Source: Falsiruegeria mediterranea M17 (GTDB lineage: Bacteria > Pseudomonadota > Alphaproteobacteria > Rhodobacterales > Rhodobacteraceae). Taken from it: DNA of 64,000 nt. Shown here piece after piece: positions 1 through 64,000 of the stretch (positions within the stretch are counted from its first letter, which is position 1; each line of letters opens with the position of its first letter). The stretch covers positions 62,001 to 126,000 of the forward strand of contig NZ_ONZG01000006.1 of NCBI RefSeq assembly GCF_900302455.1, read 5' to 3'. Both the position numbers and the translations under genes were made by a program. Below the pieces are notes generated by a model that searched no databases, had not been told where the DNA came from, and saw only the letters and a list, made by a program, of their open reading frames with translations.

Positions 1-2
1 AC

Positions 3-698
3 GGGGATGAGGTCGCGGCCATCATCGTCGAGCCCCTGCAACGGATTATTCCACCCGCACCCGGCTTTCTGCAGTTGCTGCGTGATGAGGCCGATAAATA
101 CGGCATTGTCCTGATCTTTGACGAAGTGGTGACGGGGTTCCGCTTTTCGTACGGCGGAGCGCAGGAGCTCTATGGCGTAACACCAGATGTGGCGACCCTG
201 GGTAAGGTTATCGGCGGTGGCTTCCCTCTGGCCGCAATCGCAGGTCGCGCCGACATCATGGCGCATTTCGACAAGGCAACTGTCGGGGCGGACAAATGGC
301 TGATGCAATTGGGCACGCTCTCGGGCAACCCTGTGGCGGCGGTTGCGGGTCTCAAAACGATGGAGGTGCTGCGCCGCGAAGGCGCGTATGATCAACTGCG
401 GGCAAATGGTCAGCGGTTGATGGACATGGCCGGTGCCGCGCTATCAGAGCAGGGCATCGCGCACCAGATTGTGGGCGATCCAACCCTGTTCGAGATTGTC
501 TTCACCGACACCCAGCCGCGTGACTATCGCGATGTGTTCAACGCGGACACGGCCAAAGGGGCCAAGTTCAACGCGGTCCTGATGCACGAAGGTATCTTCA
601 AGGCGCCGGGCAAGACCTACCCGTCTCTGGCCCTGACCGAAGCAGATTTTGAACTGACAGGACAAGCTTACAAAGTCGCAGCGGCGGCGTTGGCCTGA
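3..698 (+). CDS. Class III (PLP-dependent) aminotransferase, 5' end cut off by window edge
   Basis: The frame is open from the first bases of the window, so the N-terminal part, with the start codon, lies outside; the last 231 codons are present and end in TGA. The visible part carries the fold-type I motif LIFDEVVTGFR, whose Asp contacts the PLP ring nitrogen, and TLGKVIGGGFP, whose Lys should form the Schiff base. The small C-terminal domain follows. The closest family by eye is glutamate-1-semialdehyde 2,1-aminomutase-like aminotransferases, which include many amino-acid:2-oxoacid enzymes outside haem synthesis. The substrate cannot be read from this fragment and a hemL label would be premature. 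It is a cytosolic enzyme. The gene converges on the DUF1127 gene, with a perfect hairpin between the two stops. Confidence 0.88.
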   Translation, partial: GDEVAAIIVEPLQRIIPPAPGFLQLLRDEADKYGIVLIFDEVVTGFRFSYGGAQELYGVTPDVATLGKVIGGGFPLAAIAGRADIMAHFDKATVGADKWLMQLGTLSGNPVAAVAGLKTMEVLRREGAYDQLRANGQRLMDMAGAALSEQGIAHQIVGDPTLFEIVFTDTQPRDYRDVFNADTAKGAKFNAVLMHEGIFKAPGKTYPSLALTEADFELTGQAYKVAAAALA

Positions 699-706
699 TG
701 CTGGTT

Positions 707-726
707 CGGGGCCCGCAAGGGCCCCG
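707..726. terminator. Perfect hairpin between convergent genes
   Basis: CGGGGCCC (707-714), loop GCAA (715-718), GGGCCCCG (719-726): an 8-bp all-GC stem closed by a GNRA tetraloop. It lies between the aminotransferase stop and the stop of the opposing DUF1127 gene, and as a palindrome would fold in both transcripts. There is no T-tract on either side, so it may act as a 3'-end stabiliser or a factor-assisted terminator rather than a classical intrinsic one. Confidence 0.6.
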
Positions 727-731
727 ATCAA

Positions 732-950
732 TTACAGAACGTCAGCCATCACGTGGCGGATGATGTTCTCGCGCTTGACGCCACGAGCCTCTAGTTCGGC
801 GTCACTCAGGCAGGACAGATCCTGGATGCGACGCACTTTTGCGTTGGCTTCGCCGATCTGTGTCAGGGACTTGGCGATGCCCACAAAGATGTCGGCCATG
901 GCACCAAGGATCGAAGAAACGGTGTGCGAGCGTGCAACAGTAGCAGCCAT
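732..950 (-). CDS. DUF1127 family small protein
   Basis: A 72-residue basic protein ending in the DUF1127 signature (about residues 39-70): RRIQDLSCLSDAELEARGV followed by KRENI. This is a short helical domain common in alphaproteobacteria; some family members bind RNA or accompany stress-induced small RNAs (family knowledge). I chose the ATG at 950. The frame stays open 20 codons further upstream, but that part runs through the palindrome at 993-1010 and looks like leader sequence. The upstream region has the palindrome about 43 bp before the start, suggesting dedicated control. The role is unknown beyond family membership. Confidence 0.8.
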   Translation of the reverse strand: MAATVARSHTVSSILGAMADIFVGIAKSLTQIGEANAKVRRIQDLSCLSDAELEARGVKRENIIRHVMADVL

Positions 951-1269
951 TGTCTCAAATCTCTCAATATCGGTTTTGGTCGAACGTGAAATATGCTGCA
1001 GTTGCAGCATTGAGTAGAGGTGGGATGGGAATAGCCGATGTGCATGCTATGCAAGGGTGCATTTCTGGCGCATGTTTTTTGCGATGCAGGCGGCCAAGGA
1101 CCGGGGGGCCACATGCGGTGGAGTGGCCTGGCACCGGGGGCGCTTCATCGCCTGATCCGCGATGCCCGACCCGGTGCCTTGCCCCATGACGCCCCACCAA
1201 CGGGTCTTGCGTTTTGGCGCTCATCTTCGCAGGATGCACCCAAAGAAATGGGGCACAAGGATCTGAGCA
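951..1269. other. 319-bp non-coding gap between divergent genes
   Basis: This stretch separates the divergent DUF1127 and FkbM genes. Open frames on both strands have no plausible ribosome site or protein character. It holds the palindrome at 993-1010 and a modest hairpin at 1146-1164 (CATCGC/GCGATG, 7-nt loop). I see no RNA gene. Confidence 0.6.
993..1010. promoter_or_regulatory. 18-bp perfect palindrome upstream of DUF1127 gene (candidate operator)
   Basis: ATGCTGCA-GT-TGCAGCAT, two 8-bp arms around 2 bp, centred about 52 bp before the DUF1127 start codon. The position suits a regulator site overlapping or just upstream of the promoter. I do not recognise the regulator. Confidence 0.4.
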
Positions 1270-1962
1270 GTGACCGATACCCAAACCGTTGCCGCAGAAT
1301 GCCTGGGCGTCAAAGTGCCCATGACACGGTTTCTGCACGAGAAACGCATCGAGCGGATCAAGGCCGCCCGTTATGAAGGGCAAGAAATCGAAGGCTCGCT
1401 TCACGTCGTGACACCCGACGACACGGTCCTTGAGATCGGCGCGGGCATTGGCCTGGTGGGGGCTGTCATCGCCCACAACGCCAAGCCCAAGGCCATCCAT
1501 TCATTCGAGGCAAATCCAGAGCTCATCGACGCCATCAACGAGCTTTATGCGCTCAATGACCTGCAAGATCGCATCTCGGTCACCAACCAGGTGCTCATCA
1601 GCGCCCAGGAACGTCCGGAAACGTTGCAGTTTCACATCCGAACAAGCTATCTCGGGTCTTCGCTGCTGAATCCCGGCAACCGCCCATCCAATGTGGTGGA
1701 TGTGCCTACGGCCTCTTTTTCGGCGGTTTGCGATCAGATTCAGCCGACCGTACTGGTCATGGATATCGAAGGGGGCGAGCTGGACCTGTTGCGCCACGCA
1801 GACCTGTCTTGCTTTCGGGCCATCGTGCTGGAATTTCACCCCGAGGCTTACGACGTCGAAGGTATGCGCGAGTGTAAATCCATTCTGACCGATGCCGGAT
1901 TCGAGCGTGTCAGCGACAAGTCCACACGCACGGTCTGGACTTGTGTGCGACCCGCAAGCTGA
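1270..1962 (+). CDS. FkbM family SAM-dependent methyltransferase
   Basis: A 230-residue Rossmann-type methyltransferase. Motif I is VLEIGAGIGLVGAVIA (about residues 55-71), followed by SFEANP with the acidic residue expected to bind the SAM ribose. The family-specific block VLVMDIEGGELDLLRHAD (about 163-180) marks the FkbM domain. FkbM proteins O-methylate sugars, polyketides or other small molecules; the substrate here is unknown. The start is GTG at 1270, preceded by AAGG at 1257-1260. The gene is isolated, with no glycosylation genes next to it, so context gives no substrate. Confidence 0.85.
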   Translation: MTDTQTVAAECLGVKVPMTRFLHEKRIERIKAARYEGQEIEGSLHVVTPDDTVLEIGAGIGLVGAVIAHNAKPKAIHSFEANPELIDAINELYALNDLQDRISVTNQVLISAQERPETLQFHIRTSYLGSSLLNPGNRPSNVVDVPTASFSAVCDQIQPTVLVMDIEGGELDLLRHADLSCFRAIVLEFHPEAYDVEGMRECKSILTDAGFERVSDKSTRTVWTCVRPAS

Positions 1963-1965
1963 CGC

Positions 1966-2112
1966 CTAGTCGACCGGCGCAGGCTGATCGCCGAACCCAA
2001 ATTCAACCTTACGTCGCTTCGTCGAATTCTCCTTGATCTTGGGATCAGGGCGGACCACCCTCTGCTTGCGGAACAACGTTTCGCAACGTGAAATGACTGC
2101 CGAATCTGTCAT
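1966..2112 (-). CDS. Possible small hypothetical protein (48 aa)
   Basis: A short open frame opposing the FkbM gene, with stops 3 bp apart. The product is very basic in its middle (FRKQRVVRPDP then ENSTKRRKVEFGFGD) and has no signal peptide or membrane segment. No Shine-Dalgarno sequence precedes the ATG at 2112, and I do not recognise the family. It is listed because the basic, proline-containing composition resembles short conserved alphaproteobacterial proteins and nothing else explains this stretch. It may not be a gene. Confidence 0.25.
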   Translation of the reverse strand: MTDSAVISRCETLFRKQRVVRPDPKIKENSTKRRKVEFGFGDQPAPVD

Positions 2113-2226
2113 TGGGAGAGAACCCGCCAGCGGCAAGACCTGCCACAAGCGGTGACATGTTCGGCCCAGGGTATTGGCGCGCCGCATCTGTCCGGCGCGC
2201 AATCTGTCAAAGGGGAGTGGATGCCG

Positions 2227-4320
2227 ATGTCAGAGGCAATTGGGTATGAGCTGATCGGGGATATCGCGGTGCTGTCCGCGCAGAATCCGCCGGTGAATGC
2301 TTTGGGTTTGGACGTGCGTCAGGGACTGGTCGATGGCATGGCCCGGGCCGAGAATGATGGCGCCAAGGCGGTGCTGATCTATGGCGAAGGGCGCACTTAT
2401 TTTGCAGGTGCCGACATTCGTGAGTTTGGCAAGCCGCCGACCGGGCCGTTTCTGCCCGACGTTTGCACGCGCATCGAAGCGTCGCCGCTGATTGTAGTGT
2501 CTGCGTTGCATGGCACGGCCCTGGGGGGCGGGCTCGAAATTGCATTGGGTTCGCACTATCGCGTCGCGGTGCCCTCGGCACGTGTGGGCCTGCCCGAAGT
2601 TCTGATCGGCGTCATGCCGGGGGCGGGTGGCACACAGCGTCTGCCGCGTCTGATCGGTGTCGACGCCTCGGTGGACATCATCACCTCGGGCCGTCAGGTC
2701 GGAGCCAAAGAGGCCTTGGAGCTTGGCATTCTTGACCGTGTCGAAGACGGCGCGCCCCGCGACATCGGTCTGGCCTATGCGCGCGAGCTGATCGACAGTG
2801 GTGCACCTCGTCGCGCCATCAGCGAAATGGCAGCGCCCCAGGCCGTGGATTTCGACGCACTCTATGATGTGGTGCTGAAAAAGAGCCGGGGCATGATTGC
2901 GCCTGCAAAGGCTGTGCGCGGAGTTCAGGCCTGTTGCGAGCTGCCGTTTGACCAAGGGATGATCCGCGAACGCGAATTGTTCATGGAACTCATGGCATCG
3001 GACCAGCGCCAAGGCATGATTCACGCCTTCTTCTCCGAGCGCGCGGTCGGAAAACTGCCCGAGCTAAAGGGCGTCGAGCCGCGCGATCTGAACGCCATCG
3101 GCGTGATCGGGGGCGGCACCATGGGGGCAGGCATCGCTACGTCGGCGCTATTGTCGGGGCTGTCTGTCGTCATGCTGGAAATGTCGCCCGAGGCGGCAGA
3201 GGCGGCAAAAGGCCGGATCGAAGGCAACCTTGGTGGCGCGCTGAAGCGCGGCAAGTTGAGCCAGGCCCAGTTCGAAGACCTCACCACCAAAGCGCTGACG
3301 CTGTCGACGGACTATGCTGCCCTCGGCGATGTGGACCTGGTGATCGAGGCTGTTTTCGAAGACATGGAAGTCAAGAAAACGGTTTTCACGCAGCTAGATG
3401 CGGTGTGCAAGCCGGGCGCGGTGCTGGCGTCGAATACATCTTATCTCGACATCAATGAAATCGCGGCCAGTACCAACCGTCCGAGCGATGTGATTGGGCT
3501 GCATTTCTTCTCACCTGCGCATGTGATGAAACTGCTGGAAATCGTCGTGGCCGACAAAACGGCGCCGGACGTTGTTGCGACCGGCTTTGCGCTTGGCAAC
3601 CGGATGAAGAAAACGTCGGTGCGTGCCGGGGTTTGTGATGGCTTCATCGGCAACCGCATCCTGTCGACCTATCGCACCTGTGCCGATCATATGATCCTGG
3701 ACGGCGCGTCGCCTTATCAGATCGACAAGGCGCTGACGGATTTCGGCTTTGCCATGGGTCCCTTTGCCGTCGCCGATTTGGCGGGGCTCGACATCGGTTG
3801 GGCCGTGCGCAAGCGCAAGCGGGCCGAGGGGCTCGACCCGCGTGCACGCGACAGCTCTTATGCGGACAAGCTGTGCGAAGACGGGAACTTTGGACAGAAG
3901 ACCGGCAAAGGCTACTACGTCTACGAAGCAGGCAAGCGCGCTGGTGTTCCCAACCCCGATGTCATGCCCCTGATCGAGGCTGAACGCGCCGAGCAGGGCC
4001 TCACATCACGTGAGTTCGCCGACGACGAAATCGTGCGCCGCTACATGGCGGCCATGGTCAACGAGGCGGCCAAAGTGGTGGGCGAAGGCATCGCCCGTCG
4101 TCCGCTCGATGTGGATGTGACACTACTCTATGGCTACGGTTTCCCGCGCTATCGCGGCGGGCCGCTGAAATGGGCTGATATGGTCGGGCTGCCCGAGCTG
4201 CTGGCCGACATCAAGAAATGGGCTGAGGAAGACGACTATTTCTGGCAGCCTGCTCCCCTTCTGGAACAACTCGTGGCTGAGGGCCGCACCTTTGATGATT
4301 TGAACAAGGAATCTGCATGA
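2227..4320 (+). CDS. fadJ: Bifunctional enoyl-CoA hydratase / 3-hydroxyacyl-CoA dehydrogenase
   Basis: A 697-residue multifunctional beta-oxidation protein that hydrates 2-enoyl-CoA and oxidises the 3-hydroxyacyl-CoA with NAD+. The N-terminal crotonase domain (about 1-190) shows ADIREFG, the oxyanion-hole stretch [11 protein letters not shown] and [18 protein letters not shown]. The NAD-binding domain begins at [13 protein letters not shown] (about 291), and HFFSPAHVM (about 425) holds the dehydrogenase His. The C-terminal dehydrogenase domains run to the end. AGGGGAG at 2211-2217 lies 9 nt before the ATG at 2227, so I prefer it to the ATG at 2221. The stop overlaps the thiolase start. FadJ/PimF-type length and order fit; the chain-length preference is not visible. 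Confidence 0.92.
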
Positions 4321-5495
4321 TGAAACAGGCCGTAATCGTATCGACAGCCCGCACCGGGTTGGCAAAATCATTCCGCGGGTCGTTCAACATGACCCATGGC
4401 GCAAGCATGGGGGGGCACGCGGTTCAGGCCGCCGTCGAGCGTGCGGGCCTTCAGGGCTCGGACATCGAGGATTGCGTGATTGGCTGTGGCCTGCCCGAGG
4501 GGGAAACCGGCGGTAACATCGGCCGCCAGATCGCGATCCGTGCTGGCTTGCCGGTGACCGCATCGGGCATGACCGTGAACCGCTTTTGCTCGTCGGGCTT
4601 GCAGGCCATTGCGCAGGCCGCCAACGCGATCACGCAAGAGGGCGCGGGCCCGATGGTTGCAGGTGGTGTTGAAAGCATCTCGCTGGTGCAGTCGAAAATG
4701 CGCCCCGCACCCGATCCGTGGATCCTGGAACACAAGCCCGCCATCTATATGACCATGATCGAGACGGCAGACATCGTGGCCGAACGGTATGGTCTGAGCC
4801 GCGAGTATCAGGACGAATACTCGCTGCGCAGCCAGCAGCGGATTGCAGCGGCACAGGAGGCAGGTAAGTTTGCCGACGAGATCGTGCCGATGACCACGAC
4901 GATGGCGGTCAAAGACAGGGAAACCGGTGAGATCTCGCAGAAAGAAGTCGTTGTGGACCGCGACGAATGCAATCGTCCAGGCACAACGATGGAAGGGTTG
5001 GCAGGTCTTGATCCTGTGCGTGGCCCCGGCAATGCGATCACGGCAGGCAATGCCTCGCAGCTGAGCGATGGTGCGGCCGCGGTTGTGCTGATGGAGGCGG
5101 CAGAGGCCGAAAAGCGTGGGCTTGAACCCCTGGGCGCGTTCAAGGGCTTTGCTGTCGCTGGCTGTGAGCCGGACGAAATGGGCATCGGCCCCGTCTTTGC
5201 CGTGCCGCGTCTGCTGGAACGTCATGGGCTGAAGGTCGATGACATCGACCTGTGGGAGCTGAACGAGGCCTTTGCGAGTCAGTGCCTCTATTCCCGTGAC
5301 CGCTTAGGGATCGACCCGGAGAAATACAACGTCAACGGCGGCTCGATCGCAATCGGTCATCCCTTTGGCATGACCGGTGCGCGGATGACGGGCCACCTGA
5401 TGCTGGAAGGCAAGCGTCGCGGCGCGAAGCTGGGCGTAGTGACCATGTGCATCGGCGGCGGCATGGGCGCAGCTGGCCTGTTCGAAATTTACTGA
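4317..5495 (+). CDS. fadA: Acetyl-CoA C-acyltransferase (thiolase)
   Basis: A 392-residue thiolase that cleaves 3-ketoacyl-CoA with CoA, the last step of each beta-oxidation round. Catalytic residues are visible: Cys91 in VNRFCSSG, His near 349 in IAIGHPFG, and Cys near 378 in MCIGGGMG. Length is normal for the family. The ATG overlaps the preceding stop (ATGA), so it is translationally coupled to the FadJ-type gene and the pair should form the usual hydratase/dehydrogenase-thiolase partnership. In a pim-like reading this is the PimB equivalent. Two strong hairpins follow the stop before the next operon gene. Confidence 0.92.
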
Positions 5496-5504
5496 TCGGT
5501 GGGG

Positions 5505-5560
5505 CCTTTGTCCGGGCCATCGAGGCCCGGACAAAGGCGGCCCGGCACGGGGTGCCGGGC
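5505..5560 (+). terminator. Two tandem perfect hairpins inside the beta-oxidation operon
   Basis: The first hairpin is CCTTTGTCCGGGCC (5505-5518), loop ATCGA, then its exact complement (5524-5537): 14 bp without mismatch. The second is GCCCGGCA (5540-5547), loop CGGGG, TGCCGGGC (5553-5560). There is no U-tract, and the next gene starts 40 bp on. They could attenuate or protect the upstream fadJ-fadA message. Confidence 0.5.
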
Positions 5561-5600
5561 GGTGCGCTTCGCCGCAGGTGTTGAGGGAGAAGGATCAGGT

Positions 5601-6791
5601 ATGGATCTGAGTTACACGCAAGAGGAGCTGGCGTTTCGCGACGAAGTGCGGACGTTTCTGGAGGAAAAGCTGCCCAAGGACATGTCGGACAAGATCCGGC
5701 GCGGGGAACATATCGGCAAGGAAGGCCACGAACTGTGGCATTCCATCCTGAACGAAAAGGGCTGGTTGTCTTATGGCTGGCCCAAAGAGTTTGGTGGTGC
5801 TGAGTGGAATGCTGTTCAACGCCATATCTTTGAGGATGAATGCGCGGCTGCTTATGCGCCCCGCATTGTGCCGTTTGGTCTGTCGATGTTGGCGCCGGTG
5901 CTGCAAAAGTTCGGATCCAAGGCACAGCAGGATCACTACCTGCCCCGCATCCTGGATGGTACCAATTGGTGGTGTCAGGGTTATTCCGAGCCCGGTGCCG
6001 GATCGGATTTGGCCTCGCTCAAGACCCGCGCTGTGCGCGATGGTGACCACTATGTGGTCAACGGGCAAAAGACCTGGACCACCTTGGGCCAATACGCGGA
6101 TTGGATTTTCTGCCTGGTGCGCACCGATCCGGATGCCAAACAGCAGGAGGGCATCTCGTTCCTGCTCATTGACATGAACACACCCGGGATCGACGTGCGG
6201 CCCATCATATTGCTCGATGGCACGCCCGAAGTGAACGAGGTGTTTTTCGACAACGTTCGCGTGCCGGTGGAAAACCTGGTTGGCGAAGAAAACAAGGGCT
6301 GGACCTATGCCAAGTATCTGCTGACCCACGAACGCACCGGTATTGCGGGCGTTGGGTTCAGCCGCGCGGGCCTGGATGCGGTCAAGCGAGTGGCGCGCCA
6401 AGAGAGCGCCAACGGCCGTCCGCTGATCGAGAACCCGCACTTTGCCGCCCGATTGGCGCAGGTCGAGATTGACCTGATGGCCATGTCCACCACCAACCTG
6501 CGCATCATCAGCCAAGCCACAGCCGGACAGGCACCGGGGGTCGAAAGCTCGATGCTCAAGGTCAAAGGCACGATCATCCGGCAAGAGATCAACGATCTGG
6601 CCCGCCGCGCGGTTGGGCCTTATGCGATGCCATTTGCCTCGGAGGCGGTCGAAGGGGACAACGACCCCATCGGGCCGGATTATGCCGGGCCTGTTGCAGC
6701 GCAGTATTTCAACAACCGCAAACTGTCGATCTTTGGCGGATCGAACGAGATCCAGCGCGGGATCATCGCCAAGGTCAAGATGGGGGGCTGA
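5601..6791 (+). CDS. Acyl-CoA dehydrogenase, PimC-like (large subunit type)
   Basis: A 396-residue FAD flavoprotein that makes 2-enoyl-CoA. The N-terminus MDLSYTQEELAFRDEVRTF is typical of the family. The FAD/acyl stretch GYSEPGAGSDLASLKT lies near residue 130, and SIFGGSNEIQRG near the C-terminus. The usual catalytic Glu of the YEGT-type C-terminal motif is replaced by Gly, as in many long or branched-substrate members that place the base elsewhere. Start is ATG 5601 with GGGAGAAGGA just upstream; the frame extends further but through the hairpins. It is followed at 5 bp by a second, smaller acyl-CoA dehydrogenase, and the pair matches the pimCD pattern of heterodimeric enzymes acting on dicarboxyl-CoA. 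Substrate remains inference. Confidence 0.87.
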   Translation: MDLSYTQEELAFRDEVRTFLEEKLPKDMSDKIRRGEHIGKEGHELWHSILNEKGWLSYGWPKEFGGAEWNAVQRHIFEDECAAAYAPRIVPFGLSMLAPVLQKFGSKAQQDHYLPRILDGTNWWCQGYSEPGAGSDLASLKTRAVRDGDHYVVNGQKTWTTLGQYADWIFCLVRTDPDAKQQEGISFLLIDMNTPGIDVRPIILLDGTPEVNEVFFDNVRVPVENLVGEENKGWTYAKYLLTHERTGIAGVGFSRAGLDAVKRVARQESANGRPLIENPHFAARLAQVEIDLMAMSTTNLRIISQATAGQAPGVESSMLKVKGTIIRQEINDLARRAVGPYAMPFASEAVEGDNDPIGPDYAGPVAAQYFNNRKLSIFGGSNEIQRGIIAKVKMGG

Positions 6792-6796
6792 GGAAC

Positions 6797-7924
6797 ATGG
6801 ATTTCAATCTGACCGAAGAGCGGCAAATGCTGCAGGACACGCTGCGGCGCTTTCTGTCCGAACGCTATACTACAACCGAGCGCAACGCGATCATCGACAG
6901 CGACACGGGGCTGAGCACCGAGATCTGGGGCGAGTTGGCCGAGCTGGGTGTGATTGGTGCCTTGTTTACCGAAGATCAGGGCGGCTTTGGCGGCGCGGGA
7001 TTTGACATTTCGACCGTGTTCGAGGAGCTGGGGCGCGCTGGTGTGGTCGAGCCGTTTTTGGATACTGCCATTTTGGGCGGCGGCCTGATTGCTGCGCTTG
7101 GCAATGATGCGCAGCAGGGCTTTGTCGAAGACGTGATCGGCGGTAGTTTGCATTTGGCCTTGGCGCATGGCGAACCTGCCAGCCGCTATGATCTGAGCCG
7201 GGTGGAAACCACGGCCAAGGCCGATGGCGATGATATCGTGATCGAAGGCCGCAAGGCGGTTGTGATCAATGCTGAGGCTGCCGGGTATTTGATCGTTTCG
7301 GCACGCGAAGGTGGAGGGCCGTTCAGCCTGGATGGGATTTCCCTGTTCCTTGTGCCTGCGGAGGCCTCTGGCCTGACCATGCAGGGCTACCCGATGATGA
7401 GCGGTGGCCGGGCGGCCGAGGTGACACTGGACAATGTACGCGTATCAGCTTCGGCCCGGCTTGGCGCCGAGGGGGCCGGTTTCCAGGCGCTCACGGATGT
7501 TGTTGCGCGGGCAAATGTCGCGCTTGCGGCCGAGGCCATGGGGGCGATGGAAAGCGCCACGGAACTCACCCGCGAATACCTGATGACCCGCAAGCAGTTC
7601 GGGCGCCCCATCGGAACGTTCCAGGCGCTGGCGCATCGCTTCTCGGATCTGCTGATCGAGTTGGAGCAGGCCCGGTCTGCTGTAACCAATGCCGCTGGCC
7701 ATCTGGACAGTGATGATCGCGATCGTCAGATCGCCGCAGCGCGCAACCTGATCGCGCGTACTGGCCGCCTGGTGGCCGAAGAGGCGATCCAGATGCACGG
7801 CGGTATTGCCATGACGCAAGAATACGAGCTTGCCCATATTGCCAAGCGGATCGTCATGACCGACCATCGATTCGGCGATGCAGACTATCATCTGGAGCGA
7901 TTTATTGGACTCAGCGCAGCCTAG
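6797..7924 (+). CDS. Acyl-CoA dehydrogenase, PimD-like (small subunit type)
   Basis: A 375-residue acyl-CoA dehydrogenase fold protein, divergent from its neighbour. The N-terminal helical domain starts MDFNLTEERQMLQDTLRRF; the C-terminal FAD/dimer helices contain ARTGRLVAEEAIQMHGG and GIAMTQEYELAHIAKR. The YSEPG-type loop of the large partner is not conserved (AHGEPASRYD instead), which fits a subunit of a heteromeric enzyme rather than a stand-alone dehydrogenase. Spacing of 5 bp to the upstream gene implies co-expression. Its last codons contain the ribosome site (GGAG, 7894-7897) for the next gene, which starts inside this one. Confidence 0.85.
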   Translation: MDFNLTEERQMLQDTLRRFLSERYTTTERNAIIDSDTGLSTEIWGELAELGVIGALFTEDQGGFGGAGFDISTVFEELGRAGVVEPFLDTAILGGGLIAALGNDAQQGFVEDVIGGSLHLALAHGEPASRYDLSRVETTAKADGDDIVIEGRKAVVINAEAAGYLIVSAREGGGPFSLDGISLFLVPAEASGLTMQGYPMMSGGRAAEVTLDNVRVSASARLGAEGAGFQALTDVVARANVALAAEAMGAMESATELTREYLMTRKQFGRPIGTFQALAHRFSDLLIELEQARSAVTNAAGHLDSDDRDRQIAAARNLIARTGRLVAEEAIQMHGGIAMTQEYELAHIAKRIVMTDHRFGDADYHLERFIGLSAA

Positions 7925-8339
7925 CCCTCCTGCTTCGTGGACACGTCAGAAATCCGGTTGTCAGACGATGACCGGATACGAGATCGACCACAGCCGCACG
8001 GGCATAAGCCGGGCCTGTTATCTGGATATCGGGCCCGAGCATCTGAACTATCACGGCATCCTGCATGGCGGGTTGGTGTCGATGCTGCTGGACGTTGCAT
8101 GCGGCCAAACAGCTTCAGCCATGTTCTGCCGCGAAGACCCTGCTCCCGTCGTGACGGTTGCGCTGAATGTGCAGTTTGTTTCTGCAGGTCGCAGTGGCCG
8201 CGTGACAGCCGTGGGACAGCCCGCTGGCAACGGGCGGTCGATGGCTTACGTGTCCGGAGAGCTTCGCAATGAGGACGGGGAGTTGCTGGCCATGGCGCAG
8301 GGTACGTTCAAACGCAGCAACAAAAAGGCCGATCCATGA
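7905..8339 (+). CDS. PaaI/hotdog-fold acyl-CoA thioesterase
   Basis: A 144-residue hotdog-fold thioesterase. The family motif HGILHGGLVSMLLDVACG (from about residue 47) carries the helix that positions the active-site acid, and the strand TVALNVQFVSAG follows. It would hydrolyse an acyl-CoA intermediate of the operon, releasing CoA when the pathway stalls. I chose TTG 7905 because GGAG lies 7 nt upstream and family members carry about 20-25 residues before the GYEI segment; the ATG at 7968 would drop these. The gene overlaps the upstream dehydrogenase by 20 bp, and its stop overlaps the next start (ATGA). Confidence 0.8.
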   Translation: MDSAQPSPPASWTRQKSGCQTMTGYEIDHSRTGISRACYLDIGPEHLNYHGILHGGLVSMLLDVACGQTASAMFCREDPAPVVTVALNVQFVSAGRSGRVTAVGQPAGNGRSMAYVSGELRNEDGELLAMAQGTFKRSNKKADP

Positions 8340-9106
8340 GCCTCGCTTGGATCGAGGATCAGGGCGATCGGCTGGTTGTGGTCAACGGCAACACCGCAAA
8401 ACGCGGGGCGCTGACACCTGAGCTCTATGATGCCATCCGGGCAGCAGTTGATCAGGCCCAGGATGTGCGTGTTCGGGCCATTGTGCTGACCAGCGCGGGG
8501 CCGTTCTTTTGCGCCGGTGGCGATCTGAATGTGCTGATCGAAAGACGCAAACTGCCCGAGGACGAGCGGCGCGCCCGCGTCGACTTGCTCCACGATGTTA
8601 TTCGCGCAGTGCGCGGTAGCCCGGTGCCGGTGATTGCGGCCGTCGAAGGCGGAGCCGCAGGCGCGGGTCTGTCTCTGGCCTTGGCCTGCGATCTGATCGT
8701 AGCAGCAGAGGGCGCCAAGTTCACCGCCGCCTATGTGAAGGCCGGGTTGGTTCCCGATGGCGGCCTGACCTCAGCACTGGCGCGGATGTTGCCGCGACCT
8801 TTGGCGACCGAGATGTGCCTGCTCGCCCGACCGGTTGAGGCGGCGCGCATGGCGGCCCTTGGCGTTGTCGCGGAGCTCGTTGAACCGGGTGAAACCCTGG
8901 CGGCGGCGCAGGAATTGGCGGATGCATTGGCCCAAGGGCCGCGCGAGGCGCAGAGAGTGATCCGTGCGCTTGTGGGGCAGGCCTATGAACAACTCGAGGC
9001 CGCACAGCTGGATGCAGAACGCAACGCCATGGCACAGGCCGTGGCAGGAGACGAGGCGGGCGAGGGGATCTCGGCCTTTCTGGACAAGCGCAAACCACGG
9101 TTCTAG
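8336..9106 (+). CDS. Enoyl-CoA hydratase/isomerase family protein
   Basis: A 256-residue stand-alone crotonase. FFCAGGDLNVL (about 57-67) and EGGAAGAGLSLALACDLIVA (about 103) form the CoA-binding and oxyanion-hole elements, and AAYVKAGLVPDGGLTSALAR follows. The second crotonase glutamate position is occupied by Asp (VPDGG), which also occurs in isomerase-type and ring-opening crotonases, so the activity could be hydratase or isomerase. It is coupled to the thioesterase by an ATGA overlap. Because the operon already has a FadJ-type hydratase, this copy probably handles a special substrate step such as a shifted double bond or a branched acid; that is inference. Confidence 0.85.
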   Translation: MSLAWIEDQGDRLVVVNGNTAKRGALTPELYDAIRAAVDQAQDVRVRAIVLTSAGPFFCAGGDLNVLIERRKLPEDERRARVDLLHDVIRAVRGSPVPVIAAVEGGAAGAGLSLALACDLIVAAEGAKFTAAYVKAGLVPDGGLTSALARMLPRPLATEMCLLARPVEAARMAALGVVAELVEPGETLAAAQELADALAQGPREAQRVIRALVGQAYEQLEAAQLDAERNAMAQAVAGDEAGEGISAFLDKRKPRF

Positions 9107-9136
9107 CGCATCGCTTGGACGACAGGGGAGGGTCGC

Positions 9137-10627
9137 ATGAGCAAATGGCATGATTTTCTGGATGATCAGATCGAGGTGCGACCTGATGCTCTTGCTTTGA
9201 CGGACGACGGCGGGGCCACATGGAGTTTCGCCGAATTTGGCCAAGCCGTCGACGCTTTGGCTGAGGAGCTGCGCAGGCGGGGTGCACGGGCCTGCGACCG
9301 GATCATGATTGTGTCCGAGAATTGCTGTGCGGCCATTGCCGCGCTTTATGCGTGCTCGCGCATCGGGGCCTGCGCCGTGCCCGTAAACGCGCGCCAGACG
9401 GGAGGTGAACTGGCGCGCATCGTCGAACATGCGCGGCCGACTTTGGTTCTGTTGACGACAGCAGCTTCGCCGGATGCGGTGAAGCATGCAGAGGCGATGG
9501 AGGCTGAGGAGTTGAACGGCAAATTCGGCGCGCTCCACATCGCGGCGCCCTTTGCCAGCGATCCGGATGCGGATTTGGATGACGTGGCGGTGATGCTTTT
9601 TACGACCGGAACAACCGGGACGCCCAAAGGGGTCATGCTGACCCATGACAACGTGCGGTTCGGCGGCATGACCTCGGCCAACCTGCGTGGGATGACACCG
9701 GATGATGTGGTCTATGGCGTGTTGCCCATTACCCATGTGTTCGGCTTGTGTTCGGTGGTCACGGCGGCGAGTTGTGCCGGCGCGCAGGTCCGGCTTGAGG
9801 CCCGGTTCTCGGCAGCGCGGCTGTACGAGCAACTGCAAGATGGCGTAACCCTGTTTTCAGCAGTGCCGCAAATGCATGCGTTGTTGATGCAATATGCCAA
9901 GGAGCAGGAGGTGGATGGAGTGCACGATTGCGCCTTGCGTTACACATCCTCTGGCGCGGCACCGCTCGATCCCGCTTGGAAACGCAAGGCCGAGGCATTC
10001 TATGGCGTTCCGATCCAGAATGGCTATGGCCTGACTGAAAGTACCGCCGGGGTGAGCGCGTCGAGCAATGAATTGGGCGATCCAGACATTTCTGTTGGAA
10101 CGGCCTTGCCAGGTGTCGCGGTTAAGGTTGATGAAACGGTTGAAGGTGGCGGAGATGGTGTCGGAGAAGTTCTGACAGCGGGCCCTCATGTGATGAAGGG
10201 CTACTATCGCAATCCCGAAGCCACTGCGGAGGCGCTGCAAGAAGGTTGGCTGCGTACAGGCGATCTGGGGTATTTCGACGACCAGGGGCGATTGCATATC
10301 GCGGGTCGGTCGAAAGAGCTGATCATTCATGGGGGGTTCAACGTCTACCCACCCGAGGTTGAGGCGGCGCTGAACGATCATCCACAGGTCATTCAATCGG
10401 CGGTGATCGGGCGCACGGTGAACGGGGATGAACTCGTCTATGCCTTTGTGCAGGCCGCAGAGGGGGATTTGCCGGATGTCGACGATCTGGCGCAATTTGC
10501 TGCCATGCGTCTGGCGGGGTACAAACGCCCCTCTCGCATCATCGTGGCAACCGGGCTACCTGCGGCACCCACCGGAAAGATCCTGAAACACCGGCTGCTC
10601 GATCACTTTGCCGACCGCTTGAGTTGA
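9137..10627 (+). CDS. Acyl-CoA ligase (AMP-forming, class I adenylate-forming family)
   Basis: A 496-residue ligase that activates a carboxylic acid as acyl-AMP, then acyl-CoA. The P-loop-like motif TTGTTGTPKGVMLTHDN lies near 155-171, YGLTESTAG near 296, GWLRTGDLGYFDDQGRLHI near 370, then GRSKELIIHGG. The C-terminal catalytic Lys lies in PTGKILKHRL near 478. GGGGAGG sits before the ATG. It ends the beta-oxidation operon and should feed it, corresponding to PimA by position-in-pathway rather than by order. Substrate is unknown: medium-chain, dicarboxylic or aryl acids are all possible. Its stop converges on rpe across a structured repeat. Confidence 0.9.
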   Translation: MSKWHDFLDDQIEVRPDALALTDDGGATWSFAEFGQAVDALAEELRRRGARACDRIMIVSENCCAAIAALYACSRIGACAVPVNARQTGGELARIVEHARPTLVLLTTAASPDAVKHAEAMEAEELNGKFGALHIAAPFASDPDADLDDVAVMLFTTGTTGTPKGVMLTHDNVRFGGMTSANLRGMTPDDVVYGVLPITHVFGLCSVVTAASCAGAQVRLEARFSAARLYEQLQDGVTLFSAVPQMHALLMQYAKEQEVDGVHDCALRYTSSGAAPLDPAWKRKAEAFYGVPIQNGYGLTESTAGVSASSNELGDPDISVGTALPGVAVKVDETVEGGGDGVGEVLTAGPHVMKGYYRNPEATAEALQEGWLRTGDLGYFDDQGRLHIAGRSKELIIHGGFNVYPPEVEAALNDHPQVIQSAVIGRTVNGDELVYAFVQAAEGDLPDVDDLAQFAAMRLAGYKRPSRIIVATGLPAAPTGKILKHRLLDHFADRLS

Positions 10628-10640
10628 GCAACTTGGGGGA

Positions 10641-10829
10641 GCTCCCGTGCCCGAGCAGACCTGACTGCGTCAGCCCCGCTAACGGCCTTGGGCCGGGCGC
10701 CTCGCCTGCGGCTCGGCGCGGTTCTGATTGGGGCAACTGGTTTGCCACAATCACCAACCACCGAGCGCAGCGAGGCCCGGCCCAACGGGAGGAAGTGCCC
10801 CGCCAGGGGCATTGACGACGGACGGGAGC
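10641..10829. repeat. Structured palindromic intergenic element, copy A
   Basis: A 189-bp element with terminal arms GCTCCCGT (10641-10648) and ACGGGAGC (10822-10829). Inside are CTGAC-TGC-GTCAG (10661-10673), TTGGGCC (10688-10694) pairing with GGCCCAA (10779-10785), an inner GCGCC/GGCGC hairpin near 10698-10719, and TGCCCC-GCCA-GGGGCA (10796-10811). A 33-bp block at 10761-10793 is identical to copies B and C. It fills the junction between the convergent ligase and rpe genes. No reading frame in it looks coding. Confidence 0.8.
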
Positions 10830-10852
10830 GTTTCGCCTCTTGAATGGTACCC

Positions 10853-11542
10853 TTAGACGTAGACGCCTTCGGCTGCGGCGCGAACGGCGCGGATGTTCTC
10901 ACCATAAACGTCCGGGTTCGAAACCGATCCGCCGCGGAACACGGCTGAGCCCGCGACCAGCACATCGGCACCAGCCTGGGCCACCAGGGGAGCCGTATTC
11001 GGGTCAACGCCGCCGTCGATTTCGATGTGAACGGGGCGGTCCCCGATCATCTCACGCAGGCGACGGACCTTGCCGGTCATGTCGATGAACTTCTGCCCGC
11101 CAAAGCCCGGGTTTACGGTCATCACGCAGACCAGATCCGTCAGGTCCAGAAGATGTTCCACGGCTTCGGCCGGGGTGCCCGGGTTCAGCGCGACACCTGC
11201 CTTCATACCAGCGGCGCGAATGGCCTGCAGGGTGCGGTGCGTATGCGGCCCCGCTTCGACATGTGCGGTCAATACATCAGCGCCTGCGTCCGCATAGGCG
11301 TCTATGTAGGGATCAACCGGAGCGATCATCAGGTGTACGTCCATCACTGTTTTCACATGCGGACGGAAGGCTTTCACGGCCATTGGGCCGAAGGTCAGGT
11401 TCGGCACAAAATGCCCGTCCATCACATCCACATGCACCCAATCCGCACCTTGCGCTTCGATGGCTTGGATTTCCTGGCCAAAGTTCGCGAAATCAGCGGA
11501 GAGGATCGACGGGGCGATCTTGATGGAACGGTCAAAGGTCAT
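10853..11542 (-). CDS. rpe: Ribulose-phosphate 3-epimerase
   Basis: A 229-residue TIM barrel that interconverts ribulose 5-phosphate and xylulose 5-phosphate in the pentose phosphate and Calvin pathways. Signature blocks are IAPSILSADFANFG at the N-terminus with the catalytic Ser/Asp region, HVDVMDGHFVPNLTFGP (metal-binding His and Asp), MTVNPGFGGQKF, and IDGGVDPNTAP with the second catalytic Asp. Length matches the family. ATG 11542 is preceded by AGGTG at 8 nt; a GTG three codons upstream is possible. The promoter must lie in the 228 bp shared with the divergent phnC. Confidence 0.95.
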   Translation of the reverse strand: MTFDRSIKIAPSILSADFANFGQEIQAIEAQGADWVHVDVMDGHFVPNLTFGPMAVKAFRPHVKTVMDVHLMIAPVDPYIDAYADAGADVLTAHVEAGPHTHRTLQAIRAAGMKAGVALNPGTPAEAVEHLLDLTDLVCVMTVNPGFGGQKFIDMTGKVRRLREMIGDRPVHIEIDGGVDPNTAPLVAQAGADVLVAGSAVFRGGSVSNPDVYGENIRAVRAAAEGVYV

Positions 11543-11687
11543 GAGTGGCACCTGAATGTGAGTGAAACCGAGCGAGTCGCTGGCTCATATAGGCCCAAAT
11601 GCTGCGCGCGAACAGAGGAAGAGCAGGATTTGACCCTGCCTCGAAGTTTCCAATCGCCTGGTTTCACCACCGGATCCGCCAATTCGG

Positions 11688-11716
11688 TCGTTACAAAACC
11701 TTCACCGCTTCGACAC
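11688..11716 (+). promoter_or_regulatory. Candidate Pho box: three 7-mers at 11-bp spacing upstream of phnC
   Basis: TCGTTAC (11688), CCTTCAC (11699) and TCGACAC (11710) recur at exactly 11 bp with 4-bp spacers, the geometry of PhoB direct repeats (CTGTCAT-type half-sites). Each matches only 4-5 of 7 positions, so the case rests on spacing plus location 55-83 bp before phnC, a classic PhoB target. The divergent rpe promoter shares this region. Confidence 0.4.
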
Positions 11717-11770
11717 ATACGTTTTGTCTTTGCCCCTTAGCCACCCGACAACAATCACTGGGGGTGGCTC

Positions 11771-12589
11771 GTGCTGCGGATCAACAAACTTACCAAACGC
11801 TTTGGCGCAAACACCGCTGTCGATGCGGCGACGCTGGATGTGGACAAGCCCTGCATGATCGGGATCATCGGCCGCTCTGGTGCGGGTAAATCGACACTCC
11901 TGCGCATGTTGAACCGCCTCGAAGAAACAACCGAGGGCACGATTACGTTTGAAGGGCGTGACGTCACCGCCCTCAAAGGCAAGGACAAGCGTGCATGGCA
12001 GGCCGAATGCGCCATGATCTTTCAGCAGTTCAATCTGGTGCCACGTCTAGATGTGGTTTCGAACGTGCTGCACGGCACGCTCAACCGTCGCTCGACCTTG
12101 TCGACCATGTTCAATCTCTTTCCCATGGCGGACATCCACAAGGCCATCGACATCCTGGACCGTCTGGGCATCGCCGAGCACGCCCCCAAACGCGCCGAAG
12201 CTTTGTCGGGTGGACAGCAACAACGCGTGGCCATTGCGCGTGCCCTGATGCAGGACCCCAAGATCATCCTGGCGGACGAACCCATTGCCTCGCTCGACCC
12301 GATGAACGCCCAAGTGGTGATGCAGGCCCTGCGCCGCATCCACGAGGAAGACGGACGCACCGTGATTGCCAACTTGCACACGCTTGATACAGCGCGCCGC
12401 TATTGTGACCGCGTGGTTGGCATGCGCGACGGGCGCATCGTGTTTGATGGCCTGCCCGAACAGCTGACCACGGGCGTTGCCCGCGAGATTTATGGCGCCG
12501 GTGCAGATTTCTCCGAGGCCGCGACCTCGACCGAGATCGACACGCTGGAAGCCAGCACCGGCGCAAAACTCGTCAAAGAAGCGGTCTGA
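11771..12589 (+). CDS. phnC: Phosphonate ABC transporter ATP-binding protein
   Basis: A 272-residue ATPase that drives phosphonate import through PhnE. Walker [10 protein letters not shown] lies near residues 34-42, the signature LSGGQQQR near 145, Walker [13 protein letters not shown] near 164, and the switch His in NLHTLD. The LADEP Walker B and the insert after the Q-loop ([19 protein letters not shown]) are typical of PhnC. It begins with GTG 11771, with GGGGTGG just upstream. It opens the phnCDEE operon and probably responds to phosphate starvation through the Pho-like box upstream. The frame ends 69 bp before phnD. Confidence 0.95.
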
Positions 12590-12658
12590 CCCGCTCCAAT
12601 CCCTTTCATCACCCGGGCCCGATGGGGGGTCGGGAAAACTTAACCGGAGAACCCAAAG

Positions 12659-13567
12659 ATGAAAAAACTGATCGCAGCCCTTGCGGCGACCACTGCCTTG
12701 GCCACCCCGGCCCTGGCCGAAGACAAATCCATCAGCGAATTCCGCATCGGCCTGCTGGGCGGTGAAAACGCTCAGGACCGTCTGAACAACAATGAGTGCC
12801 TGCGCGCCAAGACCGAGGAACTGCTTGGCGTTCCGACCAAGCTGTTTGCCCCCGCCGACTATAACGGCGTGATTCAGGGCCTGCTAGGCGGCACGATCGA
12901 CATGGCATGGCTGGGTGCATCGGGTTATGCCAAAACCTATCTGTCAGACCCCGAAGCGGTTGAGCCGATCCTGGTCAAGGTCAACAATGACGGCGGCTAC
13001 GGCTACTACTCGATTGGGTTTGCCCGCAAGGACAGCGGCATCACCTCAATCGAAGACCTTAAGGACAAAACCTTTGGTTTTGGCGACCCGAATTCGACCT
13101 CAGGTTTCCTGATCCCCTCGATCGAGATCCCCGAAGTGACCGGCGCGACCATGACCTCGGGCGATTACTTTGGTGAAGTGAAGTTCACCGGTGGTCACGA
13201 GCAGACCATCGTTGCCGTAAACAACGGCGACATCGACGCGGGCGTTAGCTGGGCTGACGGTCTGGGTGAATGGGAAGACGGTTTCAACTCGGGCGCTTTG
13301 CGCCGTGCGGTTGATGCGGGTCTGGTTGACATGAACGATCTGGTCAAAATCTGGCAGTCCAAGCCGATCCCCGAAGGTCCGATCGTTCTGCGCAAAGCTC
13401 TGCCCGAAGACGTCAAAGTCAAATTCACCGCTCTGATGGCCTCGTTGCCTGCGATGGACCCCGATTGCGCTTATGGCGTTCTGTCGGGTGAGGCCAAAGG
13501 CGTGATGCCGATTGGCCATGACGCCTATGAGGTCATCATCGAAGCGCGCAAATTGAAGTCCAACTGA
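12659..13567 (+). CDS. phnD: Periplasmic phosphonate-binding protein
   Basis: A 302-residue solute-binding protein. MKKLIAALAATTALATPALA is a clean Sec signal peptide with cleavage after ALA, so the mature protein is periplasmic. The mature part shows family features: FRIGLLGGEN near the mature start, LGGTIDMAWLGASGYAKTY, GFGDPNSTSGFLIPS (phosphonate-site loop) and AVNNGDIDAGVSWADG. PhnD captures alkyl- and aminoalkylphosphonates for the PhnC/PhnE importer. AACCGGAGAACC precedes the ATG. A hairpin with a T-tract directly downstream probably raises phnD output above the membrane genes. Confidence 0.95.
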   Translation: MKKLIAALAATTALATPALAEDKSISEFRIGLLGGENAQDRLNNNECLRAKTEELLGVPTKLFAPADYNGVIQGLLGGTIDMAWLGASGYAKTYLSDPEAVEPILVKVNNDGGYGYYSIGFARKDSGITSIEDLKDKTFGFGDPNSTSGFLIPSIEIPEVTGATMTSGDYFGEVKFTGGHEQTIVAVNNGDIDAGVSWADGLGEWEDGFNSGALRRAVDAGLVDMNDLVKIWQSKPIPEGPIVLRKALPEDVKVKFTALMASLPAMDPDCAYGVLSGEAKGVMPIGHDAYEVIIEARKLKSN

Positions 13568-13584
13568 TTTCAGCACCAAACGCG

Positions 13585-13618
13585 CGGGGCTCGGCACCAA
13601 ACGCCGGGCCCCGTTTTT
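13585..13618 (+). terminator. Intrinsic terminator-like attenuator between phnD and phnE
   Basis: CGGGGCTCGGC (13585-13595), loop ACCAAAC, GCCGGGCCCCG (13603-13613): 11 bp with one G-U pair, then TTTTT (13614-13618). It is codirectional with the operon and sits right after the binding-protein gene, where partial termination is common in ABC operons. Confidence 0.75.
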
Positions 13619-13633
13619 GACGGGAGCATTCCA

Positions 13634-14503
13634 ATGACAGACCTGAGTGCAGGGTCCCCTTCGGTCGCAGACATTCGCGACGATTACTCCGCGCTGGTTC
13701 AGCGCAAACGGGTCTATGGTGGTATTCTCCTGATCCTCTTCATCAGCCTGATGGCGGCGGGGTTCCGCACGGCGGACACCCGCAACGCAGGGTCGTTCGT
13801 AGACGGCTGGCGTCGCATTCTGGATTACCCGACCGAGGTGCTTAGCGAGGCCTGGGAAAAGGTCGCACTGCTGCCTGGCCATCTGGCGCACTTCATGCCG
13901 GCTCTGATCGAGACGCTGAACATTGCTGCCGCATCAACCCTGATCGGTGCTGTGTTGGGCACCTTCCTGTCGTTGTTGGCCACGCGCGGCATGGCGCCTT
14001 GGCCTGCGTTAATTCCCGTCTTTCGCCGGATCAGCGACATCTGCCGCGCCATCCCCGAGATCGTGATTGCGCTGGTGCTGATCTTTGTTCTGGGCGGCGG
14101 GCCGGTTCCGGCGATGATCGCCATTGCGATTCACACGGCCGGTGCGTTGGGCAAGCTGTTTTCGGAAGTAAATGAAAACGCCTCGCTCAAACCTGTCGAG
14201 GGGCTGCAGTCGGTCGGCGCATCCTGGGCGCAGCGGATGTACCTGGGTGTGATCCCGCAAGTGGGTCCGAACTATGTCAGCTATGCCCTGCTGCGGTTCG
14301 AAATCAACATCCGCGCTTCGGCCATCCTGGGCTTTGTTGGAGCCGGCGGTATTGGCTATGAGCTGCGCAATTCAATGTCCTGGGGGCAGGGGCGCTATGA
14401 CGAGGCCGCCGCCATCTTCATCCTGCTGTTTGTCACAATCGTTCTGGTCGACCAGTTGTCTGGCGTCCTGCGCAATCGTCTGACCCACGGAGCTGCGTCA
14501 TGA
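13634..14503 (+). CDS. phnE: Phosphonate ABC transporter permease (first PhnE)
   Basis: A 289-residue inner-membrane permease of the PhnE type. A hydrophobic segment near 32-48 (YGGILLILFISLMAAGF) is followed by the BPD_transp_1 core (about 95-285) with several membrane helices. The coupling (EAA-type) loop GLQSVGASWAQRMYLGV, which docks on PhnC, is followed by IPQVGPNYVSYALLRFE. Its stop overlaps the start of a second phnE by ATGA, so the two subunits are produced together and probably form a heterodimeric channel. Confidence 0.93.
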   Translation: MTDLSAGSPSVADIRDDYSALVQRKRVYGGILLILFISLMAAGFRTADTRNAGSFVDGWRRILDYPTEVLSEAWEKVALLPGHLAHFMPALIETLNIAAASTLIGAVLGTFLSLLATRGMAPWPALIPVFRRISDICRAIPEIVIALVLIFVLGGGPVPAMIAIAIHTAGALGKLFSEVNENASLKPVEGLQSVGASWAQRMYLGVIPQVGPNYVSYALLRFEINIRASAILGFVGAGGIGYELRNSMSWGQGRYDEAAAIFILLFVTIVLVDQLSGVLRNRLTHGAAS

Positions 14504-15870
14504 GCACCTTTGCTACCAATTTGCCCACCGAGGCGCTCAAGGCTGAGGCCGACAAGATCTTTGTCCGCAAGAGGATTGTGAACTTTGGCCTGCCGATCTT
14601 GGTGCTGCTGTATCTGGCCTATGTGTTCTTCGCCTTCGACGTGCCCAGCCTTTATGAGAAAGCCAGTTGGAAGAACGGCAAGACGCTGGTTTCGGACAGC
14701 TACAGTTACAAGACCCACGTGACGCGCGACAACCGCAGCGGCGAAGTTTCGGTCGCCATCGAAGGCGAGCGCAAGGGCGAATACCCCGAAGGTATGTCGC
14801 CTGAGTGGGTTGAGATGGGTGAGACCACGGTTATCGACCTGGAAGACGGCTACATCGTCACCTTTGGTCTGGACGTGATCGAATTTGACGTTCCCAATTA
14901 CGGTGTGATCCGCGCAACCCCAGACCGGCGCAAAGGTGTGCAAGCTGAATTGCCCGCAGGGGACGTACCCGAGTGGATCAACCTGTCCAAGAACCGCCTT
15001 GCCGTGACCACCGAAGCTGGTCGCCTGACCGTGACTCGCAACCGCGCCGAAGTGTTTCGGTATTTCACCGGCTGGGAACTTTTCTGGTTTACCCTCGACA
15101 GCCCTTACTACGGAAAAGGGCCGGGGGAGTTGATGGGTCTGGCTTTTGCGGGCGAGGCTGGTGCGATCTGGAACGATTTCTGGACCAACAAGATGTGGCG
15201 GCATCAGGATGTCGCCTGGGCGATCTTTGAGACGATCCTGATGGCCTTCCTGGGGACGCTTGGCGCAGGCATCGTGGCATTGCCGCTCGCCTTTATGGCC
15301 GCGCGCAACTTCAACCCGCTGGGGCCGCTGCGCTTTGGCGTGCGCCGGGTGTTCGACTTTGTCCGCGGCGTCGATGCGCTGATCTGGACCGTGGTTCTGA
15401 GCCGCGCCTTTGGGCCGGGGCCTCTAACTGGAGCGCTGGCGATTTTGGTGACGGACACGGGCACTTTCGGCAAGATCTTTTCCGAGGCGTTAGAAAACGT
15501 CGACAAAAAGCAGATCGAGGGCGTGCAATCCACAGGGGCCAACGCACCGCAGCGCTATCGGTTCGGGGTGATTCCGCAGATTACACCGGTGCTGATCAGC
15601 CAATTGCTGTATTTCCTGGAATCCAACACCCGCAGCGCAACCATCATCGGCGCGATCACCGGGGGTGGCATCGGTTTGCTGCTGACGCAGGCGATCATCA
15701 CCCAGAAGGATTGGGAAGAGGTTGCATACTACATCGTGCTGATCATCCTGATGGTGATGTTCATGGATTGGTTCTCGGGTTGGCTGCGCCGCAAACTGAT
15801 TTCGGGGGATGTCAAAACACCACGCAAGCGCAAGGGGGATCCAAAGGCGAAGCCCTTCGTCTTGCCCTGA
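14500..15870 (+). CDS. phnE: Phosphonate ABC transporter permease (second PhnE, with large periplasmic insert)
   Basis: A 456-residue permease, about 170 residues longer than the first PhnE. After the first membrane helix (about 26-48, FGLPILVLLYLAYVFFAFDV) comes roughly 150 hydrophilic, beta-rich residues (about 55-205, with repeated VSVAIEGERKGEYP- and YIVTFGLDVIEF-like strands) before the permease core begins. Topology predicts this insert is periplasmic. The core keeps the coupling loop GVQSTGANAPQRYRFGV and GAITGGGIGLLLTQ. Paired long and short PhnE proteins are seen in alphaproteobacterial phn operons, but the insert's role is undefined; it may contact PhnD. A strong terminator follows. 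Confidence 0.92.
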   Translation: MSTFATNLPTEALKAEADKIFVRKRIVNFGLPILVLLYLAYVFFAFDVPSLYEKASWKNGKTLVSDSYSYKTHVTRDNRSGEVSVAIEGERKGEYPEGMSPEWVEMGETTVIDLEDGYIVTFGLDVIEFDVPNYGVIRATPDRRKGVQAELPAGDVPEWINLSKNRLAVTTEAGRLTVTRNRAEVFRYFTGWELFWFTLDSPYYGKGPGELMGLAFAGEAGAIWNDFWTNKMWRHQDVAWAIFETILMAFLGTLGAGIVALPLAFMAARNFNPLGPLRFGVRRVFDFVRGVDALIWTVVLSRAFGPGPLTGALAILVTDTGTFGKIFSEALENVDKKQIEGVQSTGANAPQRYRFGVIPQITPVLISQLLYFLESNTRSATIIGAITGGGIGLLLTQAIITQKDWEEVAYYIVLIILMVMFMDWFSGWLRRKLISGDVKTPRKRKGDPKAKPFVLP

Positions 15871-15883
15871 CACTTTGAAATCG

Positions 15884-15924
15884 AAGCGCCGTTGATGGAT
15901 CTGATCCGTCAGTGGCGCTTTTTT
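15884..15924 (+). terminator. Strong intrinsic terminator after the phnCDEE genes
   Basis: AAGCGCCGTTGATGGAT (15884-15900) and ATCCGTCAGTGGCGCTT (15904-15920) pair over 17 positions, with G-U wobbles, around a CTG loop. The run of six T at 15919-15924 completes a textbook Rho-independent terminator. The acetyltransferase gene starts only 20 bp later, so readthrough or a short separate promoter must supply it. Confidence 0.85.
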
Positions 15925-15943
15925 GTTTGAGAAAGACCACAAG

Positions 15944-16564
15944 ATGACCGAGCCCCGGCTTAAGCCTGACGCACCTTTCCTCCACCCCGATTGCCAGGTC
16001 CACGACAGCCAGTTTGGGGCCTATGTCGAGATCGGCGCAGGCACCCGATTGAACAACACGACCTGGGGAGATTATTCTTATTGCGATCGAACCTGTGATG
16101 TGGCCAATGCCCAGATCGGCAAGTTCTCCAACATCGCCAGCTTCACCCGGATCGGGGCGACGGATCATCCGATGGAGAAGGCCTCGCTGCATCATTTCCA
16201 CTATCGCTCGGCGGATTATTGGGCGGATGCCGAGCATGATGCAGATTGGTTCGCCTATCGCGCCAGCCGCATGGCGCAGGTTGGCCATGACACCTGGATC
16301 GGCCACGCCGCAATCATCAAGCCTGAGGTCACGATCGGTCATGGCGCGGTGATTGCGTCCGGAGCAGTGGTGACGAAAAACGTGGCCCCCTACACGATTG
16401 TGGCGGGCGTGGCGGCCACCGAAGTGCGCCGTCGGTTCCCTGAACAGGTCGCTGAGCGCATGATGGAACTGGCGTGGTGGGATTGGGGCCATGACGTCCT
16501 GTGCGAACGTCTTGCTGATTTTCGCACCCTAAAGGCCGAGGCGTTTCTGGAGAAGTACACCTGA
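15944..16564 (+). CDS. Phosphonate-operon hexapeptide-repeat acetyltransferase
   Basis: A 206-residue left-handed beta-helix acyltransferase. Hexapeptide-like turns run through GAYVEIGAGTRLNNTTWGDY and continue as IGKFSNIASFTRIGATDHP, HDTWIGHAAIIKPEVTIG and GAVIASGAVVTKNVAPYTI. The pattern, with an inserted loop rich in His/Tyr (LHHFHYRSADYW), fits the xenobiotic-type family found in phosphonate operons. It probably acetylates an aminoalkylphosphonate or related amine, the job PhnO does in E. coli with an unrelated fold; that is inference from context. I chose ATG 15944 (GAGAAAG at 15929-15935) over an ATG seven codons upstream that overlaps the terminator's tail. Confidence 0.85.
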   Translation: MTEPRLKPDAPFLHPDCQVHDSQFGAYVEIGAGTRLNNTTWGDYSYCDRTCDVANAQIGKFSNIASFTRIGATDHPMEKASLHHFHYRSADYWADAEHDADWFAYRASRMAQVGHDTWIGHAAIIKPEVTIGHGAVIASGAVVTKNVAPYTIVAGVAATEVRRRFPEQVAERMMELAWWDWGHDVLCERLADFRTLKAEAFLEKYT

Positions 16565-16578
16565 GCCATTCGGGGGCA

Positions 16579-16764
16579 CTCCCGCGCCCGCGCTGATCCC
16601 GGCTTCGCCGAAATCGCTGGCGGCCTTGGGCCGGGCGCCTCGCCTTCGGCTCGGCGCAGCCGCACTTGGGGTGACTGTTTTGCCACAAGCGCCAGCTGCC
16701 GAGCGCAGCGAGGCCCGGCCCAACGGGAGGAGGGCATCTTAGATGCCTGATCGACGGGCGGGAG
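16579..16764. repeat. Structured palindromic intergenic element, copy B
   Basis: Terminal arms CTCCCGC (16579-16585) and GCGGGAG (16758-16764); inner hairpins CGGC-TTC-GCCG (16600-16610) and GGCATC-TTA-GATGCC (16733-16747); long-range TTGGGCC (16626-16632) with GGCCCAA (16717-16723). Each helix matches one in copy A, though several have different bases. The 33-bp identical block is 16699-16731. It lies between the convergent acetyltransferase and phnF genes. Confidence 0.8.
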
Positions 16765-16772
16765 CGCTCCGC

Positions 16773-17483
16773 TTATGTTTCACCCAAGGTCAGCGTGACG
16801 TGATCGCCGGCAAACCACGTGCGGCCAAACTCGACCGGACCCCCGTCAGGATCGACATTGACACCCACTGATTGCATCACTGGCGCGCCTTCTGGTACGC
16901 GTAGGTGCAAGGCCTGCGTTGCGCTGGCGCGGCGGGCGGTTAGGCGGGTCCACCTACGGGTGTAGTCGGCGATGCCGAGCCCTTGCAGTGCGCGGGTGAC
17001 GGATTGCGTTTCTTCAAGGGCTTTCAACATGCCGGGAAAGCGGCCAGCTGGAAAGACACTCTGGAATACCGCGATCGGTAGCCCATCCGCCAACGACAAC
17101 CCGTCGTAGACATGCACCGGATCGCCACTTTCCAGACACAGAGCCTCGGCCTCTTGCGCGTCTGCTGCTCGTGTCGTCAGAGCCAGGATCTGCTTGCCGG
17201 GGATCTTGCCGCTGGCCGAGATGTTCTGGTGGTACCTCACCCGCCTGCCAATGGGATACTCGGTTGGTCGCGCCGCGACGAAGACACCCGCGCCGCGCCT
17301 CGCGTGCACCAGCCCTTGTTCTGACAGTTCGGCCAATGCCCGCCGAACAGTATGACGATTCACGCCATGGGTTGCGGACAATTGCGCCTCGGTCGGCAGG
17401 CGGTCGCCATTGCGATATCGACCCTCGGCAATGTCTGAGGTGAGGCTGGCGGCGATGGTCTTCCAGACGGGTGTGCGGCTCAT
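16773..17483 (-). CDS. phnF: GntR/HutC-family transcriptional regulator of phosphonate genes
   Basis: A 236-residue regulator. The N-terminal winged helix-turn-helix (about 1-70) reads WKTIAASLTSDIAEGRYRNG then LPTEAQLSATHGVNRHTVRR, with the wing GLVHARRGAGVFVA. The remainder (about 85-235) is a UTRA ligand-binding domain with VHVYDGLSLADGLPIAVFQ and a C-terminal GPVEFGRTWFAGDHV. PhnF proteins repress C-P lyase operons and are released by a phosphorylated or phosphonate ligand (family knowledge). The gene is divergent from phnG; the shared 103-bp region holds a palindromic site placed to control phnG transcription and perhaps phnF itself. Confidence 0.92.
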   Translation of the reverse strand: MSRTPVWKTIAASLTSDIAEGRYRNGDRLPTEAQLSATHGVNRHTVRRALAELSEQGLVHARRGAGVFVAARPTEYPIGRRVRYHQNISASGKIPGKQILALTTRAADAQEAEALCLESGDPVHVYDGLSLADGLPIAVFQSVFPAGRFPGMLKALEETQSVTRALQGLGIADYTRRWTRLTARRASATQALHLRVPEGAPVMQSVGVNVDPDGGPVEFGRTWFAGDHVTLTLGET

Positions 17484-17510
17484 GTCATCAAATCTTCACA
17501 AGATGCAGGA

Positions 17511-17539
17511 TTGCGGGATCGGATCTAAATCCGTATGAT
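17511..17539 (+). promoter_or_regulatory. Candidate sigma-70 promoter for phnGHI-HAD-phnJKLN
   Basis: TTGCGG (17511-17516), a 17-bp spacer and TATGAT (17534-17539), with 47 bp to the phnG start. The expected start of transcription (about 17546) falls inside the inverted repeat at 17540-17568, so binding there would block initiation. Confidence 0.5.
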
Positions 17540-17568
17540 TTGTCTAGTTGTATAGTTGTTGTAGACAA
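17540..17568. promoter_or_regulatory. Candidate PhnF operator
   Basis: TTGTCTA (17540-17546) and TAGACAA (17562-17568) form a perfect 7-bp inverted repeat around 15 bp. A second, overlapping repeat AGTTGT/ACAACT lies at 17554-17570. TTGT-type ends are typical of HutC-subfamily GntR sites. Immediately downstream of the -10 hexamer and next to phnF, it is the best candidate for PhnF repression. Confidence 0.5.
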
Positions 17569-17586
17569 CTTCGCCAAGAGGCTAAA

Positions 17587-18045
17587 ATGGCAAATGAGAT
17601 GAATATCGGCAATTCAGCGCGCAAAGCGTGGATGGGCCTGATGGCGTCCGCGCCCGAAGGGGCGATGATGGCGCTATGGGACGCGGTGGATGACCGCCCC
17701 AAATTTGACTGGCTGCGCGCGCCCGAAGTGGGGGGCGTCATGGTGCGGGGCCGTATGGCTGGCACCGGTGCGCCCTTCAATGTGGGCGAAATGACCGTGA
17801 CCCGCTGCTCTCTGGTTCTGAAGGACGGCACAGTTGGTCACGGCTACGTGCAGGGCCGCTCCAAACCCAAGGCCGAAGCCGCTGCTTTGATTGATGCCCT
17901 GATGCAGACCGAGGCCGCTGACCGGGTGCAGCGCGATGTTCTGTCGCCGCTGGCCGATCAGGTGGCGCAGGCCAAGACAAAACGTGCTGCAAAGGCAGCC
18001 GCGACCAAGGTCGAGTTTTTCACCATGGTGCGAGGAGAAGACTGA
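17587..18045 (+). CDS. phnG: C-P lyase core subunit PhnG
   Basis: A 152-residue protein close to the E. coli length of about 150. The N-terminal helical part includes WMGLMASAPEGAMMALWDAV, then DWLRAPEVGGVMVRGRMAGT and FNVGEMTVTRCSLVLKDG, ending with GHGYVQGRSKPKAEAAALID, a well-conserved PhnG block. PhnG, with PhnH, PhnI and PhnJ, forms the core complex that attaches phosphonate to ribose triphosphate and cleaves the C-P bond. ATG 17587 has AAGAGG nearby; an upstream ATG would start inside the operator region. It overlaps phnH by TGATG. Confidence 0.95.
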   Translation: MANEMNIGNSARKAWMGLMASAPEGAMMALWDAVDDRPKFDWLRAPEVGGVMVRGRMAGTGAPFNVGEMTVTRCSLVLKDGTVGHGYVQGRSKPKAEAAALIDALMQTEAADRVQRDVLSPLADQVAQAKTKRAAKAAATKVEFFTMVRGED

Positions 18046-18620
18046 TGCAAACGCAAGCAACTCAATTTGCGGGCGGGTTTTCGGATGCGCCGATCAACGC
18101 GGCCCACGCTTTTCGCGCGGCGATGACCGTGATGGCCTGTCCGGGCAAGATCCGCACTCTGACTGGCGCGCAAGCTCCGAAACCTTTGTCCGAGGCTGCA
18201 GCGACCCTGTTACTGACATTGTGCGACCCGGAAACGGGCGTTTATCTGGCGGGCGAGGCAGACACGGATGACGTGCGCCAATGGCTGACCTTCCACACCG
18301 GCGCGCCTTTGGTTGGTGCAGCGCAGGCCGACTTTGCAGTGGGCACCTGGACGGATCTTCAGCCGATCAATGCCTATCGGATCGGCACATCAGAATATCC
18401 TGATCGCTCGGCAACCCTGATCGTTGAGTGTGCCGAGTTGTTGCAAAGCGGCGCGGTGCTGTCCGGTCCTGGCATCAAGGACACCGCGCAGTTGAAGCTG
18501 CCGGACATGCAGGCGCTTCAGGCCAACTCCACTCTCTACCCTCTGGGTTTGGACTTCTTTTTCACCAGCGGCACCCAGGTCGCGGCGCTGCCGCGCAGCA
18601 CGCAAATCGCAGAGGGCTAA
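18045..18620 (+). CDS. phnH: C-P lyase core subunit PhnH
   Basis: A 191-residue protein matching PhnH in length and blocks: FSDAPINAAHAFRAAMTVMA, CPGKIRTL, LLLTLCDPETGVYL, and near the C-terminus SGPGIKDTAQL. PhnH has a degenerate PLP-transferase-like fold without cofactor and supports PhnI/PhnG in the nucleophilic displacement that yields ribosyl triphosphate phosphonate. The ATG overlaps the phnG stop (TGATG), indicating translational coupling. Only 3 bp separate its stop from phnI. Confidence 0.95.
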   Translation: MQTQATQFAGGFSDAPINAAHAFRAAMTVMACPGKIRTLTGAQAPKPLSEAAATLLLTLCDPETGVYLAGEADTDDVRQWLTFHTGAPLVGAAQADFAVGTWTDLQPINAYRIGTSEYPDRSATLIVECAELLQSGAVLSGPGIKDTAQLKLPDMQALQANSTLYPLGLDFFFTSGTQVAALPRSTQIAEG

Positions 18621-18623
18621 GGC

Positions 18624-19718
18624 ATGTATGTAGCTGTCAAAGGTGGCGAACGCGCCATTGAAAACGCCCACGCTTGGCTCGCCGAAGAGCGGCGCGGGGA
18701 TACATCCGTCGCCGAGCTGTCCATCGCGCAGATCCGCGAGCAGCTGAGCCTGGCGGTCAACCGCGTGATGGCCGAGGGGTCGCTGTTCGATCCCGATCTG
18801 GCGGCGTTGGCAATCAAGCAATCGCGCGGCGATCTGATCGAGGCGATCTTTCTGATCCGCGCCTATCGGACGACCCTACCGCGGTTCGGGGCCAGCTTGC
18901 CGGTGGAAACCGGCGATATGGCCTGTGATCGCCGCATCTCGGCTACCTTCAAGGATGCGCCGGGCGGGCAGGTTCTGGGCCCGACCTTCGACTACACCCA
19001 TCGCCTGCTGGATTTCAAACTGGCCGCCGAGGGCGAAGTTGCACCAGCAGCCGAAGGAACGCCGCGCGAGGAAGCCACGCCGCACATAACCGAGTTTCTG
19101 CAGGGCGAAGATGTCATCCAGCGCGAACCTGTCGGCGAAGCAGTGCCGGGCGATCTGACCCGTGAGCCCATGGAATTCCCGGCTGACCGGGCTCTGCGTC
19201 TACAGTCGCTCACGCGCGGGGACGAGGGGTTCATTCTAGGCATGGCCTATTCGACCCAACGTGGCTACGCCCGCAACCACGCCTTTGTGGGCGAGCTGCG
19301 GATTGGCAAGGTCGCGGTCGAGATGGAGATCCCCGAGCTGGGGTTTGCCATCGAAATCGGCGAGTTGGAGCTGACTGAATGCGAAACGGTGAACCAGTTC
19401 CAGGGCTCCAAAACCGAGCCGCCGCAGTTCACGCGCGGTTATGGCCTGGTGTTTGGTCAGTCCGAGCGAAAATCCATTGCCATGGCTCTGGTTGACCGGG
19501 CCCTTCGGTGGGAAGAACTGGGTGAGGACAATCTGGGCGCGGTGGCGCAGGACGAGGAATTTGTGCTCAGCCACTCGGACAACATCCAAGCGACCGGCTT
19601 CCTGGAACACATCAAACTGCCGCATTACGTCGACTTCCAGTCCGAGCTTGAACTGGTGCGCAAACTGCGCCGTGAGGCGGAAGAGCGCACCGCCGGATAT
19701 CAAGAGGCTGCGGAATGA
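18624..19718 (+). CDS. phnI: C-P lyase core subunit PhnI
   Basis: A 364-residue PhnI, the nucleosidase-like subunit that helps transfer the ribose 5-triphosphate unit from a purine nucleotide onto the phosphonate. Conserved stretches include MYVAVKGGERAIENAHAWLA at the start, RISATFKDAPGGQVLGPTFD, and AYSTQRGYARNHAFVGELRI. QGSKTEPPQFTRGYGLVFGQ and ERKSIAMALVDRALRW follow. The length is slightly above E. coli PhnI (354). Its stop overlaps the next start by ATGA, but the next gene is a HAD hydrolase rather than phnJ, which is unusual compared with E. coli order. Confidence 0.95.
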   Translation: MYVAVKGGERAIENAHAWLAEERRGDTSVAELSIAQIREQLSLAVNRVMAEGSLFDPDLAALAIKQSRGDLIEAIFLIRAYRTTLPRFGASLPVETGDMACDRRISATFKDAPGGQVLGPTFDYTHRLLDFKLAAEGEVAPAAEGTPREEATPHITEFLQGEDVIQREPVGEAVPGDLTREPMEFPADRALRLQSLTRGDEGFILGMAYSTQRGYARNHAFVGELRIGKVAVEMEIPELGFAIEIGELELTECETVNQFQGSKTEPPQFTRGYGLVFGQSERKSIAMALVDRALRWEELGEDNLGAVAQDEEFVLSHSDNIQATGFLEHIKLPHYVDFQSELELVRKLRREAEERTAGYQEAAE

Positions 19719-20311
19719 AAGCCGTCGTCTTTGATATCGGCAATGTGCTGATCCGGTGGGATCCCTATCTGGCCTGGCTTGATGACTTGGGCAGCCGTAG
19801 CGCGGTGACCGAGTTTTTGACGCGGGTTGCGTTCTTTGATCGGAATCTGCGGGCAGACGGTGGCGAAACGTTTGCCGATCTGGCGGCCGAGCTGAAAAAC
19901 GTCGAGGATCAGCGCCGCCTGAACGCCTATGTGGAACGCTATGCTGCAACTGTGCCCGACAAGATCGAGGGCACCTGGCAATTGCTCTACCGGCTTAAGG
20001 AACAGGGCAGGCAGGTGCATGCAATCACCAACTGGTCAACCGAAACCTGGCCTGTTGGCGTCAGTGCGCACCCGGAATTGGGCGAGGTCTTTGATGTCAC
20101 GGTGGTTTCTGGGCAAGAGAAGCTGCTGAAACCGCAGCCCGAGATTTTCCACCGCCTGTGCGAACGCGCGGGGCTGACGCCACAAGACTGCACTTTTGTG
20201 GATGACACGCTGAAAAACGTCGAGGGTGCGCGCGCCGTCGGTATGGACGCCATTCATTTCAGCACGCCCCAGGCTTTTGAGGCGGCCTTGAATGAAAGAG
20301 ATTTGCTATGA
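19715..20311 (+). CDS. HAD-superfamily hydrolase inserted between phnI and phnJ
   Basis: A 198-residue HAD subfamily IA protein. Motif I is VVFDIGNVLIRWD with the nucleophilic Asp near residue 6; the usual second Asp is Gly, as in YihX-type sugar-phosphate phosphatases. Motif II is AITNWS, the motif III Lys is in LLKPQPEIF, and motif IV is TFVDD. A helical cap (about 15-95) covers the site. It overlaps both phnI and phnJ by ATGA, so it is made with the lyase core. By likeness to sugar-1-phosphate phosphatases it could dephosphorylate a ribose phosphate from the pathway, or a phosphorylated phosphonate; neither is shown. It is not a typical phosphonoacetaldehyde hydrolase, and no phnW partner is present. 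Confidence 0.85.
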   Translation: MKAVVFDIGNVLIRWDPYLAWLDDLGSRSAVTEFLTRVAFFDRNLRADGGETFADLAAELKNVEDQRRLNAYVERYAATVPDKIEGTWQLLYRLKEQGRQVHAITNWSTETWPVGVSAHPELGEVFDVTVVSGQEKLLKPQPEIFHRLCERAGLTPQDCTFVDDTLKNVEGARAVGMDAIHFSTPQAFEAALNERDLL

Positions 20312-21168
20312 GCGAATACAATTTTGCTTACCTGGATGAGCAGACCAAGCGGATGATCCGCCGCGCCATCCTCAAAGGCCTGGCAGTGCCGGGCTATCAG
20401 GTTCCCTTTGCCAGCCGCGAGATGCCGATGCCTTATGGTTGGGGCACCGGCGGGGTGCAGGTGTCGGCGGCGACGTTGACGCCCGAGGATACCTTCAAGG
20501 TGATTGATCAGGGCGCGGACGACACCACCAACGCCGTCTCGATCCGCAAGTTCTTCGAGAACACCGCAGGCGTGGCCGTGACCGAAGAAACGGAAAAGGC
20601 CACCGTCATCCAAACCCGCCACCGCATCCCCGAGGCTGAACTGACCGAGGATCAGATCCTAGTCTATCAGGTGCCGATCCCGGAGCCACTGCGCTTTCTG
20701 GAACCACGCGAGACAGAAACGCGCAAAATGCACAGCCTTGAGGAATACGGGTTGATGCACGTGAAGCTTTATGAGGACATCAGCCAGCATGGCGACATCG
20801 CGACCTCATACGCTTATCCGGTGATGGTGCAGGACCGTTATGTGATGGACCCATCCCCCATTCCCAAGTTCGATAATCCCAAGCTTGAGATGTCGGCGAT
20901 CCAGCTCTTTGGCGCCGGTCGCGAGCAGCGGATCTATGCGGTGCCGCCGCACACCAAGGTGGTGAGCCTGGATTTCGAGGATTACCCGTTTGAGGCCACC
21001 AAGGCAGATCACGCCTGTGACTTGTGCGGGGCCGAGAACAGCTATCTGGATGAGGTCATTTTGGACGATGCAGGCAACCGGATGTTTGTCTGCTCGGATA
21101 CGGATTATTGCCGTTCTCGCCGTGCAGCGGGTCATGTCGGCAGATTGGGAACGGAGGACGCAGCATGA
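20308..21168 (+). CDS. phnJ: C-P lyase (alpha-D-ribose 1-methylphosphonate 5-phosphate C-P-lyase)
   Basis: A 286-residue radical-SAM C-P lyase that breaks the carbon-phosphorus bond, giving a hydrocarbon and ribosyl 1,2-cyclic phosphate 5-phosphate. The Cys pattern CDLC (from about residue 235) followed by C after 21 residues and C after five more gives CX2CX21CX5C. It matches PhnJ, which supplies three iron-sulfur ligands and one catalytic Cys. N-terminal blocks YNFAYLDEQTKRMIRRAILK and MPMPYGWGTGGVQVSAATL are also typical. ATGA overlaps on both sides couple it to the HAD gene and phnK. Confidence 0.97.
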   Translation: MSEYNFAYLDEQTKRMIRRAILKGLAVPGYQVPFASREMPMPYGWGTGGVQVSAATLTPEDTFKVIDQGADDTTNAVSIRKFFENTAGVAVTEETEKATVIQTRHRIPEAELTEDQILVYQVPIPEPLRFLEPRETETRKMHSLEEYGLMHVKLYEDISQHGDIATSYAYPVMVQDRYVMDPSPIPKFDNPKLEMSAIQLFGAGREQRIYAVPPHTKVVSLDFEDYPFEATKADHACDLCGAENSYLDEVILDDAGNRMFVCSDTDYCRSRRAAGHVGRLGTEDAA

Positions 21169-21935
21169 CCCCCCTGTTGCAAGTCAAAGGCATCGAAAAA
21201 CACTATGGCGCGCGGATCGGATGCAAGGATGTGAGCTTTGACCTCTACCCCGGCGAGGTGATGGGGATCGTGGGCGAAAGCGGGTCGGGCAAGTCGACTT
21301 TGCTCAACTGTCTGGCAGGCCATCTGGATTCGGACGCAGGGCAGGTCATCTTTGACACCCGTGCCGACGGGCCGGTGGACACGCTGCAAATGTCCGAGCC
21401 CGAGCGCCGGATGTTGGGCCGCACCGATTGGGCCTTTGTCCATCAGCACGCCCGCGATGGTCTGCGCATGTCGGTCAGCGCCGGTGGCAACATTGGCGAG
21501 CGGCTGATGGCAGTCGGCGATCGCCACTATGGCGACATCCGCGACAAGGCGATCGACTGGCTGGGCCGGGTCGAAATTGCCGAAAGCCGCGTTGATGACC
21601 GCCCGACCGCGTTTTCGGGCGGGATGCAGCAGCGTTTGCAGATCGCGCGCAACCTGGTGACAGGGCCGCGTCTGGTGTTCATGGACGAGCCCACAGGGGG
21701 CCTGGATGTTTCGGTTCAGGCGCGACTGCTGGATCTCTTGCGCGGTTTGGTGCGCGAGATGGGGCTGAGCGCCATCATCGTGACCCATGATCTGGCTGTG
21801 GTGCGCCTGTTGGCGGACCGGCTGATGGTGATGAAAGACGGACATGTGGTCGAGGCTGGTCTGACCGATCAGGTGCTCGACGACCCACAACATGCCTACA
21901 CGCAGCTGCTGGTCTCCAGCGTTCTGCAAGTGTGA
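21165..21935 (+). CDS. phnK: C-P lyase accessory ABC-type ATPase PhnK
   Basis: A 256-residue ATPase of the ABC fold that docks on the PhnGHIJ core rather than on a membrane permease. Walker A is GESGSGKST (about 40), the signature FSGGMQQR, Walker B RLVFMDEPTGGLD, and the H-loop VTHDLAV. ATG 21165 overlaps the phnJ stop; an in-frame ATG further upstream lies inside phnJ and is rejected. It sits 12 bp before phnL, whose product binds on top of PhnK in the known complex. ATP turnover is thought to open or reset the lyase. Confidence 0.95.
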   Translation: MTPLLQVKGIEKHYGARIGCKDVSFDLYPGEVMGIVGESGSGKSTLLNCLAGHLDSDAGQVIFDTRADGPVDTLQMSEPERRMLGRTDWAFVHQHARDGLRMSVSAGGNIGERLMAVGDRHYGDIRDKAIDWLGRVEIAESRVDDRPTAFSGGMQQRLQIARNLVTGPRLVFMDEPTGGLDVSVQARLLDLLRGLVREMGLSAIIVTHDLAVVRLLADRLMVMKDGHVVEAGLTDQVLDDPQHAYTQLLVSSVLQV

Positions 21936-21947
21936 GGGGCGAGAGAG

Positions 21948-22628
21948 ATGATTGAACTCGAAAACGTAAGCAAGAGCTTTACGCTGCACAATCAGGGCAG
22001 CGCCGTCATTCCTGTGATGGAACGCGCCAACCTGAAGGTGAACCCCGGTGAATGCGTCGCCTTGACCGGGGCCTCTGGAGCGGGCAAGTCCACGCTGATG
22101 CGGGTGATCTATGGCAACTACCTGGCGGCCTCGGGGCGTGTCATGGTGGGGGGCTTGGATGTGGCCCGGGCCGAGCCGCGTGAGATCCTGGCGCTGCGGC
22201 GCGAGACCCTGGGCTATGTCAGTCAGTTCCTCCGCGTGGTGCCGCGTGTGCCAACGCTCGAGGTGGTGGCCGAGCCGCTGCTGGCCGTAGGCGTCGATAA
22301 AGCAAAAGCTCTGGACAAGGCCGCTGGTCTGTTGGCGCGTCTGAACATCCCCGAACGCCTTTGGGCCCTCAGCCCCACCACCTTTTCGGGTGGTGAACAG
22401 CAGCGGGTGAATATCGCCCGCGGTTTCGCGCATGAGTATCCGGCGATGCTGCTGGATGAACCCACTGCCAGCCTTGATGTCACCAACCGCGAGACCGTGC
22501 TGTCCCTGATCGAAGAGGCCAAGGCGCGCGACACTGCCATCGTCGGCATTTTTCACGATGTCGAGGCGCGTCAGCGGGTCTGCGACCGCGAGGTCAACGT
22601 CTCGCAATTTACGCCGGAGGCCGCATGA
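21948..22628 (+). CDS. phnL: C-P lyase accessory ABC-type ATPase PhnL
   Basis: A 226-residue ABC ATPase, the same length as E. coli PhnL. The N-terminus MIELENVSKSFTLHNQGSAV is family-like. Walker A GASGAGKST lies near 47, SQFLRVVPRVPTLEVV gives the Q-loop region, the signature is FSGGEQQR, and Walker B is LLDEPTASLD. It partners PhnK in the lyase assembly. GAGAGAG precedes the ATG, and the stop overlaps phnN by ATGA. Confidence 0.95.
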   Translation: MIELENVSKSFTLHNQGSAVIPVMERANLKVNPGECVALTGASGAGKSTLMRVIYGNYLAASGRVMVGGLDVARAEPREILALRRETLGYVSQFLRVVPRVPTLEVVAEPLLAVGVDKAKALDKAAGLLARLNIPERLWALSPTTFSGGEQQRVNIARGFAHEYPAMLLDEPTASLDVTNRETVLSLIEEAKARDTAIVGIFHDVEARQRVCDREVNVSQFTPEAA

Positions 22629-23173
22629 CACTGGCAACAGTCATAGCCGTCGTCGGGCCGTCTGGCGTAGGCAAGGACAGCGTGATGGAGGCATTGGCCG
22701 CGCGTGGGGATGGTCTGCAACTGGTGCGCCGTGTCATTACCCGGCCAGCGGGCGAGGATGGCGAGGTTTTCGCACGCGCCACCGAGGCCGAATTCGACGC
22801 TGGCCTGGCTGCGGGTGATTTCCTGCTGAACTGGGACGCACATGGCATGCGCTACGGCATTCCGGCGGTGATCCACGATCAACGCCGTCAGGCGCGTGGC
22901 CTGCTGGTGAACCTCTCGCGCTCGGTGCTCGTGGACGCGCAAGAGCTCTTTGGTGACTTTGTGGTGGTGTCGCTCACGGCGTCCCCCGAGGTTCTGGCGG
23001 CCCGGCTCGACACCCGCGCCCGCGAGAGTGTCGAGGACCGCCAGCGCCGTCTGGACCGTGCTCGCCTGAAACTGCCCGAAGGGCTGCGCCGGGTGATCGA
23101 GGTCGACAACTCCGGTGCCTTGGATCAGACGGTCCAGACGATCCTGTCCCGGCTTCAGTGTGAAAGCGCGTAA
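22625..23173 (+). CDS. phnN: Ribose 1,5-bisphosphate phosphokinase
   Basis: A 182-residue guanylate-kinase-like P-loop enzyme that phosphorylates ribose 1,5-bisphosphate to PRPP, returning the C-P lyase sugar to nucleotide synthesis. The P-loop is VVGPSGVGKDSVMEAL near residue 9. RRVITRPAGEDGEVF and FLLNWDAHGMRYGIP form the substrate region, and SRSVLVDAQELFGDFVVVSL the core strand. The start overlaps phnL by ATGA. Its last 19 bp overlap the 3' end of the opposing DUF1045 gene, so the two transcripts are complementary at their ends. Confidence 0.94.
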   Translation: MTLATVIAVVGPSGVGKDSVMEALAARGDGLQLVRRVITRPAGEDGEVFARATEAEFDAGLAAGDFLLNWDAHGMRYGIPAVIHDQRRQARGLLVNLSRSVLVDAQELFGDFVVVSLTASPEVLAARLDTRARESVEDRQRRLDRARLKLPEGLRRVIEVDNSGALDQTVQTILSRLQCESA

Positions 23174-23838
23174 CGATGGATCATCTGGAACCGGCCATCG
23201 CTGCGCTCGCCCACAAGCGCCAGATCGCTGATCACAAAGGGTTTGGGCAGCATCGGGGTCAGCACGCGGTTCAATGCGTCCTGAACACCGGGCAGCTCGG
23301 GCTTGGGCAGCTTGCCGGTCAGGGTGATGTGAAAGCGGAACTCGTCCATCACATAGGGGTAGCCCCATTGCAGCAGGTTCGCTTCTTGCGCAGGGTTCAG
23401 ACCCGCGGCCCGGCGACGTTCCAGCTCTTCGGGCGAGGCAGGGGCGCGAAAGCTGTCCAATCCACGCACAACTTGCGCCGCCAGTTCCCCCAACTCGCTG
23501 GTGTTGCCCATCGGACGCAGCGCCAGAAACCGACCCAGCCGCGCCAGTTCCAACCCGTCCAACCAAACAGGGGCAAGCGCGTCGGCCAATTCGCCGCAGG
23601 CGCGCTCCAGCGCCTCAACCGTCTGCCTCTCGGCCAGGTGGAACGGCGGTTTGATGGTCCCGTGCAGCCCGTATTTGTGCGGGGTAGCGGTGATCAGGGG
23701 CACGTCCAGCCCTGCGAGATCGGGGTGGACCACCGTCTCACCGGTTTCCATGTCCCACCCCAACCAACTGGCCCCAAACCGGGTCCACTCTGCATCAGCG
23801 GGTGGCGCAAAATAGATCGCGTATCGCGAGAATGTCAC
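23155..23838 (-). CDS. DUF1045 phosphonate-operon protein (2H phosphoesterase-like)
   Basis: A 227-residue protein of the DUF1045 family linked to phn operons. The two HxT/S motifs of 2H phosphoesterases are visible: HGTIKPPFHLAE (near residue 59) and HITLTGKLPKP (near 170). N-terminal MTFSRYAIYFAPPADAEW is characteristic. 2H enzymes open cyclic phosphates or cleave phosphodiesters; the C-P lyase makes a ribosyl 1,2-cyclic phosphate and no PhnP is seen here, so this protein is a candidate for that hydrolysis (inference). AGGAGG lies 5 nt before the GTG start, an excellent ribosome site. It is divergent from phnM by 53 bp and overlaps phnN at the tail. Confidence 0.9.
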   Translation of the reverse strand: MTFSRYAIYFAPPADAEWTRFGASWLGWDMETGETVVHPDLAGLDVPLITATPHKYGLHGTIKPPFHLAERQTVEALERACGELADALAPVWLDGLELARLGRFLALRPMGNTSELGELAAQVVRGLDSFRAPASPEELERRRAAGLNPAQEANLLQWGYPYVMDEFRFHITLTGKLPKPELPGVQDALNRVLTPMLPKPFVISDLALVGERSDGRFQMIHRYALSH

Positions 23839-23891
23839 ATTGGCCTCCTATGTCGTGGCCTTCCCAATAGCTCAAACCACGTGAAGTTCAG

Positions 23892-25034
23892 ATGACAGAA
23901 GAATTGATCCTTGCCAATGCAACGCTGATTTTCCCTGACGAGACCCGCAAAGGGTCCTTGCGGGTGGTGGGCGAGCACATCGAAACCATCGAAGGCGGTG
24001 CGACTGTTCCTGCGGGTGCCGTGGACTGTGAGGGGGATTTTGTCTGCCCCGGCTTGATCGAGCTGCACACAGACAACCTGGAACGCCACATCCAGCCACG
24101 CCCCAAAGTCGACTGGCCTCATGCGGCAGCCATCATCGCCCACGACGCTGAGCTTGCGGGCACCGGCATCACCACTGTTTTTGATGCCATGCGCGTGGGT
24201 TCGATCCCTTCAGGAAAGGCACGCTATGGCAGATACGCGCGTGACCTGGCCACCGAGTTGCTGGAGTTGCGCGCGGCCGATGCGCTCAAGATCAGCCATT
24301 TCCTGCACCTGCGCGCCGAAGTGTGCTCGCAAACCCTGGCGGACGAGCTGCGTGAGTTTGGCGAAGAGGACCGTGTGGGAATTGTCTCCCTGATGGATCA
24401 CACGCCTGGGCAGCGGCAGTTTCGCGACATGACCAAGCTCGAGGCTTATGTGAAGGGCAAGCATTCCATGAGCGACGACGACTTCTTGCAGCATGTCGCG
24501 CAACTCAAGGGGCTGCGGGATCAGTATGGCGATCTGCACGAGGCCGAGACTGTGAGACAGGCAGGCGTCTATGGTGCGGTGCTGGCCAGCCATGATGACA
24601 CCACGGCGGAACAGGTGGCGGTTTCGGCAAGCCACGGTATCCGACTGGCCGAGTTCCCGACGACGGTCGAGGCTGCTCGGGCTTGCCACGAACATGGTAT
24701 CCAAGTGATGATGGGCGCGCCGAACCTTATTCGGGGCGGTTCGCACTCGGGCAATGTGGCGGCGCGGGAGCTGGCCGAGCTGGACTTGCTGGACATCGTT
24801 TCGTCGGATTACGTGCCGTCGGCACTGCTCTTGTCGGCGGTGAAACTGGGCGAGATCTGGGGTGATATGGCGTGCGGGATCAAAACTGCGACGCAAGCAC
24901 CTGCGCAGGCAGTGGGCCTGGACGATCGCGGTGCTTTGCGCGTCGGCGCCCGGGCCGACCTGCTGCGGTTCCGCATGCGGGCCGGGGTTCCGGCTTTGCG
25001 GGCAGTCTGGTCGCGCGGGATGCAGGTGGCGTGA
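23892..25034 (+). CDS. phnM: Alpha-D-ribose 1-methylphosphonate 5-triphosphate diphosphatase
   Basis: A 380-residue amidohydrolase-superfamily enzyme that removes pyrophosphate from the ribosyl triphosphate phosphonate, giving the substrate of PhnJ. Metal and active-site blocks are FVCPGLIELHTDNLERH (near 46), SLMDHTPGQRQFRDM, SHDDTTAEQV, and SSDYVPSALLLSAVKL near 300. Length matches E. coli PhnM (378). It stands outside the phnG-N gene string, on the far side of the reversed DUF1045 gene, so it needs its own promoter in the 53-bp divergent spacer. Elsewhere phnM sits with phnN, so the DUF1045 inversion may be a rearrangement. Confidence 0.95.
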   Translation: MTEELILANATLIFPDETRKGSLRVVGEHIETIEGGATVPAGAVDCEGDFVCPGLIELHTDNLERHIQPRPKVDWPHAAAIIAHDAELAGTGITTVFDAMRVGSIPSGKARYGRYARDLATELLELRAADALKISHFLHLRAEVCSQTLADELREFGEEDRVGIVSLMDHTPGQRQFRDMTKLEAYVKGKHSMSDDDFLQHVAQLKGLRDQYGDLHEAETVRQAGVYGAVLASHDDTTAEQVAVSASHGIRLAEFPTTVEAARACHEHGIQVMMGAPNLIRGGSHSGNVAARELAELDLLDIVSSDYVPSALLLSAVKLGEIWGDMACGIKTATQAPAQAVGLDDRGALRVGARADLLRFRMRAGVPALRAVWSRGMQVA

Positions 25035-25094
25035 CGTTAGGCGCTCTCGTCCTGTGGCGCGGCCAGGAAAGCAGAAAACGGGTGCATCTCGCGA

Positions 25095-25172
25095 GGCTCA
25101 TCCGGTGTGCCGGATGAGCCCGGCCCAACCAGAGGAGGTGCCTCGTCAGGGGCGCCGACGATGGGCGGGAGC
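25095..25172. repeat. Short relative of the structured intergenic element, copy D
   Basis: GGCTCATCCGG (25095-25105), loop TGTG, CCGGATGAGCC (25110-25120) is a perfect 11-bp stem. CGGCCCAAC and GAGGAGGTGCC resemble the conserved block of copies A-C. A wobble-containing hairpin GGTGCCTC/GGGGCGCC and a terminal GCGGGAGC (25165-25172) follow. The left terminal arm is missing. It sits between convergent phnM and the methyltransferase. Confidence 0.6.
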
Positions 25173-25193
25173 CTCCCCGTGTTTCGCGCCGCT

Positions 25194-25670
25194 TTAGGCG
25201 CGGTAGAACAGGTAGCGGTCCGGTGCGATGGTCTCGGGGCCTTTGATCTGTTCGAAGCCGACCAGCGGCTGACCGGACACCAACAGTCCACCGGGTTTCA
25301 TCACGGCGGCGATCAGCGGGCTCAGGCGTGCGGATTCGGCAACATCGTCTTCTTTGATCCCCATGCCAAAGTCGTAATGTGCCAGGGCAATGCTTTGCCC
25401 AAACTCGGCCAGTTTGATCAACATCGGCTCGGCCTCTCCCTGCAGGAAGTCCTCTTCAGGGGGGACGCAGGATGGGTGACACTGCAAGATGCGATCCATC
25501 ACCCAGATGCGACGGCCTGGCAGGATCTCGCGCAGATGGTCATAGGTACGGCCATTGCCAAGTCCCATGTCCAGCACATCGCCGTCCAGCTCAGCGACGG
25601 CTTGGGCCGCCCAGTTCAGCCCGTCCCGTTGGGCGGTAAAACGGCGCAACATCGAATCCAATCGGCTCAT
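25194..25670 (-). CDS. Small SAM-dependent methyltransferase (Methyltransf_17-like)
   Basis: A 158-residue single-domain methyltransferase. Motif I is VLDMGLGNGRTYDHLREI (about 31-48), followed by VMDRILQCHPS; the C-terminal part has MKPGGLLVSGQPL and ends PDRYLFYRA. It shares architecture and many positions with the protein at 40874-41371 (RLD..., GLGNGRTY, FVY/FYR ending), so the two are paralogues. It is the last gene of the minus-strand glycan-type cluster, coupled to the deacetylase by an ATGA overlap. It may methylate the cluster's product; the substrate is unknown. Confidence 0.8.
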   Translation of the reverse strand: MSRLDSMLRRFTAQRDGLNWAAQAVAELDGDVLDMGLGNGRTYDHLREILPGRRIWVMDRILQCHPSCVPPEEDFLQGEAEPMLIKLAEFGQSIALAHYDFGMGIKEDDVAESARLSPLIAAVMKPGGLLVSGQPLVGFEQIKGPETIAPDRYLFYRA

Positions 25671-26440
25671 GGGGTGGGGTCCTCTTCCAGGGTCTCGGCC
25701 ATTGTCCAGACGCGCGCGGGCCCGTCCAAAAGGCGGGTCAGAACTTCGCGGGTGAATTTCCAGATGTCTTCATCATGAACCAGGTGGTGGGTCAACAGCC
25801 CGTAAGGTTCGCTATTGTCGGCCATGCCGGTTCGGCGGTCTTGAAGGTGCTGAACCAGTTGAGAGATCAGGTATTCTTGTGACACCAGACCACGGGTGCC
25901 CCGCCAATCAATCGGATCGAGATGCGTGTTGATCTGCCACAGACCGGGGGCGGCCAAAGCGGCCTTGCGCGGGGTCGCCGTGGACAGAACTCTATAGCCG
26001 AGAGCTGGCAGTTCCCGCACAACCTCCCGATCAATCCGGTTCCAAGGGGGCACAAACATGGGCGCCAATGACGGTCCGAACAGCGTTCGCAGGTGGTCCA
26101 ACCCGTCCTTGGCATCCCGAGTTGTGGCATCGATGGGACGATGCGCGCGAAACTCGGCCTTCTTCTCGGACGCTGGTGCATGGTTCTGATGCGCCCAGCC
26201 ATGAACCACAGGGATCATACCGGGGCTTCCGGCAAGCCTCGTGGCCAAGGCCTTGGAAGCATGCGCCGGGATCACTGCCAAGTGTACCGGAACACCAAGC
26301 TCTTCGGACATCGCGCAGAGCTGCTCCAACGCGGTCGTAGGTTCTATGGCATCGTCATCCCGCCACCAGAGCGGCAGGGTCAGATCTTGCTCGCGCCACA
26401 GCACAAGCTCTGTGTTCAATGGCGACCAATCCGGCGTCAT
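25667..26440 (-). CDS. Polysaccharide deacetylase (NodB-like) family protein
   Basis: A 257-residue protein with a carbohydrate-esterase-4-like layout. WWRDDDAIEPT (near 21-31) supplies the Asp pair, HGWAHQNHAP (near 80) the His motif, and MFVPPWNRIDREVV (near 129) the Arg/Trp-type motif 3. No signal peptide is present, so it would act in the cytosol on a soluble or lipid-linked sugar precursor rather than on exported polymer. It overlaps both neighbours by ATGA, in line with a joint role with the glycosyltransferases, for example de-N-acetylating a GlcNAc unit as in GPI- or mycothiol-type routes (speculative). Confidence 0.8.
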   Translation of the reverse strand: MTPDWSPLNTELVLWREQDLTLPLWWRDDDAIEPTTALEQLCAMSEELGVPVHLAVIPAHASKALATRLAGSPGMIPVVHGWAHQNHAPASEKKAEFRAHRPIDATTRDAKDGLDHLRTLFGPSLAPMFVPPWNRIDREVVRELPALGYRVLSTATPRKAALAAPGLWQINTHLDPIDWRGTRGLVSQEYLISQLVQHLQDRRTGMADNSEPYGLLTHHLVHDEDIWKFTREVLTRLLDGPARVWTMAETLEEDPTP

Positions 26441-27579
26441 ACGTATGCCTCCAATCGGCCTTCGATGATCTCGACGGTCTTCAAGGCACCATCGAACTCG
26501 GCGGCTTGACGCGAGCGCAGGGGCGCGCGCATGGCGTCTTCGATCGAGCGTGCTAGGCGATCATCTGTCAGATCAACACTTGGCAACACCTCGAACCCAG
26601 GTAAATCGGCCAAGCTGCGCGCGCGCAGGGTCTGTTCAACCTCTTGACCGTCATCAAACGGGATCAGAACCGCCGGTGAGCCTGCCTGCAACAGATCCAA
26701 AGCGGTGTTGTAACCGCACATGCTGACCGAGGCGGCAGCGTGATGCAGCATCTGGCGGAAATCCGGGCGCGCGGGTTCAATGGTCACGTTCTCTGGCGGT
26801 GCGTTATGCATCAACGTTGTGATCCGCGCTGTGCTATCGGAGCCACCCACCAACAGGCGCCAGCGTCTGTTGGTGATCTTTCGGGCGGCCTCGATGGCCG
26901 CGCGAAAGATTGGTTCGCCCACCGTTCCGCCACCCGCGCTGACGAGGATTTCTCCGCTGCCAAGGCCGTCGGGATGCGCTCCAGCTGCCGGGGGTGCGAC
27001 ATATCCCGTGTAGATCAGCTTTTCAGCCAAAGCCTCGGATACCGGCCAGCTTACCTCAAGACGCGTGGCGTTCGGGTCGGAATGGACCAGAACCGCATCA
27101 TAAAATTCTAAGAGGATCTCGTCCGTTTTCCGGACCTTCTCGGGTCTCGACGGTGGGGCCAGGATATCGCGGATCGAACAACATATCAGCGGGCGTTTGG
27201 GTATGGCGCGCGCGGCCTTGAGCAGGGCCAGGAATTCATTTCGCAACACGCGGCGCCCAAACGGGAACAGCTCGGTGATCAAGGCGTCAGGCTGCACCTC
27301 TTGCAGGATTTCAACCATCGCCTTGGATCGCGCAGCCAGATACGGCTCGTCCGCGACCTCACCCGCATCGGTCAGCAACCGGGTAAAATTTGTTCCGTCT
27401 GACCTGAGCGGAGGCAAATGGCGCAGATCAACCCCGCTGCTGTCCAACTGTGGTACGGCAAAGCCGCCCGAGATCACCACCACCTCATGCCCTTCTTGCG
27501 CAAAGGCACGGCCCAGGGTCAGCGCGCGGCTCAGATGACCGCTGCCCAGCAGGTGGGTGACGGCGATCAGGACCTTCAT
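26437..27579 (-). CDS. GT28/MurG-like glycosyltransferase
   Basis: A 380-residue GT-B fold protein. The N-terminal Gly-rich loop is VTHLLGSGHLSRALTLGRAF, and the nucleotide-sugar domain has SAGGGTVGEPIFRAAIEAAR and SMCGYNTALDLLQAGSPAV followed by PFDDGQEVEQTLRA, which resembles the UDP-sugar site of MurG. It is not MurG itself, lacking the cell-division context and the lipid I membrane patch, and fits the COG4671-type predicted glycosyltransferases. It overlaps the deacetylase and the histidine phosphatase by ATGA. Donor and acceptor are unknown. Confidence 0.82.
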   Translation of the reverse strand: MKVLIAVTHLLGSGHLSRALTLGRAFAQEGHEVVVISGGFAVPQLDSSGVDLRHLPPLRSDGTNFTRLLTDAGEVADEPYLAARSKAMVEILQEVQPDALITELFPFGRRVLRNEFLALLKAARAIPKRPLICCSIRDILAPPSRPEKVRKTDEILLEFYDAVLVHSDPNATRLEVSWPVSEALAEKLIYTGYVAPPAAGAHPDGLGSGEILVSAGGGTVGEPIFRAAIEAARKITNRRWRLLVGGSDSTARITTLMHNAPPENVTIEPARPDFRQMLHHAAASVSMCGYNTALDLLQAGSPAVLIPFDDGQEVEQTLRARSLADLPGFEVLPSVDLTDDRLARSIEDAMRAPLRSRQAAEFDGALKTVEIIEGRLEAYV

Positions 27580-28157
27580 GCAGCGTCCTCGCGGATCAGC
27601 CGGACGGGCTCGGCCTCGGGTTCAAACGTTTCAAGGTCGACGACAAACAAGCGGTTGCGCTTGATTTTGAACGGGGCATCGCCGTCAAAGTCCCAACCGT
27701 GCGCTTTGGCCAGGATCACCCGCATGATCCCGATGTGACACACGGCGACCGTGTCCGTGGCGCGTGACTGAACCCAAGGCTCCAGCCGCTCCCACAGTTC
27801 TCGAGGACTTTCACCTCCGGGTGCGCGATAATCCCATCCCCAATGCTCGATGTGGCGAAATCCGCTGTCCGGCTGGGCCAACAGATCGACCCCGCGTTTG
27901 CCCTCCCAGTCGCCCCAGTTCATCTCGGTCAGTTCGGGCGCACTCAGCGGCGCCCGCCCGGCCACGATCTCGGCGGTTTCGCGGGCGCGGTGCAGAGGGC
28001 TCGACCATAGTTCTGCATCGGTCCACTCGGGCGGCAGGCTGAACTGGGACAGATCGCGGCGTGCTTCGTCATCCAGCGGAATATCGCTGCGCCCCTGGAT
28101 CTGACCGGCTCGGTTCCACGCGGTATGTCCATGACGAAGAAGAGCAAGACGGGTCAT
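27576..28157 (-). CDS. Histidine phosphatase family protein
   Basis: A 193-residue branch-1 histidine phosphatase. The catalytic motif LALLRHGHTAWNRAGQIQG stands at the N-terminus (His near residue 9), WSSPLHRARETAEIV supplies the second Arg, ELTEMNWGDWEGKRG the acid, and VCHIGIMRVIL the second His. Start ATG 28157 has GAAAGG 6 nt upstream; the longer frame runs into the preceding gene. It lies among glycosyltransferases, so it may remove a phosphate from a sugar or glycosyl-phosphate intermediate, as GpgP does in glucosylglycerate synthesis. It could equally be a general CobC/GpmB-like phosphatase. Confidence 0.88.
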   Translation of the reverse strand: MTRLALLRHGHTAWNRAGQIQGRSDIPLDDEARRDLSQFSLPPEWTDAELWSSPLHRARETAEIVAGRAPLSAPELTEMNWGDWEGKRGVDLLAQPDSGFRHIEHWGWDYRAPGGESPRELWERLEPWVQSRATDTVAVCHIGIMRVILAKAHGWDFDGDAPFKIKRNRLFVVDLETFEPEAEPVRLIREDAA

Positions 28158-29233
28158 CGGGAACCTTTCAAAAACGGGGCAACGGCAGACCAGAACCGCG
28201 CGGTTGCGGCTGGCCTCAGATGGGTGTTTGCGATCATCTCGCGGGCGTTTACACCCCATGTGGCGCGATGGTCGGCATCGCGCAAGAGCGACATGACCAG
28301 AAAAGCCAGTGCCTCTGTCCCGCTTTCGGGGGCAGGGTATCCATCGCCCAAAAGCACATCCCGTACGCCCGGGCGGTCCTGTGCCACCACGGGCAGGCCA
28401 TGCGCCTGAGCCTCAAGGTAAACCATACCGAAGGCTTCATTCACACCGGGCCACAGGAACAGGGACGCTGCGCGATAGGCTTTGTCCAGCGCAGCGCGAT
28501 CCAACTGCCCCAGAAACCGCACGCGTGATCCATAGGGGGCCATCAGGGCCTCGACCTGTGCTCGGGCGGGGCCGTCGCCCGCGATGTCCAGTTGCCAATC
28601 GCCAGTCAGATGCGCAAGCGTTTCGGCGACGATCTCATACGAACGCAACTTGTCGCCTTCGCGCATCATGCCGGTTGCCAGCATTGGACCCGTCAGGGTG
28701 CTGGCCTCGGGCAGATGATCAGCGGGCAGAAACGGAGGGAAATGCACCAGGGCCTGCGTGCCTGCGCGCTCGCGTTCAAGGGTGATCAGGTCGTTGGCTG
28801 TCACGTAGAATATCACACGGGCCGCGTCACAGGCATCGTGGGCGGCTTGCGCAAACCCATACCAGGGGCCGGTCAAGCGGCTGTAGGCTCGGGTGCTTTC
28901 AATCTGGACATATGGGATATCCAGCGCCGCACAGACGCGAGGCCCAATCAGATCAGGGGCTTTATAATAGTTGTGGTAGGTGACCCACAGTTCGGTATCT
29001 CGGGACAGGTCGCGGGTCAGGCGTTCAACTTCGGCGTCCGCTTGCTGGCGCAAATAAGCCTGCCGCGCCGTGTCACCTGCCTTGTCATAGATCTTGAGCT
29101 CCGAGACCAGATCGACCTGCGCGCCGTCGCGCTGTCCGATTGCGGTCATCAAGTTGCGCGCCATTTCACGGTCCCCCGAAGGCACCGCGCTGTGGGGCGA
29201 CTTCATGGGGGCGTAAAAGGCGACGCGAGGCAT
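28154..29233 (-). CDS. Glycosyltransferase, GT4-like
   Basis: A 359-residue GT-B retaining-type glycosyltransferase. The N-terminus MPRVAFYAPMKSPHSAVPSG carries the acceptor-domain loop and a DREMARN segment. The donor domain shows DWQLDIAGDGPARAQVEAL, VRFLGQL, and LWPGVNEAFGMVYLEAQAHG, the E-x7-E motif that binds the nucleotide-sugar. It is coupled to the histidine phosphatase by ATGA, and 4 bp separate it from the next upstream GT4. No membrane segment is present. Substrate is unknown. Confidence 0.85.
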   Translation of the reverse strand: MPRVAFYAPMKSPHSAVPSGDREMARNLMTAIGQRDGAQVDLVSELKIYDKAGDTARQAYLRQQADAEVERLTRDLSRDTELWVTYHNYYKAPDLIGPRVCAALDIPYVQIESTRAYSRLTGPWYGFAQAAHDACDAARVIFYVTANDLITLERERAGTQALVHFPPFLPADHLPEASTLTGPMLATGMMREGDKLRSYEIVAETLAHLTGDWQLDIAGDGPARAQVEALMAPYGSRVRFLGQLDRAALDKAYRAASLFLWPGVNEAFGMVYLEAQAHGLPVVAQDRPGVRDVLLGDGYPAPESGTEALAFLVMSLLRDADHRATWGVNAREMIANTHLRPAATARFWSAVAPFLKGSR

Positions 29234-29237
29234 GGAC

Positions 29238-30482
29238 TCAGTCGCCTTGCATCAGCATGGTCAGCCGGGACGACAAGCGCGCGATGCCAGGGGCCATGCC
29301 GAACTCTCCGACGAGGCGGTCATAGGCGGCGGTGGCATAGGCTTGGGCGCGCGCGGGATTGCTCGCCAGATCACGGATTGCCGCGGTCAATTTGGCCGGG
29401 TCATCTTCGACCAGCAGGCCGTGCGTGCCGCTGTCGATGAATTCGGGGATGGCCGAGACAGGCGTCGACAGGATCGGCAGCATTTGCGAGGCCGCCTCCA
29501 TCAGCACATTGGGCAACCCGTCGCGGTCGCCATCCTTGGCGATCCGACTGGGCAAGACAAACAGATCGGCGGCGCGCATGGCCTCGATCACCTCGGGCTG
29601 ATCACATGCGCCGCGCCAGGTGATGCGATCTGCGACACCCGCCTCTTTGGCTTGCACCTGCAGCGTGTCTTTTAGATCGCCGCCGCCGATGTGAGTCCAA
29701 TGCCAATCCATGTCCGCGGGCAATTGAGCAAAGGCTGCGATCAGCCGGTCAAAGCCTTTCTTTTCGACCAGACGGCCAACCGACATCATGTGAAACGGGC
29801 TGCCCGTGTCGCGCATCGGGCGCTTGGGCGGGGCGGGAAAGCGGGTCAGGTCGAGGCCATGATAGACCAGATCAATCCGGGTCGGATCATCTGCCATCTC
29901 GCGCAGGTGTTCGGCACCAAAGGCGGTGCAGGTGGCACCAAAGACTGCGCCATGGGTGTCGGCACTCAGCTTTTCACGTTTTTCCCATTCGTCGGACGTC
30001 CAGATATCCTTGGCATGGGCGGCAAAGCTCCACGGCAGGCCACGCATGATGGCTGCGTAGCGTGCGACCGACGACGGCGTGTGCATAAAATGGGCGTACA
30101 GGCCTTGCGTGCACTCAGGCAGTTCGGCGGCCAGAACACAGGCTTGGCCAAAGCGCCGGATGCGGTTGTGGGTCAGGTCGCGCACCAGATCGGCGCGCCA
30201 GATGCGATAGGCCTCGGCATAACCGGGCAGCGCTTGGGCTGCTGCGCGCGCGCGCCAGACCCGCTCGGGGTCTTCGTACAGATATTCGGGCAGGTACCGC
30301 ACCCGCGCGTTGATCCGGTCGTGCAGCGGGTGGCGCTTTTTGTCGGTAGGATAGCGCAGTGACCAGATGTCAAACTCGTGGCCGCTGTCTTCGAGCGCGA
30401 CCAGTTCCTGAGCGATGAATGTCTCGGACAGGCGTGGCCAACCTTTGACCACGATCGCCAGGGGCGGATTTCGGGACGTCAT
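29238..30482 (-). CDS. Glycosyltransferase, GT4-like
   Basis: A 414-residue GT-B glycosyltransferase resembling colanic-acid-type enzymes (WcaL/AmsK-like). It has IVVKGWPRLSETFIAQELVA at the start and FAAHAKDIWTSDEWEKREKL in the middle. MSVGRLVEKKGFDRLIAAFA opens the donor domain, and LPSRIAKDGDRDGLPNVLME carries the E-x7-E-like motif. That N-terminal block is common in enzymes adding sugars to lipid-linked repeat units. It overlaps the gene upstream by ATGA. The cluster contains no flippase or polymerase, so the product may be a glycolipid or a small glycoside rather than a capsule. Confidence 0.86.
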   Translation of the reverse strand: MTSRNPPLAIVVKGWPRLSETFIAQELVALEDSGHEFDIWSLRYPTDKKRHPLHDRINARVRYLPEYLYEDPERVWRARAAAQALPGYAEAYRIWRADLVRDLTHNRIRRFGQACVLAAELPECTQGLYAHFMHTPSSVARYAAIMRGLPWSFAAHAKDIWTSDEWEKREKLSADTHGAVFGATCTAFGAEHLREMADDPTRIDLVYHGLDLTRFPAPPKRPMRDTGSPFHMMSVGRLVEKKGFDRLIAAFAQLPADMDWHWTHIGGGDLKDTLQVQAKEAGVADRITWRGACDQPEVIEAMRAADLFVLPSRIAKDGDRDGLPNVLMEAASQMLPILSTPVSAIPEFIDSGTHGLLVEDDPAKLTAAIRDLASNPARAQAYATAAYDRLVGEFGMAPGIARLSSRLTMLMQGD

Positions 30483-31708
30483 TGAGCGGCTTGTTCCGTC
30501 TTGTTGGTCAGCAGGGCGTTCACACGGCGCGTGACATAGTCGAGCCCGTCGAGCAGCCCTGACGAGATGGCCTGCGAGGGTTTGGGCTGCGTTGCCAGGC
30601 CGCGAATGGCCTGGATCATGGTGTCCGGCGTCAACCCGTCGCGGGTTTCATCCAGCATGCGTACCAGCCCCAGGTCCTCGGCGCGGGAGGCGCGCAACCA
30701 TTGTTCCAGACGCGGGGTGGTGCGGGGCACGATCACGGCGGGTTTGTCAAAGGACAGCACCTCGCAAAAGGTGTTGTAGCCACCCATGCAGATCACGCCC
30801 TGGGCGCCTTTGAAGATGGTTTCAATCTGCGATTCAAACCCGACTGCCGTGACGCGCCCATTCAGCGCTTCGACGCGGGTCTCAAAGTCTTCGCGCAGCT
30901 CACCCGACAGGAACGGGCCATAGACCAGGACCGCGCGTGGGGCGAGTTCAGGGTCTTTTTCATAAGCGCTGAGCACAAGGTCGACCATGGCCTTGCCGTC
31001 GCCGCCGCCACCAGGCGTGATCAAAACATAGGGCTGCTGGGGCGGTTTTCCGTCGACGTTGGCTTCGCGTCGCAGATAACCGGTCCAATGCATCCGGGCC
31101 TGTGCATCGGCCGATAGCGGCAGGCCAGCGGTTGGATCATAAATAGAGCGCAGGCCATAAACCCAGATCTCATGATAAAACCGCTCAGTCGCGGTTACGG
31201 CATCCTTGCGTTCCCATTCGGCCGCCAGAACCTCTGGCTCGTCCAGAACATCGCGCAAACCCAAAACCAGTTTGGTTTTGCCTTCATTTTGCAGCGTCTC
31301 GAGTGTCGGCAAAAGCTCGCCGCGAAAACCGGTCGGTTCCTTGTCGACGATCAGAACATCGGGCTCATATTGTCTGGCCGTGGTGCAAATCAGGCCGGAC
31401 CGCAAATCGGTCACCTCTTCGATGCCCATTCCGATCGTTTGCGAGGCATAAGAGCCGTCGCTGCGTTTCGTGACACCGGGGAGCCGCACGTGGTCGACCC
31501 GCCGTGGAAAGGTGAAACGGCCCGCAACAGGTGACCCTGTCAGGATCAGCGCGGACGCCTCTGGATCTGCGGCCGTGATGGCGGCCGCCAAGGCACGGGA
31601 CCGTCGCAAGTGGCCCAAGCCAAAGGTGTCGTGACTGTACAGCATGATACGGGGCGCTCGGGGCCCGCCCTTGTGTACCGTCTTTATTGCGTCCCCGCCC
31701 ATGTTCAC
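30479..31708 (-). CDS. Predicted glycosyltransferase (COG4671/GT28-like)
   Basis: A 409-residue protein with the typical start IMLYSHDTFGLGHLRRSRAL (about 21-40) and the C-terminal sugar-nucleotide block GVICMGGYNTFCEVLSFDKP then RTTPRLEQWLRASRAEDLGL. It resembles the cluster's other GT28-like protein (26437-27579) only in layout, so the two are distant relatives. GTG 31708 has GAGG 8 nt upstream, and this start overlaps by GTGA the end of a possible 97-residue gene. It is the first clear gene of the minus-strand cluster; all downstream members are within a few base pairs. Confidence 0.83.
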   Translation of the reverse strand: MNMGGDAIKTVHKGGPRAPRIMLYSHDTFGLGHLRRSRALAAAITAADPEASALILTGSPVAGRFTFPRRVDHVRLPGVTKRSDGSYASQTIGMGIEEVTDLRSGLICTTARQYEPDVLIVDKEPTGFRGELLPTLETLQNEGKTKLVLGLRDVLDEPEVLAAEWERKDAVTATERFYHEIWVYGLRSIYDPTAGLPLSADAQARMHWTGYLRREANVDGKPPQQPYVLITPGGGGDGKAMVDLVLSAYEKDPELAPRAVLVYGPFLSGELREDFETRVEALNGRVTAVGFESQIETIFKGAQGVICMGGYNTFCEVLSFDKPAVIVPRTTPRLEQWLRASRAEDLGLVRMLDETRDGLTPDTMIQAIRGLATQPKPSQAISSGLLDGLDYVTRRVNALLTNKTEQAAQ

Positions 31709-31998
31709 GTTGTCGACCTCGGAATAGCTCCGGACAAATTGGTTGCTTCGAGCGCACCGTACCGAATTGTGCGGCGAAATCCAAAGCCTCGAATTTGGGC
31801 GGCATTCATTTGGTCATTTGCCACGTGCGCCGCTGCCACATCATCTGCTTTGCCACTTTGAATGAACGGCGCTTTGATGGAGGTCAATCCGGAGTTTGCT
31901 GCCGGGTTGAGTTTGGTGCAGGAATAGGCTCGCAGATAGGGAACACTTGATCCGAAGTGCGCCCGGTCGATATCGTCGTGCAAGGGGCGTGCCGTCAT
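31705..31998 (-). CDS. Possible small protein leading the glycosyltransferase cluster
   Basis: A 97-codon frame with AGGA 7 nt before its ATG and a stop that overlaps the downstream GTG (GTGA), both hallmarks of a real coupled gene. Against it, third-position GC is only about 60 percent by my count, lower than the neighbouring genes, and I recognise no family. The product (starting MTARPLHDDIDRAHF) has no signal peptide or membrane helix. If it is not a gene, positions 31709-32264 are a 556-bp intergenic region. Confidence 0.35.
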   Translation of the reverse strand: MTARPLHDDIDRAHFGSSVPYLRAYSCTKLNPAANSGLTSIKAPFIQSGKADDVAAAHVANDQMNAAQIRGFGFRRTIRYGALEATNLSGAIPRSTT

Positions 31999-32098
31999 GC
32001 CCAAGTCCTATGGTCGGCCGATCTGTCTCGGCTGTTATCCTTCGCGCAGGCACGGTATGAACGTCACAGCCGTCTTGCCCTTCTTTATGTCCTACTAT

Positions 32099-32126
32099 TT
32101 GACCTGAACGAGATTGAAAATAAGAT
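32099..32126 (+). promoter_or_regulatory. Candidate promoter upstream of the MscS-type channel
   Basis: TTGACC (32099-32104), 16 bp, TAAGAT (32121-32126), in the most AT-rich stretch of the area and 139 bp before the start codon. A 10-bp palindrome GTCACGTGAC follows at 32150-32159 in the presumed leader. Match quality is moderate. Confidence 0.35.
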
Positions 32127-32264
32127 ATTACTCACGAAAAGGTAGTTCGGTCACGTGACAGATTGGTTTACCCTGCGTCGGCACTGTGTAAGCAAGCCAT
32201 TTGAACAACATGCGCCTGTCCGATAGGTTCTCTGCCAGGTTCAGTTAACCAAAGAAAGACCTCC

Positions 32265-34625
32265 ATGCTGACCATTGTTCTTCGCATTCTTGCAATGTTG
32301 GCGCTGTTCTTCGTGGTGTCCACCACAGCCGCACAGGCCCAATTGTCACTCTACTCCGGTGCGGGCGGCTCCAGCAGCAGTGAAACCACGGCGGACACCG
32401 ATCTGGCCACGGCCATCCGAGAGGCGACCGAAGCCGGTGCCAGTGTCATCGTCATCGACAGTTCCGGCAATCTCGCGACGGCAGGTCAGACACCCGGTGC
32501 CGACGCAGAGGGCGAAAAGGCTGACCCGATGGGGGAGGCCTCGCAATTGATGCAGGCGCAATCGCAATGGGCCGAGTTCCGCAAGGCGCTTGAAGCGCGG
32601 CTTGCTGCTTTGCCCTATTCGATCTTCGAGGTGCAATACATCCTGCGCCAGACCAGCCCCGACGGTCAGATCAGCACTTACCTATGGGTTCTGGCAATCA
32701 ACATCGGTCTGCTACTGATTGGGCGGTGGTTGTCAGTAGAGATCTACGGAAAGCGGGTTGCAAAGAAATATGTGGTCTCGCGGATCAAGGACAATCCGGT
32801 CGGATATCAGGACAAGATGCCGTTCCTGGTGTTCCGCTTTGTCATGGGGATTGGTGGCACGCTGTTTGCGATGCTGTTTGCCACGATCATTGGCTTGCTG
32901 ATCTTTGGTGAGTCCGAAGACATTTCGATCCAGTTCACCGTCACAGCGATTTTCACGGCCTATTTCCTGTCGCGCACGGTCTCCGATCTTTGGCGGATGG
33001 TCTTGTCGCCATTTCTGAGCCAATACCGTATCCCTCCGTTTTCGGACAAGGACGCCAAGCGGCTGTACATCTGGGCGTCGGTTCTGGCGACCTACGATAT
33101 TTCAACGGTGCTGTTTTCCACCTGGGTCGCGGATTTTGGACTGAACTACAACGTCTACGCGATGGTTTATGGCGTGCTGACGGCGGCAGGTGCAGCGTTC
33201 AACGTGCTGATGATCCTGTTCAATGCGAGGGCCATCACAGAGGCCATACGCGCAGGTCGCAGCAAAGAGCAGGTCTCTTGGATGCTGTGGGCGATTTCGA
33301 TCGCCTGGGCCCCGGTTCTGATCCTTTACATCGCGTTCAGCTGGTTCTCGCTGGCATTGGATCTTGTGCTGGAGAACCCGGTTCCGATCCCATTGATTGC
33401 CGGCACCTATGGAATATTCATGTCTGTCGTCGTCGCTTATGGCGCGATGAACTACATGCTGGAGCGGTATTTCAACCGGTCGCGCAAGGTGCAGCAGATC
33501 AACGCTGAATTGGCTGAAGCCGAGGCAAGTGAAGAACCGCTACCGGCACTGCCGATGGAGTTGGCGCATACGATCTCGACCTATGAGGATCTGGCACGAC
33601 GGGTGGCAGGCATCCTGGCCTTTGTGGTTGGGGCCTATGCCCTGCTGGTGATCTGGAACCCGGATGCAGATTGGACCCAGGATCTGCCGATGGAACGGTT
33701 CCTGGACGTGATGATGATCCTGTTCATCGGCTATGTCGTCTTCCACTTTTTCCGCATCTGGATCGACAGCAAGATTGCTGAAGAGGGTGGAGACATGGAA
33801 GAAGGCGAGCTGGGGGATGAGGGCGGTGGCTCATCTGCAAGCCGTTTGGCGACCCTGTTGCCGCTGTTCCGGGGGGCGATCCTGGCCGTTGTTGTCGTAT
33901 CGATCGTTTTGATCGTGTTGCTGGAAATCGGCATCAACGTGAGCCCGCTGTTCGCGGGTGCAGGTGTTGTTGGTCTGGCGGTGGGCTTCGGCTCTCAGAC
34001 GCTTGTGCGGGACATCTTCTCGGGTGCGTTTTTCCTGCTGGATGACGCGTTCCGCAAGGGGGAATACATCGACATTGGCGATGTGAAGGGCACGGTCGAA
34101 AAGATCTCGGTTCGGTCGTTCCAGTTGCGCCACCATCTGGGCGCGCTCAACACCATTCCGTTTGGCGAGATCAAGGTTCTCACGAACTACTCCCGTGACT
34201 GGGTGATCATGAAGCTGCCCCTTCGGGTGACCTATGACACCGACGTTGAAAAGGTGCGCAAACTGATCAAGAACCTCGGGAAAGAGCTGCTGACCGATCC
34301 GGTGATCGGCGACAACTTCATCCAGCCGCTCAAATCGCAGGGTGTGATCGAGATGCAGGATTCCGCGATGATCATCCGGGTCAAGTTTATGACTAAACCG
34401 GGCGATCAGTGGCTTGTACGCAAGCGTGTGTATCAAGATATTCGCGAACTCTTTGCCCGTGAAGGCGTGAAATTTGCCCACCGCGAAGTTACCGTGCGCC
34501 TTGCGGATGAGAAAGACCCCAAAGACCTGTCCGCGAAACAGCGCGAAGCGGTCACTGGCGCGGTGCAGGCAGCCATTGATGAAGACTACCTAGATGACAT
34601 TGGGCCTGGCGGCGACCAGGACTAA
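32265..34625 (+). CDS. Large MscS-family mechanosensitive channel
   Basis: A 786-residue inner-membrane channel. The N-terminus is a signal peptide (cleavage after AAQA, about residue 25), followed by about 110 periplasmic residues with a Ser/Thr-rich stretch. About ten membrane helices lie between 140 and 570. The MscS pore helix and following beta domain are at about 555-700: LFAGAGVVGLAVGFGSQTLV, RDIFSGAFFLLDDAFRKGEY and GTVEKISVRSFQLRHHLGAL. Such MscK/YbiO-size members gate on membrane tension at osmotic downshock. It is monocistronic, with its own promoter region, and converges on the peptide transporter operon across a repeat-like structure. Confidence 0.9.
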   Translation: MLTIVLRILAMLALFFVVSTTAAQAQLSLYSGAGGSSSSETTADTDLATAIREATEAGASVIVIDSSGNLATAGQTPGADAEGEKADPMGEASQLMQAQSQWAEFRKALEARLAALPYSIFEVQYILRQTSPDGQISTYLWVLAINIGLLLIGRWLSVEIYGKRVAKKYVVSRIKDNPVGYQDKMPFLVFRFVMGIGGTLFAMLFATIIGLLIFGESEDISIQFTVTAIFTAYFLSRTVSDLWRMVLSPFLSQYRIPPFSDKDAKRLYIWASVLATYDISTVLFSTWVADFGLNYNVYAMVYGVLTAAGAAFNVLMILFNARAITEAIRAGRSKEQVSWMLWAISIAWAPVLILYIAFSWFSLALDLVLENPVPIPLIAGTYGIFMSVVVAYGAMNYMLERYFNRSRKVQQINAELAEAEASEEPLPALPMELAHTISTYEDLARRVAGILAFVVGAYALLVIWNPDADWTQDLPMERFLDVMMILFIGYVVFHFFRIWIDSKIAEEGGDMEEGELGDEGGGSSASRLATLLPLFRGAILAVVVVSIVLIVLLEIGINVSPLFAGAGVVGLAVGFGSQTLVRDIFSGAFFLLDDAFRKGEYIDIGDVKGTVEKISVRSFQLRHHLGALNTIPFGEIKVLTNYSRDWVIMKLPLRVTYDTDVEKVRKLIKNLGKELLTDPVIGDNFIQPLKSQGVIEMQDSAMIIRVKFMTKPGDQWLVRKRVYQDIRELFAREGVKFAHREVTVRLADEKDPKDLSAKQREAVTGAVQAAIDEDYLDDIGPGGDQD

Positions 34626-34631
34626 AGCTCC

Positions 34632-34710
34632 GGGGGGCTCCCGCCCCCTTGGCGTCTTTCTGACGAAATACCCTCGGGGTTGGGCGTAGCGCCGCGCTGA
34701 TGCGCGGCGC
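34632..34710. repeat. Hairpin-rich intergenic element, distant relative (copy E)
   Basis: A G6/C5 hairpin around CTCCCG (34632-34648) resembles the left end of copies A-C. GCGCCGCGC-TGAT-GCGCGGCGC (34689-34710), a perfect 9-bp stem followed by GGTT, matches the inner hairpin of copy C (GCGCCGGGC-AAA-GCCCGGCGC-GGTT) in form. The conserved 33-bp block is absent. It sits between the convergent channel and permease genes and probably serves as a bidirectional 3' end. Confidence 0.5.
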
Positions 34711-34769
34711 GGTTGCTCTGCTTGGTATTTGGTTTGGCAGAACCTCTAGGGGCGTTCGGTATGCCCGGT

Positions 34770-35924
34770 TTACTGCTGGTAAGGATCGAGGCTATCGCGC
34801 AAGCCGTCACCCAAGAAGTTGAAGGCCAGTACAATGATGATGATTGGAATCATCGGGATGGCTGTCCACGGGTAAATCTCGATCGAAGCAAGGTTTTGCG
34901 CGTCGTTCAGCATCACGCCCCAACTCACGGCAGGCGCCCTGAGACCGAGCCCCAGGAAGCTGAGGGCTGTCTCCCCCAGGATCATCGCCGGAATCGACAG
35001 CGTGGCGCTGGCGATCAGGTGGCTCATGAAGTTGGGCAGCAGGTGCTTGCGGATCACCCGACCCGAGCTTGCACCCATCATTTCCGCTGCGCGTACGTAT
35101 TCCTCTTCACGCAACGACAGGAACTTGGCGCGGACCGCACGGGCGAGGCCTGGCCAGTCCAGGATGCCGAGGATGATCGAGATGATGAAGAAGACGGCCA
35201 CCGGCCCCCAGTTCGACGGCACCGCCGCCGACAAAGCCAGCCAAAGCGGCAGTTCGGGCAGGGATCGCAGGATCTCGATCACGCGATTGATGACCCAGTC
35301 GATACGACCGCCAAAGTAGCCCGCAATCGAGCCAAGCAGGATGCCCAGAAAGAAGGACACAGATATGCCGATCAGGCCAACGGTGAGCGAGAGTTGCGCG
35401 CCATAAAGGATGCGGCTGAACACATCGCGTCCCAAACGGTCGGATCCCCACAGGAACAATGTGGCCCCGTCAGGGGCGCAGAACAGATGCGTGTCGCTGG
35501 GGATGAAACCGGCCAAGCTGTACTCGGCGCCTTCGCAAAAGAATTCGAGCGGAACCGGGGTCGTTGTGTCCGGTTTGAACACCCACTGGAATGTTTCCAG
35601 ATCTGCCTCTGCCGTGATTGGATAGACAAAGGGACCCAGGAATTCGCCCTCATGCACCCAATGCACGGCCTGTGGCGGGGCATAAAGGTGGTCCGAGTTT
35701 CGTTCATTCGCACCATAGGGCGCGATGAAGCCGGCAAAGGGCAGCATCAAATAGCAAAACAGCAGAAAGATGCCCGAAATCAAACCCAGCTTGTGGGTCT
35801 TGAACTTGCGCCAGATAAGCACCCAATTGGGCGCGTCCAGATCGCGGCGTTCCAGTTGTTGGATCGAAACCTGCGGGTCGTATGGCGCGTCATCGACGTA
35901 GCGCCCGTCGGGGAGTTTGGTCAT
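34770..35924 (-). CDS. Peptide-type ABC transporter permease (DppC/OppC-like)
   Basis: A 384-residue permease. One membrane helix (about 43-65, LGLISGIFLLFCYLMLPFAG) is followed by about 120 hydrophilic residues that should be periplasmic. They include two Cys (FFCEGAEYS, HLFCAPDG) that could pair. The five-helix permease core then carries the coupling loop RAAEMMGASSGRVIRKHLLP. The insert is longer than in standard OppC proteins and resembles a subgroup paired with unusual binding proteins. It overlaps the other permease by ATGA and closes the operon ATPase, binding protein, permease, permease. Confidence 0.88.
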   Translation of the reverse strand: MTKLPDGRYVDDAPYDPQVSIQQLERRDLDAPNWVLIWRKFKTHKLGLISGIFLLFCYLMLPFAGFIAPYGANERNSDHLYAPPQAVHWVHEGEFLGPFVYPITAEADLETFQWVFKPDTTTPVPLEFFCEGAEYSLAGFIPSDTHLFCAPDGATLFLWGSDRLGRDVFSRILYGAQLSLTVGLIGISVSFFLGILLGSIAGYFGGRIDWVINRVIEILRSLPELPLWLALSAAVPSNWGPVAVFFIISIILGILDWPGLARAVRAKFLSLREEEYVRAAEMMGASSGRVIRKHLLPNFMSHLIASATLSIPAMILGETALSFLGLGLRAPAVSWGVMLNDAQNLASIEIYPWTAIPMIPIIIIVLAFNFLGDGLRDSLDPYQQ

Positions 35925-36949
35925 GACTCGCGCCCTTCATATCTGATGCGCGGGTCAAGCATGACCAGCAGAATGTCTGATATCATGGTGCCGATCAGGG
36001 TCAGCAAGGCCACAAACATCAGGATGAAAGCCGACAGGAATTGATCCTGTGTCTTGAGAGCGGTCAGCAGTGCCGGGCCGATGGTTTGCAGGCCCATCAC
36101 AACCGAGACCAGAACCGAACCCGAAACCATCGAGGGCAGCAGGTTACCGATGTCGGCCACAAAGGGGTTGAACGCCACGCGCAGTGGATACTTGGTAAGC
36201 ATCCGGCTGGGGGCCATGCCTTTGGCGATGGCGGTTTCCACGTAGGGTTTGCCCAATTCGTCCAACATGTTGGCCCGCAGGCGCTGCATCATCGCGGATG
36301 CACCAGCGGTGCCGATCACGATTGTAGGTACAATCAGATGCACCATGATCGATTTCATCTTTTCCCAGGTCAGCGGTTCCCCCTCAAACGAGGGGTCCAT
36401 CAGGCCGCCGATGGGAATGTTCAGGTACTTGCGCCCATAATAATAAAGGATCAGCGCCAGCAAGAAGTTCGGCGTGGCCAGGCCCAGATAGCCGACAAAG
36501 GCCGAAGTATAATCGATCCAGGTGCGCGACTTGGCGGCGGCGATCACGCCCAGGGGCAGGGCCAGCGCATAAACAAAGACGATGGCGGCCATGTTGACCA
36601 GAACCGTAAGCCACAGGCTGTCGCCGACGATCTCGCGCACGGGGCGGTCAAACTCGAACGACCAGCCAAAGTTGCCTTGGATCAGACCGGAAAACCCATG
36701 CGGGCCGGGCATGAAGCCCATCCAGATCATGTACTGTTCCCACAGGGCGCGATCCAGTGCGTATTCCTTGCGTAGGAATTCGGCCTTGGCGACACCCGCG
36801 GATTGGCCCGAAGCCTTGAGCTCGGCGATCTGGTTCGACAGGTAGTCGCCTGGGGGCAGGTTGATGATCACGAACACCAGAACCGACACCACCAGCAGGG
36901 TCAGCAGCATGGTGCCAAAGCGATAAATTGCGTAGCGCAGGATGCTCAT
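35921..36949 (-). CDS. Peptide-type ABC transporter permease (DppB/OppB-like)
   Basis: A 342-residue inner-membrane permease. The first helix YRFGTMLLTLLVVSVLVFVI is followed by NLPPGDYLSNQIAELKASGQ, the extracytoplasmic stretch of OppB proteins. Further helices run to the C-terminus, with the coupling loop RANMLDELGKPYVETAIAKG docking on the ATPase. It pairs with the DppC-like subunit encoded next to it; 13 bp separate it from the binding protein. The substrate class (oligopeptides, opines, glycosides or related) is not decided by the sequence. Confidence 0.9.
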   Translation of the reverse strand: MSILRYAIYRFGTMLLTLLVVSVLVFVIINLPPGDYLSNQIAELKASGQSAGVAKAEFLRKEYALDRALWEQYMIWMGFMPGPHGFSGLIQGNFGWSFEFDRPVREIVGDSLWLTVLVNMAAIVFVYALALPLGVIAAAKSRTWIDYTSAFVGYLGLATPNFLLALILYYYGRKYLNIPIGGLMDPSFEGEPLTWEKMKSIMVHLIVPTIVIGTAGASAMMQRLRANMLDELGKPYVETAIAKGMAPSRMLTKYPLRVAFNPFVADIGNLLPSMVSGSVLVSVVMGLQTIGPALLTALKTQDQFLSAFILMFVALLTLIGTMISDILLVMLDPRIRYEGRES

Positions 36950-36962
36950 TCAGCTTGTCCCG

Positions 36963-38879
36963 TCACTCGGCCATGAAAAATTCGTCGGGCCGATGCACGC
37001 CGAAGTGCGCACCGGGGTCCCAAGCCCATAGACCCTTTTTGGGCACGTTGCGCATCCGGTTCGATACGACGATGGGCTGCGGCGCCTCGGCCAGAATACC
37101 AATGCCAAAAAGCTGTTCCGAGTGAATCTTCAGCATCTCTGTCCAGACGGCGGCGCGCTGTTCGTCAGTGTCGGCGCGGTCCCAATCCAGAGCCAGTTCC
37201 ATCAGACGTTGCGCCTCAGGCATGTCTGGGGCTTCGCCGACATCGCCATTGGTCTGGTAATTCTGCCCCCATTTGGGCCAGGCCAAAAACTCCTGATGGC
37301 GCGGTGCCAGATAATCGGGTGAGGTGTAGGTCTGCGGGATGCCATTGTCCCAGCCAAACCAGACCGAGGCCATGGTGTTGCCCGCATAAACCCGGTTGCG
37401 CAGGATGTCGCGGTCCAGCGGACGCATGACCAGTTTGACGCCGATCTCGCGCCAGGTGTCGGTCACGATTTGCAGCGCGTTTTCAACCTCTTGCCGCTCG
37501 CCCGCCGTTTCAATGACGATTTCCATCGGACGACCATCTGGCAGCATGCGGATGCCGTTGCCATCGCGTTTGTCCAACCCGGCCTCGTCCAGCAAGGCGT
37601 TGGCAGTTTCGGGGTCAAAGGCGGCCCAGGCGTCGCGCAATTCCTGTTTGAAGAACGGAGAGGCAGGCAACACGGTCATCGAACCAGGCTTGGCCAGCTT
37701 GAAATAGAGCGCCTGATTGATGGTTTTGCGGTCGATGCCAAGCGACAGCGCGCGGCGCACGCGCACGTCCCGCATAATCTCACGCCAGACCGGATCGGCA
37801 TAGTTCAGGTTAGGATAGATCGCGATTTGCGAGGCCACGCCCGTCTGCCACAGGTTTGTTTTGTAGTTCCCGTCAGCTTCGCCCTTTTTCAGGATCGACG
37901 TGTCGCGAAAGTCCAACCCACGCCCTTGCAGGTCAACCTCGCCCGCGTTGGACTTGGCGGCGACCAGACCTGGGGCGACGATTTCCATCTCGACGATGTC
38001 GATATAGGGCAGTTGCACGCCGTTGCTGTCGATGCGGTGGTAATAGGGGTTGCGGACAAAGTTGTGGCGGATCTTCTTGCCCGCGCTTGCATTGATCCAG
38101 GGCTGAAGGGTGGGAAGTTCGGAATTGTCGAACTTGTACATGTTGTCGCGCTTGTTGTGCAGCGCGGCCCAGCTTTTGACCCGGGCGTCTTCGACTTTCA
38201 CCGCCAACTGCTCGGCGTCAGCGAAATCGCCATGATAATCCTTCAGGAAATGCGCTGGGCGGTAGATGAACGGTGGGCGCGCCTGAGCAAGCGATTGCAG
38301 GAAATTGGGGTTCGGGTGCTCCCATTCATATACAACGGTAAGCTCGTCGGGGAACGAGACCTTGGGCAACTCGCCCTCGATCCGCAGGAAATCAAGCGGG
38401 CCGGCGGGGCTGAGCAGCGGGTTGTTGGCAACGTCTTCCCACCAGTATCTGAAATCGTCCGAGGTGAACGGCGCGCCATCAGACCATTTGTGGCCCGGGC
38501 GCAGGCGTAAGGTGAACTTGCGGTTGTTTTCATTCTCGTAAGACGCCAGCAGGTCTGGCACAAGCTCGTAATTCTCGTTGTAGCCGACCAGACGAGCATA
38601 GCCATAAACCACCATCTGCCGGATGTCCTTGGACCGGGTCACCATGGTCGAAAGCGTACCGCCTTGCTGGCCGAATTCGCGGCCCTTGGCCTCCAAATCA
38701 ACAATGATTGGCTCGTCCGGGATGCGCTCGTTCACCGGGGGCAGATCACCAGCGTCCACTTCGGCCTGCCAGAAGGAGCTTTCCTGCAGCGGCGGGATCG
38801 GGTTCGCTCCGGCGGGCATCAGGCTGGCGATCACCAGCGATGCGGCAAGAAACAAAGAGCGGCGTTTGGGTTCAAACAT
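36963..38879 (-). CDS. Periplasmic substrate-binding protein of the peptide ABC family (SBP_bac_5)
   Basis: A 638-residue binding protein, long for the family. A signal peptide is present (FLAASLVIASLMPAGA, cleavage about residue 25). Family blocks are RKFTLRLRPGHKWSDGAPFT (near 128), DDFRYWWEDV, VRRALSLGIDRKTINQALYF and ANALLDEAGLDKRDGNGIRM. The extra length lies mostly in the N-terminal 60 residues and in an Asp/Asn-rich middle region. Its ATG overlaps the ATPase stop by 8 bp, so the ATPase gene is translated first and is coupled to it, the reverse of the usual binding-protein-first order. Confidence 0.9.
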   Translation of the reverse strand: MFEPKRRSLFLAASLVIASLMPAGANPIPPLQESSFWQAEVDAGDLPPVNERIPDEPIIVDLEAKGREFGQQGGTLSTMVTRSKDIRQMVVYGYARLVGYNENYELVPDLLASYENENNRKFTLRLRPGHKWSDGAPFTSDDFRYWWEDVANNPLLSPAGPLDFLRIEGELPKVSFPDELTVVYEWEHPNPNFLQSLAQARPPFIYRPAHFLKDYHGDFADAEQLAVKVEDARVKSWAALHNKRDNMYKFDNSELPTLQPWINASAGKKIRHNFVRNPYYHRIDSNGVQLPYIDIVEMEIVAPGLVAAKSNAGEVDLQGRGLDFRDTSILKKGEADGNYKTNLWQTGVASQIAIYPNLNYADPVWREIMRDVRVRRALSLGIDRKTINQALYFKLAKPGSMTVLPASPFFKQELRDAWAAFDPETANALLDEAGLDKRDGNGIRMLPDGRPMEIVIETAGERQEVENALQIVTDTWREIGVKLVMRPLDRDILRNRVYAGNTMASVWFGWDNGIPQTYTSPDYLAPRHQEFLAWPKWGQNYQTNGDVGEAPDMPEAQRLMELALDWDRADTDEQRAAVWTEMLKIHSEQLFGIGILAEAPQPIVVSNRMRNVPKKGLWAWDPGAHFGVHRPDEFFMAE

Positions 38880-40644
38880 GACAGCGTACCTTATGGCCGG
38901 GTTCCAGCTCCACCAATGAGGGTACCATGGTGTCGGTAAAACGGAAGGCTTCGGCCCATTTTTCAGGAGAGCCGGCGCCTTGGGCGACCAGTTTGAGGTT
39001 GATGGGGCGCTCGATATCCGGCTCGGGTTGAGCCGCGATCAACGCTTTGGTGTAAGGATGTTGGGGATTATAGAACAAAGTATCGGGGGGGGCCTGTTCG
39101 ACGATCAGACCTTGTCGCATCACGGCGACCTCATCGGCGATACGGGCCACAACGGCCAGATCGTGCGAGATGAAGAGATAGCTGAGACCCAGCCCCTCTT
39201 GCAGTTCTTCCAGCAGGGTCAGGATCTGTTCCTGAACAGACACATCAAGGGCCGAGGTCGGTTCGTCACAGACAATCAATGACGGATCCAGCATCATGGC
39301 GCGCGCAACCGACAGGCGTTGGCGTTGCCCGCCCGAGAACGCATGTGGATAACGTTTCAGCATGTCCGAGTTCAGGCCAACGCGCTGTAGCATCTGGGCC
39401 GCCTTGTCGCGCTGTTCGGATTTGGTGCCGATTTTGTGGATCTCGAGCGGTTCGGTCATCGCATCCTGCACCCGCATACGCGGGCTGAGCGAGCTGTAGG
39501 GGTCTTGAAACACCATCTGCGCGTCCCGTTGGAACGCGGTGCGGGTGGCGCGGTCCATCTTGTGGACGGTGATCGGATCAGCGCCCGGTGTCGCGCGGAA
39601 CAGAACTTCGCTACCTTCGTCCGGCAACTCGGCCCCAAGGGCAATGCGGGCCGCTGTGGTCTTGCCTGAGCCACTTTCGCCCACAATGGCGAGCGTCTTG
39701 CCGCGTGGCAGTTTCAGATCAACGCCCCGACAGGCATGCACCAGAACGTCCGGCTTCCAGGCCGAGCCTGATCGCATGGTGAACGTCTTGTTGACCTTGT
39801 TCATCTCCAAGATCAGGTCGTCGTCGGGCAGTGGGGGCGCTAGCGTTGCCTCTGCCGGAATGGCAGGGGCCGCGTTGAACAGTTGCTGCGTGTAAGGATG
39901 CGCAGGGGACTTGAGCAACGGCTCAGCGGCACCAGCTTCCATCACGCGGCCCTTGTGCATGACGACGACCTTTTCGGCCATGTTTGCCACCACGCCCAAA
40001 TCATGGGTCACCAGGATCAGAGCCATGCCTGTTTCCTGTTGCAGTTCCTTGATCAGGCCCAGAACCTGCGCCTGTGTGGTCACGTCGAGGGCTGTGGTCG
40101 GTTCGTCAGCGATCAGCAGATCGGGTTTCGATACCATTGCCATCGCGATCATCGCCCGCTGGCGCATGCCACCTGACATCTCGAACGGATAAGAGCGATA
40201 GGCGCGTTCAGGGTCGGGAAAGCCCACCCGCTCGAATGTCTGCAGAACCTGACGCTTGGCCTCTTTCTCGGACGCGCCGCGGTGCAGCCATAGAACTTCG
40301 CTCACCTGATTGCCGATCCGATGCAGCGGCGACAAGGAGCGCATCGGTTCCTGAAAGATCATCGAGACCTGATCGCCACGCACATCACGCATCTTGCGTT
40401 CGGACATCTCGGACAGCGTCAGGGGCCCTTTTTCCGTGTTCAGCGTGATCCGACCCGACCGGATTTGCGCGGCCCTTGGCAGGATGCGCAACACAGCACG
40501 GCAGGTGACGGTCTTGCCTGATCCGGATTCCCCAACCAAGGCAAGCGTTTCACCGGGCATCACGTCAAAGTTCACATCTTTGACAACCGCTTCGCCGGAC
40601 CCGAATCCAATGCTCAGATTTTCGACAGATAACAAAGGGGTCAT
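38872..40644 (-). CDS. Tandem ABC ATPase of the peptide transporter (DppD-DppF fusion type)
   Basis: A 590-residue protein with two full ATPase domains. Domain 1 (about 1-265) has [30 protein letters not shown] and [14 protein letters not shown]. Domain 2 (about 285-560) has [30 protein letters not shown] and [16 protein letters not shown]. Each is followed by a peptide-transporter C-terminal segment ([10 protein letters not shown] and [10 protein letters not shown]). Fused ATPases like this occur in YejF- and GsiA-type importers. It is the first gene of the operon, 229 bp from the divergent methyltransferase. Confidence 0.93.
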
Positions 40645-40751
40645 TCAGGCTGTCCACCCGACTGGCCGGTACGCAACATCAGTCTATCGATCCCCCTGGT
40701 CATTCTGCGTCACTTTCGCGCGCGTACCCCCCTCTAGTCAAACCCGAAATT

Positions 40752-40766
40752 GTGACTAAACGTCAC
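40752..40766. promoter_or_regulatory. Inverted repeat in the divergent region before the ABC operon
   Basis: GTGAC (40752-40756), TAAAC, GTCAC (40762-40766), in the 229-bp region between the divergent ABC operon and the methyltransferase-ackA genes. The centre lies about 115 bp from both start codons, so it could serve either side. The arms are short and the match could be chance. Confidence 0.25.
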
Positions 40767-40873
40767 GAAACAGGGAGAATTAGGACAACTGTGCCTACAC
40801 AAGCGCACCCGGATTTGGCATGAGGGGGTAAGTTGCGGCCCAATGGGCCGGTTGTGCCAAAGGAGTACCGCCC

Positions 40874-41371
40874 GTGAGCAGAGACGTCAGCCGCCTTGAT
40901 CTTTTCATCGACCGGATGGTCTCGCAGCGCGCTTGCCTGGATTTTGCGATTGCCGAAACGACCGCAATGACGGGCCCCGTGTTCGAGTTGGGTCTGGGCA
41001 ATGGCCGCACCTATCACCACATGAAAACCCACATCAAAGGGCGTGACACTTATGTGTTTGAACGCGCCGTGGCCTCGCACCCGGATTCGACCCCGCCGGA
41101 TGAGATGCTGATCCTGGGCGATGTGCGCGAAACGCTGCCCGCCTCGGTCGAGCGCTTTGGGGCCACCGCCAGCCTGATCCATGCGGATCTTGGGGGGCAC
41201 AACCGCGAAAAGAACGATGTGTTTGCCCGGTTTGTTTCGCCGTTGATCGAACCCTTGCTTGCGCCTGGTGGGCTGATGGTGTCAAGCGACCGGATGTATT
41301 TCGAAACCCTGACCGAACTGCCGCTGCCACCCGGCGCAGTCGAAGGGCGCTGTTTCGTATATCGCCGCTAG
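40874..41371 (+). CDS. Small SAM-dependent methyltransferase (paralogue of 25194-25670)
   Basis: A 165-residue methyltransferase with SRLDLFIDRMVSQRACLDFA at the start, motif I VFELGLGNGRTYHHMKTHIK (about 35-54), VFERAVASHPDSTPP, then LAPGGLMVSSDRMYFETL and the ending GRCFVYRR. The same series of blocks appears in the protein at 25194-25670. AGGAG at 40861-40865 is 8 nt before the GTG start. It lies 9 bp upstream of ackA and is probably co-transcribed with it, a pairing with no obvious biochemical reason. Substrate is unknown. Confidence 0.8.
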   Translation: MSRDVSRLDLFIDRMVSQRACLDFAIAETTAMTGPVFELGLGNGRTYHHMKTHIKGRDTYVFERAVASHPDSTPPDEMLILGDVRETLPASVERFGATASLIHADLGGHNREKNDVFARFVSPLIEPLLAPGGLMVSSDRMYFETLTELPLPPGAVEGRCFVYRR

Positions 41372-41380
41372 GGGGCAGAT

Positions 41381-42529
41381 ATGGCCGGGCTTCTGACGCT
41401 GAATGCGGGGAGTTCCTCGATCAAGTTCGGGGTCTATCTGGCTGCTCCCGAGCCCGAGCTGTTGTTGCTGGGGCAGGTTGAAAACCTTGGTCCCGTTGCG
41501 CAGCTGGTGTTCAGCCATCCGGAAAAGAAGACGGTCGAGATCGGGCCCTCCGATCACGTGACGGCTGTTCAGGCTATCCTTGAGGCCATTCAACCGGCAT
41601 TGAAAGACCATGTGGTCACAGGCGTTGGTCATCGCATCGTGCATGGTGGCAAGACCTTTACCGGGCCGGTGGAATTGACCGATCACGTCATGGGGCAGTT
41701 GGAAACGCTGGTGCCGCTGGCGCCGCTGCACCAACCGCACAACCTGGCGGCTGTGCGCGCGGCCCAGGCGGCATTCCCTGACGCTATTCAGATCGGCTGT
41801 TTCGATACCTCGTTCCATCAAGGCCATCCCTTTGTGAACGATGCCTTTGCTATTCCCCGGCGGTTCTACGAAAAGGGCGTGCGGCGGTATGGATTTCACG
41901 GGCTGTCCTATGACTATGTGACCGACACGCTGACACGCGAACATCCGATCCTGGCGCGGGGGCGGGTGGTGATCGCGCATCTGGGCAACGGTGCGTCCAT
42001 GTGTGCTGTCAAAAAGGGGAAAAGCATCGGCTCGACCATGGGGTTTTCAGCGCTGGATGGCCTGCCGATGGGCACCCGCTGCGGGCAGCTTGATCCAGGC
42101 GTGATGCTCTACCTGATGGAGCAGGGCCACACCGTCGAGGCGATCACCCATATCCTGTATAAGAAAAGTGGCTTGCTGGGGCTGAGCGAGATCAGCCACG
42201 ATATGCGCACGCTGTTGGCCAGCGATGATCCCCGCGCGGCAGAGGCGATTGACTATTATGTCTTCCGCATCAAGCGAGAGCTGGGGGCGATGGTCGCCAT
42301 CATGGGCGGGCTGAATGCTGTGGTCTTCTGCGGTGGCATCGGCGAAAACTCTCCGGACATCCGAGCCCGCGTTCTGGACGGATTGGAGTTCATGGGCCTG
42401 TCGCTGGACGCTGTGGCCAATGCCGCGAACGAACAGGTGATCTCGGACGGGGATGTGCCGGTTCTTGTTATCCCAACCGACGAAGAGCGCGTGATCGCCC
42501 GCGCATTGGCGGCCCGCGTGGTGCCGTAG
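41381..42529 (+). CDS. ackA: Acetate kinase
   Basis: A 382-residue ASKHA-fold kinase interconverting acetate plus ATP and acetyl phosphate. LLTLNAGSSSIKFGVYL stands at the N-terminus (phosphate loop), VGHRIVHGG near 84, GFDTSFHQ-like CFDTSFHQGHPF near 145, RRYGFHGLSYDYV near 168, LGNGASMCAVKKGKSIGSTM and FCGGIGENSPDIRARV near the end. Length is slightly short of 400, as in alphaproteobacterial forms. No pta is adjacent; a phosphotransacetylase elsewhere is needed for the usual acetyl-CoA route. GGGGGCAG precedes the ATG. Confidence 0.95.
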   Translation: MAGLLTLNAGSSSIKFGVYLAAPEPELLLLGQVENLGPVAQLVFSHPEKKTVEIGPSDHVTAVQAILEAIQPALKDHVVTGVGHRIVHGGKTFTGPVELTDHVMGQLETLVPLAPLHQPHNLAAVRAAQAAFPDAIQIGCFDTSFHQGHPFVNDAFAIPRRFYEKGVRRYGFHGLSYDYVTDTLTREHPILARGRVVIAHLGNGASMCAVKKGKSIGSTMGFSALDGLPMGTRCGQLDPGVMLYLMEQGHTVEAITHILYKKSGLLGLSEISHDMRTLLASDDPRAAEAIDYYVFRIKRELGAMVAIMGGLNAVVFCGGIGENSPDIRARVLDGLEFMGLSLDAVANAANEQVISDGDVPVLVIPTDEERVIARALAARVVP

Positions 42530-42604
42530 GGTTATTTTCCTTGGGGCTAGGCGCGAGCGCCAGAGGTTGCCATCGTCACACGGAACCCGACAGAAAGGCC
42601 GCCC

Positions 42605-43234
42605 ATGCTGTTTTATGATTGCTCTACCGCCCCCAACCCCCGCCGCGCACGGATGTTCATTGCCGAAAAGGGGCTGACGATCGAAACCCGCGATATCTCG
42701 ATCGCAAAGGGAGAGCAGCTTCAACCCGATTTCAAGGCGGTGAACCCGCGTGCAACGATCCCCGTGCTTGTCACGGACGAGGGCACGGTGTTGACCGAAA
42801 ACCTTGGCATTGCTGCGTACCTTGAGGCACATACGCCCGAGCCACCGCTGATGGGGCGCACCGCCGATGAAAAGGGGCTGGTTCTGATGTGGAATTCCAT
42901 AGCCGAGCAACAGGGTGGCATGCCCGTTGCCGAGGCGCTGCGCAACACGCATCCGGCCTTCAAGGACCGCGCCATTCCAGGGCCCGCAAATCATGCGCAG
43001 ATCCCTGAATTGGCTGAGCGTGGGTTGGCAAGAATCGATCAGTTCTTTGATGTTCTCGAAGAACGTCTGCAAGACAGCCGCTATGTTGCGTGCGATCATT
43101 TCACATTGGCTGACATCTCGACCTTTGTGTTTGTCGACTTCGCCCGCGTGGTCAAAAAGCGTCTGCCCGAAACCCACACGGCGGCAATGGATTGGTATGA
43201 GGCCATCAAAGCCCGGCCAAGCGCACAGGTGTAA
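42605..43234 (+). CDS. Glutathione S-transferase family protein
   Basis: A 209-residue cytosolic GST. The thioredoxin-like N-terminal domain (about 1-80) contains YDCSTAPNPRRARMFIAEKG at the glutathione site, the cis-Pro segment ATIPVLVTDEG, and LTENLGIAAYLE with the Glu-like acid that holds the gamma-glutamyl group. The all-helical C-terminal domain follows with the N-capping box HFTLADISTFVFVDFAR. The Ser of SxPxP-type bacterial GSTs is present. Substrate is unknown; no pathway genes surround it. It converges on the DUF2189 gene. Confidence 0.88.
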   Translation: MLFYDCSTAPNPRRARMFIAEKGLTIETRDISIAKGEQLQPDFKAVNPRATIPVLVTDEGTVLTENLGIAAYLEAHTPEPPLMGRTADEKGLVLMWNSIAEQQGGMPVAEALRNTHPAFKDRAIPGPANHAQIPELAERGLARIDQFFDVLEERLQDSRYVACDHFTLADISTFVFVDFARVVKKRLPETHTAAMDWYEAIKARPSAQV

Positions 43235-43236
43235 AC

Positions 43237-44049
43237 CTAGCCCTGTACCGGCGGGATCGCACGCCGGTACAGGTGCCACGTGGTGTGCCCCAAAACCGGC
43301 AGCGTCACGATCAGGCCCAGAAAGGCGGGCACCAGCGACAGAATCATGGCACCTGTGATGATTGCCGCCCAGGTCAGCATCACGACCGGGTTTTCCTTGA
43401 CCGTGCGAACGGATGTGATCATCGCCGTGACAAAATCGGTCTCGCGATCCAGCAGCATGGGCATCGCAATCACGGTGACCGAGAACAGCACCGCTGACAG
43501 GATTGCCCCCACGCCGGTGCCGATGAGCAGAAAGAGCCAGCCCTCAGGCGTAAAGAAGACGACATTCAGGAACCCGCCAAAGTCCGAAAAGGACGCGTCG
43601 CGCAGAATTACGGCCAACCACAGGCGGATCTGATAGATCCAGACCCAGAACACAAACAACGTGACAAAAGCCATCCACCCCATTTCCCGCTTTCGCTGAT
43701 TGGCCACGACGCCCAGAATATCTGCCCATCCAAAGCTTATGTTTGCCTGACGTCTGCGCGACATCTCGTAAAGGCCAGCGGCGGCAAAAGGCGCGACCAG
43801 GGGGAAACCCGCTATGGCGGGGATGATCACCCAAAGCTGACCCAACCTGAACAGGCTCCAGACGATCAGGATACCAAAGACGGCATAGAGCAGGCCAAAG
43901 AAGCCGCTCATCACTGGGCGAGCCAGAAAATCCGCAAACCCGGCCTTAAGCGCGGCGGTGATGTCCTCTGCGCTCAGCGTGTTGACCTGGGGCATCGCCT
44001 GTCGTGGCAGGTCACCCGGTGGTGTGGGGCTTTCGGTTTTGGACGACAT
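43237..44049 (-). CDS. DUF2189 family integral membrane protein
   Basis: A 270-residue membrane protein. The N-terminal cytosolic part (about 1-45) has NTLSAEDITAALKAGFADFL, the DUF2189 lead. About six membrane helices follow: FFGLLYAVFGILIVWSLF, LWVIIPAIAGFPLVAPFAAA, the charged loop YEMSRRRQANISFGW, then MAFVTLFVFWVWIYQI, and helices through TGAMILSLVPAFLGLIVTLP. Start 44049 has AAGGAGAG before the ATG; the frame stays open far upstream but with no membrane or signal character there. The family's function is unknown. Confidence 0.88.
   Translation of the reverse strand: MSSKTESPTPPGDLPRQAMPQVNTLSAEDITAALKAGFADFLARPVMSGFFGLLYAVFGILIVWSLFRLGQLWVIIPAIAGFPLVAPFAAAGLYEMSRRRQANISFGWADILGVVANQRKREMGWMAFVTLFVFWVWIYQIRLWLAVILRDASFSDFGGFLNVVFFTPEGWLFLLIGTGVGAILSAVLFSVTVIAMPMLLDRETDFVTAMITSVRTVKENPVVMLTWAAIITGAMILSLVPAFLGLIVTLPVLGHTTWHLYRRAIPPVQG
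43242..43273. terminator. Perfect 12-bp hairpin at the GST/DUF2189 convergent junction
   Basis: CCTGTACCGGCG (43242-43253), loop of 8, CGCCGGTACAGG (43262-43273). It is made from the last codons of the DUF2189 gene and lies 7 bp past the GST stop. No T-tract follows, so a factor-assisted or protective 3' structure is as likely as a true terminator. Confidence 0.55.
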
Positions 44050-44149
44050 GGCTCTCCTTCCGAAACGGGGTCTTACAGACAGCATAAATGTCCGACGCGG
44101 AAAAGTCAGCGTCCACGCAGGAACGCACTTGTCACGCATTGTACAGAAT

Positions 44150-44159
44150 TGTCTAGACA
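44150..44159. promoter_or_regulatory. Perfect palindrome TGTCTAGACA upstream of the demethylation cluster
   Basis: A 10-bp palindrome 53 bp before the dehydrogenase start. ATTGTACAG and ATTGTCTAG repeat at 10 bp just before and into it. The half-site TGTCTA is the same as in the proposed PhnF site at 17540, which fits a GntR-family regulator, but no regulator gene adjoins this cluster. Confidence 0.35.
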
Positions 44160-44211
44160 GGTGTGAACAATCGCAATAGCGTCGCTTTGACATCAGGTAA
44201 GGGAGGGTCGG

Positions 44212-46614
44212 ATGAAGTCGAATTATCGCGTGGTTGTCATTGGGGGCGGCGTTGTTGGTGCCTCGGTTCTGTATCATCTGGCCAAATACGGCTGGACGGA
44301 TGTCTGCCTGATCGAACGCAAGGTTCTTACGGCTGGATCCAGCTGGCATGCGGCAGGAGGGATTCATGCGCTGAACGCCGATCCCAACATCGCGGCATTG
44401 CAGGCCTATACCATCGACCTCCTGCCCGAGATTGAGCGCGAGAGCCAGCAGAACATCGGCCTGCACATGACCGGTGGACTGACCATGGCCGGAACCCCGG
44501 ATCGATGGGAATGGCTGCAATCGGCCTATCGCGTGTTCCAATCCATCGGCATCGAGGATTGCCGCCTTGTGACGCCCGAAGAGGCGCGCGAGCTGAACCC
44601 GGTGATGTCCACCGATGGCCTCTTGGGTGGAATGTGGGCCGACCGCGAGGGCTATATCGACACCACCGGCACGGTGCAGGCCTATGCGGGCGCGGCCAAG
44701 AAGCATGGGGCAACCGTGGTCGAAAACAACCGTGTGCTGGAACTGAACCAGACCGCCGAGGGTTGGGAGGTTGTGACCGAGAATGGCACCATTCAATGCG
44801 AGCATGTGGTCAACGCGGCGGGCCTCTGGGCCAAGCAGGTGGGGCGCATGGCGGGCGTGGAACTGCCGGTTTCGCCACTCAACCACCATTATCTTATTAC
44901 TGATGCTATCCCCGAAGTTGCAGCGTTGGATCATGAGTTGCCGATGACCGTCGACCTCGAAGGGTTCACCTACATGCGGCAGGACCAAAAGGGGATGTTG
45001 GTCGGGATCTATGAGATCGATCACGACCACTGGATGGAAGACGGCGCACCTTGGGAATATGGGTTCGAACTGCAGCAAGAGGATCTGGGCCGGATCGAGA
45101 ATGAGCTGACGCTGGGGTTCCAGCGCTATCCCTGCTTGAACAACGCGGGCATCAAAACGTGGGTGAATGGGGCTTTCACTTTCTCACCCGATGGCAACCC
45201 GCTGGTCGGTCCTGTTCCGGGCAAGCGCGGCTATTGGACAGCCTGCGCGGTCATGGCCGGGTTCTTGCAGGGCGGCGGCGTCGGTAAATCGCTGGCCGAA
45301 TGGATGATCCACGGCGAACCCGAAGCGGACGTCTACGGCATGGACGTCGCCCGATACGGCGATTTTGCGCAGAACAAACGATACATCCGCGAAACCACCG
45401 GACAGTTCTATTCCCGCCGGTTTGTAATGACCTATCCCAACGAACAGCTCCCAGCCGGACGACCGTTGAAAATGGCCCCTGCGCATGACGCGATGTCGGT
45501 GGCAGGCTGCAAATGGGGCGTGAGCTGGGATCTTGAAGTACCGCTCTACTTTGCCGAGCCGGGGTTTGAGGAGACACCGACACTGAAACGCTCAAACGCC
45601 CATGACATCGTGGCCGAGGAGTGCAAGGCGATCCGAGAAGGCGTGGCGCTGCTCGACATTACCGGGTTCTCGCGGTTTGAGGTCTCAGGGCCGAACGCCA
45701 CAGCCTGGCTGGATCGGATCATGGCGTCAAAGCTACCTGCTCCCGGTCGGGCCAAGCTGGCACCGATGCTCAGCGAGACAGGCAAGCTCAAGGGCGATCT
45801 GACGGTGCTGAACTGGGGCGACGGCCGCTATTGGATCATGGGCAGTTACTATCTGCGCGCCTGGCACATGCGTTGGTTCAACGATCACATGGATGATGGC
45901 GTCACGGTACGTGATCTGGGTGAAGAGGTCTGCGGCTTTGCGGTCATCGGACCGAACTCGCAACAGGTGGTCGAGAAGCTGGCCGAGCAGGATATCGGTG
46001 CGCTGAAATTCATGGGTTGCGGGCAATTCGACATTGGGCTGGTGCGCACTCATGTGGCGCGTATGTCAGTGACGGGCGAGAAGGGGTATGAGATCAACTG
46101 CCGCTATGGCGACCATATCGCCCTGCGCCGGATGCTGCTTGAGGCGGGCGCCGAGCTGGGCATTCGCGAGGTGGGTTTCAACGCCATGTTGTCGACCCGG
46201 ATCGAGAAGAGCTTTGGCATCTGGTCGGCAGAATTCACCCAAGGTTACACGCCGGGCATGACGGGCATGGACCGCTGGATCGACTGGGGCAAGGCTTTTG
46301 TCGGGCGCGAGGCGGCCATGGCCGAACGCGACGGAAACGGCCCGGGGCAGGTTCAGGTCACGCTGGAGATCGAAGCCGATGGGGCTGATGCCAGTGGATA
46401 CGAGCCGATCTGGTCGGATGGTAACCGTGTCGGCTTTGTCACCTCGGGCGCATATGGACACCACACCTGCAAATCGCTTGCGATGGCGCTGGTTGACCGC
46501 GAACAGGCTGCCGTTGGAACCGACCTGAGCGTGCATATCGTAGGGGTCGAGCGTCAGGCCAAGGTTATCGAGGCCTCTCCATACGACCCTCAAGGCAAGG
46601 CGATGCGGGGATGA
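44212..46614 (+). CDS. Dimethylglycine/sarcosine dehydrogenase-type FAD oxidoreductase with GcvT domain
   Basis: An 800-residue protein. The N-terminal DAO domain (about 1-370) has the dinucleotide fold VVVIGGGVVGASVLYHLAKY and SSWHAAGGIHALNADPNIAA, the His-containing site for covalent FAD in this family. A central FAO_M domain (about 375-430) and a C-terminal GcvT-like tetrahydrofolate domain (about 430-800) follow. These enzymes oxidise N-methyl groups and pass the methylene to tetrahydrofolate. Close family names are dimethylglycine dehydrogenase and sarcosine dehydrogenase. The exact amine is unknown. GGGAGGG precedes the ATG, and 3 bp separate it from the MttB-like gene. Confidence 0.9.
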   Translation: MKSNYRVVVIGGGVVGASVLYHLAKYGWTDVCLIERKVLTAGSSWHAAGGIHALNADPNIAALQAYTIDLLPEIERESQQNIGLHMTGGLTMAGTPDRWEWLQSAYRVFQSIGIEDCRLVTPEEARELNPVMSTDGLLGGMWADREGYIDTTGTVQAYAGAAKKHGATVVENNRVLELNQTAEGWEVVTENGTIQCEHVVNAAGLWAKQVGRMAGVELPVSPLNHHYLITDAIPEVAALDHELPMTVDLEGFTYMRQDQKGMLVGIYEIDHDHWMEDGAPWEYGFELQQEDLGRIENELTLGFQRYPCLNNAGIKTWVNGAFTFSPDGNPLVGPVPGKRGYWTACAVMAGFLQGGGVGKSLAEWMIHGEPEADVYGMDVARYGDFAQNKRYIRETTGQFYSRRFVMTYPNEQLPAGRPLKMAPAHDAMSVAGCKWGVSWDLEVPLYFAEPGFEETPTLKRSNAHDIVAEECKAIREGVALLDITGFSRFEVSGPNATAWLDRIMASKLPAPGRAKLAPMLSETGKLKGDLTVLNWGDGRYWIMGSYYLRAWHMRWFNDHMDDGVTVRDLGEEVCGFAVIGPNSQQVVEKLAEQDIGALKFMGCGQFDIGLVRTHVARMSVTGEKGYEINCRYGDHIALRRMLLEAGAELGIREVGFNAMLSTRIEKSFGIWSAEFTQGYTPGMTGMDRWIDWGKAFVGREAAMAERDGNGPGQVQVTLEIEADGADASGYEPIWSDGNRVGFVTSGAYGHHTCKSLAMALVDREQAAVGTDLSVHIVGVERQAKVIEASPYDPQGKAMRG

Positions 46615-46617
46615 TCC

Positions 46618-48177
46618 ATGACCACTAACAGTCAGACACGCGGCGAGATTCGGGGGCGGCGCAGGCGTGGGCGGGCCGAGGCCGCGCCAACGCCAAGCCG
46701 CGACGTAAATTACCGCCAACTGAAAAACCCCTTTCCGCTGATGGAGGTGTTTCCGAGCGATCAGATCGCCGACATGCATGAAACCGCGCTCAGGATGCTC
46801 GAAGAACTGGGGATGAAAGTGCTGTTGCCCGAAGCGCGGCGCATCTATGCCCATGGCGGTGCGCGGGTCGATGAAGACAGCGAGATGGTCTACATCGGCC
46901 GCGACATGGTCGAGGCGGCGCTTGCCACGGCGCCAAAGTCGATCCTCTGTTACGCAGGTGCTCGGCATAGGGATTTCACGCTGGAACTCGGAAGCCTGGT
47001 GTTCCAACCGGGGGCAGGGGCACCCAATGCGACTGATCTGGTGCGTGGTCGCCGCCCGGCCTCGGGCCAGGACTATCTGGAGTTTCTGAAACTCACCCAT
47101 CATTTCGATGTGTTCCAGATGATATCGCCCCAGGTCGAGCCGCAGGATGTACCGACGAACGTGCGTCATTACTTCACCACGCAGGCGCAGATAGAGCTGA
47201 CGGACAAGTTCCCCTTCTTCTTTTCGCGTGGCACGCCGCAGGTGATGGATTGCTTTGAAATGCTGTCGATTGCGCGCGGCCTGTCGGATGATGAATTCCG
47301 CAGCACGGCGCATTCCTATACCATCATCAACACCAACAGCCCGCGCACGCTGGATATTCCGATGGCGCAGGGGCTGATCGACTTTGCCCGCTATGGGCAA
47401 GTGTCCATCGTCACGCCGTTCACGCTGATGGGGGCGATGGCGCCAATCACGGTGGCCGGTGCGATCACGCTCAGCCATGCCGAGGTGCTGGCGGCGTTGG
47501 TGCTGACACAGATGACCAATCCCGGCGCGCCGGTGTGTTATGGCACCTTTACCAGCAACGTGGACATGAAGTCGGGCGCGCCTGCCTTTGGCACGCCGTC
47601 GCATTTCCAGGCGTCTTTGGCCGCGGGGCAATTGGCGCGTCATCTGGGGCTGCCATGGCGTTCAGCAGCGGGATCGGCCTCGAACCTCAACGATGTGCAG
47701 GCCGCGAATGAAAACCAGTTTGGCCTCTGGGGCTGCCTGATGGCCGGGGCCACGGTGGTGATCCATTCAGCTGGCTGGCTTGAAGGCGGACTGTCGGTGT
47801 CGTTTGAAAAGATGATCTGTGACGCCGAGGTGCTCAACATGGTTGCCGAGTTGTGTGCAGGGGCGCAAGCGGGCGAGGCCGAGATCGGCTATGACACGGC
47901 CTTGCGCGAGGTGGATCCCAGCGGGCATTTCTTTGCCACCAGTCAGACCATGGAACGCTACAACACCGCGTTCTATGAACCGCACGTTCATGACTATGCG
48001 AACTTCGGTACCTGGACCGAGCGCGGTTCGGTTGATGCCAACCACCGCGCGACCGGCATCTGGCAGAACATCTTGAACACTTTCGAACCGCCCAAACAGA
48101 ACCCTGATCGGGTGGGCGCGCTGCAAGATTTTATCGCACGCCGTACCGAAGAAGGCGGCGCGCCGCCGGAGAGTTGA
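46618..48177 (+). CDS. MttB-family methyltransferase (trimethylamine/betaine methyltransferase superfamily, non-pyrrolysine)
   Basis: A 519-residue protein of the MttB superfamily. The basic N-terminus (about 1-25) is disordered-like, then a TIM barrel follows with FPSDQIADMHETALRMLEEL, GARHRDFTLELGSLVFQPGA, HSYTIINTNSPRTLDIPMAQ, and SAAGSASNLNDVQAANENQF. The reading frame has no internal TAG, so it is a non-pyrrolysine member such as MtgB-type glycine betaine or MtpB-type proline betaine methyltransferases. These normally pass the methyl to a corrinoid protein, which is not seen in this window. The position between two flavin amine oxidoreductases argues for quaternary amine catabolism. Confidence 0.88.
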   Translation: MTTNSQTRGEIRGRRRRGRAEAAPTPSRDVNYRQLKNPFPLMEVFPSDQIADMHETALRMLEELGMKVLLPEARRIYAHGGARVDEDSEMVYIGRDMVEAALATAPKSILCYAGARHRDFTLELGSLVFQPGAGAPNATDLVRGRRPASGQDYLEFLKLTHHFDVFQMISPQVEPQDVPTNVRHYFTTQAQIELTDKFPFFFSRGTPQVMDCFEMLSIARGLSDDEFRSTAHSYTIINTNSPRTLDIPMAQGLIDFARYGQVSIVTPFTLMGAMAPITVAGAITLSHAEVLAALVLTQMTNPGAPVCYGTFTSNVDMKSGAPAFGTPSHFQASLAAGQLARHLGLPWRSAAGSASNLNDVQAANENQFGLWGCLMAGATVVIHSAGWLEGGLSVSFEKMICDAEVLNMVAELCAGAQAGEAEIGYDTALREVDPSGHFFATSQTMERYNTAFYEPHVHDYANFGTWTERGSVDANHRATGIWQNILNTFEPPKQNPDRVGALQDFIARRTEEGGAPPES

Positions 48178-48190
48178 GAGAGGACGCAAC

Positions 48191-49495
48191 ATGAGCAATC
48201 CAGACGCAATCATCATCGGCACCGGCGTCATCGGCGCCGCCATCGCATTCGAGATGACCAAGGCGGGCCACAAGACCCTGTCATTGGATCGGAATGCGCA
48301 GGTGGGCCACGGCTCCACTGCCGGATCCTGCGCGATCATCCGGATGCATTATTCCACCTTTGATGGCACTGCCTTTGCTTGGGAGGGCTATCACTATTGG
48401 CGTGATTGGGCTGACTACCTGGATCTGCCCGAAGGGGCGAACCTTGCGCAGTTCAAGCAGACCGGGTGCCTGGTGATGAAAACCGAGGCCAACGGTCGGC
48501 TTGAGAAGCACATGAAATACAGTGCCGAGCTGGAGTGTCCTTTCGCGGAGTGGTCGCCGGAACAAATCACCGACAAGCTGCCGGTCTACACCCTCGACAG
48601 TTTTGCACCCGCCAAGCGGATGGATGATCCGGAATTTGGCCAACCCAACGGGCGCAAGATGGGTGGTGCGGTGTTCTGGCCGCAAGCGGGTTATGTCACA
48701 GACCCGGCGCTGAGCGCGCAGAACCTGATGGATGCGGCGCGACAGCATGGGGCCGAAGTGCGGACCGGAGCCGAAGTGGTCGAGATCCTGCAATCGGATG
48801 GTCGTGTCAGCGGTGTAAAACTGGCTGATGGAGAGGAAATCCACGCCCCCGTGGTGATCAACGTGGCAGGGCCCGGCTCGGCCATCGTGAACGCCATGGC
48901 CGGTGTTCTGGATGACATGACCATCGAAACCCGGCCCCTGCGGCAAGAGGTGGTGCATGTGCCCAGCCCCGAGGGGTTCAATTTCGAAGAGCAGGGCACC
49001 ATCGTCTCGGACAGCGATATCTCGCTTTACGTGCGGCCCGAGCATGGCAACCACATCCTGATCGGATCGGAAGATCCCGAATGTGACCCGCATCAGTGGT
49101 GCGAGGACGACAAGGACTATAACCGTGAATTCACCGACCAATGGACCACGCAGGCCATGCGCTATGCGCAGCGGGTGCCGTCGCTTGGTATCCCGTCGAA
49201 AACGCGCGGGGTGGTGGACCTTTATGATGCATCCACCGATTGGATCCCGATTTATGACAAATCCAGCCTGCCGGGGTTCTATATGGCTTGCGGAACCAGC
49301 GGGAACCAATACAAGAATGCCCCGATTGCGGGCAAGATGATGGCTGCCCTGGTCGATTATTGCGAAGGCGGTGGCGATCACGACGACGCGCCGTTGCAGT
49401 TCAAGCTGCCCTATACCGGGCACATCATCGACGTCGGTTTCTACTCGCGCAAACGCCCGATCAACGAAGAAAGCAGCTTCTCGGTTTTGGGCTGA
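48191..49495 (+). CDS. FAD-dependent amine oxidoreductase (DAO family)
   Basis: A 434-residue flavoprotein. IIIGTGVIGAAIAFEMTKAG is the FAD-binding fold, and GHGSTAGSCAIIRMHYSTFD the DAO-type second block. The C-terminus has FYMACGTSGNQYKNAPIAGK. Relatives include monomeric sarcosine oxidase and related amine oxidoreductases. Its link to the two genes upstream (13 bp after the MttB-like stop) suggests successive removal of methyl groups from one compound: MttB-like, then flavin enzymes. The third dehydrogenase is smaller and lacks the GcvT domain, so it may transfer electrons without making methylene-tetrahydrofolate. Confidence 0.88.
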   Translation: MSNPDAIIIGTGVIGAAIAFEMTKAGHKTLSLDRNAQVGHGSTAGSCAIIRMHYSTFDGTAFAWEGYHYWRDWADYLDLPEGANLAQFKQTGCLVMKTEANGRLEKHMKYSAELECPFAEWSPEQITDKLPVYTLDSFAPAKRMDDPEFGQPNGRKMGGAVFWPQAGYVTDPALSAQNLMDAARQHGAEVRTGAEVVEILQSDGRVSGVKLADGEEIHAPVVINVAGPGSAIVNAMAGVLDDMTIETRPLRQEVVHVPSPEGFNFEEQGTIVSDSDISLYVRPEHGNHILIGSEDPECDPHQWCEDDKDYNREFTDQWTTQAMRYAQRVPSLGIPSKTRGVVDLYDASTDWIPIYDKSSLPGFYMACGTSGNQYKNAPIAGKMMAALVDYCEGGGDHDDAPLQFKLPYTGHIIDVGFYSRKRPINEESSFSVLG

Positions 49496-49564
49496 CATCT
49501 GGACGACCAATCGGATCGGCCTAGTTTGGCGAATTGAGATGCCGGGCAGGAGGCCGATCCGATC

Positions 49565-50293
49565 ATGACACAGACCGGACCAAAAGTTCTGATTCTGGGC
49601 TCTGCGCCTTGTGTGCAAGAGGCGGCAGATTGGTCACGCGGACCCTTTACCCACATCGTCGCCATCAACAATGCCTGGCGCGTGCGCCCGGATTGGGATT
49701 TCCTGATCCATCCCGAGGATTTTCCCGAAGCAAACCAACCCGCCGCGCCGACGCCCAAGCAGAAAATCATCACCGCCCAGGATTATGTTCCGGCGCAAAA
49801 CGCTTATGGTGGTTTTGTCTACGCGGGCGGCACCATGGCGTTCACTGCGGGGTATTGGGCGCTACATGCATTGAAGCCTCATGTGATCGCCTATTTTGGA
49901 TGCGATATGGTCTATCCGGCGCGCGGCAACACGCATTTCTACGGCACGGGACAGGCGGATCCTCTGCGACAGGACGTTACACTCAGATCGCTGGAAGCAA
50001 AATCATCACGGTTGATGCAATACGCGGCAAAACAGGGATGCCGCATGGTGCGTCTGTCTGATGGTGAAAGCCGTTTGGTGTGCCCGCCTTCATGCGCTGA
50101 CCAAATGGAAGACGTTCCATTGGTGGATGTCTCGGGTCTGGCACATGCAGAGGCGCAAGAGCGGGCGCTGGGCTACTATGTCCCTTCGGGCCGGTATTGG
50201 GAGGATCAAACACGCTTTGAAGTGGCGGAACTCGACCGGATTGACCGGCTGTGGCTTGACGACACACAGCCGGACGATGTGAAGGCTGCCTGA
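49565..50293 (+). CDS. Unknown protein with sialyltransferase-like/DUF115-like motifs
   Basis: A 242-residue cytosolic protein. The start KVLILGSAPCVQEA has the Rossmann-like Gly-Ser loop; INNAWRVRPDWDFLIHPEDF comes next, and AYFGCDMVYPARGNTHFYGT (near 114-133) is the most distinctive stretch. That block (GCDM-Y then THFYG) resembles GT42-type sialyltransferase-like and DUF115-like glycosyltransferases found in phages and LPS loci. A C-terminal helical tail follows. I cannot assign a reaction. It follows the amine cluster by 69 bp and converges on the indolepyruvate gene with only 2 bp between stops. Confidence 0.6.
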   Translation: MTQTGPKVLILGSAPCVQEAADWSRGPFTHIVAINNAWRVRPDWDFLIHPEDFPEANQPAAPTPKQKIITAQDYVPAQNAYGGFVYAGGTMAFTAGYWALHALKPHVIAYFGCDMVYPARGNTHFYGTGQADPLRQDVTLRSLEAKSSRLMQYAAKQGCRMVRLSDGESRLVCPPSCADQMEDVPLVDVSGLAHAEAQERALGYYVPSGRYWEDQTRFEVAELDRIDRLWLDDTQPDDVKAA

Positions 50294-50295
50294 AT

Positions 50296-53200
50296 TTAGA
50301 GAGCGCTCTTTAGGTCCGTGTACTTAGCTTTGGCTTCTTTGACCGCCTGTTCGCGCACTGGCCCGTATCCACGAATCTCATCTGCTACGGACAGGATCGC
50401 CTGCCAAGCCTCAGTATCCTTTGCTTGGTCCAACAGCCCCTCGTACCACGCCAGTGTGTCGCGATGCATCTTGGCCTCGGAATGGTAGCCGAACGGGTTC
50501 AGAGGCGAATTGCGCATGCCCTTACCCTTGGCCAGCAGACCCAGAACCGACTGCATCCATGGCCCAAATGGGCGCTTTGCAGGGCGTCCGCGACCGTCCT
50601 TGCCAAAGTTCAGGATCGGCGGGGCCATGTGGTAATTGACCTTGAACTCCCCTTCGAAATTCTCGGCCAACTCATCAGCAAAGGCTTGCCCGGTCATCAG
50701 GCGGGCCACTTCGAACTCGTCTTTATAGGCCATCAGCTTGAACAGGTTGCGCGCGGCGATCTTGGTCAGGTCATCGGATGTTCGGGCGCGGAGTTGCTCA
50801 ATCCGGTTGGCGAAGCGCTGGGCGTAAGCAGTGTCTTGATAGTCGGTCAGGAACGCGGCGCGGCGCGCAATCACCTGATCCAGGGTTTCTGGCTGTTCCT
50901 CGGGCGTAATCATGTCCTTCAGGCGGGCCGGATCCGCAGCCATTGCACGACCGATAGCAAAGGCCAGCTTGTTCTTTTCGATGGCCACGCCGTTCAAAAG
51001 GATCGCTTGCGACAGGGATATCTGGTCAACCGGGACCAGCCCCTTTTGCCAGGCAAAGCCAAGCATCATCACATTGGCAAAAACCGCATCGCCCAGCACC
51101 TGTTCGGCCAGCGCATTTGCATCGAACCCGGCCACATTACCGGCACCCACGACCCGTGAAATCTCAGCCTCGCGGGCATCAACATTCAACTGTGCGTCAC
51201 GGCGCAGAACCAGATCGCCGGTTGGCATTTCTGCCCGGTTCAGCACAACCCGCGTGCCCGTGCGGTAATGCGCCGATGCCTTGGGGGCAGAGCTTACCAC
51301 CACGTCGCAGCCGATCACCGCATCCGCCGTGCCCAGATCTATCCGCACCTGGTTCAGTGCCTCGGGCACGGCACCCAGACGGATATAGCTGAGCACGGTG
51401 CCGAATTTCTGGGCAAAGCCGGTGAAGTCGAGCACCGAGCTGCCTTTGCCCTCAAGATGTGCAGCCATGGTGATCAGCGCACCGACGGTTACAACCCCAG
51501 TGCCGCCCACCCCCGTGACCAAAAGGTCAAAGGGAACGTCGAGTGGTGGAAGCTCGGGGGTGGGCAACCCGGCCTCGATGGTTTCCAGGTCCAGTGTCAC
51601 CGCGCGTTTGCGCCGGGTGGCGCCTTCGACAGTGACAAAGCTGGGGCAGAACCCTTCGAGGCACGAGAAATCCTTGTTGCAGGAACTGAGGTTGATCTTA
51701 CGCTTGCGGCCCAGGGGCGTTTCGCGCGGCTCAACGCTCAGGCAGTTGGACGCGACCGAACAATCGCCGCAGCCTTCGCAGACCAGATCGTTGATCCATG
51801 CAAACCGTTTGGGGTCATCCATCGTGCCGCGCTTTCGGCGGCGGCGCTTTTCGGTTGCGCACGTCTGTTCGTAGATCAGTACCGTGACGCCGGGAATATC
51901 GCGCAGCTCGCGCTGCACCTGATCCATCTCTTTTCGGTCATGGAATGAGGTGTTTGCAGGGAAATCAGCACGCGAGAATTTGTCGATGTCATCCGACACC
52001 AGCGCAATCCGCTCGACGCCTTCGGCGCGGCAGGTCTGAGCGATGCCATGAACACTCACTGGTCCATCCACTGGCTGACCGCCAGTCATCGCCACCGCAT
52101 CGTTGTAAAGGATCTTGTAAGTGATGTTGGTTTTGGCGGCGACGGCCTGACGGATTGCCAGCGAGCCCGAGTGATACCAGGTGCCTTCGCCGAGGTTCTG
52201 GAAAATATGCTTGCCGCCGTTGAACTTCGACGCAACGACATGCGGCACCCCTTCACCGCCCATCTGGGCATACCCCACGGTTTGGCGGTCCATCCACGAG
52301 GCCATGACGTGACACCCGATACCACTGGCTGCGGTGGAACCCTCGGGCACTTTGGTCGAGCTGTTGTGCGGGCAGCCCGAGCAGAAATACGGCGTGCGGG
52401 TGGCACCGGGCACGTTGATCAACTGCGGGGGCGTGTCAGTCAGTGCCTTGGCCTTGCCTGGCAGCCCCTCTTCTGGGAAAAACGCGTCCAGCCGCGCGGC
52501 GACGATGGGGGCCAGCATCAGTGGGCTCAGCTCTCCGGTCCAGGGGATCAGCGGCTCGCCGTGGCTGTCGTATTTGCCGACCATCTTGTGCGGTTTGTCA
52601 CCCGGCCAGTCATAGAAATACTCTTTGAACTGGCTTTCGATGATGCCGCGCTTTTCCTCGACCACCAGCACCTCGGCTTTGCCTTTCACAAAGCGCAGGG
52701 CGTTGCGGCGGGCGAGTGGCCAGACCATGCCGACCTTGTAGATGTCGATGCCCAATTCGCGGCATTTGCGCTCATCCAGCCCCAGCAGGCGCAGCGCCTC
52801 CATCAGGTCCAGATGGCCCTTGCCTGTGGTGACAAAGCCGAACTTGGCGTTCTCGATGTCATAGACGCGGTGGTCGATCGGGTTGGCTTCGGCAAAGGCC
52901 CGCACGGCGCGCAGCTTGTGTTGAATGCGTGTCTCGATTTCGGGCGAAGGCAGGTCAGCAGATCGCACATGCAACCCGCCCGCAGGCAGGTCGATCTGGG
53001 GCAGCTCAAATGTTCGATCAGTGTGCAGCTCGACCGAGCGCGCGCTTTCCACCGTCTCACTGATTGCCTTAAACCCGACCCAGGTGCCGGAAAACCGTGA
53101 CATTGCCAGCCCGTATTCGCCGTACTCCAGATACTCGTCGACCGACGCCGGGTTCAGAGTGGGCATGAACCAGGACATGAAGGCCACGTCGGATTGATGC

Positions 53201-53682
53201 GGCATCGAGCTGGAAACGCAACCGTGGTCATCGCCCGCTACCACCAGCACGCCGCCCTTGGGGGCCGAGCCATAGGCGTTGCCGTGTTTCAGCGCGTCAC
53301 CTGAGCGATCCACACCGGGGCCCTTGCCGTACCACATGGAAAACACGCCTTCGACCTCGCAATGTGGGTCCAACGTGGCCTGCTGCGCGCCCAGAACGGC
53401 CGTGGCGCCCAGATCCTCGTTCACAGCGGGCATGAATTTGATCTTGTCCTCGGTCAGCCGATCCCGCGCGCGCCACAACTCCAGATCCAACGCACCCAGC
53501 GGTGAACCCCGGTAGCCCGACACGAAACCGGCCGTGTTCAGCCCCGCTTCGCGATCGCGCCGGGCCTGGTCCATCATGATCCTCGCCAGAGCTTGGGTTC
53601 CAGTCAGGAAAACCCGTCCGGTGGTGTTGGTGTAGCGATCAGAGAGTTGATAAGGACGGAGGTTCGGTGCGTGCTGTGTCAT
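50296..53682 (-). CDS. Indolepyruvate ferredoxin oxidoreductase, fused alpha-beta form
   Basis: A 1128-residue fused enzyme. N-terminal TPP-binding/alpha domains (about 1-600) start LRPYQLSDRYTNTTGRVFLT and include a TPP core with GIGCHVMASWMDRQ and GGEGVPHVVASKFNGGKHIF. A ferredoxin-like segment near 637-680 has CEGCGDCSVASNC and further Cys (SSCNKDFSCLEGFCPS). The gamma-type domain begins at LVTGVGGTGVVTVGALITMA (about 720). It oxidatively decarboxylates aryl or branched 2-oxo acids from amino-acid breakdown to acyl-CoA. Fused forms are common in aerobic alphaproteobacteria. ATG 53682 preferred; no good ribosome site is visible. A divergent Lrp-type gene probably controls it. Confidence 0.93.
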   Translation of the reverse strand: MTQHAPNLRPYQLSDRYTNTTGRVFLTGTQALARIMMDQARRDREAGLNTAGFVSGYRGSPLGALDLELWRARDRLTEDKIKFMPAVNEDLGATAVLGAQQATLDPHCEVEGVFSMWYGKGPGVDRSGDALKHGNAYGSAPKGGVLVVAGDDHGCVSSSMPHQSDVAFMSWFMPTLNPASVDEYLEYGEYGLAMSRFSGTWVGFKAISETVESARSVELHTDRTFELPQIDLPAGGLHVRSADLPSPEIETRIQHKLRAVRAFAEANPIDHRVYDIENAKFGFVTTGKGHLDLMEALRLLGLDERKCRELGIDIYKVGMVWPLARRNALRFVKGKAEVLVVEEKRGIIESQFKEYFYDWPGDKPHKMVGKYDSHGEPLIPWTGELSPLMLAPIVAARLDAFFPEEGLPGKAKALTDTPPQLINVPGATRTPYFCSGCPHNSSTKVPEGSTAASGIGCHVMASWMDRQTVGYAQMGGEGVPHVVASKFNGGKHIFQNLGEGTWYHSGSLAIRQAVAAKTNITYKILYNDAVAMTGGQPVDGPVSVHGIAQTCRAEGVERIALVSDDIDKFSRADFPANTSFHDRKEMDQVQRELRDIPGVTVLIYEQTCATEKRRRRKRGTMDDPKRFAWINDLVCEGCGDCSVASNCLSVEPRETPLGRKRKINLSSCNKDFSCLEGFCPSFVTVEGATRRKRAVTLDLETIEAGLPTPELPPLDVPFDLLVTGVGGTGVVTVGALITMAAHLEGKGSSVLDFTGFAQKFGTVLSYIRLGAVPEALNQVRIDLGTADAVIGCDVVVSSAPKASAHYRTGTRVVLNRAEMPTGDLVLRRDAQLNVDAREAEISRVVGAGNVAGFDANALAEQVLGDAVFANVMMLGFAWQKGLVPVDQISLSQAILLNGVAIEKNKLAFAIGRAMAADPARLKDMITPEEQPETLDQVIARRAAFLTDYQDTAYAQRFANRIEQLRARTSDDLTKIAARNLFKLMAYKDEFEVARLMTGQAFADELAENFEGEFKVNYHMAPPILNFGKDGRGRPAKRPFGPWMQSVLGLLAKGKGMRNSPLNPFGYHSEAKMHRDTLAWYEGLLDQAKDTEAWQAILSVADEIRGYGPVREQAVKEAKAKYTDLKSAL
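50300..50309. terminator. 10-bp palindrome at the 50293/50296 convergent junction
   Basis: AGAGCGCTCT lies within the last codons of the indolepyruvate gene, 7 bp past the stop of the opposing gene. It is loop-less, so it would form only a short hairpin. Listed because every convergent pair of clear genes here except phnN/DUF1045 has such a structure. Confidence 0.3.
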
Positions 53683-53781
53683 GGCTGGCAAACAATCGTT
53701 GTTGGCGTGGGTCTGAACAATTTGCCTTGTTTTCGGTGGAATAGGTTTTCAATTTTCGCGGTGAGTGACAAAAATTTGGTT

Positions 53782-53791
53782 TGGTCAACCA
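53782..53791. promoter_or_regulatory. Candidate Lrp-type site in the divergent spacer
   Basis: TGGTCAACCA, a 4+2+4 inverted repeat, overlaps TGGTT-N5-AACCA (53777-53791). The 132-bp spacer is AT-rich and holds the promoters of both divergent genes. Lrp/AsnC proteins usually bind such sites next to their own gene and a target transcribed away from it. Confidence 0.3.
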
Positions 53792-53814
53792 GTGTATTGC
53801 GATAATTCGGATAA

Positions 53815-54288
53815 ATGAACCAGAATCTCCAATTCGATGACCGCGACCGAAAAATCCTGCGCTTGTTGGAAAAGGACAGTCGGATTTCCAATGCTGACCT
53901 GGCGGATTCCGTAGGGATGTCGACTTCGGCCCTTTGGCGGCGGGTGCGCGCACTGGAAGAGGCTGGCGTGATCGAGCGGTATGGGATCGTGGTGAATCCC
54001 AAAGCGATGGGATTCGGGTTTCAGGCCATCGTCCACGTACAGTTGACCCGTCATGACCCTGAAAAAATCGTGGATTTCATCCGTGCTGTTGGGCACGCGT
54101 CAGAGGTGCAGGAGTGTTTTGCGACGACCGGTCAATCCGACTATCACCTGAGGGTGATCTGCGTGGACCTGGATCACTACAACCGCTTCCTCGAGGATTT
54201 TCTGTTTCGACTGCCAGCCGTGGCCAGTGCGCAAACCAATGTGGTGTTGCGCACGATCAAGGACCACGGTCCGGTCGCGCCTGCCTGA
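53815..54288 (+). CDS. Lrp/AsnC-family transcriptional regulator
   Basis: A 157-residue regulator. The N-terminal winged helix (about 6-55) has DRKILRLLEKDSRISNADLA and DSVGMSTSALWRRVRALEEA with the recognition helix in STSALWRRVR. The C-terminal RAM domain (about 70-150) has QAIVHVQLTRHDPEKIVDFI and the strand DYHLRVICVDLDHY that binds amino acids. It is divergent from the fused indolepyruvate ferredoxin oxidoreductase, and by gene position most likely adjusts that gene to aromatic or branched amino-acid supply. Confidence 0.93.
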   Translation: MNQNLQFDDRDRKILRLLEKDSRISNADLADSVGMSTSALWRRVRALEEAGVIERYGIVVNPKAMGFGFQAIVHVQLTRHDPEKIVDFIRAVGHASEVQECFATTGQSDYHLRVICVDLDHYNRFLEDFLFRLPAVASAQTNVVLRTIKDHGPVAPA

Positions 54289-54298
54289 AGGCGTGATG

Positions 54299-54314
54299 CG
54301 GGTCAAGCGACCCG
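54299..54314. terminator. Hairpin at the Lrp/lipoprotein convergent junction
   Basis: CGGGTC (54299-54304), loop AAGC, GACCCG (54309-54314), 11 bp after the Lrp stop. Small but perfect; no T-tract. Confidence 0.45.
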
Positions 54315-54319
54315 ATTGA

Positions 54320-54514
54320 TCAGCATTCGAACCATACTTTGGACGGTTCGGTCGGAACCTCTGTCAGGAATGTTGCACTGGAACAGGTGCCTTGCGCGGC
54401 CTGTGTGGCGGACGCATTGACGGGACCGGATTGAACCCTGGGCAACGCACTGGTTTGATATGAACAGGCGGAAACGGCAAACACCGCGATGATAGCTGAA
54501 ATTCGAATGAGCAA
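54320..54514 (-). CDS. Small lipoprotein (64 aa)
   Basis: A short secreted protein. The first residues LIRISAIIAVFAVSAC form a lipoprotein signal peptide with the lipobox VSAC and Cys at about 17; the mature part is about 48 residues, Ser/Thr/Ala-rich, with a further Cys at CSSATFL and WFEC at the end. That pattern suggests one disulfide in an envelope-anchored peptide. The start is TTG 54514, with GAGGGGG 5 nt upstream. Longer in-frame extensions would lose the signal peptide. Family is not recognised. Confidence 0.65.
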   Translation of the reverse strand: MLIRISAIIAVFAVSACSYQTSALPRVQSGPVNASATQAAQGTCSSATFLTEVPTEPSKVWFEC

Positions 54515-54635
54515 CGCAACCCCCTCTTGGAAACAAGACCTGGGGAAAGGCTAGCCATCTGCCCGACGCCTTGCAACGTTCAGCATTAACCAAGGGTTCC
54601 GATTGGGCTTAAAGACGGCGACAATTTCAACATCC

Positions 54636-54665
54636 TTGACGTATTGCGGTCTATGCGGCGACAAT
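54636..54665 (+). promoter_or_regulatory. Candidate promoter of the FecR-PKD-cyclase cluster
   Basis: TTGACG (54636-54641), 18 bp, GACAAT (54660-54665), 118 bp before the first gene. A hairpin GCTCGAGACA / TGTCTCGGGC (54681-54710, 10-nt loop, one G-U) would form in the leader. Sequence match to consensus is moderate. Confidence 0.35.
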
Positions 54666-54783
54666 CAGAGCATGGTTAATGCTCGAGACACGCTATTTCT
54701 TGTCTCGGGCAGGTGTCTTGGAAAGAATATTGTAGACTTTTTATTCAAAGACTTCGGTTTGGCTGGCTGTGGGAGCAAGCACA

Positions 54784-57105
54784 ATGAAGTTCCGATTGAC
54801 GAAAGCGTTGACGATTTGTCTTGGTGCTTGCCTTGGGACAGGCGCGGCACTGGCGGAATCCGACCCTTTGGATGCGCCGTTGCAGATCGTGGAGTTCAAG
54901 CAAGGTGATACCCTGCGCGGCGTTGTTGGAGAACACCTCCGTGACCCGGATCTTTGGCCTGCGGTTCTGAAACTCAACAACATCGGTTCTTCTGCTGACC
55001 TGGTGCCGGGCACCCAGTTGCGTCTGCCCGTGCGCCAAGTGGCAACAGCGGATGCTGCGCTGTTGTCTTCACTGCAGGCGATCCAAAAGGCCAACGCTGA
55101 GGGCGCGCGTATTTTTGCTCCGGACGAAATCGGGCAGGCGATCCAAAGCCGGGACGAGGCGGTAACCTCGCGCGAGGTTGGCGAATGGCGCGAAGTGGTG
55201 AATTATGCGGGGGTTGCCCGCGACTTCGCTCGCGAAGCGCTGGATATCTCGATTGCTCAACGGGATCGTTCCGCCGAAGCTGTGGTGTCCGATGTCCAAG
55301 GCGACGTCGAAGGGCGCGCGCCGGTCGAACCCAGCTGGTCGGATCGCAATCGCAATGACATCCTTGTCGAGTTTGAACGCATTCGGACGTTGTCCGCCAG
55401 CACGACACAAGTCACGTTCCGCGACCTGAGCCGTTTGCGATTGAACCCGAATTCCAATGCCACCATCCAACGGATGCGCTCGGATCCTCTGACCGGGGGC
55501 GAGGTGACCAAAGTGTCATTGGCCGAAGGGGATTTCTATGCTCTTTTGAACCAGCTGTCCGACAAAACCACGTTCGAGATCGACGTGCCGGGGATCGAAA
55601 CCACCACTAATTCGGCCGATTTCTGGATCAAGAACGATCAAAGTGGCGCGCGCTTTGTGAACTATGACACGCCCGGCCTTGAGATCGAGCGTGACGGCCA
55701 GACCTTTGAACTGGGCGAGAATGAGGGTGTGGTGATCGCGGGAACGGGTGCCCAACGGGCCGAAGTGCTGACCAGCCCGCTGTTGAACCTGCCGGGAGTG
55801 GGGGAGATCCTTTATTCTGAATCTGCGAGCCTGAGTTGGGAAGTCTTCTCTGGCGCCGAGGCCTATTGGCTTGAGGTGGCCAGCGATCCCGGGTTCAACC
55901 AGATGCAGATCTCGGAATGGGGTATCCGTGATACCGCCTTTGCCGCCACCGGGTTGAAACCGGCGCGGTATCACTGGCGGGTCGCGGCGCTCGATAAGCT
56001 GGGCCTGCCCGGCGAGTGGAGCACACCGCGTGACTTTACCCTGCGGATCGACAACACGCCGCCCTTCCTGACACTGATGTCCCCTGCGGCTGGCACCATC
56101 GCAACCAAGCCGCGGATCGAGGTGTTGGGCGCAACCGAGCTTGAGGCGACGCTGACGCTGGATGGCAAGCCGCTCAAGGTCGATGGGGACGGCAGCTTTG
56201 TGGCAGACGTGGATCTGACACCTGGCGAGAACGTCATCGAAGTCGTCGCGATTGATCTGGCGGGCAACACCAGTCGCCGCAGCCAATCCGTGATCTATCG
56301 TCCCTCGGCCGAGGTCGAGATCGCGCTGTCGGATCAGATCGCCCGGGTGGATCAGGCGCTGGCCTCGCGTACGGATCAGCTTTCTGTATCGGCCAGCACG
56401 ACAGCAGAACCGGGGGCCGCTGTACTGGTGCGCGATGCATCGGATACCGTTGTGGTTCAAACACAAGTCGGCGCTGCCGGTTCCATCGGGTTCACCGTTC
56501 CGGTGGACGAGGCCGCACGCGAATTTACGATCCAGATTCTGGCGCCTGGTGGCGCAGTCGAAGGGGCGCTGCGGTTTGCTGCGATTCGCGATCAGATCGC
56601 GCCTGAAATTACGCTGGACCTGCCGCCGCCGCGCGCAACCTCGGACGATGTGTTGTCTGTGACCGGGGCGGTCGGGGACGCGGTGCGATTGACACTCAAT
56701 GGAACGGACCTGCCTGTCCAGGATGGGCGCTTTGACCTGACCGTGACGCTTGCGCCGGGGCCAAACGCCTTTGAACTGGTGGCGGTGGATGCCGTGGGCA
56801 ATGTCAGCGTCACGCGCCTGAATACGTTGCTGGACGTGGACCCGCCCGAGGTTCTGAGCGTCGAGCTGGGACGTCCGCAAGGCGATACCGGCCCGATCGA
56901 GATCGACGTGCAGGCCCGCGATGCATCCGGCCTGCGACAGGCGGCACCATTTGTCATCAGCGTCGATGGGGTCGAGATCGAGGGATTTTTGCGCTGCGAC
57001 AGTGTCAGCGGATTGTGCCGGGCGGTTCTGCCGCCCGAGACCGGCGAACTGGAGCTGGTTGAACTGATCATCGAAGATTACGCGGGGAACACCGCCTTCG
57101 AATAA
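54784..57105 (+). CDS. Secreted LysM/FecR/Ig-like multidomain protein
   Basis: A 773-residue envelope protein. A Sec signal peptide (cleavage after GAALA, about residue 23) is followed by a LysM-like segment at 33-80 (KQGDTLRGVVGEHL, then LVPGTQLRLPV). A FecR-like beta domain lies at about 190-300 (TTQVTFRDLSRLRL, VSLAEGDFYALLNQ). An FN3/Ig-like stretch (YWLEVASDPGF, YHWRVAALDKLGLPGEWS) follows, then four or more Ig-like beta units with paired ENVIEVVAIDLAGN, NAFELVAVDAVGN and NTAFE endings. ATG 54784 has GGGAG 8 nt upstream; GTG 54769 is less likely. Peptidoglycan contact by LysM is inference. The next gene follows at 66 bp. Confidence 0.85.
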   Translation: MKFRLTKALTICLGACLGTGAALAESDPLDAPLQIVEFKQGDTLRGVVGEHLRDPDLWPAVLKLNNIGSSADLVPGTQLRLPVRQVATADAALLSSLQAIQKANAEGARIFAPDEIGQAIQSRDEAVTSREVGEWREVVNYAGVARDFAREALDISIAQRDRSAEAVVSDVQGDVEGRAPVEPSWSDRNRNDILVEFERIRTLSASTTQVTFRDLSRLRLNPNSNATIQRMRSDPLTGGEVTKVSLAEGDFYALLNQLSDKTTFEIDVPGIETTTNSADFWIKNDQSGARFVNYDTPGLEIERDGQTFELGENEGVVIAGTGAQRAEVLTSPLLNLPGVGEILYSESASLSWEVFSGAEAYWLEVASDPGFNQMQISEWGIRDTAFAATGLKPARYHWRVAALDKLGLPGEWSTPRDFTLRIDNTPPFLTLMSPAAGTIATKPRIEVLGATELEATLTLDGKPLKVDGDGSFVADVDLTPGENVIEVVAIDLAGNTSRRSQSVIYRPSAEVEIALSDQIARVDQALASRTDQLSVSASTTAEPGAAVLVRDASDTVVVQTQVGAAGSIGFTVPVDEAAREFTIQILAPGGAVEGALRFAAIRDQIAPEITLDLPPPRATSDDVLSVTGAVGDAVRLTLNGTDLPVQDGRFDLTVTLAPGPNAFELVAVDAVGNVSVTRLNTLLDVDPPEVLSVELGRPQGDTGPIEIDVQARDASGLRQAAPFVISVDGVEIEGFLRCDSVSGLCRAVLPPETGELELVELIIEDYAGNTAFE

Positions 57106-57170
57106 CCAATGACCTGACCGGTGTGGGGGCATCGTTTGGGTTCAGAAGGAACGGCAGAGGGGAACGGAAC

Positions 57171-60100
57171 ATGTGGTGGAGGAAAGGCTGCGCGGCTGCC
57201 GCGCTGGCTATGATTTTGTCGCCCATTCCACTTGTGGCACAAGTTGCGACGGTATCGGATGGTTTGCTTGTGGTCTATGGCCCTCAGGCCCCCTCCCGCG
57301 AAGGGGATGTCGACCGGCGCGAGCAGATATTCTTCAGCATTCCGGCCGATCTGAAAGACCGTGTTTATGTGCGGATTTTCGATCCCGAAATTGGTGGCGA
57401 CAATGATTTTACCCATGGCGGACCGGGCGACTCGGAAACCACGTTTCGTGTGTTTGGCGGGGCTGGGGCCTATACCGAAGCCGACCGGCCCGAACCCGTT
57501 GCTGACGGTGCGCGCGAGCCGCGTTTGATCCCCTATGACCCGGTCACACAACCTGGCGAGTTGATCCGGGAAAAGGCCTGGGGTGCGGATCGCGCCACCG
57601 ATGGTCGGTGGGTCAGTCTGGGCGCGTTGCGTGCGCGTCAGGGAGAGATCGTGGAGGGCCGCGCCTATTTCCGCATCGACGTGCAGGGCAGCAAGGGCAA
57701 TGACGGCAACGGCTATACTCTGGGTGTCAGCCTGTCCCGCGACCGCGCCCGCGCGCCTCAAGGCCTCGAGATTTTTTCCTATCGTCCAACAGTGCGCTGG
57801 TCTGCAGGCACGACCGCAACGCAGGTGTGGTTCACACGTAAGACGGACGGACCGTTTCAAGTCCAGAGCTTTGACGGTGCAAATGGCACATTGGCGCTGG
57901 TGACCGACTATGGCGATCTGGGTTTGCGTATATCCGGTCAAAATTTCTGGACCTCGGACACGGTTGACACGGATGAGACCAATCTGGCGATCAGCCTGCT
58001 GGGCGGGTTCGAGACGCCCAATGACGTCACTTTGGCTGTTTTTGACGCGGCTGGCGATCCGGTGCCGCTGGACATGCCGCCAAAACTGGCGCCTGAACCA
58101 TCGCGTCCTACGGCCGTAGGAACCGGCCGACCCTTGGCCGATTGTCGTTCGGTCGCATTCGATGGCAGTCAGTCTATCGGCTTGACGCCCTTGGGGTACG
58201 CTTGGGATTTTGGCGACGGAAACACATCGACCGAACCCGTGGTGGCGCATCGCTATGCCGATCCGGGCCGATACATTGCGCGCCTGCGCGTCCTTGATCC
58301 CGGCACTCGCCCCGGTCGCGGGGATGAGGTCACGGTGCCTGTTCACGTCCGCAATGCACCCGTCGCGGTGCCTGGAACGGATATCGTCGTGGCCCCTGGC
58401 CAGACGGTGGAGTTTGACGGATCAAATTCGCAACCTTCGGACAGTCCGATCACCGGCTACGGCTGGACCTTTGGCGATGGTGGCAAGGCCGAAGGCGCCA
58501 GGACCGCCTATGTCTATAAAACCCCGGGCCAGTACCGCGCCGTACTGCGCGTCAGGGATGACAGCGTCCACCCCTGTGACGTGGGTCTTGCGACCCGCCG
58601 GGTGGTTGTGAATTTTGCCCCGGTCGCCGAGGCCGGAACGGATCAGAGCGCCATCGTCGGCCAGACCGTGATCGTCTCGGCCGGGGCCAGCTATGATGTG
58701 GACGGGCTGCTCAATACCTATCGTTGGTCCATGGGTGACGGAACAGTCCTGGAGGGTGAAACCGTCACCCATCAGTACCAAGAAAGCGGATCCTATCAGG
58801 TGTTGCTCACCGTCATCGACGACAGCGGCGTGGCCAATAACCTGGCCACTGACGGCATGCGAATTGAGGTCAACGCGCCGCCCGAACCCACCTTCACAAT
58901 TCCTGATCGTCCCGTGTCCGTTTCAGAACTGGCGATGCTGGATGGGTCAGCCTCTTCGGACGCAGACGGGCAAATCCTGTCCTACATCTGGGACTTTGGC
59001 GATGGCGCCATGGGCGAGGGGCCTGCAGTCGACTATGCTTGGACCCGCGCGGGCGAATACACCGTTACTCTGACGGTCGAGGATGACAGCGGCACCGCAT
59101 CTGCGCTTCAGTCCTTTTCCCGTATCATCCGTGTGGATGCAGCCCCGGTGGCGGATGCGGGCCCCGATCAGTTCGTGACCGCCAGTGAGGTCTCTTTCTC
59201 GGGCGGCGGTTCGGTCGACCCGGACGGTGCGGTGACAGAATGGCTCTGGGACTTTGGCGATGGCGGAACAGCGTCTGGCCAGAACGTCAAACACGCCTAT
59301 CTGCGACCCGGTACGTATGAGGTTGCTCTCACGGTCCGTGACGACAGTGGCGCGCCGCTCAACACCGACCGGGCCACGATGCAGGTCACCGTCAATGCCA
59401 CGCCAATCGCCGACGCAGGCCCGCCACAAGTGGTGGCCCCGGGGGAAGAGTTTGTGGTTTCGGGCCGCGCCTCGGTCGACCCGGATGGCGAGGTGGCAGA
59501 CTACATCTGGACCTTCCCGGATGGGCAAACCGTCCGCGGGTTGCGCGCGGCGCACACGATCAACGAACCGGGCCTGTACCGAATTGGCCTGATGGTGCGG
59601 GACAATTTCCAGGGCGGCGCGGCCGAGGATGAATCCGAAGTTTTCATCACCGTAAACGCCCCACCCGTGGCCGTTGCAGGCGCCGATCGCCTGATCGCAC
59701 CGGGGGATACGCTGCAATTCGATGCAGGCCAAAGCTTTGACAGTGATGGCCAAGTGACCAACTTCCGGTGGGAGTTCGACGATTTGGGCGATCCGCTTGA
59801 GGCGCGCACCGTTGAGCGCCATTATCCCACGCCCGGTGTCTGGTCGGCGCAGTTGGTCGTGACCGACAACAGCGGAGTTCTGAACAGCACCGCTGCCGAC
59901 GACATGACGATCCGCGTCAACCACCCACCCGTAGCCGAGGCAGGGCCGGATATCGACACCGACAAGCTGTATGTCGCCTTTGATGCCTCGCAGTCCAAGG
60001 ACGCAGACGGTGATGCGCTGATGTATGAATGGGACTTTGGCGATGGCTCTCCGGCGGCCTATGGCACACAGGTGACCCATGTATACCCGCGTTCAGGCGT

Positions 60101-62024
60101 GTTCCCGGTGACGCTGCGGGTGGACGATGGCACTGGCCTGTCGAACGCGCGCGCTATTGACGCCACCCGCGTCACCATTCGCGCGCGCCCCTTGGCGGAT
60201 GCAGGCGGCAACCGCGATGTGTGCTCGGGCGAGCCGATCCTGTTCGACGCCTCGGACAGCGCCGACCCCGATGGCGGCTTGCTGCTCTACGAGTGGAACT
60301 TTGGCGATGGCAGCAACTCGGATCTGATCAATCCGACAAAGACCTATGAGCTGCCCGGGGTTTATCCTGTCACCCTGACCGTGCGGAACGAGACGGGGAC
60401 ACAATACGGAACCGACATTGACCGGATCGCGGCTCTGGTGCGCGAGGGACCGATTGCCGATGCAGGGGGCGACCGGACCGTCTGTTCAAACCAGCGGGTG
60501 CGGTTTGACGGCTCAGGCTCGACGGATGCAGATGGTGCGGTCAACGCGTTCTCGTGGACCTATGGCGATGGCAATACTGGCAGCGGTGAAAGCCCGGTCC
60601 ATATCTTCAAGCGTCCCGGAACCTATGCGGTGACCCTGACGATCACCGGCGAGGCGCGCGGCGCTTGCAGCCCGCTCGACAGTGATGTGGCCAATATCAC
60701 CGTGATTGCAGCCCCCACGCTTGAGATCGCGGGATCGGACCGCGCAGCGGCTGGAATGCCTGCAAGTTTTGCCGCGAATTTGGGTCAACTGGGCGGCGCG
60801 CAAGCGCAGGGGTTTGCGTGGGAGGTCTCGGACGGGACAACAATGGATGGCCCGGAGTTGGTCCACACCTTTGCTGAACCGGGCGAGTATTTCGTCACCC
60901 TGCGCACCAACTTGACCGGCGGCACCGAAGGGTGCACCGATCTGGCGGTGGTGCGCAAGGTGACCGTCAACGCCGCCCCCGAGCCTGTTATTGATGTGGT
61001 AGCCGAGGTTGCCGTGGGCGAAGCGGTACGCTTTGACGGTGGTGGCTCGACAGATGCGGATGGGGCAATCACCCGCTTCCGCTGGGACTTTGGCGACGGT
61101 GGCGCGGCGGATACTGTGCTGGCCTCGCACCGCTTTACCGATCCGGGCGACAAGACCGTGGTCCTGACCGTCTGGGATGACGCGGGCGTCGGCAACTCCG
61201 AGCAGAAGCTGGAAAAGGTGATCCGCGTGACACCTGCACCGGTGGCCGGATTGGTGGCTGACGGCGCGGTTTGTCCGGGCGTTGACACGCCATGGAGCGT
61301 GAATGTGGCCGACGGTACGCAAGTGATCTGGACCTTTGGTGACGGTACCCAGGCCCAAGGGGCCACCGTCGATCACGTCTTTGCTGCCCCAGGCCAATAC
61401 CCTGTCCGTGTCAGCATGGACGACGGGCGCGGGCTGCTCAGCAGTCAGCGTAACGAAGAGACCTATGTGCGGGTCAATTCCGAACCCACGGCCCTGGCCG
61501 GCCCTGACCGGATCGTGTGTCCTGGTGACACGGTGACGTTTGATGCAGGTGCCTCTGGCGACCTGGACGGAAAGATCACCGATTGGAGCTGGGAGTTCAG
61601 CGATGGCGTGATCCTCGAGGGGCAGCGGGTAGAGCGGGTCTTTGACAGCCCGGCGGATCTGATGGTCCGTTTGCGGGTACGTGACGACAGTGGCGCGTTT
61701 GGCTGTGACGTCGGCACCGATGCCGCGCGGGTTCTGATCAATGCGGCCCCGGTGGTGGATGCCGGTCCCGACCGTACCGTGCCAGTGGGGGCGGCGCATG
61801 ATGTGGTGCGCTTTGCCGAAGAAAATGCACGCGATCCGGATGGGCAGGGCACGCAGGTGACCTGGGCCTTTGGCGACGGGACCGAGGCCAGCGGAGCCGT
61901 GGTTCGACACCGCTATACTACGCCAGGCAGCTATACCGTAACGGTGCGCGGGCAGGACAGCACCGGCCTGGTCTGCGGAATCGGTCGTGATACCGCGACG
62001 ATCACCGCTGTGGCACGAGAGTGA
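57171..62024 (+). CDS. Secreted protein with fifteen PKD-type repeats
   Basis: A 1617-residue protein with a signal peptide (about 1-25, AAALAMILSPIPLVAQ). About 310 residues without repeats come next, with Asp-rich FDPEIGGDNDFTHGGPGDSE. About fifteen PKD domains follow; the W-x-FGDG-like motif occurs near residues 344, 430 and onward to 1565, as WDFGDG, WTFGDG, WSMGDG, WEFDDL, WAFGDG. PKD domains are beta sandwiches in surface and adhesive proteins. Several later repeats start with Cys (CSGEPILFDAS, CSNQRVRFDGS, CPGDTVTFDAG) and end near another, which suggests disulfides. No C-terminal anchor is seen. ATG 57171 has AGAGGGGAA upstream. Confidence 0.9.
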   Translation: MWWRKGCAAAALAMILSPIPLVAQVATVSDGLLVVYGPQAPSREGDVDRREQIFFSIPADLKDRVYVRIFDPEIGGDNDFTHGGPGDSETTFRVFGGAGAYTEADRPEPVADGAREPRLIPYDPVTQPGELIREKAWGADRATDGRWVSLGALRARQGEIVEGRAYFRIDVQGSKGNDGNGYTLGVSLSRDRARAPQGLEIFSYRPTVRWSAGTTATQVWFTRKTDGPFQVQSFDGANGTLALVTDYGDLGLRISGQNFWTSDTVDTDETNLAISLLGGFETPNDVTLAVFDAAGDPVPLDMPPKLAPEPSRPTAVGTGRPLADCRSVAFDGSQSIGLTPLGYAWDFGDGNTSTEPVVAHRYADPGRYIARLRVLDPGTRPGRGDEVTVPVHVRNAPVAVPGTDIVVAPGQTVEFDGSNSQPSDSPITGYGWTFGDGGKAEGARTAYVYKTPGQYRAVLRVRDDSVHPCDVGLATRRVVVNFAPVAEAGTDQSAIVGQTVIVSAGASYDVDGLLNTYRWSMGDGTVLEGETVTHQYQESGSYQVLLTVIDDSGVANNLATDGMRIEVNAPPEPTFTIPDRPVSVSELAMLDGSASSDADGQILSYIWDFGDGAMGEGPAVDYAWTRAGEYTVTLTVEDDSGTASALQSFSRIIRVDAAPVADAGPDQFVTASEVSFSGGGSVDPDGAVTEWLWDFGDGGTASGQNVKHAYLRPGTYEVALTVRDDSGAPLNTDRATMQVTVNATPIADAGPPQVVAPGEEFVVSGRASVDPDGEVADYIWTFPDGQTVRGLRAAHTINEPGLYRIGLMVRDNFQGGAAEDESEVFITVNAPPVAVAGADRLIAPGDTLQFDAGQSFDSDGQVTNFRWEFDDLGDPLEARTVERHYPTPGVWSAQLVVTDNSGVLNSTAADDMTIRVNHPPVAEAGPDIDTDKLYVAFDASQSKDADGDALMYEWDFGDGSPAAYGTQVTHVYPRSGVFPVTLRVDDGTGLSNARAIDATRVTIRARPLADAGGNRDVCSGEPILFDASDSADPDGGLLLYEWNFGDGSNSDLINPTKTYELPGVYPVTLTVRNETGTQYGTDIDRIAALVREGPIADAGGDRTVCSNQRVRFDGSGSTDADGAVNAFSWTYGDGNTGSGESPVHIFKRPGTYAVTLTITGEARGACSPLDSDVANITVIAAPTLEIAGSDRAAAGMPASFAANLGQLGGAQAQGFAWEVSDGTTMDGPELVHTFAEPGEYFVTLRTNLTGGTEGCTDLAVVRKVTVNAAPEPVIDVVAEVAVGEAVRFDGGGSTDADGAITRFRWDFGDGGAADTVLASHRFTDPGDKTVVLTVWDDAGVGNSEQKLEKVIRVTPAPVAGLVADGAVCPGVDTPWSVNVADGTQVIWTFGDGTQAQGATVDHVFAAPGQYPVRVSMDDGRGLLSSQRNEETYVRVNSEPTALAGPDRIVCPGDTVTFDAGASGDLDGKITDWSWEFSDGVILEGQRVERVFDSPADLMVRLRVRDDSGAFGCDVGTDAARVLINAAPVVDAGPDRTVPVGAAHDVVRFAEENARDPDGQGTQVTWAFGDGTEASGAVVRHRYTTPGSYTVTVRGQDSTGLVCGIGRDTATITAVARE

Positions 62025-62075
62025 GAGGTGGAATTTTGAAGACGTGGTTGGGGATGTGAACTAGGATTGGCGGCA

Positions 62076-63788
62076 ATGAGATTCCCTTTGCGCCTTAAAT
62101 TCTTTGTGTTTGCTGTTTTGCTTGCCGTCGGTCCCCTGGCCTTGGTCGGTCAGAATCTGACACGGCTCTCGCGGGATGAGCTCAAAAGCGCTGCCAACGA
62201 AGATCTGACCACCGTGGCCGCGCAGTTGCGCACCGCGTTTGACAACACGTTCGAAGGGCGCTGGCTAACGCCGCTGATGGTCATTCGCAACGCAGTGGAC
62301 AGCAACGAATTGGGGGTGCCGCAGAAAGTGTCCCTGCTGACATTGGGGTTGGAGGAGTTGCCCCAGGTCGTCGCTTTGCAACTGTCCGTCGAAGGTTCGG
62401 ACCTGCCCATTTTAGTCGCGAACGAGGGGTTTGCCGGTAAACTCGCACAGGCCGGGTTGGACCCGGTCGGGACCCTTGCGACCTCTCCCGATCTGATCCG
62501 TGCGTTTGCAGGCACGGGCCAGTTTGGCCGCCCGGTTGTGAACCGAGTGCCCGAGACCGGCGATTGGCTGGCAACTCTGGCGCTGCCGCTGACGACGCAG
62601 ATCGCAGGGCGACAGGTGACGATGGCAGCGAAGATCGAGCTGTCGATCCTGGGGGATATGGTGCGCCGCCACCCCTTTGCGCAGCGCGGCGAGATTTCCA
62701 TCGTCGATCAGGCTGGGCGGCGGGTGCTGGGTGACAATCCGGAACTTTTGATCCAGCGCCAAATCGTGGCCTCGACCATGCCGTTGATCGTGGCGGGTGC
62801 GCGGGCCGATGCGCTGGAACCCTATGTGCGCCCCGACGGCATGGCGATGCTCGGGGCCTATGCCTTTCCCGACTGGTTCCAATGGGCGGTGATCACCGAG
62901 TTGAGCGAAGACAACGCTTATGCGGTGGTCAATGCTATTACGCGACAGATCCTGATCGTTGGCCTGATCGGCTTTGCCATTGCCGCCGTGGGGGCCTTGA
63001 TCTTTGCCCGTCAGCTGACCCGGCCGATTCTGGCGATCGGGTCGGTGGCGGAAAAGGTGGGCGAGGGGGATTTTGCGGCGCGTGTCGAAAACGTCCGGGC
63101 ACGGGATGAGATCGGCGATCTGGCGCGCCGGATCAACCAGATGATCAGCCACCTGGGCGAGCGGATGGAACTGATGAAATTTGTCTCGCATGGCACCATG
63201 TCCGCGATCCAGAAGGCCGAGACAGAGGGGATGGAGCGCGGGGGCGAACGCCGCAAGATCTCTGTCATCTTTACGGATATCCGCGGCTATACGGAGTTTT
63301 CGGAACGGGTGCCGCCCGAAGTTGTGATCGAAGTGTTGAACCAATATTTCGATGTGCAGGCCGACATCGTGACCGAGTATGGTGGCGATGTGGACAAGTT
63401 CATTGGCGATGCACTTGTTGCGGTTTTCGAGGGCGAAGACATGGAATTGCGCGCAGTGGAGTGTGCGGTGGGGATCACGCAGGCCATGGCGCGGTTGCTC
63501 GAGCAGCATCCCGAACATAACCTGCATGTGGGCATAGGCGTGGCCTCGGGCGAGGTGGTGATGGGGGCCATGGGGGCACGGGACCGGATGGATTTTACCG
63601 TGCTTGGATCGACCGTGAACCTGTCCGCCCGGCTCTGTTCCAAGGCCGAGCCGGACCAGGTGCTGATAGATCAGGCCACCCGCGATGCAGCATTGGATCG
63701 AAACGGAGTGACCTTTGAGGCCCTCGATCCGATCCCGCTCAAGGGGTACGCAGACCCGGTGCCTGCCTTCTCTGCCAAACGCGCTTAA
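62076..63788 (+). CDS. Membrane-bound class III adenylate/guanylate cyclase with HAMP
   Basis: A 570-residue sensor cyclase. Helix 1 (about 8-26, FFVFAVLLAVGPLALVG) and helix 2 (about 287-311, ILIVGLIGFAIAAVGALIFA) flank a periplasmic sensor of about 260 residues, Cache-like in size. A HAMP linker (about 311-363) leads to the cyclase domain (from about 395). VIFTDIRGYTEFSERV has the first metal Asp, GGDVDKFIGDALVAVFEG the second, and DFTVLGSTVNLSARLC is also present. It would make cAMP (or cGMP) on an envelope signal. AGGA is 9 nt before the ATG. Placed 51 bp after the PKD gene, it likely senses events related to those envelope proteins. Confidence 0.9.
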   Translation: MRFPLRLKFFVFAVLLAVGPLALVGQNLTRLSRDELKSAANEDLTTVAAQLRTAFDNTFEGRWLTPLMVIRNAVDSNELGVPQKVSLLTLGLEELPQVVALQLSVEGSDLPILVANEGFAGKLAQAGLDPVGTLATSPDLIRAFAGTGQFGRPVVNRVPETGDWLATLALPLTTQIAGRQVTMAAKIELSILGDMVRRHPFAQRGEISIVDQAGRRVLGDNPELLIQRQIVASTMPLIVAGARADALEPYVRPDGMAMLGAYAFPDWFQWAVITELSEDNAYAVVNAITRQILIVGLIGFAIAAVGALIFARQLTRPILAIGSVAEKVGEGDFAARVENVRARDEIGDLARRINQMISHLGERMELMKFVSHGTMSAIQKAETEGMERGGERRKISVIFTDIRGYTEFSERVPPEVVIEVLNQYFDVQADIVTEYGGDVDKFIGDALVAVFEGEDMELRAVECAVGITQAMARLLEQHPEHNLHVGIGVASGEVVMGAMGARDRMDFTVLGSTVNLSARLCSKAEPDQVLIDQATRDAALDRNGVTFEALDPIPLKGYADPVPAFSAKRA

Positions 63789-63808
63789 ATGGGCTGTAAC
63801 TCGGGGGG

Positions 63809-64000
63809 CTCCCGCGCCCGGGCTATCCCGACTGCGTCGGCACCGCCAACGGTCTTGGGCCGAGCGCCGGGCAAAGCCCGGCGCGGTTCCGGCCAGGGGC
63901 ACTCTCCCGTCTGAAATGGCTTAAGTCGGTTGCGGCCAGACGCAGCCGCCGAGCGCAGCGAGGCCCGGCCCAACGGGAGGAGATGCCCCGATAGGGGGCA
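63809..64000. repeat. Structured palindromic intergenic element, copy C (cut by window end)
   Basis: Left arm CTCCCGC (63809-63815); CCGAC-TGC-GTCGG (63828-63840); TTGGGCC (63855-63861) with GGCCCAA (63967-63973); inner GCGCCGGGC-AAA-GCCCGGCGC (63864-63884); TGCCCC-GATAG-GGGGCA (63984-64000). The identical 33-bp block is 63949-63981. The right terminal arm lies beyond the window. It follows the cyclase stop by about 20 bp. Confidence 0.75.

Follow-up and report, generated by a model that had tools for sequence, protein, structure and literature searches.

Three copies of a structured intergenic element (copies A, B and C) lie in the window, that is, the whole 64,000-nt stretch of DNA that was analysed. 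Based on Pfam matches, copy A was found between an acyl-CoA ligase gene (AMP-binding, plus strand, ending at 10627) and rpe (minus strand, ending at 10853), copy B between a hexapeptide-repeat transferase gene (plus strand, ending at 16564) and a GntR/UTRA regulator gene (minus strand, ending at 16773), and copy C downstream of a HAMP/guanylate-cyclase-domain gene (plus strand, ending at 63788). The reading frames at 11771–16564 resemble an ABC-transporter cluster with the transferase gene, followed by copy B, beyond which the regulator occupies 16773–17483 on the opposite strand, an arrangement that recalls phosphonate uptake loci. The helices quoted for these copies in a first-pass annotation of the window were all present in the sequence, as was the 33-bp block it had described as identical. 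The features are listed below, with bits from the covariance model and z scores for folding relative to dinucleotide shuffles.

10634–10836, plus strand: copy A, full inverted-pair element (213 bits; z −4.3 on the plus and −4.2 on the minus strand)
10642–10647: left arm CTCCCG of outer stem P1, pairing with 10823–10828 (helix 1, nearly invariant, 99.4% of cells paired)
10650–10686, minus strand: hairpin H1 of the left half, CTGAC/GTCAG core, c(GCA)g loop on the minus strand
10688–10694: left arm TTGGGCC of P3, pairing with 10779–10785 (helix 5, 97.4% of cells paired)
10697–10719: hairpin H2, GCGCC..GGCGC, an inverted relative of H3 (helix 6 of the 98-copy alignment)
10761–10775, plus strand: hairpin H3 (hpB), CCGAGC GCA GCGAGG, with tandem G-A pairs and a GNA loop in the alignment
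10781–10793, plus strand: conserved linker CCCAACGGGAGGA, with CCCAACGGGAG invariant across 35 aligned copies
10796–10811, plus strand: hairpin H4 (hpA), TGCCCC GCCA GGGGCA, fold kept on the plus strand
10814–10828, plus strand: conserved tail GACGACGGACGGGAG, including the right arm of P1, positions mostly invariant in 35 copies
16571–16772, plus strand: copy B, full element (174.6 bits; z −2.7 on the plus strand)
63801–64000, plus strand: copy C, full element running past the window end (64000) to 64025 (162.9 bits)

The layout of a copy begins with the outer arm CTCCCG, H1, TTGGGCC, H2, a variable centre and H3 (CCGAGC GCA GCGAGG), and continues with GGCCCAACGGGAGGA, H4 and then CGACGGGCGGGAG or a near variant, while a central arm (TTGGGCC/GGCCCAA) encloses H2 and H3. 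Among the aligned copies H2 took the forms TC/TC, GG/CC and GC/GC, and H3 in other copies had GC/GC or GG/CC replacing the tandem G-A pairs; the two hairpins changed type independently in the alignment, as judged by eye, and a long-range pairing between them was rejected on this ground. Read from the centre outwards, a directional module consists of hairpin hpB, linker CCCAACGGGAGGA, hairpin hpA and tail GACGGGCGGGAG, and the full element is this module with a diverged inverted copy of it on its left. The first-pass description of an intergenic family with a palindromic nature was supported, and the observation proved right but larger than described, the central arm, the inverted-pair architecture and the copy number having been missed.

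Searching the genome that holds the window with the exact module pattern returned 97 matches, and the reversed control returned none. By blastn with copy A we obtained at least 44 matches (40 of 168 candidates scored), which were 75–90% alike with the query itself excluded and are thus not identical duplicates. The covariance-model search proposed earlier was performed with a model built from 35 copies and yielded 139 hits at E ≤ 0.001 in this genome, of which 67 exceeded 80 bits; the weaker hits include further pattern-matching modules (e.g. C11:67136 and C11:263996) and also opposite-strand hits on the same place. Each of four genus genomes gave more than 130 hits at the same threshold, weak ones included. 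The hairpin and gene-context counts given below draw on 63 of the 97 own modules together with the best-scoring places of genomes G001 (20 loci) and G003 (17 loci, 16 modules). Because the 63 were selected for similarity to copy A or for model score, full copies are favoured among them. A left arm was present by pattern in 60 of the 63, and some copies (copy C in L041; L009) are mislabelled by the 5'-arm rule, which looks for CTCCCG within 320 nt.

A wider scan used the pattern CCCAACGGGAR-N18..40-ACNGGCGGGAG, in which the core of linker and tail is fixed and the hairpins are left free, and matched at least 110 stretches in named genomes. The resulting wide set contains 114 modules in at least 110 listed stretches, identical modules being counted once, and is not wholly outside the genus, 19 of the 110 listed stretches coming from two Tropicibacter genomes that match G002 and G003. 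Among the matches listed, the stems differed almost from copy to copy (100 distinct stems in 114 for hpA, 97 in 113 for hpB), and median folding energies were −10.9 versus −4.2 kcal/mol shuffled for hpA and −20.5 versus −13.4 kcal/mol shuffled for hpB. A compact version of about 130–150 nt, without H3 and the long centre, was found in other genera.

The pattern was present in 28 of 248 sampled genomes of the family (27 of 247 genera) and in none of 140 genomes outside it; among 142 genomes of the class it occurred only in the window's own. The wide-scan matches listed fell in Rhodobacteraceae or Rhodobacterales genera, besides three 'Alphaproteobacteria' records of one bin, the remaining two records being titled 'Nocardioides marinus' and Anaerolineales. 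The former (L188) recurs at the same position in family genome G240, and its title is probably wrong; the latter (L218) lies inside a gene by the caller, looks like chance and was retained in the counts. Spread on plasmids was ruled out by the lack of any match to copy A in PLSDB.

We assessed selection on the structure in an alignment of 98 copies, which was fitted to the model and hence leans towards it: 90.6% of cells pair, and 20 of 46 pairs show change on both sides. Cells with a both-sided pair change numbered 246, versus 84.8 in shuffles and at most 117 for slid structures, and on every measure none of 500 shuffles reached the observed value. All six modelled pairs of hpA showed both-sided changes. 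The signal was smaller when RNAalifold was applied to the first 35 copies, with 6 of 36 pairs changed on both sides and a covariation term of −1.68 kcal/mol.

A stronger test compared the same site across species in ortholog pairs of equal length, which are not independent, some own copies entering twice or more. For hpA (24 pairs), double changes left 29 cases paired and 1 broken, and single changes 21 paired and 9 not; for H1 folded on the minus strand (29 pairs), the corresponding numbers were 26 and 3 for double changes and 39 and 8 for single ones. With shuffled partners the test gave 9.3 of 17 and 3.9 of 8.4. H3, scored by standard pairs, showed little compensation (6 double changes paired, 4 broken, and 39 single changes broken), and its inner two positions were non-standard in 78 of 90 cells because most copies have G-A there. 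The selected structure claimed in the first-pass annotation was borne out both by the covariation in 98 copies and by these compensatory changes at orthologous sites. Its statement that bases change while pairing is kept holds for the compensatory double changes, and another part of the variation consists of hairpins exchanged whole between orthologs.

Across species, most copies examined have stayed at the same gene 3' ends. Judged by both flanks, 13 of the 16 copies from G003 and 15 of the 20 from G001, plus one further G001 site, occupy sites common to the own genome, and recent spread by identical duplication, which had been named as counter-evidence to a selected structure, does not describe copies whose sites are mostly common to several species. 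The copy of locus L019, for example, starts 42, 41 and 42 nt past the stop in three genomes, and many ortholog pairs agree in how far the element lies from the flanking stops although the surrounding spacer diverges; the 20 nt beyond the right end were 0.633 alike in orthologs versus 0.539 in random pairs and are almost unalignable. Some sites are older than the genus: that of copy A beside rpe recurs in G034 and G041, copy B shares both flanks with G001 and Tritonibacter mobilis and its left flank with Pseudophaeobacter sp. EL27, and the site in G102 corresponding to own copy L222 holds an inverted single module. The site of copy C is common to Tropicibacter sp. R16_0. As an anchor, rpe itself was rejected, with a module beside it at only 3 of 30 fetched family rpe loci, one being the window's own.

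A few sites differ in content. One G001 site lacks the element in the own genome, where the left gene differs, and at junction L217 the orthologs of the genes around copy C are convergent, 4 nt apart by the heuristic caller, and element-free. In Pseudophaeobacter leonis (L175), the site of own copy L015 holds a terminator-like G+C hairpin with a T-run instead of the element. The sequence at fixed sites is fluid as well: identity between orthologs exceeded that of the best paralog in only 8 of 39 pairs (medians 0.836 versus 0.891; mean paralog 0.795), and the hpA type differed in 8 of 36 ortholog pairs, two of which (L019/L267 and L233/L272) are artefacts of the typing rule. Whole hairpins were probably exchanged between some copies.

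Gene contexts were taken from a heuristic codon-based caller that misses genes (e.g. the GntR gene beside copy B), so that the counts carry error: 44 of the 63 own modules were convergent, 14 ++, 3 -- and 1 -+, with the left side unknown for 1, and the 114 wide modules among the matches listed comprised 59 convergent, 13 ++, 21 -- and 5 -+, with 16 having an unknown side. The flanking stops lay a median of 30 and 32.5 nt from the element. Of 60 own full copies, 12 had a terminator-like hairpin ahead of the element on the left side and 8 on the right, some of these hairpins being far off. T-runs of at least 4 followed 10 of 60 right ends versus 7 of 180 control windows, a modest enrichment, and within 22 nt they were found at 10 of 60 right and 5 of 60 left ends, which falls short of the U tract directly following an intrinsic terminator. 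The intrinsic-terminator match was weak at the right end of copy B, and there was none at the right end of copy A.

Imperfect pairs revealed which strand is kept foldable. On the plus strand, hpA carried 50 G·T versus 2 A·C in 93 genus hairpins and 53 versus 8 in 99 wide hairpins among the matches listed, and H1 carried 3 versus 97 in 91 genus hairpins and 3 versus 28 in 38 wide hairpins among the matches listed, the wide H1 count being the fairer one since a large share of the genus 97 is suspected to be a few inherited positions. The right half therefore keeps its fold on the plus strand and the left half on the minus strand, each being selected to fold on the strand that points outward. This bias is independent of the direction of neighbouring genes: H1 in ++ contexts (21 genus copies) had 32 G·U on the minus and 2 on the plus strand, hpA in -- contexts (21 wide copies among the matches listed) had 19 on the plus and 6 on the minus strand, and one-sided differences in H1 between eight ++ ortholog pairs, which are unpolarised, ran 8 to 0 towards G·U on the minus strand. 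An mRNA 3' end made by the neighbouring gene would not give such a bias, whereas an anti-antisense barrier or single-stranded DNA would, and a simple mRNA 3'-UTR function was rejected as the main cause because the bias ignores gene direction. When folded freely, hpB had more G·U on the minus strand (49 versus 8 among the wide matches listed, 156 versus 1 in the genus), which we put down to its G-A pairs; with 16 G-A-type hairpins removed from the wide matches listed, it showed no strand bias (8 versus 10).

The loops were examined in the same hairpins. GNRA loops in RNA require a purine at the third position, and unusual stability in DNA is a feature of c(GNA)g and c(GNNA)g loops as well as of tandem G-A pairs in C-GA-G; a literature search on the DNA stability of such loops found no DNA-hairpin paper. 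Among distinct genus hairpins, 76 of 94 hpB loops were c(GNA)g and 64 of 83 H1 loops were GNA on the minus strand, all of these GNA loops being closed by C-G. Four-base loops in genus hpA were GNYA in 29 cases versus GNRA in 20, and the three wide hairpin sets among the matches listed gave 34 GNYA (17+11+6) versus 13 GNRA (9+3+1). Within the wide matches listed, GN(N)A loops made up only 37 of 105 for hpA, 49 of 111 for hpB and 22 of 39 for H1, and the hpA triloops there had no strand bias (GNA 11, reverse complement 10). The loops thus lean towards DNA while covering only part of the hairpins.

At the ends of IS200/IS605 elements and of MITEs derived from them, the hairpins are strand-specific and short recognition sequences lie 5' and at the terminus. 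The present element is like them in both respects, as well as in the incomplete Y1 frame that one element in G018 contains, and differs in having mirrored halves on opposite strands. A Y1_Tnp transposase was found in 0 of 4 genus genomes, on which ground a RAYT in the genus was rejected; elsewhere in the family a Y1 transposase occurred in 4 of 12 module-bearing versus 0 of 12 module-free genomes, the comparison covering 12 of the 28 module-bearing genomes and 12 low-numbered module-free ones. In G018 (L328, reverse-complement coordinates 1080–1795), an incomplete IS200-like Y1 frame (profile positions 2–32 and 65–119) is flanked by a left half on one side and a shortened right half on the other, in 715 bp, and parts of this inner sequence recur at 86–91% in two Rubricella loci (L120 and L173). 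This Y1-containing element might be a relative that is autonomous, or else a repeat that received an insertion. None of five other Y1 loci fetched was flanked by a full module.

We tentatively interpret the family as a REP-dimer or REPIN-like element working through single-stranded DNA hairpins, a reading held at slightly less than even confidence. It draws on the opposite strand bias of the halves, which persists in ++ and -- contexts, on the pyrimidine at position 3 in 34 of 47 four-base loops among the wide matches listed, on the covariation, the occurrence of inverted pairs and single modules and the gene-end placement, and on the Y1 transposases of module-bearing genomes together with the incomplete frame in G018. 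From this we infer that it is single-stranded DNA that folds, and not the 3' end of an mRNA. Each half would fold as single-stranded DNA on its own outward-pointing strand, for example the lagging strand or a displaced strand, and the hairpins would position the two linkers that carry GGGAG for an enzyme, in a manner likened to REP and IS200/IS605 ends, with GGGAG 5' of the hairpin and at the outer terminus. Via such an enzyme the family probably spread long ago; in the genus the element may now be almost static, kept by some protein or by sequence exchange between copies, and it may lie behind genes because such DNA can be tolerated there, with a barrier to read-through as a possible secondary benefit. 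The first-pass proposal of a mobile palindromic element thus survives as a kinship to REP dimers, with genus copies that, where examined, are mostly static, and with no Y1 transposase found in four genus genomes.

Several observations count against the REPIN-like reading. None of the four genus genomes has a Y1_Tnp and so no mobiliser was found, P1 and P3 join the halves on one strand so that the whole element can fold as one RNA, and the partial loop evidence, the hpB free-fold bias, the T-run enrichment and the little H3 compensation weigh in the same direction. Compensatory change at fixed sites also suggests a host-level function, against a purely selfish repeat. A domesticated single-stranded-DNA element, with mirrored modules held at fixed gene-end sites for the age of the genus as landing or loading sites for a host protein, is in our estimate unlikely; if true, folding of the two modules on opposite DNA strands would be selected regardless of transcription and the sites kept without a Y1 transposase, and the protein would act on single-stranded DNA. 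Persistence of the structure might come from descent and exchange between copies if these were functionless relics of an old REP/MITE expansion, as the patchy distribution over 28 of 248 family genomes, the rarity with which orthologs beat the best paralog and the differing hpA types would suggest, and we regard this as improbable given that the element stays structured, with compensatory changes, beside a flank that can hardly be aligned.

Among RNA-based explanations, a bidirectional 3'-end or insulator RNA, in which outward transcripts fold in the half reached last and would thereby be ended or trimmed ahead of the opposing gene, is the main rival, doubtful but a substantial possibility. 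The convergent placement of 44 of 63 modules, the stops close by on either side, the T-run enrichment after the ends, the terminator-like hairpin of P. leonis at the site of L015 and the fact that the folding strand is that of the transcript heading into the neighbour all speak for it. Against this, the strand bias is unchanged where the folding strand has no transcribing neighbour, 11 of 64 wide single modules among the matches listed lie in -- contexts with the folding strand antisense, in several copies one of the two flanking genes already has an ordinary intrinsic terminator before the element, the orthologous convergent pair 4 nt apart does without an element, and the four-base loops have no GNRA bias. 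The structured RNA or bidirectional 3' end suggested in the first-pass annotation was accordingly contradicted in part, by a folding strand independent of flanking transcription and by the missing purine preference of the loops. A family of trans-acting small RNA genes could explain the compact version with its closed structure in other genera and is very improbable in view of dozens of copies, two opposite folding strands, the absence of an Rfam match and sigma-70-like sites at the shuffled rate (2 found versus 1.5 expected at 10500–17000). Just as little credence is given to an attC-like single-stranded recombination site: GCCCAAC fits RYYYAAC, folding is strand-specific, and OTH-22-1 is described as attC-like in the sections consulted of PMC8632094, while the partner box GTTRRRY is absent after hpA, where the matching place reads GACGGGC, and the copies are dispersed over the genome rather than in cassette arrays.

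Turning to described systems, REP dimers come nearest among those found, above all the CGTC-tagged REPs in the available sections of Di Nocera et al. (2013, PMC3733652), which share with the REPIN-like element considered here an occurrence in Alphaproteobacteria, inverted dimers without a dedicated transposase and a placement beside the 3' ends of genes and between convergent ones. As described in those sections, they are units of 20–40 bp with stems of 8–9 bp beginning with A-T pairs and mostly a CCA tail, and the unit rule given there further sets a loop of 4–5 with the first two pairs A-T. The present element has predominantly inverted (HH) dimers near gene 3' ends as in that account, but two hairpins with variable stems and two long conserved linkers: hpA stems range from about 5 to 11 bp and follow no A-T rule, loops are mostly 3–4 nt, the module exceeds 60 nt, and in place of a CCA tail the minus strand continues with TCCTCCCGTTGGG or a near variant. 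We therefore did not file it under CGTC-tagged REPs, the unit size, stem rule and tail all differing. CGTC is present on the minus strand of the tail beside hpA, possibly by chance. With GTAG REPs and REPINs, as far as the same sections of PMC3733652 go, it shares two inverted hairpin units and gene 3' ends; GGAG stands 5' of the hairpin where those have GTAG, and the element differs in having no Y1 transposase in the four genus genomes, stem sequences that are not conserved and a much larger unit. The HRC-8-4 motif of Rhodobacterales, a terminator-like stem-loop at cco operons in the consulted part of PMC8632094, comes from the same order and is set apart by its description, not being a dispersed inverted pair.

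No Rfam 15 family exceeded its gathering threshold within the window (for copy A the lowest E-value was 2, at 17.9 of 71 bits), which ruled out membership in an Rfam family and agrees with the earlier remark that no named family matches. In the text portions covered, the Ruegeria pomeroyi small-RNA paper (PMC4809877), the 104-RNA survey (PMC2864571) and the 26-genome survey (PMC8632094) contained no matching description. Motif strings occurred only in papers with unrelated titles, and a literature search, with subscription papers and supplements lying outside it, found no description of the family. The family is real and under selection and apparently has no name; it consists of REP-dimer-like elements in Rhodobacteraceae. 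A long-standing question about REP-type repeats is whether they are selfish or useful and whether RNA or DNA is their acting form. It becomes testable where wobble pairs reveal the strand kept foldable and species can be compared site by site, here in a searchable family carried by roughly one ninth of the sampled genomes of a large bacterial family.

Variants of the module were seen in several places. Upstream of single modules at L130, L132, L149, L161 and L167, a second repeat (approximately AAATACCCCGGGGTGAATTGGCC..GAGGGGC, by eye) was noticed, and its position upstream of modules without a detected left arm resembles REP mosaics. Many modules of G018 carry another hpA type (GGAGCGNNAGCGAC) with G-A rich stems. 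Own copies L020 and L026 have a different left hairpin (GCCC TGAC GGGC and GCCC TCAC GGGC, respectively), as if H1 had been replaced whole, and at 5178–5350 of L124 (Mangrovicoccus sp. HB161399) two modules with canonical linkers face each other in a more symmetric inverted pair.
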